Positions 1-29,078 of a stretch of 29,078 nt of DNA are shown here, piece after piece. Every line of letters starts with the position of its first letter. Position 1 is the stretch's first letter. This DNA is from a virus: positions 1 through 29,078 of the IMG/VR virus record IMGVR_UViG_3300014501_000056; one strand, given 5' to 3'. The notes under the pieces are model-generated. The model did not search any database. It saw only the letters and a program-made list of their open reading frames with translations, and was not told the origin of the DNA. The position numbers and the translations under genes were made by a program.

Positions 1-1
1 A

Positions 2-469
2 CTCACTAAAAGCTTTGCCAGTTTGGCGAATCTGGGCTCTCCCGCGGGCGGCGGCGGCGGCGGCGCGCTCTCGGGCATTGCCGGATTGCTAGCTAAATTG
101 TTCGGCATGGGCGGCGGCGCGGGCGGCGCGGGGGGCGCGACCACGGCGGCTGCAGGCGGCGGCGGAGGAGACCTTCTTGCCTTTGCCGGGGGCGGCGACG
201 CTACGCCGGGATCCAGTTTCATTTCCGGAGAAGCCGGCGCGGAACGCGTTGACCTGACGCGCGGCGGCGGCGCCCGCATTACTCCGCTGGGGTCAAAGAC
301 CGGTGGCGACACTGTGCAAAATTACGATATGCGCGGCGCAGTCGTGACCGATGACCTGCTGCGCAAAGCCGAAGCCGCGCAGATGATGCAGCAGAGCGAA
401 CAGCGGGCCACGGCGCGAGCAGTCAGCATGTCGCAAGAAATTTCGAAGCGTAGCCGCCCAGCGAGATGA
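2..469 (+). CDS. Phage tail tape measure protein, C-terminal part
   Basis: The reading frame is open to the left edge, so only the last ~155 residues are present. It is extremely glycine-rich (residues ~15-60), then has the block SGEAGAERVDLTRGGGARI, typical of the C-terminal end of tape measure proteins of long-tailed phages. The protein sets tail length and is ejected ahead of the DNA. It is followed directly by tail tip genes, the normal order in lambda-like and gene-transfer-agent-like tails. The last ~45 residues (YDMRGAVVTDDLLRKAEAAQ and on) recur almost unchanged in two small proteins at 25.7-26.4 kb, which is not expected for this family. The gene ends nine bases before a hairpin repeat that may act as terminator. 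Confidence 0.8.
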   Translation, partial: LTKSFASLANLGSPAGGGGGGALSGIAGLLAKLFGMGGGAGGAGGATTAAAGGGGGDLLAFAGGGDATPGSSFISGEAGAERVDLTRGGGARITPLGSKTGGDTVQNYDMRGAVVTDDLLRKAEAAQMMQQSEQRATARAVSMSQEISKRSRPAR

Positions 470-477
470 AATCCCGA

Positions 478-594
478 GGGTGCCCCATTCTAAACGCGCT
501 TTTTCAGCGTTTAGGGTGGGGACGTTGACCTTCGAACTTCAAATCAAAATCCCCACCCTAACGTCGAAAAGCACGACGTTAGAATGGGGCACCC
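478..594. repeat. GGGTGCCCC composite hairpin element, copy 1
   Basis: GGGTGCCCCATTCT at the left edge and AGAATGGGGCACCC at the right edge form an inverted pair. Each half also folds on its own: an inner hairpin of type AAACGCG/CGTTT on the left and ACGTCG/CGACGT on the right, each bounded by GGGTGGGG or CCCCACCC. It lies just after the tape measure stop codon. Confidence 0.85.
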
Positions 595-618
595 AAACCC
601 TGTTAGGAGGACTCTTCT

Positions 619-822
619 ATGAACGCACACAACACGCAACTGCACTCGCTTTTGCTTCTGGTCGCCATCATCCTGTTTGTGATTGCCGCGCTGACTAACA
701 CCTTCCGCACATTCGTAAGGCCAGCCACGGCCGCCGCGCCTGCCACCGTCGGATATTGGCCGTGGGGCGGCCTGATGTTTGTCTGGGCCATGGCGCTGTT
801 TGCTGCCAGCTTCTATTTCTGA
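619..822 (+). CDS. Small two-TM membrane protein
   Basis: 67 residues with a good Shine-Dalgarno (TTAGGAGGA) about seven bases before the ATG. Two hydrophobic stretches are clear: residues ~10-28 (LLLLVAIILFVIAALTN) and ~48-66 (WGGLMFVWAMALFAASFYF), joined by an Ala/Pro-rich loop. It is not a family I recognise. Its place between the tape measure and tail tip genes, and its size, would fit a tail- or lysis-associated membrane protein, but nothing specific supports either. The 3' end overlaps the convergent 49-residue gene by 10 bases. Confidence 0.6.
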   Translation: MNAHNTQLHSLLLLVAIILFVIAALTNTFRTFVRPATAAAPATVGYWPWGGLMFVWAMALFAASFYF

Positions 823-962
823 AGATTGAACCTGCGAAGAGCGTTGCGACTTATGACAGCTTTTATGCCGTCCTCGATGAATTGGATAAGGCAGCTGTTC
901 ATCGTTCCCCGCGCCAGCACATAGCAGAGTTGTCCTTTTCTACGTCCATCAAAGGTCGGCAT
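813..962 (-). CDS. Conserved small phage protein (49 aa)
   Basis: This reads MPTFDGRRKGQ, then a core LARGTMN..LIQF.EDG.KAVISRNALRR. The pattern 'RG-MNS-L-EFEDG-K-VVSRNALR' resembles a short basic protein I associate with phage accessory regions; no function is known to me. The ATG is preceded only by a weak GGGA, so the start is uncertain, and the frame stays open further upstream without an obvious better start. It is the last gene of a minus-strand cassette beginning near 1661. It overlaps the convergent membrane-protein gene by 10 bases. Confidence 0.6.
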   Translation of the reverse strand: MPTFDGRRKGQLCYVLARGTMNSCLIQFIEDGIKAVISRNALRRFNLQK

Positions 963-1024
963 TCCCAGGTAGCGCGACCATCGGTAGATGTACAGTGGGA
1001 ATGAGCGCGGGATGGGACGGCGGC

Positions 1025-1333
1025 TCAGAACTTGACCTCGATGCCTGCATCTTTCAGAACCTTCTCGATCCGCTCCGCCATATCGTGTGCGGGTTCGATG
1101 GCAGAGTTTCCGTACTCGTAGCTCTTGAGCAGATGGCGTGAGGCTTCGAGCAGCTTAGCCATCTCTGGCGCGGCGAGAATCACGGGGACGTATTTGTTCT
1201 CGACATAGTTCGCGATGGTGGTTTTCGGGCCAGGCAATCCCTTATCGTTGACACCTTGCTCGTAAATATCGCTGCGTTCGTGCGCGCGCGAAGAACGACG
1301 TTGCGTCGGTTCACTCTTCCACATGCTGCTCAT
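1025..1333 (-). CDS. Hypothetical protein, phage accessory type (102 aa)
   Basis: The C-terminal half has the pattern VILAAPEMAKLLEASRHLLKS, followed by an acidic/basic helix (AERIEKVLKDAGIEVKF). This resembles the 'AAPEML-AL--LL' small proteins frequent in phage genomes, whose function is unknown. Its ATG overlaps the stop codon of the upstream 59-residue gene (ATGA), and a GGTAGGTGAAGC Shine-Dalgarno precedes it, so the two are translationally coupled. It belongs to the minus-strand cassette inserted in the tail module. Confidence 0.65.
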   Translation of the reverse strand: MSSMWKSEPTQRRSSRAHERSDIYEQGVNDKGLPGPKTTIANYVENKYVPVILAAPEMAKLLEASRHLLKSYEYGNSAIEPAHDMAERIEKVLKDAGIEVKF

Positions 1334-1509
1334 GCTTCACCTACCACGGTGATGGCTTGCAGCACCGAACGCCAGTACGTGAATCCCGCGGCGCGATCGG
1401 CCAGCATGTTGGTCAGGCAAATCTCGCGGGCTTCCTCGATACAGCCGTTGCAAACTTCGAGCACCATGGCAGCGTGCTCAACGGGATCCGGCGGTCCTTG
1501 ATGAAACAT
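1330..1509 (-). CDS. Hypothetical small protein (59 aa)
   Basis: Starts MFHQGPPDPVEHAAMVLEVC and contains four cysteine/acidic-rich helical segments (CNGCIEEAREICL), ending ITVVGEA. No family is recognised. The start is supported by AGGAG placed nine bases before the ATG; this Shine-Dalgarno lies inside an AGCTAGGAGCT repeat that also provides the stop codon of the preceding gene. The stop overlaps the next gene as ATGA. It is the second gene of the four-gene minus-strand cassette. Confidence 0.6.
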   Translation of the reverse strand: MFHQGPPDPVEHAAMVLEVCNGCIEEAREICLTNMLADRAAGFTYWRSVLQAITVVGEA

Positions 1510-1520
1510 AAAATCAGCTC

Positions 1521-1661
1521 CTAGCTGCTAGCTTTGTCATGTTCGGCCAGCAATTTCTGGGCGAAATGCACCAGCCACATCAGATCGGGCAGCGTGCATG
1601 CGTACGGAAGGTCTTTAGCGATTTTGGCCAACCGTTTGCGATCCGCTTCGGTGATTTTCAT
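1521..1661 (-). CDS. Small helical protein (46 aa), first gene of minus-strand cassette
   Basis: Reads MKITEADRKRLAKIAKDLPY, then a helix with WLVHFAQKLLAEHDK. The composition is that of a real small soluble protein; no family is recognised. There is no strong Shine-Dalgarno; the leader holds the AAGCC/GGCTT palindrome at 1667-1679. The stop codon TAG comes from an AGCTAGGAGCT repeat. It lies downstream of a good promoter at 1698-1725. Confidence 0.55.
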   Translation of the reverse strand: MKITEADRKRLAKIAKDLPYACTLPDLMWLVHFAQKLLAEHDKASS

Positions 1662-1666
1662 AAACC

Positions 1667-1725
1667 AAGCCGCTGGCTTTCCGTGAACGGGTCGGATCAT
1701 CTACCCCGATTGCCTCGCTTGTCAA
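1667..1725 (-). promoter_or_regulatory. Promoter with palindrome in the leader (minus cassette)
   Basis: On the minus strand TTGACA (1725-1720) is followed after 16 bases by TAGATG (1703-1698), then GATCC. The leader then holds AAAGCCAGCGGCTT (1667-1680), an inverted repeat, just before the start codon. The promoter is nearly the same sequence as the one at 11734-11761. Confidence 0.6.
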
Positions 1726-1765
1726 GCGCACTTTCGCCGCTGGCCTGTGGATCACCGGAAAATTA

Positions 1766-1800
1766 ATTGAGTCAATGAATCAATGACTCATTGAGTCAAT
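1766..1800. repeat. TGANTCAA octamer array, copy 1
   Basis: About four units of an 8-base repeat with core TGANTCA. The array ends four bases before the ATG of the tail protein at 1805, which has no Shine-Dalgarno. Confidence 0.8.
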
Positions 1801-1804
1801 CCTT

Positions 1805-2446
1805 ATGGCCATTACGTACCCTCTGCTGGTTCCGGGCGCGATTGGCGAGTCGGAGGCCAACCTCAAAAAATACGATGCCGTCGGGGAAGTGATTTCGCCG
1901 TTTGCCGGCTCGGCCCAGCAGCAGCAGTGGCAAGACCAGCATTGGGAACTTGACCTGGTATGGCCGGAAATGACCTGGCCGCAGGCAGCGGCTCTCGACG
2001 CCTTCATGGGCGCGCTGCATGGCAAGTACGGGTCGTTTGTGTGGTCGCCGCCGCAAGCGGTGCATCCGTTGGGGTCCGGGTCGGGCTCGCCGATCGCTCT
2101 ATCCACCGGAGGCGCGAATCAGCCCGGCAGCAATCTCATCGTCAGCACCGGCTGGACTCCTAACACCGCAGGCCTGCTCTTGCCGGGCGACTTTCTCGAA
2201 GTGGCAGCCGTCGCCACGCTGCCCCGGCTCTACCAGTATGTGGGGCAGGTTCCACTCGCCAGCGGAGCTTTCGGCATTGCCAACATCGACATTTTTCCCT
2301 CCATCCGAGAGGCGCTGCCTAACAACCAGCCCATCATCATCAACGGCCCGGCTGGCACGTTTCGCCTCGCCGTCAACCGCCGCGAAGCTCCGGAGAAGCG
2401 TACCCGGACGTTTACGTTCCAGCTGAAGGCCAGAGAAGCGGTTTAG
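1805..2446 (+). CDS. Phage tail tip protein (probable distal/minor tail protein)
   Basis: 213 residues lying directly between tape measure and hub genes, the place of lambda gpM/gpL or the DUF2460 protein of gene-transfer agents. Residues ~1-90 contain WQDQHWELDLVWPEMTWPQA and a segment GALHGKYGSFVWSPP. The pattern (tail-strand Trp repeats, then 'G--G-F-W-PP') occurs in tail proteins that form the adaptor below the tape measure. The C-terminal RLAVNRREAPEKRTRTFTFQ reads as a final beta hairpin. No catalytic motif is seen. The start follows an octamer repeat array and has no Shine-Dalgarno. Confidence 0.65.
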   Translation: MAITYPLLVPGAIGESEANLKKYDAVGEVISPFAGSAQQQQWQDQHWELDLVWPEMTWPQAAALDAFMGALHGKYGSFVWSPPQAVHPLGSGSGSPIALSTGGANQPGSNLIVSTGWTPNTAGLLLPGDFLEVAAVATLPRLYQYVGQVPLASGAFGIANIDIFPSIREALPNNQPIIINGPAGTFRLAVNRREAPEKRTRTFTFQLKAREAV

Positions 2447-2474
2447 CTCCTAGCTTCTAGCTTCTAGCTAACAG
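2443..2474. repeat. AGCTAGAAGCT heptamer repeat
   Basis: TAGCTCCTAGCTTCTAGCTT in 7-base steps. It begins at the TAG stop of the tail gene. Confidence 0.75.
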
Positions 2475-2509
2475 CGGTTTTGTTTGAAGCCAGTAGCCAG
2501 GAGCGTTTT

Positions 2510-2764
2510 ATGGATATCGACGAGCTCGCCGCGCAGGCCGCTTATGCGGCCTTTCTGCAAGAGGTGCGGGCGTGGCTGCCGCATGATGGTTCGCCGTGGG
2601 ATGAATTGCCCATGCCGCTGCGCCAGGCCTGGACGGCGGCTGCTCGGGCGGCACGTGAGTCAGGTCAGACTTCTACACTCCCACCTTTCAATCCCCCACT
2701 CTTCGCAAAACCGGCGAAGAATGGGGCACCCAAAGATGGGGCACCCGCCAAACCTGAAAATTAA
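2510..2764 (+). CDS. Small phage protein with repeat-derived C-terminus (84 aa)
   Basis: The ATG at 2510 is chosen because CCAGGAGCGTTTT, a clear Shine-Dalgarno, precedes it. Residues 1-55 are Ala/Trp/Leu-rich helices (LPMPLRQAWTAAARAARES), of the sort seen in small tail-assembly proteins; the family is not recognised. The C-terminus, from about residue 60 (PLFAKPAKNGAPKDGAPAK), is translated from a GGGTGCCCC-type hairpin repeat, as in the endolysin at 8451. This suggests that the repeat inserted near the original stop codon and extended the gene. Confidence 0.6.
   Translation: MDIDELAAQAAYAAFLQEVRAWLPHDGSPWDELPMPLRQAWTAAARAARESGQTSTLPPFNPPLFAKPAKNGAPKDGAPAKPEN
2671..2751. repeat. GGGGCACCC element, TTCGC-stem type, partly coding
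   Basis: Contains a TTCGC..GGCGAA hairpin bounded by TCCCAC/CCCCCA and ATGGGGCACCC, plus a second short ATGGGGCACCC end. The reverse complement of nearly the same arrangement is at 18873-18942. Confidence 0.7.
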
Positions 2765-2779
2765 AAAGGAGGGTTGTCT

Positions 2780-2926
2780 ATGAACCCAGAGCGAATCGCT
2801 AAAGTCATTGCCGGATTAGAGGACATCAACGCCCGCCATCCCAACCGCCATCTCGCAGAGGAAATCTGCGAACTGAAGGGTATGCTCGCCAACCAGATCC
2901 TGTCGCAACCGGTCATCTTTTACTGA
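2780..2926 (+). CDS. Hypothetical small protein (48 aa)
   Basis: Preceded by a strong AAAAGGAGGG, so translation is well supported. Reads MNPERIAKVIAGLEDINARH, with amphipathic helices up to the C-terminal SQPVIFY. No family is recognised. Its stop codon TGA is the first TGA of the octamer array that leads into the hub gene, so the two genes may be linked by reinitiation. Confidence 0.6.
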   Translation: MNPERIAKVIAGLEDINARHPNRHLAEEICELKGMLANQILSQPVIFY

Positions 2927-2958
2927 CTCAATGATTCACTGACTCAATGAGTCAATGA
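2924..2958. repeat. TGANTCAA octamer array, copy 2
   Basis: Four units. They begin on the stop codon of the preceding gene and end five bases before the GTG of the hub gene. Confidence 0.8.
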
Positions 2959-2962
2959 TCCC

Positions 2963-3889
2963 GTGCCCAGAAATCTCAGCCCTAACGTGCTCACGCAGGT
3001 GCTGGCTAACCAGCTGCGTCCGGCGCTGTTTCTTGAAATCGCTTTTCTTACGGAAACTATCTGGCTGTGGAGCGGGCTGGGCGCGATCACGCCTCCGGGC
3101 CCGGCTTATGGCGTTACCACGTTTCCCTATACGCAGACTTTTCTCGGCATGGGGTGGCTGGGGCAAATCAAAGCCGTGCCGGCCGTCACTGACGTCATTG
3201 CGCAAAACATTACGCTGGAGCTTTCCGGCATCCCGACTGAGCTGATTACCGACGCCATCAACGCGGTGCGGCAGAATTCTACAGCCACGCTATGGGTGGC
3301 CGTGCTCGACACCAACTTCAACGTGATTGGCGATCCGGTGCAGGTGTTTGCCGGCGCGCTCGATGTGCCCACGCTGGTCGAAGGCGCGGAGACTTCGAGC
3401 ATTGCGATTACGGGAGAGAATCCGCTGATCGATTTGAACCGCTCGCCGCAGCGGCGTTTCACCGACGTCGATCAGCAAGTCGACTATCCCGGCGACACTG
3501 GATTTTTTCAGGTGCAGTTGCTGCAGGATTACAACTGGGTGTGGCCGTGGCCATCGCCCTATGATGGCAGCTATTCGCCGCCCGCGTATCTGCAGCTGCT
3601 GCCAGTTTCGCCCGTTATCATTCTGGTGGGCGGCACGATGCAGATGACCGCTACCGAGACCATGACGTCAGGCGGCACCGCCGATGTGACTGCCTCATCG
3701 CAGGGCGGATGGTGGACCACGACCGACCCCAGTGTAGCCACCGTCACCCAGAATGGCCTGGTAACCGGCGTGGGCGAGGGCATGTGCGTGGTTTCGAAAG
3801 GCTGGAATCACGGCGAATTTGAATACAGCGACGTCAGCCAGTTAGTCGGCGCCAGCGCCACAGTCATCGTGGGGATCACGCCGCCGTAG
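2963..3889 (+). CDS. Phage tail hub protein with C-terminal Ig-like (Big_2) domain
   Basis: 308 residues, GTG start. Residues ~1-200 resemble the baseplate hub family related to GTA gp13/DUF2163: ITLELSGIPTELITDAINAV, then LWVAVLD....VIGDPVQVFAG, then GENPLIDLNRSPQRRFTDVD and DYPGDTGFFQV. From about residue 208 a Big_2 domain follows (SPVIILVGGTMQMTATET, WWTTTDPSVATVTQNGLVTG). Such domains on tail proteins are thought to bind host-surface carbohydrate weakly; that is inference. Order with the following DUF6950 peptidase and gpJ-like gene matches the GTA/lambda tail tip. There is no Shine-Dalgarno; an octamer array precedes the start. Confidence 0.75.
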   Translation: MPRNLSPNVLTQVLANQLRPALFLEIAFLTETIWLWSGLGAITPPGPAYGVTTFPYTQTFLGMGWLGQIKAVPAVTDVIAQNITLELSGIPTELITDAINAVRQNSTATLWVAVLDTNFNVIGDPVQVFAGALDVPTLVEGAETSSIAITGENPLIDLNRSPQRRFTDVDQQVDYPGDTGFFQVQLLQDYNWVWPWPSPYDGSYSPPAYLQLLPVSPVIILVGGTMQMTATETMTSGGTADVTASSQGGWWTTTDPSVATVTQNGLVTGVGEGMCVVSKGWNHGEFEYSDVSQLVGASATVIVGITPP

Positions 3890-3892
3890 AAT

Positions 3893-3925
3893 CGCTGTCA
3901 GCTATCAGCTCTCAGCCGTCAGCTA
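3893..3925. repeat. TCAGCTN heptamer repeat
   Basis: About four 7-base units (TCAGCTA, TCAGCTC, TCAGCCG, TCAGCTA), the reverse complement of AGCTGAN, directly after the hub stop codon. Confidence 0.7.
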
Positions 3926-3938
3926 AAACAAAACACGC

Positions 3939-4046
3939 GTGTCATCCCGAGCAACGCGAGAGCCTGCCCCGAGCGAAGCCGAGGGGGATCTGCATTTTCG
4001 GCGCATCAGCAAACTGCAGATTCCTCGGCTTCGCTCGGAATGACAG
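3939..4046. repeat. TGTCATCCCGAGC dispersed inverted repeat
   Basis: TGTCATCCCGAGC at the left and CTCGGCTTCGCTCGGAATGACA at the right are near-complementary ends of a ~108-base element with GATCTGC/GCAGATTC inner arms. A short relative lies at 12617-12655. I know this class as abundant in Acidobacteriota genomes. Confidence 0.75.
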
Positions 4047-4059
4047 TTGGGGTGGTTTG

Positions 4060-4091
4060 GCTGAAAGCTGAGAGCTGAGAGCTGAAAGCTT
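4060..4091. repeat. AGCTGAR heptamer repeat
   Basis: GCTGAAAGCTGAGAGCTGAG in 7-base steps, ending just before the ATG of the DUF6950 gene; it leaves no proper Shine-Dalgarno. Confidence 0.7.
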
Positions 4092-4095
4092 TTTC

Positions 4096-4515
4096 ATGAA
4101 ACGCATTGCAAACTGGGAAGCCGCGCTGGCCGCATGGCAACTGGCTGTGCCTGCCCGCAGCTTTGCCTGGGGCGAGTTCGATTGCGCGCTGGCGGCCTGC
4201 GAAGCGGTGAAGGCGCTGACCGGCGTGGATCCGGCTGAGGCGTTTCGCGGAACTTATTCGACGGAAGCGGAAGCGGTGAAACTTCTGGGCCCGGGTGGCC
4301 TCGGGGAATTTGCTGCAACCGTCGCCCGCGAGTTCGGCATGGCTGAAGTTGTGCCGAACTTTGCTCACCGCGGCGACGTCGTGCTGGTCGACAATGGCAA
4401 CCCCGGCGGCGCGCTGGGCATTGTGGATTTGAGCGGACGCTTTGCCTGGTGCGTGCTCGAGCGCGGCATGGTGCGGATTCCCATGGACCGCTGGCTGAGA
4501 GCCTGGAGCTATTGA
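4096..4515 (+). CDS. DUF6950 / NlpC-P60-like tail peptidase
   Basis: 139 residues. The N-terminus SFAWGEFDCALAACEAVKAL is the signature of DUF6950 proteins, papain-like relatives of NlpC/P60; Cys30 would be the nucleophile. The following GVDPAEAFRGTYSTEAEAVK is also family-typical, as is HRGDVVLVDNG...GALGIVD near residues 91-108. The histidine usually found in the HVGI position of NlpC/P60 is replaced (GALGI), as I recall for this branch, so activity is not certain. Its position between hub and gpJ-like genes matches GTA gp14, which opens peptidoglycan during DNA entry. Confidence 0.8.
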   Translation: MKRIANWEAALAAWQLAVPARSFAWGEFDCALAACEAVKALTGVDPAEAFRGTYSTEAEAVKLLGPGGLGEFAATVAREFGMAEVVPNFAHRGDVVLVDNGNPGGALGIVDLSGRFAWCVLERGMVRIPMDRWLRAWSY

Positions 4516-4553
4516 CTCATTTACTCATTTACTCATTGACTCATTGAGTCATT
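4513..4553. repeat. TGANTCAA octamer array, copy 3
   Basis: Five units, some shortened (TTTACTCA). The TGA of the first unit is the stop codon of the DUF6950 gene. The array abuts the T-tract of the minus-strand terminator. Confidence 0.75.
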
Positions 4554-4593
4554 AAAAAAACCGGGCCGCAAGGTTGCTCGGCTTGCGGCCCGG
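4553..4593 (-). terminator. Rho-independent terminator
   Basis: Perfect 12-base arms (CCGGGCCGCAAG at 4561-4572, CTTGCGGCCCGG at 4582-4593) with a 9-base loop, followed on the minus strand by seven T. There is no T-tract on the + side, so it serves a minus-strand transcript. Confidence 0.85.
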
Positions 4594-4688
4594 CTTCTCA
4601 TCGAAGGAGGGGAAATCGAGGCCTCGGTGGTCAGACTCAGAGAGCCGATTCCAAGGCTTTCATGTTCCCTTGGTTGTTTCACCTAGTG
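4554..4688 (-). ncRNA. Candidate small RNA, ~135 nt
   Basis: The stretch 4516-4775 holds no credible gene. On the minus strand it has a promoter (4695-4724) and a strong terminator (4553-4593), implying a transcript of about 135 bases. Inside is a CCAAGG...CCTTGG hairpin (4651-4672). The only reading frames are an 8-codon ORF (M-K-A-L-E-S-A-L) after AAGGGA, and a short arginine-rich frame running into the terminator. A regulatory RNA is the simplest reading; a leader-peptide attenuator is possible, but no gene follows the terminator on that strand. Confidence 0.5.
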
Positions 4689-4694
4689 AGCGCG

Positions 4695-4724
4695 ATCCTA
4701 CCGCAGGCTGATCCCGTTCGTCAA
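4695..4724 (-). promoter_or_regulatory. Promoter of candidate small RNA
   Basis: TTGACG (4724-4719) and TAGGAT (4700-4695) with an 18-base spacer on the minus strand. The palindrome-like AAAGCCAGCAGCTAGCTTTT (4727-4746) lies just upstream. Confidence 0.55.
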
Positions 4725-4747
4725 GTAAAGCCAGCAGCTAGCTTTTC

Positions 4748-4774
4748 CAATGAGTCAATGAATCAATGATTCAA
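4748..4774. repeat. TGANTCAA octamer array, copy 4
   Basis: Three units in the ATGANTCA orientation, running straight into the ATG of the gpJ-like gene with no Shine-Dalgarno. Confidence 0.8.
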
Positions 4775-4775
4775 T

Positions 4776-5744
4776 ATGTCTAAGACTGTTCTCGCCGTCA
4801 GCGAAGTGGCCGCCGGGCTGGCTCTGGCCTTGACTGGCTTCGGAGTGATTGCCCTGCCCTGGGCTTTGAGCGCGGGCGTGCTCAGCGCCATGGGCGCGAT
4901 CGGCGTCAGCGCTGGCATTACCGGCGTCTTCGGCTTGCTGCAGCCGCTGCTCAATCCCAATGACAACAGCGTTCCGGGCTCGCAGCAGAACTCGCAAGAG
5001 TCGGCCGCTTACCGCCGGGTGATCTATGGCTACATGGAAGTGGGCGGCGTGCTCACGTTCGATAACGTCCCTTCAGGGGATGGCAACTTCCAGCTCAACG
5101 GGCTCGATGCCGAGTGGCGCCACCAGATCTACACCATTGCCGGGCACCAGATCACGAGCTTTGGCAAAGGCGGCGTGCTTTCCGTCATCATCGATGGCGT
5201 GCCGTATCAGTTGACGCAGGTCCTCAGCGGCGCGGGGGTGGGCGGCTACATTCCGACCATTAACAACATGCCGTATGGCGGCCACGCGCAGTACAGCGGC
5301 CTGCCGACACACATTTATTTTGAATTCGATCTCGGCAATCCCGCGGAGACTTCCGCATTCCCCAATCTTGCCCTGGCCTGCCCCAGCACATGGACTGCCG
5401 CCTGCATTCAGCGCGGACGGGCCAAAGTGCATGTCGCCATGCAGTGGGACCAGCAGGCGGACGGCTCGCTGATTGGCAGCAGCACCAATCTTTCAGTGTC
5501 ATCGCCGGTTTTTGTGAATGGGCGGGTGCCCAGCTTCCGCTTTCAGGTTACGGGCGTGCCCGTCATCGACACGCGCACGGGTCTGGTGGCGGCGAATCCC
5601 TCCAACCCGGCGCTGTGCATTTATGACTACCTCACCAACGCGGATTACGGCCTGGGATGCAATCCCGCGACCATCGACATTCCCTCGGTGAACGCCGCCG
5701 CCAACATTTGCGAAGAGCAAGTCACCGTCTTCATCGGCGGGTGA
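4776..5744 (+). CDS. gpJ-like tail hub/host specificity protein, N-terminal half
   Basis: 322 residues. After a hydrophobic N-terminus (residues ~1-60, LLQPLLNPNDNSVPGSQQNS) it has YRRVIYGYMEVGGVLTF, DAEWRHQIYTIAGHQI, then GRAKVHVAMQWD...FVNGRVPSFRFQVTGVPVIDTRTG and NPALCIYDYLTNADYGLG, all marks of the lambda gpJ / GTA gp15-like hub family. It stops at ANICEEQVTVFIGG. In the intact family the chain would continue directly into a block like YxCNGVFD, here found in the next gene at about residue 175. So this is one half of a split protein. Confidence 0.75.
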   Translation: MSKTVLAVSEVAAGLALALTGFGVIALPWALSAGVLSAMGAIGVSAGITGVFGLLQPLLNPNDNSVPGSQQNSQESAAYRRVIYGYMEVGGVLTFDNVPSGDGNFQLNGLDAEWRHQIYTIAGHQITSFGKGGVLSVIIDGVPYQLTQVLSGAGVGGYIPTINNMPYGGHAQYSGLPTHIYFEFDLGNPAETSAFPNLALACPSTWTAACIQRGRAKVHVAMQWDQQADGSLIGSSTNLSVSSPVFVNGRVPSFRFQVTGVPVIDTRTGLVAANPSNPALCIYDYLTNADYGLGCNPATIDIPSVNAAANICEEQVTVFIGG

Positions 5745-5810
5745 GGCGGTTTCTAGCTCTTAGCTTTCAGTTAAACCAAAAAGCACTGCCAACAGGTTGG
5801 AGTTAAACAG

Positions 5811-7070
5811 ATGCCCACAGCTGGATGGAATTTTGTCGGCACGCGTTTGGGCACCACTGGGGTCGGTGCGTCGCAGGGCGTTTTTTATGACACCGGCATG
5901 GATATCGGCGCCTTTGCCGCTTATCCAATGTGCGTAGCATTTCAGATGTACGGCGATATGAGCGCTGGGGGAGCGCCATGCACTACCGTCACTTTGCAAT
6001 GGAGTTCGACGACAGGCACGTTGACGCCCATTCCCGGCAGCCCATCATTTAGTTTTCCGGCGTCGAATCTGGGTTTCGGTGAATGGGAGTGTAACAGCTA
6101 CCCTACGATTGGCCATGCTGCGGTCTATTGGGACGAAGGCGGAAATGATGTTGGGGGCTTAGTTGGCTCCGCGCCACCGACAGGCGTCCCAGCTCCTATA
6201 AGCGGTGCTGCGACGCTTTTCTTTATGGCGTCGGGCGGCGCAATTGGGCAAACTTTTAATTGGAATTGCGAGGACCTGCTCTACGGTTACTACTACTACA
6301 CGCCGTCACCCAACATCGAAGTGCAGGAAAACCTTTACGGCTGCAATGGCGTATTCGATCATTCGGCGGCGCGCGGCGATGTGTTGAAGTCGCTGATTGG
6401 GTCGATGGCCGGCACCGTGATTCCGCCCGGCGATCTCTGGCACGTGTTTGCCGGGGCTTACAATCCGCCGACTACCATCCTTACCGACGCCGACTTGCGC
6501 GACTCGATTAAAGGCGACTTCCGAGTTTCGCGCCGCGACATTTGCAATGGAGTGAAAGGCACATTCATTCCCAGCTACCTGCCTACCAACCAGACGCAGG
6601 CGCAGCCCAGCGCCTGGCGCTGGACTGACTTTCCGCCCTACCAGGGCAATGGACTGCTGGGCCATCCCAACTATATTGCCGAAGATGGCGGCGCCATTAT
6701 CTGGAAGGAAGCGCGCTTCGGCTTTACCACTTCTATCTGGATGGTGCAGCGCCTGGCGAAAATCGTGCTCCAACTTCTGCGCTTCCAAATCAGCCTGCAC
6801 CTGCCGTGCAAGCTGACCGCGTTTCCGGTGCAGGCCGGAGACACCATCACATTCATCCACGCGCGCTGGGCGGCGCTGGCCAATCCGCCGCCTACAACTT
6901 TCTTTGTGACCCAGTCGACTCTGGTCATTGAAAACAGCGAAGGCGTGCCCACCCTGGCCGTCGACCTGGTGCTGCGCGAAACCGATCCGTCGATCTATAC
7001 GTTCACCGCGCCCTCGAGCCCCACCAACCAGGGCGAGTACTCGAGCTACGGAAGTTTGGGAACGATGTGA
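5811..7070 (+). CDS. gpJ-like tail hub protein, C-terminal half, with novel N-terminal domain
   Basis: 419 residues; TTGGAGTTAAACAG gives a Shine-Dalgarno. Residues ~1-165 are a Gly/Ser/aromatic-rich beta-type domain that I do not recognise (NFVGTRLGTTGVGASQGVF; repeated Cys). From ~170 it continues the gpJ-like family: NLYGCNGVFDHSAARGDVLK, WHVFAGAYNPPTTILTDADL, FRVSRRDICNGVKGTF, EDGGAIIWKEARFGFTTS, QRLAKIVLQLLRFQISLHLP, and VQAGDTITF near the end. The upstream gene supplies the preceding part. The arrangement looks like insertion of a new domain plus a stop/start junction into one ancestral gene. Both products probably assemble into a single tail tip. Confidence 0.7.
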   Translation: MPTAGWNFVGTRLGTTGVGASQGVFYDTGMDIGAFAAYPMCVAFQMYGDMSAGGAPCTTVTLQWSSTTGTLTPIPGSPSFSFPASNLGFGEWECNSYPTIGHAAVYWDEGGNDVGGLVGSAPPTGVPAPISGAATLFFMASGGAIGQTFNWNCEDLLYGYYYYTPSPNIEVQENLYGCNGVFDHSAARGDVLKSLIGSMAGTVIPPGDLWHVFAGAYNPPTTILTDADLRDSIKGDFRVSRRDICNGVKGTFIPSYLPTNQTQAQPSAWRWTDFPPYQGNGLLGHPNYIAEDGGAIIWKEARFGFTTSIWMVQRLAKIVLQLLRFQISLHLPCKLTAFPVQAGDTITFIHARWAALANPPPTTFFVTQSTLVIENSEGVPTLAVDLVLRETDPSIYTFTAPSSPTNQGEYSSYGSLGTM

Positions 7071-7079
7071 TTTTGATTT

Positions 7080-7197
7080 GGGTGCCCCATTCTAAACGCG
7101 CTTTTCAGCGTTTAGGGTGGGGATGTTGACCCTCGATCCTCGAAAGTCAAAATCCCCGCCCTAACGTCGAATAGCACGACGTTAGAACGGGGCACCC
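7080..7197. repeat. GGGTGCCCC composite hairpin element, copy 2
   Basis: Same architecture and inner stems (AAACGCG/CGTTT and ACGTCG/CGACGT) as 478-594, nine bases after the tail gene stop codon. A terminator role is likely by position. Confidence 0.85.
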
Positions 7198-7262
7198 GAA
7201 AAGCTTCCAGTAAAGGCAGCTGCTAGCTATATGATCCAATTCCAAAGGAGGAACAAAACCGC

Positions 7263-7478
7263 ATGAAGCAAAAACAACCACCGCAATCACGCCCGCACCA
7301 GCACTCACAGGAAATACGGCAGCCTCACAAACCGGCGCCGCCGCCGCCCGCAGACGCGGACGGCCAGACGCCAGCTACGCCCGCTCCCGCTCCCGATGAG
7401 CACACTCCCATTCCCGCTGAAGAACAGAACCCAGGCAACACCCAACAAGACGACACGCAGCTAAACGACGAGGACTAG
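7263..7478 (+). CDS. Proline-rich disordered protein (71 aa)
   Basis: CAAAGGAGGAACAAAACCGC before the ATG is a strong Shine-Dalgarno. The product is almost entirely Pro/Gln/Asp/Ala (RQPHKPAPPPPADADG), with no predicted fold and no membrane segment. No family is recognised. It is followed six bases later by the coiled-coil/Ig-like gene, so the two are probably cotranscribed. TATATGATCC upstream (7229-7238) may be a -10 region. Confidence 0.6.
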   Translation: MKQKQPPQSRPHQHSQEIRQPHKPAPPPPADADGQTPATPAPAPDEHTPIPAEEQNPGNTQQDDTQLNDED

Positions 7479-7483
7479 CGCCC

Positions 7484-8398
7484 ATGTGGGACAACCCCAA
7501 ACTCGACCAGATCCTCGACGCCGTTACCGCGCTCGATAAAAAGGTCACCGCGCTCGACCTGAAAATCACCACCTACCAAACTAAAGGAGAACAATTTATG
7601 GCAACAGCATCGCAGGCCCTTATCGACCTGCAGAACGCAGTCAATACGCTGGTCGCCGGGCAAACCAATTTAGCTGCGGGAATCGCCGCGCTGCAAACTG
7701 CAGACGCGGCCATTGACGCAGCTCTGGCGACACTCGAAAGCGAAGTCTCGGCGCAGGGCGGAGTTTCGGCCGCCGACGTCGAAGCGGTTGTGGCGCAACT
7801 GAAAACCGCATCCACGGCGCTGGCCAGCGCCAATACTTCAGTCGGCACCGTAGTTACCGACCTGAACACGCAAGTCACGAAAGCCGGCAGCAGCGGCACG
7901 GGAATCACGGTAACCATCACGCCCGCCACGGCCACGCTTGGCCAGGGCATAACCCAGCAGTTCGCAGCTTCGGGCGATCCTGCCGGCTACATCTGGTCGC
8001 TCAACCCGGCCAGCGGCCAGGGCACCATCGATCAGACTGGGCTCTACACTGCGCCCACCGGACAGAATGGCGCCGTGCAGGTAATCGCCACCAGCAAGAC
8101 GGACTCCACCAAAGCCGCCTCGGCCGCGGTAACGTTCGCCGCAGCCAATGCGACGGCCGTCACGGTTGCACCGGTCAGCGCCACCGTTGCCCAGGGCAAC
8201 ACGCAGCAATTCACCGCCGTCGTGACTGGCGATTCAAGCAACGCTGTCACCTGGACGCTCACTCCCGCCACCGGAGCAGGCACGATCGATCAGACCGGCC
8301 TGTACACGCCACCCACCACGCCCGGAGGCTCCGCGCAAGTGACAGCCACCTCCCAGGCCAACCCCGCCATCTTCGCCAACGCGTCGGTGACGTACTAG
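7484..8398 (+). CDS. Coiled-coil plus two Ig-like domains, phage surface protein
   Basis: 304 residues. Residues ~1-130 are heptad-rich (LDQILDAVTALDKKVTALDL; LIDLQNAVNTLVAGQTNLAA), a helical trimer-like stalk. Two Ig-like domains follow, each with ATLGQGITQQF or ATVAQGNTQQF and a conserved GTIDQTGLYT-PPT end. Such domains decorate phage tails and capsids and are frequent in Acidobacteriota surface proteins. A second in-frame ATG at 7598 has a much stronger Shine-Dalgarno (AAAGGAGAACAATTT) than the first (GAGGA), so a short form from residue 39 may be the main product. Confidence 0.65.
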   Translation: MWDNPKLDQILDAVTALDKKVTALDLKITTYQTKGEQFMATASQALIDLQNAVNTLVAGQTNLAAGIAALQTADAAIDAALATLESEVSAQGGVSAADVEAVVAQLKTASTALASANTSVGTVVTDLNTQVTKAGSSGTGITVTITPATATLGQGITQQFAASGDPAGYIWSLNPASGQGTIDQTGLYTAPTGQNGAVQVIATSKTDSTKAASAAVTFAAANATAVTVAPVSATVAQGNTQQFTAVVTGDSSNAVTWTLTPATGAGTIDQTGLYTPPTTPGGSAQVTATSQANPAIFANASVTY

Positions 8399-8402
8399 AA
8401 CA

Positions 8403-8439
8403 ATTGAGTCAATGAGTCATTGATTCATTGACTCAATTT
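8403..8439. repeat. TGANTCAA octamer array, copy 5
   Basis: Four units, mostly in the TTGANTCA orientation, 11 bases before the GTG of the endolysin gene. Confidence 0.8.
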
Positions 8440-8450
8440 CTTTTCTTCCC

Positions 8451-8978
8451 GTGTCTCCCGAACAAAAAACATTTCTGCTGGCTGCGGCTGCGGCTGCGGC
8501 GAAGTCTGGCCATATTTTTCCCGAGATGGCCGCCTGCGAAGCCGCGCTCGAATCAAGCTATGGACGCTCGGTGCTGGCCACCGAAGACCGCAATCTGTTT
8601 GGTATGAAGCAGCACCAGCATGCCGTCTTCGAAACCTGCCACCTGCCTACACGCGAATTCGAAAAAGGTGAATGGATCACGACCACTGCCGCCTGGGTGA
8701 AGTATCCGGACTGGGCTGCGTGCTTTGCCGATCGCATGAGCACGCTGAAGCGGCTGAGTTCCACTTATGGCCACTACGCCGCGGCGCTCGCGGCGAAAGA
8801 CGCGCGCACCTACATCGAGGAAGTTTCAAAGACCTGGGCAACGGATCCGCAGCGCGGCGCGAAAGTTTTAATGATCTACGAGCAAATGGCCGATGGTTGG
8901 GACCGTTCGCCATTCCCACCTTTCGCAAAAGACGCGAAAGATGGGGCACCCGGTTCAAAGCTAGAAGCTAAGAGCTAG
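8451..8978 (+). CDS. Endolysin, GH73 glucosaminidase family
   Basis: 175 residues, GTG start. AACEAALESSYGRSVLATED, then NLFGMK, is the FlgJ/GH73 peptidoglycan glucosaminidase signature; Glu34 is the expected catalytic acid. Further family blocks are TREFEKGEWITTTAAWVKYP, CFADRMSTLKR and the Y/W-rich C-terminus ending near MADGW (~residue 151). The last ~24 residues (SPFPPFAKDAKDGAPGSKLE) are translated from a GGGGCACCC hairpin repeat plus an AGCTAGAAGCT repeat, so they are probably not part of the fold. The holin and a coiled-coil membrane protein follow, making a lysis cassette. Confidence 0.8.
   Translation: MSPEQKTFLLAAAAAAAKSGHIFPEMAACEAALESSYGRSVLATEDRNLFGMKQHQHAVFETCHLPTREFEKGEWITTTAAWVKYPDWAACFADRMSTLKRLSSTYGHYAAALAAKDARTYIEEVSKTWATDPQRGAKVLMIYEQMADGWDRSPFPPFAKDAKDGAPGSKLEAKS
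8914..8951. repeat. GGGGCACCC half element inside endolysin 3' end
   Basis: TCCCACCTTTCGC and GCGAAAGATGGGGCACCC form one hairpin half, read in frame as FPPFAKDAKDGAP. Confidence 0.7.
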
Positions 8979-8992
8979 AAGCTAGGAGCTGA
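8957..8992. repeat. AGCTAGAAGCT heptamer repeat with stop and SD
   Basis: Five 7-base units. They encode the last residues and TAA stop of the endolysin and contain AGGAG, nine bases before the holin ATG. Confidence 0.75.
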
Positions 8993-8996
8993 CTTT

Positions 8997-9545
8997 ATGA
9001 GTTTTACCAACGTACTGAAAAAGGCATATCCGTTCATCAGCATTGCGGCTGGCATGGGCGGGCCGCTGGGCACCATGGCGGCGGGCGTCGTGGGCCGAGC
9101 GCTGAAACTCGATACGCCGCCCGCGGGCACCGCCGATTCGATTACCGCTGCCATCAGCGGGGCGTTTGCCGACCCGGCGCAGCGGGTGGCGCTGCAGGCG
9201 GCCGAACAGGACTTTCAGGCGCAGATGGCGGAGCTCGGCTACAAAAGCCAGGCTGACTTCGAAGCTACCGGAGAACTCGATCGCGCCAGCGCCCGCGACA
9301 TGCAGACCAGCACGCGCTCGCAAATTCCGGCGCTGCTGGCGGGCGGCGTTACGGTGGGCTTTTTCGGCTTGCTGGCAATCATGGTCTTTCATCCCATTCC
9401 GCCGGGCGCCGAAACCATGCTGAACGTTATGACGGGCTCGCTGGGCACGGCGTGGATCATGGTCATCACATTTTATTTTGGCAGCTCGGCCGGCAGCGAT
9501 CGCAAAACCGAAATCATGGCCGCCGCCGCGGGAGTGAAACCGTGA
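8997..9545 (+). CDS. Phage holin, 3-TM GTA-type
   Basis: 182 residues. Three hydrophobic stretches at about 10-32, 111-132 and 143-164. Between the first two is a helical region with QDFQAQMAELGYKSQADFEA and GELDRASARDMQ, and the protein ends near YFGSSAGSDRK. This is the pattern of the 3-TM holin family named for gene-transfer-agent release. It would permeabilise the inner membrane so the endolysin upstream can act. The Shine-Dalgarno AGGAG belongs to the heptamer repeat. Its stop overlaps the next start (GTGA). Confidence 0.75.
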   Translation: MSFTNVLKKAYPFISIAAGMGGPLGTMAAGVVGRALKLDTPPAGTADSITAAISGAFADPAQRVALQAAEQDFQAQMAELGYKSQADFEATGELDRASARDMQTSTRSQIPALLAGGVTVGFFGLLAIMVFHPIPPGAETMLNVMTGSLGTAWIMVITFYFGSSAGSDRKTEIMAAAAGVKP

Positions 9546-10174
9546 GCCGCAGGAACCATTTCCGGCAGCCCTTGCACTCCCATCGCCCGGAGTCTGCGCA
9601 CGAGTGGCGTCCGGTCCCTGACCCGACTCAGCTCACTACCGAACAGTTGCATCGCGAAATTGCCGCGTTACGCGAACTGCTCTATACGCGACTGGATGCC
9701 AATGACGAAGCAGTTAAGTTGCTCCAGGGGACATCAAACAAATCTCCTACCATCGGCGAGGTCGTAGCCGAGTTTCGCGAGAAGTTCCGCGGCCTTGATG
9801 CGCAATTCACGGAGCGCGACGTCCGCGCCCGGGAAAATAAAGCCGATGGCACGCGAATGGTTGACGCCGCTTTCGCCGCGCAAAAGGAAGCCGTAGCAGA
9901 ACAGAACAAATACATCGCGGCAACGAACCTGAAGAGTGAGCAGAATATTACGAAGCAGATTGATGCGACAACGTTACTTGTTCAAACGACAGGCAACGCT
10001 TTGACGGGCAAGATCGACGACATAAAAGAACGCCTGACCTCGCTCGAGGGCGTTCGCAACGGCGAAAAAGATACCCAGGCGACCGGGACGGCGCGGCAGC
10101 AGTGGCATGTCGGAATCCTGGTTGCCATCATGCTCGGCCTGATCTCGCTGGCCATTCAGCTCATGCGGCATTGA
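9542..10174 (+). CDS. Coiled-coil protein with C-terminal membrane anchor (lysis cassette)
   Basis: I place the start at GTG 9542, overlapping the holin stop (GTGA), giving 210 residues. Residues ~30-190 are charged helix (VVAEFREKFRGLDAQFTERD; AAQKEAVAEQNKYIAATNLK), followed by one membrane segment (VGILVAIMLGLISLAIQLM) at the very end. Such C-terminally anchored coiled coils are regular neighbours of 3-TM holins in phages and may act as a spanin-like or holin-accessory component; the role is inferred from position. Confidence 0.65.
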   Translation: MSRRNHFRQPLHSHRPESAHEWRPVPDPTQLTTEQLHREIAALRELLYTRLDANDEAVKLLQGTSNKSPTIGEVVAEFREKFRGLDAQFTERDVRARENKADGTRMVDAAFAAQKEAVAEQNKYIAATNLKSEQNITKQIDATTLLVQTTGNALTGKIDDIKERLTSLEGVRNGEKDTQATGTARQQWHVGILVAIMLGLISLAIQLMRH

Positions 10175-10189
10175 GGAGGAGAATCACAA

Positions 10190-10465
10190 ATGAAGAAAGC
10201 GAAGACCAAACCGAAGAAACGTGCACCACGGGCGCGATTGTCTGCCGAAGCCAGGCTGGCTCGGATTGAGCGGGTACGGCTGCTCAAGATCGAAAAGCTC
10301 GCGGGCGAGCCCGATAAGCATGTCCTGCATGCGGAGCTGGTAGTGGCCGGACTGCCCGACCCGCCCGCGCAGCCATTGCCCTCTGAGCCGATCGACTTAG
10401 CCGATTGCCCCGACGTGGAAGCGAAAAGCGATTGGCTGTGTTGGATTCGCTGGCTGTGGAATTAA
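10190..10465 (+). CDS. Basic hypothetical protein (91 aa)
   Basis: GAGGAGGAG 9-15 bases before the ATG supports translation. The N-terminus is strongly basic (MKKAKTKPKKRAPRARLSAE), then a helix (RIERVRLLKIEKL), then a Pro-rich linker and a Trp-rich end (SDWLCWIRWLWN). No family is recognised. The basic tail suggests nucleic acid or membrane-surface contact, which is inference only. It is the last gene of the lysis transcription unit, before a hairpin repeat. Confidence 0.55.
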   Translation: MKKAKTKPKKRAPRARLSAEARLARIERVRLLKIEKLAGEPDKHVLHAELVVAGLPDPPAQPLPSEPIDLADCPDVEAKSDWLCWIRWLWN

Positions 10466-10497
10466 GAGCAGATTCTAGACTCCTGGCTAGAAGCTGA

Positions 10498-10606
10498 GGG
10501 TGCCCCATTCTAAACGCGCCTTTCAGCGTTTAGGGTGGGGCTTTTGAATTCACAGTCAACATCCCCACCCTAACGTCGAAAAAACCGACGTTAGAATGGG
10601 GCACCC
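10498..10606. repeat. GGGTGCCCC composite hairpin element, copy 3
   Basis: Same structure as 478-594. It separates two convergent genes (ends at 10465 and 10623), the position of a bidirectional terminator. Confidence 0.85.
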
Positions 10607-10622
10607 TCGGGTTTCTTTCTTC

Positions 10623-10895
10623 CTACGGCTTTTTCGGCGGGACGGCAGCGGCCACCGGGCCGGGCTTGGCTGCGGCAGCCGGGGCGGCGGTCGCGGCGGC
10701 CGTGTTGGCGGTTACGGCGGCGGCCAGGGCGGCGTCTGAATTTACCAGCGTGTCATGCAGCTTTTGCAGGGCAGCGCCATCGGTACCGGCCGCGCTGAGC
10801 TCGCCGGCAATGTTGTGCAGCAGCTTGATGGCTGCCTGTTCAACCTGGGTGGAGTTGGTTACTTCGGCGGTAAGTGCATCGAGTTGCGTGGACAT
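10623..10895 (-). CDS. Small coiled-coil phage protein (90 aa)
   Basis: The start at 10895 is set by AAAAAGGAGAACTCCTC before the ATG; the longer open frame upstream is not coding. MSTQLDALTAEVTNSTQVEQ, then LHNIAGELSAAG, LQKLHDTLVNSDAALAAAVT and an Ala/Pro-rich tail ending PPKKP. This is a familiar type of small phage protein with heptads, possibly virion-associated; its N-terminal pattern is similar to the coiled-coil part of the protein at 7484. It is transcribed against the flanking + strand genes, so it is likely an independent unit. Confidence 0.65.
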   Translation of the reverse strand: MSTQLDALTAEVTNSTQVEQAAIKLLHNIAGELSAAGTDGAALQKLHDTLVNSDAALAAAVTANTAAATAAPAAAAKPGPVAAAVPPKKP

Positions 10896-10979
10896 GAGGA
10901 GTTCTCCTTTTTGGAACGTGATCCATCCTAACCGAAAAAGCCAGCTGGTGGCATTGAATCCTTGATGTACGATGCTGTC

Positions 10980-11474
10980 ATGAATGCTGCCAAACTGCCG
11001 ACCCCGGCCGACGTCGAAGCCGTCGCCCGCGAATATCACGATCTCGATCTCGAGATCGAGAAGATTGCGGCCAAAGCAGCGGAGGACATGGCTCCCAAGC
11101 AGACCCGGCTGGACGAATTGAAGACCTGGCTGGTCGGCAACGTCCGCGAGTGGGGCTCTTCCCACGCGGAGAAATCCAAGATCCTGCACGGCATTGAGTT
11201 CGAAGCCATGGTTACGTTGGGCCAGTCGAGTTCGATCGATGCGGCTGCAGTGGAAACTTTCCGCCTGGCGCTGGTCAAAGCTGATAAGCCGCACCTGCTG
11301 AAACAACTCTTTCAAAAGACCATTCGCTGGACGCTGGACGCCAATGCCGCGGGCTTCATCCGCAAGAATTCCAACCTGCTGGGCAGCAGCAAGCTGATGG
11401 CGCTGTACGCCCAGTGCACGGTGACCAAAGACAAAGCGCCGCAACTCACGGTGCGGGAAAAGCAGAAGAGCTGA
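10980..11474 (+). CDS. Hypothetical phage protein, possibly Gam-like (164 aa)
   Basis: Residues ~8-60 (VEAVAREYHDLDLEIEKIAA, KQTRLDELKTWLVGNVREWG) form long helices similar to the start of Gam-type DNA-end-binding proteins. The middle (SSSIDAAAVETFRLALVKAD) and the C-terminal VTKDKAPQLTVREK are conserved-looking, but I cannot name them. There is no Shine-Dalgarno; TACGAT sits six bases before ATG 10980, as expected of a leaderless transcript. AAGCCAGCTGGTGGC lies 28 bases upstream. Alternative starts at 10962/10965 are in frame. The Gam assignment is weak. Confidence 0.55.
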   Translation: MNAAKLPTPADVEAVAREYHDLDLEIEKIAAKAAEDMAPKQTRLDELKTWLVGNVREWGSSHAEKSKILHGIEFEAMVTLGQSSSIDAAAVETFRLALVKADKPHLLKQLFQKTIRWTLDANAAGFIRKNSNLLGSSKLMALYAQCTVTKDKAPQLTVREKQKS

Positions 11475-11515
11475 ATTCAATGACTCAATGATTCATTGAT
11501 TCAATGATTCAATCC
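11475..11515. repeat. TGANTCAA octamer array, copy 6
   Basis: Five units between the preceding stop codon and the ATG of the zinc-knuckle gene, with no other Shine-Dalgarno. Confidence 0.8.
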
Positions 11516-11517
11516 TC

Positions 11518-11724
11518 ATGTCTCAGCATTATCATTTCGTGTTTTGCAAGGTCTGCGGATCTCCGGGCCACACCAAACGCAATTGCCCCACCCGGCGGGT
11601 GCAGGAGATGCAGGACCCCTACGGAACGCAGAAGCGCCCCATCGTGCCGGCGCTGCCCAGCGATCCCGCATTGCGCGATGCCGATGAGTTCACTTTATTT
11701 TTGCAGCCGGCGAAACGGCTGTGA
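11518..11724 (+). CDS. CCHC zinc-knuckle protein (68 aa)
   Basis: Residues 10-23 are C-K-V-C-G-S-P-G-H-T-K-R-N-C, an exact C-x2-C-x4-H-x4-C zinc knuckle as in retroviral nucleocapsid and cellular RNA-binding proteins. The basic stretch after it (PTRRVQ) fits single-stranded nucleic acid binding. The rest is Pro/Asp-rich with no second motif. The knuckle is rare in bacteria and phages, so the gene may have been adapted for RNA or ssDNA binding; this is inference. The start follows an octamer array. Confidence 0.6.
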   Translation: MSQHYHFVFCKVCGSPGHTKRNCPTRRVQEMQDPYGTQKRPIVPALPSDPALRDADEFTLFLQPAKRL

Positions 11725-11733
11725 TTTCCCCGC

Positions 11734-11804
11734 TTGACAAAGCGGGCAAGCGGGGTAGATGATCCACACTCCCCCGAACAGTAAAAAGCCGCCAGCTGGC
11801 TTTT
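11734..11804 (+). promoter_or_regulatory. Promoter with palindrome in the leader (response regulator unit)
   Basis: TTGACA (11734-11739), 16-base spacer, TAGATG (11756-11761), then ATCC. The leader has AAAAGCC-GCCAGCT-GGCTTTT (11784-11804), a perfect 7-base inverted repeat. The 170-base gap 11725-11894 contains this and a heptamer repeat, with no gene. Confidence 0.6.
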
Positions 11805-11827
11805 AAGGTAGCTTCAAAACAAAACAC

Positions 11828-11890
11828 TGCTTCTAGCTGCTAGCTTCTGGCTAGAAGCAGGTTTTGATTGAAGCCAGGAGCTAGAAGCTA
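11828..11890. repeat. AGCTAGAAGCT heptamer repeats
   Basis: Two blocks in opposite orientation (CTTCTAGCTGCTAGCTTCT and AGGAGCTAGAAGCT). The second contains an AGGAG 14 bases from the response regulator ATG, rather far for an efficient Shine-Dalgarno. Confidence 0.65.
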
Positions 11891-11894
11891 TCCT

Positions 11895-12677
11895 ATGAAA
11901 CCATTCCGCATTTTGCTGGCTGACAGTTATCCCGTATTCCGGCTGGGACTGCGCACGCTGCTGGGCGCGCATCCCGGCTGGCAGGTTGCCGGCGAGGCCG
12001 CGAACGGCCGCGCGGCCGTCGACGAGTGCCTGCGGTTGAAACCGGAGCTGGCCATTCTCGATATTTCGCTGCCCGGCCTGAATGGCCTCGACGTGGCGCG
12101 GCGAATTCTGGAAGAGCGCCCGCAGCAACTCATTCTGGTGGTCACCGCGGTCGAAGCCGAGCAGGTAATTCGCGAAGCGCTGCAGATGGGCGTGCGCGGC
12201 TGGATCTCGAAAGCTGACGCCGCCGAAGACCTGGTCATGGCCGTCGAAGCGGTGCAGCGGCAGAAAACTATTTTCAGCACGCGGGTTTCGGAGTTGGTCA
12301 TGGATGGCTACCGCCGGCACGAAGAATCCAGACCCGTTTTGTGCGCAGCGGCCGATGCCGGGGCCAAACTGAGCTCGCGCGAGCGCGAAGTGGTGCAACT
12401 GATCAGTGAAGGCATGTCGTCGAAAGAAATTGCCACCACGCTGAAGCTGGCACTCTCTACGGCGGAAACCCATCGCAGCAACATTTTGCGCAAGCTGCGC
12501 CTGCACTCGATTGCCGAGCTGGTGCTGTACGCGGTACGAAACGGAATCATCGAAGTGCATGTGGCGCCGCCAAAGCTGTCAGCTTTCAGCTCTCGGCTTT
12601 CAGCACAACCCAAAACCGCTGTCATCCCGAGCGTAGTCGAGGGATCCGCTTTTGCGGGGCTGACAGCTGACAGCTGA
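11895..12677 (+). CDS. NarL/FixJ-type response regulator
   Basis: 260 residues. Receiver domain ~1-120: RILLADSYPVFRLGLRTLL with Asp10, phosphoacceptor Asp56 (ELAILDISLPG), Thr84 and Lys106 (RGWISKAD). The second acidic residue of the usual DD pair is Ser11. LuxR-type HTH ~155-220: LSSREREVVQLISEGMSSKE and ETHRSNILRKLRLHSIAELV. The last ~35 residues are translated from heptamer and TGTCATCCCGAGC repeats and are probably unfolded. No histidine kinase lies in the window. It would bind DNA after phosphorylation by a host kinase. It has its own promoter and probably forms a two-gene unit with the next gene. Confidence 0.85.
   Translation: MKPFRILLADSYPVFRLGLRTLLGAHPGWQVAGEAANGRAAVDECLRLKPELAILDISLPGLNGLDVARRILEERPQQLILVVTAVEAEQVIREALQMGVRGWISKADAAEDLVMAVEAVQRQKTIFSTRVSELVMDGYRRHEESRPVLCAAADAGAKLSSREREVVQLISEGMSSKEIATTLKLALSTAETHRSNILRKLRLHSIAELVLYAVRNGIIEVHVAPPKLSAFSSRLSAQPKTAVIPSVVEGSAFAGLTADS
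12573..12605. repeat. TCAGCTN heptamer repeat in coding 3' end
   Basis: CTGTCAGCTTTCAGCTCTCG and on, read in frame as the SAFSSRLSA part of the response regulator tail. Confidence 0.7.
12617..12655. repeat. TGTCATCCCGAGC dispersed repeat, half copy
   Basis: CTGTCATCCCGAGC..GTCGAGGGATCCGCT, one half of the element at 3939-4046, translated as AVIPSVVEGSAF. Confidence 0.7.
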
Positions 12678-12707
12678 TAGCTTTTCCAAAAAAAGGAGAA
12701 AAACCAA

Positions 12708-13397
12708 ATGTTCCCGATTACTTACGATAACGACGTTCAAAAGCTACCGGGTTGGGCACGCCATGTGGGCGCTCCTTGGGCATCAGTTGCGCCCAAAGTT
12801 TACAGCATGATGGTCGATCCAAAGACAGGGTTTGCCACGTTCGACATTGAAGGATCGGAAGACCCGACGAAGGTGGCTGGCGGCTGCTACTCGCTTGCTC
12901 GTCCCATTCCCCCCGGCGCGACGAACCTCAACCAGACGTACATTTTCACGGTTGATTCTGATTACGCGGCCAACTGCAACTCAACCGAGAACGACGACAT
13001 TTTCACCATTCCCGATCCAAAAAACCCAGCCAATGGCATGAACCTGAACGGCAGCATACAAACCAACAACGCCGAAGGAGGCGAGCTGCAAATCTCTGAC
13101 GCGGCGTCGGGATGGATCAATACCGGCATTTTCCCCGGCATTTTCACGCCGTTCCCTGCGGTTCACACTTTGAAAACGCTGTACCAGCTGAATCGTCCCG
13201 GGGGCATCGTGCTTGTAAACGGCTTCTTATACGATGAAGCCTCGTATCCGCTCGCACCCAGCCTCGGCACCATCGTAGGCGCCGACAAGGGCTGGGCCGA
13301 CCTGAATAAAGTCATGCTGCAAATCCAGCAGATGTTGAAGATCGGCGGTACGAAGTATCAAATCACCTATCAGCACATCAATCTGACCTGGTCATAG
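12708..13397 (+). CDS. Possible lectin-like beta-sandwich protein (229 aa)
   Basis: AAAAGGAGAAAAACCAA before the ATG is a strong Shine-Dalgarno. The sequence is beta-rich, with a middle block TYIFTVDSDYAANCNSTEND and NGSIQTNNAEGGELQISDAA, then FPAVHTLKTLYQLN and GIVLVNGFLYDEASYPL. The spacing suggests a concanavalin-like or jelly-roll fold of a carbohydrate-binding accessory protein, but no residue set proves it. There is no signal peptide. It lies 30 bases after the response regulator gene in the same direction and ends before a terminator, so the pair looks like one unit. Confidence 0.5.
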   Translation: MFPITYDNDVQKLPGWARHVGAPWASVAPKVYSMMVDPKTGFATFDIEGSEDPTKVAGGCYSLARPIPPGATNLNQTYIFTVDSDYAANCNSTENDDIFTIPDPKNPANGMNLNGSIQTNNAEGGELQISDAASGWINTGIFPGIFTPFPAVHTLKTLYQLNRPGGIVLVNGFLYDEASYPLAPSLGTIVGADKGWADLNKVMLQIQQMLKIGGTKYQITYQHINLTWS

Positions 13398-13435
13398 CTT
13401 TTCAGCTGGGTCAAACATCCTCCACCCAGCCAATC

Positions 13436-13466
13436 CCCGGGGCTCCTCGTGAGTCCCGGGTTTTTT
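13436..13466 (+). terminator. Rho-independent terminator
   Basis: CCCGGG-G-CTC, loop CTCGT, GAG-T-CCCGGG, followed by six T. It lies 40 bases after the lectin-like gene. Confidence 0.85.
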
Positions 13467-13471
13467 GCTTT

Positions 13472-13879
13472 TCACTGGGCGCGATAGCTCCATACGAAGA
13501 TCGGCTTTTCATCCGCACGCGACTCCATCGTCTCAGTAAACGTGATTCGCCAGAGTTTTTCGTAGGGCAGCCCGTTTTTGATGTTCCACAGGATCGCGAT
13601 ATCAGCGACCGGCAGACCGTAGTCCACCAATGCAGCAAGGGCCGCGAATCCCTTCGCATCGCTGCCAGAGGCGATCATGTCGACCGTGGGCCGATCATAG
13701 GAGTGACCCTTTCCGCCTTGACATGATTGGCAGGTTTCGATGCCGGCCGTCGCGTGCAACACTCGCACCGCAAAACGGATGCCAACATCGAGGCTCAAAT
13801 AGAACGACTCCGGCATCATCATGTCGCGCAGCGGCCCCTGCTTTGGCGTTCTAGTTTTCAACGGATCAGAGTCTAGCAC
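13472..13879 (-). CDS. Conserved phage protein with CxxC motif (135 aa)
   Basis: Core pattern PESFYLSLDVGIRFAVRVLH, GIETCQSCQGGKGHSYDRPT, FAALAALVDYGLPVADIAIL and NGLPYEKLWRITFTETM. I know this as a recurrent hypothetical protein of phages; the Cys-x2-Cys with following His is probably a metal site. Function is unknown. The start is uncertain: GTG 13879 lacks a Shine-Dalgarno, and the conserved part begins at the ATG triplet near 13820. It converges with the + strand terminator and faces the recombinase gene. Confidence 0.65.
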   Translation of the reverse strand: MLDSDPLKTRTPKQGPLRDMMMPESFYLSLDVGIRFAVRVLHATAGIETCQSCQGGKGHSYDRPTVDMIASGSDAKGFAALAALVDYGLPVADIAILWNIKNGLPYEKLWRITFTETMESRADEKPIFVWSYRAQ

Positions 13880-13883
13880 GGGC

Positions 13884-13913
13884 TGAGAGCTAGGAGCTAG
13901 AAGCTAGGAGCTC
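13884..13913. repeat. AGCTAGGAGCT heptamer repeat
   Basis: Four 7-base units (GAGAGCTAGGAGCTAGAAGC) in the gap between divergent genes. Confidence 0.75.
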
Positions 13914-13924
13914 ACTTTTCCTCA

Positions 13925-13954
13925 TTGCCGCACAGGCCAGCGGCTGGCTATGAT
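13925..13954 (+). promoter_or_regulatory. Promoter with palindrome in the spacer
   Basis: TTGCCG, 18-base spacer, TATGAT. The spacer contains GCCAGC-G-GCTGGC (13936-13948), a perfect inverted repeat placed where a repressor would block polymerase. GTG 13962 lies seven bases after the -10. Confidence 0.5.
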
Positions 13955-13961
13955 CCCGCGC

Positions 13962-15002
13962 GTGCCTCGCGTGGCTACCATTTACGTTTTCCCCTCGCCG
14001 GCGCCTCGTCCCGCGCCCGCGGCTTTCCCTTTTCGCCTCACCCCGCCTGAACCGCCCATGCCCAAAAAACCTCGCCAGCGGCGCAAGCCTCCCGTATCGC
14101 TGAGCGATGAGCAATTCCTCGCCTTGCTGCAGAAGGCGCAAGAGCACCGCGTGCGCGACTGGATCCTGATTCTCTTTACCTACTGCCACGGCTTTCGCGC
14201 CAGCGAGCCGCTGGCCGTGACCGCCGCCGACTTCGATTTGAAAGAAGGGAAAGTATTCGTCCGCCGCGGCAAGGGAAGCGAGGGCGGCTGGCAAGATCTG
14301 ATGTCCTGGCCCGACAACCCGCTGCTCGATGAGCGGACGGCGATCGAGTACTGGCTGGCCAACCGGGAGCGGTTTGGGGTGAAGGGCGGGGCAAAGGCGA
14401 AGAAGCTGTCAGCTCTCAGCTCTCAGCTTTCAGTCCAAAAAATGCAACAATCTACAAAGATTGTTACATTTTTGCCGGAAGGGCCAGAAAAGCTGCCGCC
14501 CGGGGACATTTGGGCATGGCCGCCTCCCGACAAGCCAGCTGGTGGCTCAGAACCTCTACCGGACCCCTCCGGAGCGCACAGCGAGACTGGGAATCGCAGC
14601 CTGGGGCTTTCTAGCGCGAATCCTACAAAAAATGTTGTGTACACCGAAACAAATTGTATTCCTCCCGCGGTGGTCAACGACCAACGACCAACGACCGACG
14701 GACGCCTTTTCCCGATCAGCCGCACCCAATTCTGGCGCCTGGTCCACAAATACGCTCTCGCCGCTGGGATCCCGAAGCGGAAGTGCAAAACCCACATGCT
14801 CAAGCACACTATCGCGAAGCACCTGGTCCGGGCCGGACATCCGGTCAACGAGATCATGGAGTGGATGGGCTGGCGATCAATGGAAACCATGATGTGGTAC
14901 ATCCGGGCAGACGAGGAAGAGTTGGGCCAACGAATCGGCGACAGAATGCGCAACATGCAGGGCCTGCGGCCCGCACGGCAAGGGAGTTTGTTTCGCGAAT
15001 AA
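13962..15002 (+). CDS. Tyrosine recombinase with altered catalytic box
   Basis: The catalytic domain of the phage integrase family is recognisable: ILFTYCHGFRASEPLAVTAA (Arg I present), then THMLKHTIAKHLVRAGHPVN and MGWRSMETMMWYIRAD with the nucleophile Tyr. Arg II of H-x-x-R is Lys (HMLK), and the His of the GH box is Trp, which Cre also uses. Between the boxes lie ~110 residues (KKLSALSSQ to NDQRPTTDG) translated from heptamer repeats, a CAACGAC tandem repeat and other noncoding-like DNA. There is no N-terminal core-binding domain of normal length. Start uncertain: leaderless GTG 13962 or ATG 14058. Probably resolves or inverts phage DNA, or is inactive. Confidence 0.7.
   Translation: MPRVATIYVFPSPAPRPAPAAFPFRLTPPEPPMPKKPRQRRKPPVSLSDEQFLALLQKAQEHRVRDWILILFTYCHGFRASEPLAVTAADFDLKEGKVFVRRGKGSEGGWQDLMSWPDNPLLDERTAIEYWLANRERFGVKGGAKAKKLSALSSQLSVQKMQQSTKIVTFLPEGPEKLPPGDIWAWPPPDKPAGGSEPLPDPSGAHSETGNRSLGLSSANPTKNVVYTETNCIPPAVVNDQRPTTDGRLFPISRTQFWRLVHKYALAAGIPKRKCKTHMLKHTIAKHLVRAGHPVNEIMEWMGWRSMETMMWYIRADEEELGQRIGDRMRNMQGLRPARQGSLFRE
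14403..14433. repeat. TCAGCTN heptamer repeat inside recombinase
   Basis: Four 7-base units (CTGTCAGCTCTCAGCTCTCA and on) read in frame within the recombinase gene. Confidence 0.7.
14437..14473. repeat. Inverted repeat inside recombinase insertion
   Basis: AAAAAATGCAACAATCT, four-base loop, AGATTGTTACATTTTT: near-perfect 16-base arms, AT-rich in a GC-rich gene. It could be a protein-binding site or transcriptional pause hairpin. Confidence 0.6.
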
Positions 15003-15196
15003 TCGTGGTGATACCAGCAAATGCTCTCTCGCTCTCTGCACGTCCGTTTTGTCCAAGATGAAATGACGTTTCGCTTCGCCTACCGTGCGGACGAAGATAG
15101 CCGAGCGGATGGATCGCGCATGGGCGACGTATTCGTTGATCCAGCGGAAAGGAATTTCTAGGCATTTCGACTGCCATATGTTTTTCTCAGATGCTA

Positions 15197-15255
15197 TTGC
15201 GGCGCTCGGTGATCCCTGCTATCTTCTGGTCCCAAGCCGAAAGCCAGCGGCTGAC
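15197..15255 (+). promoter_or_regulatory. Promoter with palindrome in the leader (ParB-like unit)
   Basis: TTGCGG (15197-15202), 17-base spacer, TATCTT (15220-15225). AAAGCCAGCGGCTGACTT follows in the leader near 15239, as at the promoters at 1698 and 11734. The 284-base gap 15003-15286 holds this promoter and no convincing gene. Confidence 0.5.
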
Positions 15256-15286
15256 TTCACAAAATCAACAGGGAGGAAAACATAAA

Positions 15287-16255
15287 ATGTTACAGCCCAT
15301 GCCGAACAGCGACAAACACCAAATCCCGGCGCAACCTGGAGGACCGGAGGAAGTACAGCAGGGCCTCGCCGAGCTCTATCCAAACTTCACCGCCCAAATT
15401 GAGCGGATCACCCCTGCTCTAGCTAAAGAGTGGTTAGAGCGGAGCATGCTTGGGAACCGCGACTGGAAAGCCAAAACCATCGCTGGCCTCAGACAGGAGT
15501 TCCTGCGAGGGAAGATGGGTGTAAATGGCGAGTCGATCATCTTTGATGACGAGGGGAATATCTTAGACGGCAGCCATCGTCTGCGCGTGTGCGTGGAGAC
15601 GGGCATCACATTTGATTACCTTGTCGTTCGAGGAGTCGACCCGAGAAGAAGGCCAATGATTGACACCGGCAGTATGCGCGACATTGCCGACGACCTCACG
15701 ATGGAGATGCCATCGCAACGAAAAATCCATCGCGTCATTCAAAGCATGTTCCCGCTAGTACTGCAGTACTGCGGGCACAGCTCAGGGGTCGGGGCAAATG
15801 CGTATTGGAGAACCGTTCCCGGTCGGCGGGAGATTTTGGATGTGCATCCCGCTATCAGGGAAGCTGCGGCCAAAGTTGACCTCCAAACCAAGTCCATCGT
15901 CCCGCCGGGAGTCGTGGGCAGCCTCTACTACTTCGGCGGCTTCGCGCATGCCGCAGAAACGACTGAGTTCGTGGCTCAACTCATAAATGGCCTCAATTGT
16001 AATGCTGGCGACCCGGCCTACACCGTGCGCGAGTACCTCAATGCGACAAATCGCAAACTGGTTAAACTTCACAGTAAGATGCGGGCTTGGGAGATTTTTA
16101 TAAGCTGTGCCTATGGGCTGCGTCAGTTTATCGAGGGCGAAAAGATGGAACGGTTACGTTTGCCTGCTCAGGTTGCCATTCCCGGCGCGGCCCCCGCCGC
16201 AATTGCCATCCACCTTGGCTTGGAGGCGGAAATCGATAGCACCGAGGGTGCATAG
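15287..16255 (+). CDS. ParB-like N-terminal domain protein (322 aa)
   Basis: The start ATG 15287 follows CAGGGAGGAAAACATAAA, a good Shine-Dalgarno. Residues ~45-135 show ITPALAKEWLERSMLGNRDW, LRQEFLRGKMGVNGESIIFD, GNILDGSHRLRVCVETG and VVRGVDPRRRPMIDTGSMRD. This is the ParB/sulfiredoxin-like fold as used by a large family of phage and plasmid proteins; the G-S-H-R box is its nucleotide-binding signature (GEHR/GQHR in relatives). The C-terminal ~180 residues are helical. The role is probably DNA-related or regulatory rather than partition, since no ParA is present. Confidence 0.7.
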   Translation: MLQPMPNSDKHQIPAQPGGPEEVQQGLAELYPNFTAQIERITPALAKEWLERSMLGNRDWKAKTIAGLRQEFLRGKMGVNGESIIFDDEGNILDGSHRLRVCVETGITFDYLVVRGVDPRRRPMIDTGSMRDIADDLTMEMPSQRKIHRVIQSMFPLVLQYCGHSSGVGANAYWRTVPGRREILDVHPAIREAAAKVDLQTKSIVPPGVVGSLYYFGGFAHAAETTEFVAQLINGLNCNAGDPAYTVREYLNATNRKLVKLHSKMRAWEIFISCAYGLRQFIEGEKMERLRLPAQVAIPGAAPAAIAIHLGLEAEIDSTEGA

Positions 16256-16258
16256 CCG

Positions 16259-16573
16259 GTGGAACGACGAAGCTTTTTTCGAATGCTGATTGGGGGCGTG
16301 GCGATGGCTGCCCCCGTCAGAACATTCCCCTTTCGCGTCTTCAGCTTCCCAAGCGAGATTCGGGTTGTGCAGGGGTTTAGCTGGCTCCCCATGGACGTGC
16401 ACCCCAAGATCCTCAGGGATATGCTATTGAGACCGGATCTTTTGGATCATATTGAGCCAAGCGAAGTCGTCCCCTTCATACGCGCTGCAGAGGACCTCGG
16501 TTGCGAGAGCTGCATCGTGGGGCTTCGCCGATTTCGGGAGGGGAGGCTGGAGGCTGTTAGAAATGAAAACTGA
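16259..16573 (+). CDS. Small protein with twin-arginine-like N-terminus (104 aa)
   Basis: GTG start three bases after the preceding stop. The N-terminus ERRSFFRMLIGGVAMAAPV has the twin-arginine pattern R-R-x-F-F-R and a short hydrophobic stretch, and its DNA is alike to the starts of the genes at 25661 and 26024. The remainder (DVHPKILRDMLLRPDLLDHI, EVVPFIRAAEDLGCESCIVG) is a helical domain that I do not recognise and that the other two lack. Export is possible but unproven; the hydrophobic part is short. It overlaps the next gene by 11 bases. Confidence 0.55.
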   Translation: MERRSFFRMLIGGVAMAAPVRTFPFRVFSFPSEIRVVQGFSWLPMDVHPKILRDMLLRPDLLDHIEPSEVVPFIRAAEDLGCESCIVGLRRFREGRLEAVRNEN

Positions 16574-16901
16574 AACTCACTATGACCTCGGTAGATGCGA
16601 ACTGGAAGTACGAATCGAAGCCGATACGCCCGCTGAGGAAGCAATCATTGAAGCCATTCGACAGGGGAAAATTGCGCCCGTCTTAATTGACCGTTGTCAC
16701 ATCGGGATGCACAAGCATTTTGTAAAATTCGGGTTGCCCATTGGGAAGCTCTACGGCGTTGAGTTTCACGAGGGCGGCGAAAGGGATCGTGATTTGCAGA
16801 CTAACGTGATCCATGTTTACGGAGAATGCCACCTGCCGCTGCCTGAAGTTTCCGCCGAAAGACGCCTAGTTGTGATCCAACACCCCAAACCGGGAACCTA
16901 A
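16563..16901 (+). CDS. Hypothetical protein (112 aa)
   Basis: The start ATG 16563 is set by GGAGGCTGTTAGAA; the frame is open further upstream but without signal. YDLGRCELEVRIEADTPAEE is followed by IDRCHIGMHKHFVKFGLPIG, LYGVEFHEGGERDRD and VYGECHLPLPEV. Several Cys/His could bind metal. No family is recognised. It is translationally linked to the preceding gene by an 11-base overlap. Confidence 0.6.
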   Translation: MKTETHYDLGRCELEVRIEADTPAEEAIIEAIRQGKIAPVLIDRCHIGMHKHFVKFGLPIGKLYGVEFHEGGERDRDLQTNVIHVYGECHLPLPEVSAERRLVVIQHPKPGT

Positions 16902-16903
16902 AA

Positions 16904-16978
16904 ATGCAGAAACTGCTGGATGCTTTGCGCAAGATCGCAGAGGAACTGGAAAGTGAACTCGCAGCGACGACTTTGTAA
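16904..16978 (+). CDS. Possible micropeptide (24 aa)
   Basis: MQKLLDALRKIAEELESELA and four more residues: a single charged amphipathic helix, starting two bases after the previous stop and ending 19 bases before the next gene. Spacing fits an operon gene, but there is no distinct Shine-Dalgarno. It could be chance. Confidence 0.3.
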   Translation: MQKLLDALRKIAEELESELAATTL

Positions 16979-16997
16979 ATAAAAAGGTTGTGATCTT

Positions 16998-17384
16998 ATG
17001 ACTGATTCACTATTGACTGGAGATTGTGGCGTTTGCATCGGTACTGATAATAGCGACCTTACTGAGTTTTGGAGTTCCGAAACCGTTACGGCACGCAAGG
17101 CTCACAAGTGCTGCGAATGCCGCTTACCTATTCTTCCGGGGCAAAACTATGAACGATCTGCAGGTATATCGGATGGCGAAATGTGGAGCCACAAAACCTG
17201 CCTTCTATGTCAAGAAATCCGCGATGCCATGCGCTGCAGTAATGGATTCTATTACGAATGTCTTTGGGAGGAAATGCGGGATTACGTCTTTCCTGAGATG
17301 ACCACTGGGTGCTTAGATAGGCTTAAAACAGTAGCGGCAAAGCAATTTCTCATTGAACGATGGAAGAAATGGAAAGGTTTATGA
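16998..17384 (+). CDS. Cysteine-rich zinc-binding phage protein (128 aa)
   Basis: Residues ~30-75: ARKAHKCCECRLPILPGQNY and EMWSHKTCLLCQEI give two Cys-x2-Cys pairs separated by ~30 residues, a treble-clef or rubredoxin-type zinc site. The C-terminal half has FYYECLWEEMRDYVFPEM. This type, 'H-CxxCxxxIxxGxxY', is common in phage early regions; function unknown. The last bases overlap the next ATG as ATGA. Its first 13 bases (ATGACTGATTCAC) are identical to those of the next gene. Confidence 0.65.
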   Translation: MTDSLLTGDCGVCIGTDNSDLTEFWSSETVTARKAHKCCECRLPILPGQNYERSAGISDGEMWSHKTCLLCQEIRDAMRCSNGFYYECLWEEMRDYVFPEMTTGCLDRLKTVAAKQFLIERWKKWKGL

Positions 17385-17741
17385 CTGATTCACGCAAAGA
17401 TAAAGCCGTAGAAAAGTTCGAAGAGTGGGCGTTGCTCGAATTGTTTGGACACCAGCGCCTCGCCGGCCGCGTTACCGGAACAGCAGCTCGGCGGCGCCAG
17501 CTTCGTCCGCGTCGACGTGCCGCAGGATGACGGCAAGAAAAAAGGCTGGAAGCTGACTCGGCTCTACAATCCGTCGGCGATCTATTCCATTACGCCGGTC
17601 ACGGAAGAGACTGCCCGCATGGTCGCGCGCTCGATCACGCCCGAACCGGTCTCGCGCTGGGACGTTGCCGAGATGGTGAAGCAGTCGAAACTGAAGCTGC
17701 AGGCCCGCTCCTCCGGAGACGCATTCGAAGACGCCGGATGA
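17381..17741 (+). pseudogene. Conserved phage gene split by a +1 frameshift
   Basis: From ATG 17381 the frame reads KAVEKFEEWALLELFGHQRL-AGRVT and then becomes nonsense ending in TGA near 17529. The next frame continues EQQLGGASFVRVDVPQDDGK, RLYNPSAIYSITPVTEETAR to a stop at 17741. Together these match a phage family I know as 'FE-WA-LELFGH-R-AGRVTEQ-IGG-SFxRVDVP'. One extra G in ACCGGAACAG (about 17475-17480) explains the shift. It is either a mutation, a sequencing error or programmed +1 shifting. The first half overlaps the zinc protein by four bases. Confidence 0.75.
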
Positions 17742-17756
17742 AATGGCCTGAGACAA

Positions 17757-17801
17757 ATCCCCACCCTAAACGCCGAAAGGCGCGTTTAGAATGGGGCACC
17801 C
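17757..17801. repeat. GGGGCACCC half element
   Basis: TCCCCACCCTAAACGCC, loop, GGCGCGTTTAGAATGGGGCACCC: a single hairpin half without its partner, after the frameshifted gene. Confidence 0.8.
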
Positions 17802-17831
17802 AAGCTAAGAGCTAGAAGCTAGCGGCTAGCT
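17802..17831. repeat. AGCTAGAAGCT heptamer repeat
   Basis: AAGCTAAGAGCTAGAAGCTA and on, directly after the half element. Confidence 0.7.
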
Positions 17832-17838
17832 TTTCTTC

Positions 17839-17868
17839 TTGCGAAGCAAGTGCGGATCACACTACTAT
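17839..17868 (+). promoter_or_regulatory. Promoter of the RHH gene
   Basis: TTGCGA (17839-17844), 18-base spacer, TACTAT (17863-17868); the ATG follows seven bases later, implying a leaderless mRNA. Confidence 0.5.
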
Positions 17869-17875
17869 TGCGCTC

Positions 17876-18184
17876 ATGAAGAAAAAAGCTGCGCTCACGA
17901 AAAAGAAGAAGCTGAAGACCACGCCAAAAATGAAGATCAAAGCCTCGGCCGCGAAAAAGGCCGCCCCGAAGAAACTTGCCGAGGGCGATCCCTACGCCAA
18001 GCGCATCTTCGTGCGCTTCGATGATGCTTCGCAGAAGGAGCTCGTCCGCAAAGCCGCCAAAGCCTCCGAACTCAGCCTCAGCCGCTACTGCGCCCTGGCC
18101 GCGGTGAACATGGCCAAAGAAGGCTGGAAGCCGGAACTGAAGCCGGAAGCGGTCGAGAGCGCGAAGGCGGCAAAAGCCAGTTAG
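17876..18184 (+). CDS. Lysine-rich ribbon-helix-helix protein (102 aa)
   Basis: Residues 1-40 are a Lys/Ala tail similar to histone H1 C-termini (MKKKAALTKKKKLKTTPKMK). Residues ~42-88 (KRIFVRFDDASQKELVRKAA, SELSLSRYCALAAVNMAKEG) fit a ribbon-helix-helix DNA-binding domain: a beta strand, then two helices, as in Arc or MobC-like proteins. So it is likely a DNA-binding regulator or nucleoid-like protein. It has its own promoter and terminator and stands apart from neighbours, as a phage regulator would. Confidence 0.6.
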   Translation: MKKKAALTKKKKLKTTPKMKIKASAAKKAAPKKLAEGDPYAKRIFVRFDDASQKELVRKAAKASELSLSRYCALAAVNMAKEGWKPELKPEAVESAKAAKAS

Positions 18185-18286
18185 AATTTCGAGCGGGGGA
18201 AACGCGCACCACTAAAAGGCCGTCGACAAAAACCCCCACCGCGACGGGATGGAGCACACCATCCCCAGGACCCGTGGGATGCGGGC

Positions 18287-18328
18287 AGGGCAGTCAGCAT
18301 GGCGCTGGCTGCCCTTGTTTTGTTTTGA
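18287..18328 (+). terminator. Probable rho-independent terminator
   Basis: AGGGCAGTCAGC, four-base loop region, GCTGGCTGCCCT (one G-U pair), then TTGTTTTGTTTT. It follows the RHH gene. Confidence 0.75.
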
Positions 18329-18332
18329 TTTT

Positions 18333-18458
18333 GGGTGCCCCATTCTAACCTCGGGTTCTTCGAGGTTAGGGTGGGGATTTTGTTTTGTGGGAAGAGTCAA
18401 GATCAAAGTCAAAAGCCCCACCCTAAACGCTGAACGGCGCGTTTAGAATGGGGCACCC
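18333..18458. repeat. GGGTGCCCC composite hairpin element, copy 4 (variant stem)
   Basis: The left half has an AACCTCG/CGAGGTT inner stem instead of AAACGCG/CGTTT; the right half has AAACGC/GCGTTT. The outer GGGTGCCCCATTCT and AGAATGGGGCACCC are unchanged. It lies between convergent transcripts. Confidence 0.8.
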
Positions 18459-18465
18459 GCCGCCG

Positions 18466-18774
18466 CTACGCGGCTTGCGCGAGGCGTTGTTCGACGATGG
18501 CGCCGACGCTCATGTCTTCCGTGACGTCGAACGGAGTGATCATGCCGAGCCAGTGCCGTCCACCCTGGAAGCTGGGATGGAAGATCAGCGTCACGCCTTG
18601 TGCGCCGCCGCTGCCGGGGCCCGGAGTTTCAAACTTCACTCCCGTGCCGCCGAGAATGTTGGTAATGTCGGCCTTCAGCGTATTCAAATCGACGCCTGTC
18701 AGCTCGCAGGTGCGCGGCTGCGGATGAGTCAGCGTCAGCACCGCGCGGTAATTCTTCACGATGGTGGGATTCAT
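18466..18774 (-). CDS. Hypothetical protein, last gene of leftward operon (102 aa)
   Basis: AAAAAAGGAGATCTGTCC precedes the ATG, a strong Shine-Dalgarno. Reads NPTIVKNYRAVLTLTHPQPR, then DLNTLKADITNILGGTGVKF, a Gly-rich turn, QGVTLIFHPSFQGGRHWLGM and a C-terminal VGAIVEQRLAQAA. Probably a small alpha/beta protein; not a family I recognise. Only eight bases separate its stop codon from the terminator-like hairpin repeat. Confidence 0.6.
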   Translation of the reverse strand: MNPTIVKNYRAVLTLTHPQPRTCELTGVDLNTLKADITNILGGTGVKFETPGPGSGGAQGVTLIFHPSFQGGRHWLGMITPFDVTEDMSVGAIVEQRLAQAA

Positions 18775-18811
18775 GGGACAGATCTCCTTTTTTGGGAAAC
18801 TGGGATTTTGG

Positions 18812-18845
18812 ATTGAGTCATTGACTCATTGAATCAGTGAATCAT
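18812..18845. repeat. TGANTCAA octamer array, copy 7
   Basis: Four units upstream of the 102-residue gene (minus strand), here followed by a normal Shine-Dalgarno, unlike most other copies. Confidence 0.75.
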
Positions 18846-18872
18846 TTCCAACCCTTTGTATCACAAAGCCAG

Positions 18873-18942
18873 CGGGTGCCCCATCTTTGGGTGCCCCATT
18901 CTTCGCCGGTTTTGCGAAGAGTGGGAAATCGAAAGGTGGTGA
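18873..18942. repeat. GGGTGCCCC element, TTCGC-stem type
   Basis: GGGTGCCCCATCTTT then GGGTGCCCCATTCTTCGCC...GCGAAGAGTGGGA: the reverse complement of the arrangement at 2671-2751. AAAGCCAGC lies directly left of it. Confidence 0.75.
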
Positions 18943-18955
18943 TTTTGACTTTCCG

Positions 18956-19294
18956 TCACGCGAGTCGGTGCTTGCCGTTAATTTTCGCCGGCGGGATTAG
19001 TTCGGAGCTGAGGCGGCCAGTCGTTTCGAGCATCCGCTCGGGATTGAGATTCGGCTTGCCAAAGAATTTGTCGACGTCGGTGAAATCGCCAGTGACCTCG
19101 CGATATTTCACTTCAACCTGGACGGCTTTGGTGATTGCCTGCGACACGCGCACGATCGCATTGGCGCGCTCGATCTCGCGCTGCAGCAGCGCTTCTTTTT
19201 CGGGATCCAGTTTTTCGCCCTGCGCATAGTCGCCCAGACTTTCAAGCGCGGCAAACAGATGATTGCGCAGATCTTCCATCGTGTTCTTCGGCAT
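18956..19294 (-). CDS. Conserved phage protein (112 aa)
   Basis: PKNTMEDLRNHLFAALESLG is the start of a recurrent small phage protein usually found near replication and HNH genes; ANAIVRVSQAITKAVQVEVK follows, then a loose C-terminus. Function unknown. The gene begins inside the 3' end of the HNH gene (53-base overlap) with AAAGGAAAAAACG as Shine-Dalgarno. It is helical throughout. Confidence 0.65.
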   Translation of the reverse strand: MPKNTMEDLRNHLFAALESLGDYAQGEKLDPEKEALLQREIERANAIVRVSQAITKAVQVEVKYREVTGDFTDVDKFFGKPNLNPERMLETTGRLSSELIPPAKINGKHRLA

Positions 19295-20108
19295 CGTTTT
19301 TTCCTTTTTGTCGGTTGCGGATTTTGCGTTTCAACGCTCCGGTCAACTGGATGAGCTGCTTGAGCGGTTGCGGCAGATTGTGAATCGTGGTCCGCGCCAT
19401 GTGCTCTTGCGCGGTGACGAGTTCGAGATTCGAGAGCGAGCAGTTGGCGTGATCGCCGTCCTTCCACCAAATGCGGGCTTCCTGCCAGTCGGGCAGTGGA
19501 CCGTTCGCCTGCTCCCAGATCAGTTTGTGGACGTACTCCCAGCCGGTTTGCGGCGGCGCGTGCTGCTTGCCGGTCTTGAGCATCATGTAGTCGTCAACCC
19601 AGCGGAAGCTCCACATCGGCATCGTATTCAGCGAGACGTGGCCTTTCTTGAACTGCGTCTCCCGCATGCGACCACGATGCCAGCCCGGTCGGCGCATGCC
19701 TTTGTTGTGGGGAACGATGCCAGCTTGAAAACGATTCGCTATGCCGGAGGCCTTGAGGCGTTCGCTTTCGATGCGATGCTGCATCACGCGGAACTTCTCG
19801 CTCTTTGTGACGCCCAGCCGGAAGGCACGGTTGTAGACGCTGGACACCGGAAGGCCCAAAGCTTTCGCCACCGCAGGCGCAAATTCGTCCGGATAGCGCT
19901 TGCGCAGAATGGCATCACGCTGTTTGGTCCACACAACTTTCGCGCCGTGTCCTTCGGCCTTTTGAATGCCCAACACTTTCGCGCGCGAAGCGACTGCTTT
20001 GTGCGTGCGTCCGAAGACCTTCGCCAGTTCGCGGGTGTCGGTGATCGGGTAAAGTTCGCGCAGGCGGCCGTGCTCGGCATCCGACCAGGCTCGTTGCTGA
20101 TTGTTCAT
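19242..20108 (-). CDS. HNH endonuclease with N-terminal SANT/Myb-like helices
   Basis: The start ATG 20108 overlaps the stop of the radical SAM gene (ATGA); 288 residues. Residues ~5-100 contain two helix-turn-helix units (WSDAEHGRLRELYPITDTRE; AILRKRYPDEFAPAVAKALG) that resemble SANT/GcrA-like DNA binding. The C-terminal part has GWEYVHKLIWEQANGPLPDW and WWKDGDHANCSLSNLELVTA, an HNH_3 pattern: His, Asp-Gly-Asp-His, Asn, Asn-Leu. The middle histidine of the usual HxDGD is missing (WWKDGD), as in some phage relatives. Likely a free-standing homing-type or packaging-associated nuclease. Confidence 0.75.
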   Translation of the reverse strand: MNNQQRAWSDAEHGRLRELYPITDTRELAKVFGRTHKAVASRAKVLGIQKAEGHGAKVVWTKQRDAILRKRYPDEFAPAVAKALGLPVSSVYNRAFRLGVTKSEKFRVMQHRIESERLKASGIANRFQAGIVPHNKGMRRPGWHRGRMRETQFKKGHVSLNTMPMWSFRWVDDYMMLKTGKQHAPPQTGWEYVHKLIWEQANGPLPDWQEARIWWKDGDHANCSLSNLELVTAQEHMARTTIHNLPQPLKQLIQLTGALKRKIRNRQKGKNDAEEHDGRSAQSSVCRA

Positions 20109-21118
20109 GCGGCGGACTCCAGCTGGCCCTGTTTTCCATCCCGGCAGCCGAGCGCGTTGGGATGATAGTCGGCGCGCTCCCACTCTTCCCATGGGACGCC
20201 TTCTGGCCACCACGGCCAGTTGGTCGACGGCTTGTCATAGGCGCCAATCACCCAGCGCTGAAATCCCACCAGCTCGCGGGTGCGCACGTACGGCATGGGA
20301 TAGGGCAACGCGCCAAACTCGCGCAGCCGGCGGCGGCGGTGGTCGCGGTCGGCATGAGTCTCGCCCGGCCAGTAGCCGATGAGCATATACACCATCATGT
20401 GCGCGGGACGAACTCCGTATTTTTCGAGACGACGCAGCCCATCGAAGAGACGCTGCTCGTCGCCGCGCGAATCCCAGGCGGTATAAATTCGTTTCCGTTC
20501 CATGGAATCGTCGCGATAATCGACGCTCGCAATGGCCTCTGCAGCTTCTTCCGTCAGGCAGCGGCAATTGATGCCCTGATTGAAACTCACCCTGAACTGG
20601 CCCTCGCGGATCTCGCGAATGCGATCGCGCCATGCCGGCTGGCCGAAGAAGTCGTTATCAAGCAACAGCAGCTCGCGCGGCCAGGGATCTCCACGCCAGA
20701 TTTCGGCGATCGAGGCCTCCGGCCGCACCGCGCCTTCTTTCCGCGGCACGACGCAGAATTCGCATTTCAGCCGGCATCCGCGCTGGGTAAAGCCGAGCGA
20801 TTGGCGAAAGCGTGGATAGAGCGAGTAATCGAGCCTTGGGGTCACAATGCCATGCTGCTCGAGCGTCACGCTCATATCCCAACCGGTGCCGCCGATGATG
20901 GCCCCGGGATGCACTGTGAGCAGCCGCTCGGCCAGTGGCCGCGTCTTCTGGAAAATGGCGCTGGCATAGATGCGGTCAAACGCATCCCAAAACTGGCGTT
21001 CGAACTGCGCGCCGCAGCGCAACTCGACGTCGTCGCCGCGCTCGCGATGGTGCGCCGAGATGCGCATCAGCGCCAGGTTCGGCAGCTTGCCATCGAGTTG
21101 AACGCAGAGGATACGCAT
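20105..21118 (-). CDS. Phage-encoded radical SAM protein
   Basis: 337 residues. MRILCVQLDGKLPNLALMRI and the acidic loop up to residue ~100 look like a cobalamin-binding-type N-terminal domain; then GFTQRGCRLKCEFCVVPRKE carries the C-x3-C-x2-C iron-sulfur motif (Cys115, 119, 122). LLLLDNDFFGQPAWRDRIRE and NQGINCRCLTEEAAEAIA are radical SAM barrel segments. The substrate is unknown. Sequences of this type recur in phage genomes, next to replication genes. The start codon directly follows an octamer array; the gene overlaps the HNH gene by four bases. Confidence 0.8.
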   Translation of the reverse strand: MRILCVQLDGKLPNLALMRISAHHRERGDDVELRCGAQFERQFWDAFDRIYASAIFQKTRPLAERLLTVHPGAIIGGTGWDMSVTLEQHGIVTPRLDYSLYPRFRQSLGFTQRGCRLKCEFCVVPRKEGAVRPEASIAEIWRGDPWPRELLLLDNDFFGQPAWRDRIREIREGQFRVSFNQGINCRCLTEEAAEAIASVDYRDDSMERKRIYTAWDSRGDEQRLFDGLRRLEKYGVRPAHMMVYMLIGYWPGETHADRDHRRRRLREFGALPYPMPYVRTRELVGFQRWVIGAYDKPSTNWPWWPEGVPWEEWERADYHPNALGCRDGKQGQLESAA

Positions 21119-21151
21119 TGAGTCATTGAATCATTGAGTCATCGGATCATT
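21118..21151. repeat. TGANTCAA octamer array, copy 8
   Basis: On the minus strand it reads ATGACTCAATGATTCAATGA, then CTCA before the ATG of the radical SAM gene. It also supplies the TGA stop of the upstream 32-residue ORF. Confidence 0.8.
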
Positions 21152-21237
21152 TCAAAAGCGGGGCGCCGCCTGAGCCGTTCCAACACAGCGACGGCGTCGG
21201 GCCCGAGAACCGTTTTATTGCTGCGACAGTTCCTCAT
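21139..21237 (-). CDS. Possible tiny protein (32 aa)
   Basis: MRNCRSNKTVLGPDAVAVLE and 12 more residues. Its ATG overlaps the preceding stop (ATGA), and its TGA is inside the octamer array leading to the radical SAM gene. This gives an unbroken chain of coupled starts and stops. No Shine-Dalgarno of its own beyond GAGG-like sequence; a coupling ORF with no functional product is equally possible. Confidence 0.4.
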   Translation of the reverse strand: MRNCRSNKTVLGPDAVAVLERLRRRPAFEMIR

Positions 21238-21392
21238 TCGTAAGCCTTCAATTCCTTGCTGAGAGCTTCCTGTGCCACCGCAATCAGGTTGGCCAGGCGG
21301 ATCCAGAAAATCGTGCGTGCGGTCTTTTCTCTATCTGTACCGCAGGGCTCACTTAACTGGTGTTCTAACTGCGCAATTTCGATTTGCTTCAT
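21234..21392 (-). CDS. Small helical protein (52 aa)
   Basis: MKQIEIAQLEHQLSEPCGTD, then REKTARTIFWIRLANLIAVA and a charged end (LSKELKAYE). GGAGAGGCAGC before the ATG is a usable Shine-Dalgarno, and the ATG overlaps the ATPase stop (ATGA). Not a family I recognise; a helical hairpin is likely. Codon pattern and coupling support it as a real gene. Confidence 0.6.
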   Translation of the reverse strand: MKQIEIAQLEHQLSEPCGTDREKTARTIFWIRLANLIAVAQEALSKELKAYE

Positions 21393-23266
21393 GCTGCCTC
21401 TCCATTCAGAAATAGAGCTTCTTTGTTGGCGGCGACGTAGCCGCGGCGTGGATCTACCAGCAGATTCTTGGCCCGGATCTCGCTTAGCCTGGCGCTGAAG
21501 CTTCCGCCGGGCGTGCGTCCCAGTGCGGCCGCGAGCTCGTCGATCGCGACGGGTTCACCGTTGGCTTTGATCAGGTGATCCAGAATCTGTTTGTGCAATG
21601 TCGCCAGCTTGCGATCCCACAGCTCCAACACCTCCGCAGTCGTACTCGGCGGGGTGAATGTGCCGAGATATTCGTGCACGCACTTCTCGGTCGCCTTCAC
21701 CGAACCTGGTTCGGGATCGATGAGCAGGCCTGCGCCGCGAACTTCGCTCAGACGGGCCGAGAAGGATCCCCCAGGCGTGCGCGCGCACATGGCAGCCAGC
21801 AGATTGATCGATACCGACTGCGGGTGATACCCGGCCAGGATGCCGGCAACCTGCAGGTGCAGACCGCCGAGCCGGATGTTGCCATCTGCGTTCGCATCTG
21901 CGTTGCTTCCCACGCTTCGCAAATTCGGCGAAGCATGGGGCACCCTCGAGATTTCCGTTGGTTCGGGCTTCGACGCCTGGGCGACAGTAGGGGTGGGATC
22001 ATTCATCGAGATCGCGCTATTGAGTCGGCTAAGCAGCGGCGTTAGCGCTCGTCTTGCCTGGTTGAATTCCCGCTCCCTGGTTTCAAGTCGCGTGTTCAGG
22101 ACCTTACTGAGTTCCGCAGGATTCGGGCCCGCGTCTGCCTCGGAAGTGATGATGTCGAGCTTGATCAGCATCTTTTCCGACTCGGCCAAGAGCGATCGCA
22201 ATTCGCGAATCGTTCGCGCCTGCTGCGGATCCGCTTTCGCCGCAGCTTCTGGCTTCTGGCTTCTAGCTGGGAGCGAGGAGCTAGAAGCGATTTTCTGCTT
22301 CAGCTCGCGGATCTCGCGTTTCAGTTCCTGCTCGCTGCGGGCTTTGTCTTCCGCCTCTTTGGGCAGGTCGGCGAGTTTGGGCAGCAGCTTGGCTACCGCT
22401 TCCGGCATCGGGGGCGGGGCGCTGTACTTTGCGGCTGCGCCGCTTTCCGGATGCCGCGTCTGAATGTCTCCTGACTTCAGCAGAATGCGCACTTTCGAAA
22501 TGGCTCGGCCGAAGGCGTAGAACTGCCCCGGGTCGAGCGTGCGTAGCGACGTCCGGAAGTCGTGCTTATCTTCTTTCGAAACGCTCATCAGGTCGGCGGC
22601 GCGGTCGACGTCGACGTCTTCAATCGTCATCCCCACCAGGCGGTTGAAGAGCTCGGCGCTGGCGTCTTTATCGAGCTTGGCCAGGCGTTGCGTTGCCCAC
22701 ACCGGGCAGAAGCCGCGCTTGCGGCCGGTGGTCGAGAGCGCGATCATGGCGTCTTTGCAGCCAGAAATGATTTCGCGTTCGGTCATCGAGCCGGCTTTGG
22801 GCGTCTCCTGAGGACAGAACTTGTGCGCCTCATCAATGATGACAATGAGCGGGTTCCACAGCGAGCGTGGCACCTCGAGCAGCGCATTCAGGAAGTCGCG
22901 CACCCACCGGCGCCGTTCCGTGGGGCGGCTGCGAAATGCTTCGAAGAGATCGCAGACGGCGGAAATTTTCAGTTCCATGAATTTCTGTGCCAAGAGAGCC
23001 GCGGAGCGGACGTCGGCCGGCGTCTCCCCGCCTTCGCCCACCAGCACGTAGCCAAACTTTTCCCGCAAGGTAAAGAATTCGCCTTCGGGATCAATGATGA
23101 TGGTTTGCACTTTGCCGTAAAGCTGCTCAGCCATGCGGCGCAGCAGCCACGACTTGCCGCCGCCGGAGTTGGCCTGGACGAGCAGCCGCGTAGTCAGCAG
23201 CTCGGGAATATCGATGCCAACGTTTTTGCCGCCCGGAATCACGGTGCCGAGAATGATTTTGGACAA
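21389..23266 (-). CDS. HerA/FtsK-like ATPase with duplicated C-terminal winged helix
   Basis: 625 residues, TTG start with AGGAG from a heptamer repeat. P-loop QANSGGGKSWLLRRM (Lys38, Ser39), Walker B LIVIIDEAHKF (Asp145, Glu146), and later ALSTTGRKRGFCPVWATQRL and DLMSVSKEDKHDFRT, all typical of DUF87/HerA ATPases. Residues ~310-460 are a helical linker that includes translated heptamer (22250-22290) and hairpin (21907-21945) repeats. Two related winged-helix units follow, each with RTPGGSFSARLSE-R and a LL-DP turn, about residues 460-530 and 550-620. A DNA-translocating motor in replication or recombination is likely. Confidence 0.8.
   Translation of the reverse strand: MSKIILGTVIPGGKNVGIDIPELLTTRLLVQANSGGGKSWLLRRMAEQLYGKVQTIIIDPEGEFFTLREKFGYVLVGEGGETPADVRSAALLAQKFMELKISAVCDLFEAFRSRPTERRRWVRDFLNALLEVPRSLWNPLIVIIDEAHKFCPQETPKAGSMTEREIISGCKDAMIALSTTGRKRGFCPVWATQRLAKLDKDASAELFNRLVGMTIEDVDVDRAADLMSVSKEDKHDFRTSLRTLDPGQFYAFGRAISKVRILLKSGDIQTRHPESGAAAKYSAPPPMPEAVAKLLPKLADLPKEAEDKARSEQELKREIRELKQKIASSSSLPARSQKPEAAAKADPQQARTIRELRSLLAESEKMLIKLDIITSEADAGPNPAELSKVLNTRLETREREFNQARRALTPLLSRLNSAISMNDPTPTVAQASKPEPTEISRVPHASPNLRSVGSNADANADGNIRLGGLHLQVAGILAGYHPQSVSINLLAAMCARTPGGSFSARLSEVRGAGLLIDPEPGSVKATEKCVHEYLGTFTPPSTTAEVLELWDRKLATLHKQILDHLIKANGEPVAIDELAAALGRTPGGSFSARLSEIRAKNLLVDPRRGYVAANKEALFLNGEAA
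21907..21945. repeat. GGGGCACCC half element inside ATPase gene
   Basis: TTCCCACGCTTCGC..GGCGAAGCATGGGGCACCC, translated on the minus strand as VPHASPNLRSVG in the linker. Confidence 0.7.
22250..22290. repeat. Heptamer repeat inside ATPase gene
   Basis: CTTCTGGCTTCTGGCTTCTA and AGGAGCTAGAAGC in 7-base steps, translated in frame in the linker (SSSLPARSQKPEA). Confidence 0.7.
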
Positions 23267-23268
23267 AA

Positions 23269-23301
23269 TCAGCTCCTAGCTTCTAGCTTCTAGCTCCTAG
23301 C
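23269..23301. repeat. AGCTAGAAGCT heptamer repeat with SD
   Basis: Four 7-base units; on the minus strand AGGAGCTGAT ends just before the TTG of the ATPase gene. Confidence 0.75.
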
Positions 23302-23553
23302 CAAACCCGGTGCGCGGCCTGCTTGTTTTACGATTTTCATCACCAGGCGATTCCATTCGTACTCATCCATCAGGGCAGGATTCCGCACTCTCACCTGGTC
23401 CACGTCGAAATGACAAAGCGGCGCATATTTACTGGCGAGACGTTCGTGGTGATCGCGGATCATACGCACGATCGAGAACACGTCATTGCCCGGTTCGTAT
23501 TCAGTGGACCCATGTAAGCCGCAACCTTCGCAGACCCATTCTTGTTTCGGCAT
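23290..23553 (-). CDS. Small zinc-finger-like protein (87 aa)
   Basis: MPKQEWVCEGCGLHGSTEYE has a Cys-x2-Cys-x2-His; HHERLASKYAPLCHFDVDQV adds further His/Cys, so one zinc site is likely. The C-terminal LMDEYEWNRLVMKIVKQAGR is a helix, and the last residues come from the heptamer repeat. GAGGGTCAA serves as Shine-Dalgarno. Function unknown; it lies in the leftward replication operon. Confidence 0.6.
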   Translation of the reverse strand: MPKQEWVCEGCGLHGSTEYEPGNDVFSIVRMIRDHHERLASKYAPLCHFDVDQVRVRNPALMDEYEWNRLVMKIVKQAGRAPGLARS

Positions 23554-23570
23554 TTGACCCTCGCGCGTTT

Positions 23571-23603
23571 CTAGCTAGAAGCTAGAAGCTAGGAGCTAGA
23601 AGC
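23571..23603. repeat. AGCTAGAAGCT heptamer repeat
   Basis: Five 7-base units between the two small genes; the upstream gene's TAG stop is inside it. Confidence 0.75.
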
Positions 23604-23814
23604 TGTCTTTATCCCTTTCCCAATCGTAGGTGCAGTGGCACAGGATCCCGTTCAGGCTGGGATACGCGCCTTGCTCCCACAGGCGCTGCAGAATCTCTTC
23701 CGAAAGCGCGTCCAGCTTGCGGCGTGCCGGCACGTCCGAATTGTGGAAGAGCACCGTCCGCCACAGCGGGAAGCTGCTGCGCACTTCGGCGATTGCGATT
23801 ACGTTTTTGCTCAT
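23596..23814 (-). CDS. Hypothetical protein (72 aa)
   Basis: The start at 23814 is set by the ATGA overlap with the loader gene. MSKNVIAIAEVRSSFPLWRT, then KLDALSEEILQRLWEQGAYP and a C-terminal ILCHCTYDWERDKDSF. No family is recognised. The short alpha/beta layout with a Cys-His-Cys near the end could be a metal site. Part of the leftward early operon. Confidence 0.55.
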   Translation of the reverse strand: MSKNVIAIAEVRSSFPLWRTVLFHNSDVPARRKLDALSEEILQRLWEQGAYPSLNGILCHCTYDWERDKDSF

Positions 23815-24449
23815 GCGGTATTTGCCTCGAGGCGGCATGGGTCGTTGGTCTTTCGTCGGCCGTCGTCGGCCGAAGACCGAGCTGCTGGCTTTTTCCTGTT
23901 TATCGTAGACCCGAGAGAGCGCGCCTGCTGGAGTAACACGGCACGCCGATCTGCCGTATCGTGCTCCACCACTTTCTGCGCTATTACGCGGTCGATGCGT
24001 TTGCTTCTCTCAGTGATTTCGCGCAGGAAAGTTTCCCCTTCAGACGTTTTAGCAAATGTCTCCCAGTCGGCGTTTGCCGCCTTCGCATCCTGCTGGCGGG
24101 TCTGCTGCGAGCTGAATTCGCGGTCATGCCATGCCTTCTCGGCCAGTTCATCGATCAAGCTCAGAATCTCCACAGGTTTAGGCATGAACGGACTGCGCCG
24201 CAGGTGCTCTACAAATGCCCGCTCGATCGTGGGCGGCTTATATCCCCGCAGAATTCCGGACCAGATACGCGCCTGACCTGGCAACAGCGTCCCGCCCACC
24301 ATCAGCGCCGTCTGATCGAGGCATCTAGCTAAGCAGGTCGTGAAGGATTGCCCTGCGGTTGCCAGCGACTCGTTCGGCGTGCCGGTCAACGGCTGCGTAA
24401 TTACCACTTCTTGCCTGCGGTTTTTTCGACGTTCGGTTATCTGTTGCAA
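23811..24449 (-). CDS. Helicase-loader-like replication protein (P-like)
   Basis: 212 residues; TTG start at 24449 preceded by AAAAGGAGAAGAAAAACC, so the start is well supported although it lies 125 bases inside the preceding gene. The block GQARIWSGILRGYKPPTIER, AFVEHLRRSPFMPKPVEILS is the pattern of small phage loader proteins (lambda P / G40P-inhibitor-like helical domain). The C-terminal half is charged helix, ending in a tail partly derived from a CGACCAACGAC repeat. With the upstream initiator-like gene it forms an O/P-type pair. Confidence 0.6.
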   Translation of the reverse strand: MQQITERRKNRRQEVVITQPLTGTPNESLATAGQSFTTCLARCLDQTALMVGGTLLPGQARIWSGILRGYKPPTIERAFVEHLRRSPFMPKPVEILSLIDELAEKAWHDREFSSQQTRQQDAKAANADWETFAKTSEGETFLREITERSKRIDRVIAQKVVEHDTADRRAVLLQQARSLGSTINRKKPAARSSADDGRRKTNDPCRLEANTA

Positions 24450-24843
24450 GGTTTTTCTTCTCCTTTTCTTTTAAATCAAAATCTAGAGAGAGAGAGAGAG
24501 AGTCATTCGCGCTCGCGCGCTTCGGCTTTTTCAGTTTCTTCCTTTGCCTTCTGAGAACCGCGATCAATGGCGGAAAATAGATAACGTGCTGCCCAGCGAT
24601 CTCTGCGGTGTCGAAAGCAGCCGTGACCATCTCACCCTGCGCTTCCCAGCGCTGCCGGTCACGAGATCCAGCGACTAACCAGAGATCAGAAGTTACAGCC
24701 AAGTATCCTTGCGGTTCCGCATCGAACATGGCCCAGAAGAGATTCCACCAGTACCCCCGCTGCGACTGCTTCAGATGCGCCGGCGGCCGAAGCTGCGATG
24801 AGCCCATCGGAATCCAATCCAAGCGGGTGGCTTTTTCAGACAT
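24325..24843 (-). CDS. Replication initiator-like protein (O-like, DUF1376-type)
   Basis: The start 24843 lies ten bases after a strong promoter; 172 residues. Residues ~15-95: LKQSQRGYWWNLFWAMFDAE, PQGYLAVTSDLWLVAGSRDR and YFPPLIAVLRRQRKKLKK form a winged-helix-type N-terminus typical of phage initiators where 'YWWNLL-...-G-L' opens the domain. The C-terminal third is low complexity and includes SLSLSL encoded by nine CT units. First gene of the leftward early operon. Confidence 0.6.
   Translation of the reverse strand: MSEKATRLDWIPMGSSQLRPPAHLKQSQRGYWWNLFWAMFDAEPQGYLAVTSDLWLVAGSRDRQRWEAQGEMVTAAFDTAEIAGQHVIYFPPLIAVLRRQRKKLKKPKRASANDSLSLSLDFDLKEKEKKNLATDNRTSKKPQARSGNYAAVDRHAERVAGNRRAILHDLLS
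24485..24502. repeat. (AG)9 / (CT)9 dinucleotide tract in coding sequence
   Basis: Nine dinucleotide units in the initiator-like gene. Changing the unit number puts TAG or TGA in frame within a few codons, as the sequence after the tract is CTAGATTTTGATTTAA. Confidence 0.8.
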
Positions 24844-24853
24844 GCGAGGGCAA

Positions 24854-24882
24854 GTAATAGCAGCGGGCACGAAGTGTGGCAA
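24854..24882 (-). promoter_or_regulatory. Leftward early promoter
   Basis: TTGCCA (24882-24877), 17-base spacer, TATTAC (24859-24854), start codon ten bases later. It faces the rightward promoter near 24982; the 219-base gap 24844-25062 is the divergent control region and holds no gene. Confidence 0.65.
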
Positions 24883-24981
24883 CCGCAAAAGCGATGAGCG
24901 CGAAGTTAATTCTGTGGAGAACGTAGAGGAAAGCTGTGCGTGGTTAGGAAAACGTGGAGAGAATAGGTAATTGACAGGGGT

Positions 24982-24989
24982 GTTATGAT
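24982..24989 (+). promoter_or_regulatory. Rightward promoter, extended -10
   Basis: TG-T-TATGAT followed by CCCG. The -35 is poor (a TTGACA at 24971-24976 is too close), so an extended -10 type is assumed. Confidence 0.4.
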
Positions 24990-25062
24990 CCCGTCGCGGT
25001 AGAAGCCACCTGCTATGTTTCTTGGAGACAACAGGGCGCTATTTTCGGAATGAGGTGAGAAA

Positions 25063-25650
25063 ATGGGTAAGAAAAAGAAAGAAGCCGCAGCTCTCAACGG
25101 CGAGATTACGGTGGAAGAAGTCCTGAAACTCTTCCCAGGCTTCGCCCGTGAGGATATATTGTCTGCCTTGCTGTTAGTCCTGGTCGATGAAGTTGCGGCG
25201 GGATTCATGGAGCACAAAGAAGACCCATTTTCGAGGGAATTCTTGGCAGCGCTGGAGCAGAATACTCGCACCCTTGATAGCGTGCTGGAAAAGGAATTTG
25301 GGGATGTGCTCGGCCCTGAAGGACGATGCATTGATTCTCTCGCCGTAAGCCTAGCCGTTATCAGAATTGCTGCTCGAATGTTGATCCAGGTTCATGCGGT
25401 CAGAAAAGGCGCGCAACTCTTAGCGCGCGAGAGGCATAAAAGGCTCACAGAGGCCTTCATACGACTGGCTGCATTATTCGAAGTGCACGCCGAGAAATGC
25501 GAACGATGTGCACCTTGGAGCAGATTCCTAAATAGCAAAGGGATTAAGCCGAGAACTCCTGGCTGTGAAAGAGGGGCAAGGATGGCCGAGGATTTGCGAG
25601 TTGGCACTTCCGAACTCGAGGCTCTGGAAGTGGTGATAGTGGCGGCCTAA
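25063..25650 (+). CDS. Hypothetical helical protein (195 aa)
   Basis: TGAGGTGAGAAA before ATG is a fair Shine-Dalgarno. EITVEEVLKLFPGFAREDIL and SALLLVLVDEVAAGFMEHKE start a helical domain; IDSLAVSLAVIRIAARMLIQ, GAQLLARERHKRLTEAFIRL follow, and CERCAPW is a possible metal site near residue 151. No family is recognised. It heads the operon containing the Tat-like proteins and diverges from the replication operon, the place of a lysogeny regulator or immunity gene, though no HTH is evident. Confidence 0.55.
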   Translation: MGKKKKEAAALNGEITVEEVLKLFPGFAREDILSALLLVLVDEVAAGFMEHKEDPFSREFLAALEQNTRTLDSVLEKEFGDVLGPEGRCIDSLAVSLAVIRIAARMLIQVHAVRKGAQLLARERHKRLTEAFIRLAALFEVHAEKCERCAPWSRFLNSKGIKPRTPGCERGARMAEDLRVGTSELEALEVVIVAA

Positions 25651-25660
25651 GGAGGGATAA

Positions 25661-25873
25661 ATGGACCGACGAAGCTTTTTCCGAACGATGATCGGGGGCG
25701 TGGCGACCGCCGCAGCCGTCAAAGTCTTGCCCGCGATCGAGCCGCTCAAAGATGTCGCCGCGCCCCAAAGCGAAAGTCGGCGCTACGATATGCGCGGCGC
25801 AGTGGTGGCGGATGATCTGCTGCGCAAATATGATGCTCTGATGAAAGCAAACGCAGCGAGGGAGGCGTCTTAA
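25661..25873 (+). CDS. Tat-like small protein with tape-measure C-terminal motif (70 aa)
   Basis: AAGGAGGGATAA is a strong Shine-Dalgarno. DRRSFFRTMIGGVATAAAVK is a twin-arginine-type signal (R-R-S-F-F-R) with a short hydrophobic region. After a short linker (LKDVAAPQSES) comes RYDMRGAVVADDLLRKYDAL, the same motif as in the tape measure C-terminus at the left end of the window. The product could be membrane-anchored or exported. It is likely cotranscribed with the next three genes. Role unknown; a decoy for tape-measure interactions is the hypothesis developed in the findings. Confidence 0.65.
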   Translation: MDRRSFFRTMIGGVATAAAVKVLPAIEPLKDVAAPQSESRRYDMRGAVVADDLLRKYDALMKANAAREAS

Positions 25874-25874
25874 A

Positions 25875-26027
25875 ATGCCGAACTGTCAAGGATGTTTGGT
25901 TTGTAAAATCGGAAACCTGTTTACGAATCTGCGGCTGGCGCTTCGGCTGACCGCCAGACATTGGGCCCATCATCATCGCACCTGGTATTGGGATGAAAGG
26001 GAATGGCGCGATAGGAAAGCGGGATGA
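25875..26027 (+). CDS. Small basic protein with CxxCxxC (50 aa)
   Basis: MPNCQGCLVCKIGNLFTNLR, then an Arg/His/Trp-rich segment (ALRLTARHWAHHHRTWYWDE). Cys4, 7 and 10 plus the histidine cluster suggest metal binding. It starts two bases after the preceding stop, and its stop overlaps the next ATG (ATGA), which makes a coupled gene likely. No family is recognised. Confidence 0.5.
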   Translation: MPNCQGCLVCKIGNLFTNLRLALRLTARHWAHHHRTWYWDEREWRDRKAG

Positions 26028-26437
26028 ACCGCCGACACTTTCTCCGAACGACGATTGGGGGCGTGGTGACCGTTGCAGCCGTCAAAGTCGCCGCGGCGAT
26101 GGGGCTGCTTAAAGATGTCGCTGCGCCCCAAACGGAAGACCGTTATTACGATATGCGCGGCGCGATGGTGACAGATGACCTGCTGCGCAAGGCGGAAGCG
26201 GCGCAAATACTGCAGCAGAGCGAACAGCGGGAGTCACGGCGCAGGGCGGAAGCGCTGTCGAAGCTGGATGAATTGCTGCACGAATACGGCTGGCAACGTT
26301 CAGACTTCAGAAGCGATCAGATTGAGCGCGCGGTGCAGCAATTATATCGTGCCCGCGAGCGTTGGCTGCGTCACGACCCAACATTGAAAAATTCGCCGGC
26401 TTGGATCGATCAACTATGCTGGGAGGAGTCAACTTGA
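26024..26437 (+). CDS. Tat-like protein with tape-measure C-terminal module (137 aa)
   Basis: NRRHFLRTTIGGVVTVAAVK is a better twin-arginine-type signal (R-R-x-F-L-R) than its relatives. LLKDVAAPQTED links to YYDMRGAMVTDDLLRKAEAA and then QILQQSEQR, matching the tape measure C-terminus nearly residue for residue, also at DNA level. The last ~70 residues (LDELLHEYGWQRSDFRSDQI, AVQQLYRARERWL) are a helical domain not seen in the tape measure. AGGAAAGCGGG is the Shine-Dalgarno. The stop overlaps the next start (TTGA). Confidence 0.65.
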   Translation: MNRRHFLRTTIGGVVTVAAVKVAAAMGLLKDVAAPQTEDRYYDMRGAMVTDDLLRKAEAAQILQQSEQRESRRRAEALSKLDELLHEYGWQRSDFRSDQIERAVQQLYRARERWLRHDPTLKNSPAWIDQLCWEEST

Positions 26438-26592
26438 GTTTGAGACGGAGAACTCGCTTCTGGCTCGGATGCATCGGTTTCGTGATCTGCGGGTTTGGGG
26501 CACTGATAGTTTGGCATAACAACCACGTCGCCGCCGCATGGGCTGCCATAGCCGCTGTGTGGGCATTATGTTTCGCAATCCGCGGTAACTAG
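26434..26592 (+). CDS. Small two-TM membrane protein (52 aa)
   Basis: TTG start at 26434, coupled to the preceding stop and preceded by GGGAGGAGTCAAC. SLRRRTRFWLGCIGFVICGF and AAAWAAIAAVWALCFAI give two membrane helices with a positively charged N-terminus (cytoplasmic). No family is recognised; location beside the Tat-like proteins suggests a joint membrane function such as superinfection exclusion (inference). Confidence 0.55.
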   Translation: MSLRRRTRFWLGCIGFVICGFGALIVWHNNHVAAAWAAIAAVWALCFAIRGN

Positions 26593-26608
26593 AAGCCATC
26601 AGAAGCCA

Positions 26609-26926
26609 TCAGCTCGCTTTCTCTCGCCCCGGCTTATTTTTGCTTTTTCCTGAACCCTTTGGGCGCCCGCCCCGCTTGCCACATGCCACGTTGAATGCAT
26701 GGCTGCGTCTTTGGGCAGACGTCTGTCCGCCCTTGGACCCCTTGCAAGCCTGACAAAATACGAGCCTGAGTTCATCTGGGTGTTTTGGACAAAAGTAGCT
26801 GTAGAAGTCGTCGCAGAAGCGGCAGTAAAAGGTTCGGCTGAATCCACGCACCGCGACCATGGGTTCGCCTCGCTGCTCTTTCGGATGTTTCGGACAATAG
26901 ACTTCCTTGACTGCTTTACTTCCCAT
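26609..26926 (-). CDS. Cys/His-rich zinc protein with basic tail (105 aa)
   Basis: The start 26926 is chosen because conserved-looking sequence begins there (VKEVYCPKHPKEQRGEP) after a GGGGGG-type Shine-Dalgarno. YCPKHP and YFCPKHP are two copies of one motif, with FYCRFCDDF and FCQACKG between and after, so two zinc sites are likely. The C-terminal GKRGGRPKGSGKSKNKPGRE is an AT-hook-like basic tail. A DNA- or RNA-binding regulator is likely. Its leader contains a promoter and a long inverted repeat. Confidence 0.55.
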   Translation of the reverse strand: MGSKAVKEVYCPKHPKEQRGEPMVAVRGFSRTFYCRFCDDFYSYFCPKHPDELRLVFCQACKGSKGGQTSAQRRSHAFNVACGKRGGRPKGSGKSKNKPGREKAS

Positions 26927-26942
26927 GGACCCCCCATGGCCA

Positions 26943-26979
26943 GATGATCCCCAAGGCGACCCATCCCTTGGGATCATCA
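26943..26979. promoter_or_regulatory. Inverted repeat between promoter and start of zinc protein gene
   Basis: GATGATCCCCAAGG at the left and CCTTGGGATCATC at the right, arms complementary with one unpaired base. It may be an operator or leader hairpin. Confidence 0.6.
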
Positions 26980-27007
26980 TTAGATCACATGGGCGATCCC
27001 ATGCCAA
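26979..27007 (-). promoter_or_regulatory. Promoter of the zinc protein gene
   Basis: TTGGCA (27007-27002), 17-base spacer, TCTAAT (26984-26979) on the minus strand, followed by GATGATCCC. Confidence 0.5.
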
Positions 27008-27066
27008 TTTTACGAAAACAGAACAACAGGTAAATTGGCGCTGCAACGGGCCGCGTCGGACCCTAT

Positions 27067-27121
27067 AGCCAGCAGGCGGCTTTGTTACGTTTCGCGAACT
27101 ATGTAAGCCAGCCGATGGCTT
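27067..27121. promoter_or_regulatory. Two AAGCC/GGCTT palindromes
   Basis: AGCC-AGCAGGC-GGCT (27067-27081) and AAGCC-AGCCGAT-GGCTT (27105-27121) in the control gap between the zinc protein and the HTH gene. A heptamer repeat (27130-27163) and a further half site CCGGCTGGCTTAG follow. The gap 26927-27276 otherwise holds only promoters. Confidence 0.55.
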
Positions 27122-27129
27122 TAGTGTTC

Positions 27130-27163
27130 GGCTAGAAGCTAGGAGCTGAGAGCTGACAGCTTA
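27130..27163. repeat. AGCTAGAAGCT / AGCTGAG heptamer repeat
   Basis: CTAGAAGCTAGGAGCTGAGA and on, mixing both heptamer variants. Confidence 0.7.
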
Positions 27164-27236
27164 TTTACCAAACCCACCGGCTGGCTTAGATCACAGGAAA
27201 TCCACAGCTATTACTACGAAAACCGCGCTTTCCCTA

Positions 27237-27266
27237 TTGACAGGGCTTTTGCAGGAAGCATAGTTT
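27237..27266 (+). promoter_or_regulatory. Promoter of the HTH gene
   Basis: TTGACA (27237-27242), 18-base spacer, TAGTTT (27261-27266), ATG ten bases later without Shine-Dalgarno. Confidence 0.5.
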
Positions 27267-27276
27267 TGCTCTCACT

Positions 27277-27552
27277 ATGACGGGCCTTGAACATCATTAC
27301 ACCATTCAGGAAATTGCCGAGCGCTGGAACATCGGCTATGAGAAGGTGCGCCAGATTTTCGATGTCGAAGACGGCGTGCTTCGCATTGGCGAAGCTACCC
27401 GCCTGTCGGCGCGCCGCAAGTACAAGCGCCGCTACTTCACTCTGCGGGTGCCGGAATCGGTGCTGCTGCGGGTGGAAGCGCGCTTAATGAACAAACGGCC
27501 GCCGGCTCAGTCCGGAGGCCTCAACAGCCAGCGGCGGCTCGAGGCGACCTAA
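27277..27552 (+). CDS. Excisionase-like HTH protein (91 aa)
   Basis: HYTIQEIAERWNIGYEKVRQ is a clear MerR/excisionase-type helix-turn-helix (HTH_17-like), followed by FDVEDGVLRIGE, as in proteins that bind with helix 3 and a wing; then RRYFTLRVPESVLLRVEARL. Its gene converges on the integrase gene and overlaps it by 69 bases at the 3' ends, the arrangement of a recombination directionality factor or a lysogeny regulator. Size (~90) is normal for excisionases. Which of the two it is cannot be decided from sequence. Confidence 0.65.
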   Translation: MTGLEHHYTIQEIAERWNIGYEKVRQIFDVEDGVLRIGEATRLSARRKYKRRYFTLRVPESVLLRVEARLMNKRPPAQSGGLNSQRRLEAT

Positions 27553-28869
27553 GGCCGCACGCTGATCCGCAATGCAGTGGTTGATCCGCTTCTGGATCCA
27601 GAACAGGTAAGATTTTTGCGTCATCTGGACCGTCGCATGCCCGAGAGCCTTGGCCACATTTTCGAGCGCCACGCCCCGCGAGATCATATCAATCGCGAAG
27701 GTATCGCGCAGCATGTGAGGGTGCGCCTCGCGCACTTCGCCAACCTCGGTCTCAATCTCTCCGATCTTAGCGGCGCTGCAGAGCTTCTGAAAACGGTCGC
27801 GCCACACTTCCGTGTTCTGCTTCTCGCTGCGGTCGGGAAACCGCATGGGCTGCTCGGCCGACGAACCTTCTTCCGCGGGAATCGAACGCAGCCGCGCAGC
27901 CACGTCCGCGGGCAAAGCGATGACGGCAATCTGGCTGTTCTTGTGTCTCCGGTAGGTGAGCACATTGGTCGTCGAGTCGAGATGCAGTTGCGGGCGGAAG
28001 TGCACAATATCGATCACGGCCATGCCCGCCCAGCGGCCCAGCTCCAAAAACGCACGCAGCCGGGCGGCATAATTTTCTTTGGCGTGCCCGCGCTTCGGTT
28101 GGCAAAACGGCAGCGTAGCCAGCAGGCGCGCATACTGGTCGTCCGAGAAGGCGCCGCAGCGGTTGCCGCGCCGTACCCGGAAAGAATTCTGGCGTCCGAA
28201 GCGTGGCAGCTTTTCGAGATAGTTGCGATCGCGGGCCCAGCGAAAAAATGTGGTGGCAATCGAGCGCCATACGCTGCCCGTCAAATCGTTCGAGTGCCAC
28301 TCCCCCGCCCACTCTTCAATCAGCTGCGTCGAAATCTGCTCTACGCGGGTAATCGGAGCCAACGCCCGCGGATTGTAGCGGTCGAGAAAATCGAGCAGCG
28401 CGGGATTGAGCGAATGCCTTCGCTGGTAGGGCTGCACCACGCGGCGGGCGAAAATTGTGCGCACGGTGCGAATGTGCGATGCGGAAAGCTTGCGCGCGGT
28501 GAGCGCAGCCAGGTAACGCGTGACCGCGTCTTCAATGGTGATCCCCGGCTCGGGATGAGTGATGGCCCGGGCCTCGGCAATTTCCGGATCAAAGCCTTTC
28601 AGAAGTTTCTGCGCCACCTCGCAGGCTTCGGTAAAGCTCGAAGTGCGCGCCGCCTGCACCGTGACCTGGCCGTCGCGCGGCTTCGAGTAGATCCACTTGG
28701 GGCAGCGGCAGCTGTTCTGGTTGGAAGAAGTGAGCGGACAGCCCTGCAGGTGGCGCCGGGTGTAGACGCGGACGGCGCCGTATGGGGAAGAGAAATAGAT
28801 GCGCGCATCGCGCGACCATTTGGGGGCGGCTGGCAGCTGGGCGGCTTTCGGTTTAGAGTGATCCTTCAT
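27484..28869 (-). CDS. int: Phage integrase (tyrosine recombinase)
   Basis: 461 residues from ATG 28869. An N-terminal Cys cluster (GCPLTSSNQNSCRCPKW) and a SAM-like core-binding domain (~110-215) precede the catalytic domain. HMLRDTFAIDMI holds His385 and Arg388; LGHATVQMTQKSYLFW holds His411 and Tyr421. The first Arg box, usually GLRxxD or GLAIRD, reads GMAVID here, so the first catalytic Arg appears to be missing. The end (FWIQKRINHCIADQRAAL) is typical of Acidobacteriota integrases. It sits at the right boundary, next to a probable host gene, so it most likely integrated this prophage. Confidence 0.85.
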   Translation of the reverse strand: MKDHSKPKAAQLPAAPKWSRDARIYFSSPYGAVRVYTRRHLQGCPLTSSNQNSCRCPKWIYSKPRDGQVTVQAARTSSFTEACEVAQKLLKGFDPEIAEARAITHPEPGITIEDAVTRYLAALTARKLSASHIRTVRTIFARRVVQPYQRRHSLNPALLDFLDRYNPRALAPITRVEQISTQLIEEWAGEWHSNDLTGSVWRSIATTFFRWARDRNYLEKLPRFGRQNSFRVRRGNRCGAFSDDQYARLLATLPFCQPKRGHAKENYAARLRAFLELGRWAGMAVIDIVHFRPQLHLDSTTNVLTYRRHKNSQIAVIALPADVAARLRSIPAEEGSSAEQPMRFPDRSEKQNTEVWRDRFQKLCSAAKIGEIETEVGEVREAHPHMLRDTFAIDMISRGVALENVAKALGHATVQMTQKSYLFWIQKRINHCIADQRAALGRLEPPLAVEASGLSRRPFVH

Positions 28870-28878
28870 GGTGATCCC

Positions 28879-28911
28879 ACTATACACGGATTGTGCACCA
28901 AGTGTGCACAA
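28879..28911 (-). promoter_or_regulatory. Integrase promoter with 21-bp operator palindrome
   Basis: TATAGT (28884-28879) lies nine bases before the start codon. Upstream, TTGTGCAC-CAAGT-GTGCACAA (28891-28911) is a perfect 8-base-arm palindrome covering the -35 region, where a dimeric repressor would shut off int. Confidence 0.65.
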
Positions 28912-28980
28912 AGAAAAGAGGCAAACTTGCATAGTGTAATCAGTAAGTTACAGGTTAGCCGAATTAGGTATTATAGCTTC

Positions 28981-29078
28981 GTGCGACGCGCCTGCGTTCT
29001 TCTCGCTATCACCACAATTTGGCTCGGCGGCTGCTATCGCGGCTCCCGACCCCCTCGTATCGGGACTGCGGCCCCTGA
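28981..29078 (+). CDS. Lipoprotein gene, 5' end only (probable host gene)
   Basis: GTG start. The frame reads RRACVLLAITTIWLGGC, a signal peptide with lipobox L-G-G-C (Cys18), then YRGSRPPRIGTAAP, and runs off the window. TATTAT (28969-28974) lies six bases before the start, suggesting a leaderless mRNA. The lack of phage character and the position outside the integrase suggest bacterial chromosome, so the prophage boundary is likely between about 28912 and 28980. Confidence 0.5.
   Translation, partial: MRRACVLLAITTIWLGGCYRGSRPPRIGTAAP

Follow-up and report, generated by a model that had tools for sequence, protein, structure and literature searches.

Why should a phage carry pieces of its own tape measure tail in separate small genes, each behind an export-type N-terminus? 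The question is raised by the window analysed here, a virus record of IMG/VR, 29,078 bases long, that starts inside the tape measure gene and has genes for the tail and for two tyrosine recombinases among its phage genes. The initial annotation took the small proteins at 25661 and 26024 for membrane-placed mimics of the tape measure tip that block DNA entry of related phages. Our comparisons show instead that three proteins of the window belong to a phage class in which a near-constant, predicted Tat-like leader precedes a variable C-terminus, and that this C-terminus often appears to echo the phage's own virion or packaging protein: mostly the capsid protein (MCP), the tape measure protein here, a terminase ATPase elsewhere. 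The tape measure case of the window is one instance of this putative leader-plus-echo architecture. The features on which the argument turns are as follows.

2..469, + strand: tape measure protein, C-terminal part (PHROG 10574 tail length tape measure protein, E=3e-4)
323..406, + strand: echoed tape measure motif YDMRGAVVTDDLLRKAEAAQMMQQSEQR, inside the tape measure C-terminus
16259..16573, + strand: third leader protein, 104 aa, GTG start, FPFRVFSFPSE-type leader
25063..25650, + strand: upstream gene, 195 aa, same rightward cluster, no family
25661..25873, + strand: leader protein 2, 70 aa, twin-arginine-like leader, short tape measure motif YDMRGAVVADDLLRK (25784-25828)
25875..26027, + strand: small ORF, 50 aa, between the 25661 and 26024 leader genes, overlapping the 26024 start
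26024..26437, + strand: leader protein 1, 137 aa, twin-arginine-like leader, long tape measure motif YDMRGAMVTDDLLRKAEAAQILQQSEQR (26147-26230), charged C-terminal tail
26434..26592, + strand: two-transmembrane ORF, 52 aa, overlapping the stop of the 26024 gene (TTGA, 26434)

The recurrence of the motif noticed earlier holds at both the protein and the DNA level. The tape measure C-terminus, which aligns to the C-terminal end of the PHROG 10574 profile and has a distal tail protein and others downstream, has the segment YDMRGAxVTDDLLRKAEAAQxxQQSEQR in common with the 26024 protein (25 of 29 residues, blastp E=5e-13), and the underlying DNA is identical at 76 of 91 bases. In the shorter copy of the 25661 protein, 15 of 18 aligned codons encode the tape measure residue (blastp against the tape measure protein, E=1e-5). 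Searched by tblastn with the 26024 protein, the record yields three places only, namely the tape measure gene and these two genes, and the tape measure protein is the top match of both small proteins among all genes of the contig. The tape measure and 26024 motifs differ at 12 of 87 bases and 4 of 29 residues (dN 0.08, dS 0.50), and the 25661 comparison gives dN 0.11 and dS 0.52; since dN lies far below dS in both cases, the copies have diverged mostly synonymously. Part of this constraint could date from time spent inside a tape measure gene.

The possibility that the motif is a generic low-complexity coil, which the initial annotation had named as grounds for dropping its proposal, is ruled out, because tape measure proteins of this type have the motif as their conserved tail. 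Those of L004, L005 and L010 end in it, those of L006-L008 end in a variant, and that of L011 has the form IDARGAD. None of the tape-measure-related contigs G001-G008 carries a leader gene, nor does a prophage region from Acidobacteriota whose tape measure protein has an IDARGAT tail, and the leader gene is therefore not tied to this tape measure type.

Some other features of the window may be recorded here. Its tail tip region (4776-7070) consists of two ORFs, 4776-5744 and 5811-7070, where L010 has one open frame of 724 codons, a possible frameshift or recoding. Between genes, at 480-600, 17635-17799 and 18212-18446, a GTGCCCCATTCTAAACGCG...TTAGAATGGGGCAC element seems to occur repeatedly in inverted copies. 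The ORF at 11868-12677 resembles a LuxR-type response regulator (receiver plus HTH), judged from translation only, and a HerA/DUF87-like ATPase (21389-23266) lies near a 337-aa protein with a cysteine cluster (20105-21118, - strand) that is radical SAM-like by eye.

How are the motif copies presented? In both small proteins they are indeed joined to a twin-arginine-like N-terminus; the two leaders have 23 of 34 residues in common, and leader protein 1 matches PF10518 at E=0.04, below the curated cut-off, and has AAA at a plausible signal peptidase position by eye. A FAD-SLDH (PF12318) identity of this protein was set aside, the match being below cut-off and probably leader-driven. Of the coupling to a two-transmembrane protein, the overlap of the 52-aa ORF with the 26024 stop stands, but no such partner is kept beside other leader genes. 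The location on a "lysogeny side" of a prophage was a guess resting only on the nearby integrase. Used as sole query, leader protein 1 finds no match in viral contigs or cultured phage records.

It was the third leader protein at 16259-16573, absent from the initial annotation, that opened the way to a wider family. The 16259 protein as query finds 19 viral loci, an alignment of leaders finds 45, and a second leader variant adds one further viral locus only; for this form of leader, the scans are thus nearly saturated. Once duplicates are removed, the set comprises 44 proteins from IMG/VR phage records, the window's three included. Their leaders of about 34 aa are followed by variable C-termini of about 36-113 aa, and most contigs have one such gene, G017 and G023 two and the window three. 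The C-terminus of the 16259 protein itself is unrelated to the tape measure protein and cannot be clearly traced; within its own contig it comes closest, weakly, to the end of what the gene immediately before it encodes (SCIVGLRRFREG compared with SCAYGLRQFIEG; p=0.07), and may echo a non-structural protein. In polymorphic toxins, too, a constant N-terminal trafficking part is combined with a swapped C-terminal part, whereas the C-termini seen here are short virion-protein-like pieces and not toxins.

The leader consensus, M-x-RR-x-FL-x-x-[LM]-[IV]-GG-[VLI]-A-A-x-AAVR-T-[FW]-PFR-V-[FY]-SFP, is nearly constant, and this constancy comes in part from how the set was selected, because FPFRVFSF also served as search pattern. 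R3, R4, F6, G12 and G13 are invariant in 44 of 44 leaders, in keeping with the RR-x-F-[LF] pattern of Tat substrates; the hydrophobic uncharged stretch that follows the RR motif had been required for detection. No family is matched more often than the TAT signal (TIGR01409 in 9 and PF10518 in 12 of the 44, E<=0.05). The common leader runs on as AAVRTFPFRVFSFPSE with no clear AxA by eye, most leaders lack an obvious AxA, and neither the common leader nor those of the three window proteins contain any cysteine, the residue that a lipobox of Ltp-type superinfection exclusion lipoproteins would need. The constant leader has no match in 50,697 cultured phage records, and in PHROGs, Pfam and NCBIfam these proteins meet no model of their own, only weak TAT signal and stray matches.

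What, then, do the variable C-termini resemble? A PHROGs scan of whole leader proteins matched no capsid family, and one protein matches Phage_capsid (Pfam) and TIGR01554 (NCBIfam) at E about 0.02; the capsid echo becomes visible only with family-specific profiles or own-contig comparison. When each leader-stripped C-terminus is compared with all genes of its own contig (nearly complete sequence for most carriers), the phage's own MCP is the top match for 15 of the 28 leader proteins in contigs with a recognised MCP, where 0.7 would be expected. The tail probability is P=1.3e-17 if cases are independent, a value too small by some factor because related leader proteins are not. With profiles of four MCP families, hmmsearch finds 13 of 44 C-termini at E<=0.01; of the remaining small ORFs in these contigs, 1,215 in number, it finds none. 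The initial annotation had looked to co-variation between small protein and tape measure protein for support; co-variation is present, the matched family being the phage's own in 12 of 12 cases with a known own MCP (permutation p=4e-5), but it involves mainly the MCP. Within MCP families the own MCP ranks better than chance would place it, at a mean rank fraction of 0.25, and 16 of 23 cases exceed shuffles at p<=0.05. Many single matches are weak, with 25-60% identity across 20-70 residues, and for about half of the C-termini no source can be recognised.

The echoes span about ten MCP segments in five families: the phrog_14242-like family A, P22 coat (PF11651, phrog_283), phrog_9953, Mu-gpT-like and phrog_264. 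An AlphaFold model of family A (pLDDT 65, moderate) matches HK97-fold capsids (Foldseek E=5e-8), and its echoed parts are the N-terminal arm (profile positions 2-70), 42-74, a region around 229-309 that includes the stretch WYMNVDQAAAxENL, and 340-373. Positions 229-277 of this family are echoed in both G010 and G011 (profile comparison E=1e-10). For the P22-type coat the echoes are 1-58, 187-206 and 366-393, the C-terminal stretch recurring in three phages, G018, G043 and G045 (hhalign E=2e-10). Other sources occur as well: the G009 leader protein resembles both its own MCP and an ejection protein (phrog_598), and the top own match of the G031 leader protein (L077:10001-10315) is the terminase, around the P-loop (contig-shuffle p=0.03). 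The P-loop of this terminase-like segment reads GGSRNGWKT, and the protein is possibly a dead ATPase mimic. In the leader proteins of L085, L102 and L038 (G039, G051, G019), RIDxxxLKYWG stands before WYVHPSQAAAWKDL, apparently a swapped MCP-like order, which suggests a patchwork of capsid motifs.

One could imagine that such echoes are simply the by-product of a mobile leader: a leader-and-promoter cassette would recombine into late-gene DNA and pick up whatever coding segment follows, so that the leader alone matters or the whole is near-neutral. The variety of captured MCP segments and the seemingly changed segment order of the G039/G051 type speak for this, as do the tandem leader genes of G023 (L042:9867-10987), which are identical in promoter, leader and the first 25 C-terminal residues and then diverge. 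Just upstream, at 9292-9426, 45 residues of one G023 tail are present again with 96% identity, so that duplication and replacement of a tail can be seen directly. However, all 44 frames are open, C-termini are kept at the protein level between the orthologues G030/G042 (dN 0.31, dS saturated) and G035/G040, and the differences in the tape measure motif are mostly synonymous; moreover, random capture should pick other late genes as often as the MCP. We therefore regard capture as unlikely.

The expression and placement of the leader genes bear on a further reading. A -10 hexamer lies 6-9 nt before the start, with no Shine-Dalgarno sequence, at 13 of 44 leader genes compared with 57 of 1,940 other gene starts, and for the extended -10 version the counts are 8 of 44 and 10 of 1,940. 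Such placement is a signature of an independent transcript, predicted to be leaderless, with an mRNA 5' end expected on or close to the start codon. The three leader genes of the window show no such promoter; all three have Shine-Dalgarno sequences and sit in gene clusters. Relative to the MCP gene, 14 leader genes lie on the same strand and 14 on the opposite one; in eight contigs the leader gene is convergent and 1.6-3.3 kb beyond the MCP, and in several (G017, G046, G052) it adjoins it. Might the protein be an assembly factor, anchored by its leader, whose virion-like segment draws capsid or tail protein of the same phage to the membrane? The own-family matches, the above-expectation rank of the own MCP and the genes adjoining the MCP agree with such a factor. 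It would, however, be expected to use one conserved interface, yet the echoes draw on N-arm, A-domain and C-terminal segments alike; half of the genes are oriented against the MCP, and independent leaderless promoters are unlike late operon control; we consider an assembly role improbable.

The leader genes combine an independent promoter (13 of 44) with late-region insertion in either orientation, as morons do. Morons of the HK97 gp15 type are likewise single late-region genes, often antisense, with their own promoter. We know of no virion-protein segment described for HK97 gp15, and in contrast to carriers of such morons most leader-gene carriers show no tyrosine integrase: such an enzyme is found in the window and in 3 of the 30 other carriers, in a search directed at tyrosine integrases only and with several or many of the records being fragments.

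Which hosts are concerned? The sole cellular match is a frameshifted leader gene in an Acidobacteria gp2 MAG (L143:9973-10331), preceded closely by a promoter-like TATCTT. A search of 396 other Acidobacteria genomes, which had no positive control at its threshold, gave no copy, and with this outcome a cellular origin of the leader was dropped. Because the only cellular copy lies in an Acidobacteria MAG, the host of the window phage and its uncultured soil relatives is probably, though not proven to be, among the Acidobacteria.

We can now return to the reading of the initial annotation, in which an envelope-placed tape measure tip mimic blocks DNA entry of related phages, a superinfection exclusion like that by Ltp or HK97 gp15. 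Capsid proteins do not cross the envelope during infection. Since they do not enter it, and since most carriers are not temperate-looking, a block of tape measure entry is not supported as a general mechanism of the class, whose recognisable C-termini mostly echo capsid and in one case terminase; with 27 of 30 other carriers lacking a tyrosine integrase, a tape measure block expressed from lysogens is unlikely to be the common function. For the window phage itself, the integrase and the tape measure pieces favour the idea, and Ltp of TP-J34 is, like the leader proteins with their predicted targeting, a small phage-encoded, envelope-targeted protein tied to the tape measure C-terminus, whose positively charged end it binds (PMC3952083). 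But Ltp is a lipoprotein with repeat domains that binds the tape measure protein and does not copy it, whereas the window proteins carry tape measure sequence behind a Tat-like leader and their relatives carry capsid sequence, so that the proposed parallel has the relation the wrong way round (PMC3952083). With the capsid and terminase pieces of other members left unexplained and the two-transmembrane partner not conserved, this is the least probable of the readings that we weigh.

A different kind of interference between phages fits the capsid echoes better in one respect. If the fragment were a dominant-negative poison of assembly in co-infecting relatives of the same capsid or tail type, with the leader keeping it away from the producer's own assembly site, fragments should match the own MCP family, which is that of the closest competitors, and so they do. 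A sibling phage's MCP is often closer to the C-terminus than the own MCP (for example in G009 and G045), which agrees with such poisoning and indicates, since the sibling is so often closer, that the capsid echoes are old and not fresh duplications. Interference with tail assembly by small phage or PICI proteins is known: Tai proteins are phage-encoded and act against structural parts of other phages, without a described leader or virion-sequence echo such as is seen here (PMC11364771). On the other hand, most carriers show no integrase, so that the producer would usually be lytic and would poison itself, and the terminase and tape measure pieces need separate explanations. We judge homologous interference rather unlikely, if still a contender.

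Our tentatively favoured reading, the front-runner in a field where none is likely, is that the leader proteins are membrane- or export-targeted decoys occupying host sensors of virion proteins. How would such a decoy work? The leader protein would be an early product, docked by its leader to the inner membrane or to the Tat machinery. Its virion-like part would serve as an epitope decoy, binding host proteins that recognise virion proteins in capsid-sensing and other structure-sensing defences; ahead of the genuine virion proteins, the sensors so bound would be held at the membrane or carried out as Tat "hitchhikers". The echoed segment would vary between phages because the sensors of their hosts differ, and the decoys of the window would imitate the tape measure tail. 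We favour the decoy because its components have precedents: the MCP is a proven trigger of CapRel, the Gol segment inside the T4 MCP activates Lit (PMC9712102), and signal-less proteins are exported by Tat via a partner with a Tat signal (PMC4273604). In the Gol and CapRel cases host defence proteins recognise the MCP or a short part of it (PMC9712102), and a virion segment would likewise be what is read here, but Gol lies within the MCP gene, whereas the leader proteins have a gene, and a leader, of their own. Against the decoy we count that tape measure proteins as an established defence trigger were not found in the literature surveyed, that the three genes of the window lack the leaderless promoter, that about half of the C-termini cannot be traced and that most leaders are without an obvious AxA cleavage site. 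The fuller proposition, an undescribed gene class in which an early leaderless mRNA, a Tat-like leader and a self-echo epitope together remove virion sensors from the cytoplasm by membrane capture or Tat hitchhiking, is possible but doubtful.

More generally, a literature search returned no description of a leader-plus-echo class, and what looks like an undescribed class of self-mimic phage proteins may have been described earlier, since few subscription journals and preprints were covered. If the architecture holds, a dedicated phage gene presents a fragment resembling the phage's own virion behind an export-type leader, and the type of fragment follows the type of capsid. If the leader proteins are indeed decoys, the virion segments read by bacterial immune sensors would become directly testable, since the phages would themselves be listing them, while if they interfere with relatives they would represent a new kind of phage-phage competition. 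Either reading would provide a handle on uncultured, probably acidobacterial, soil phages.
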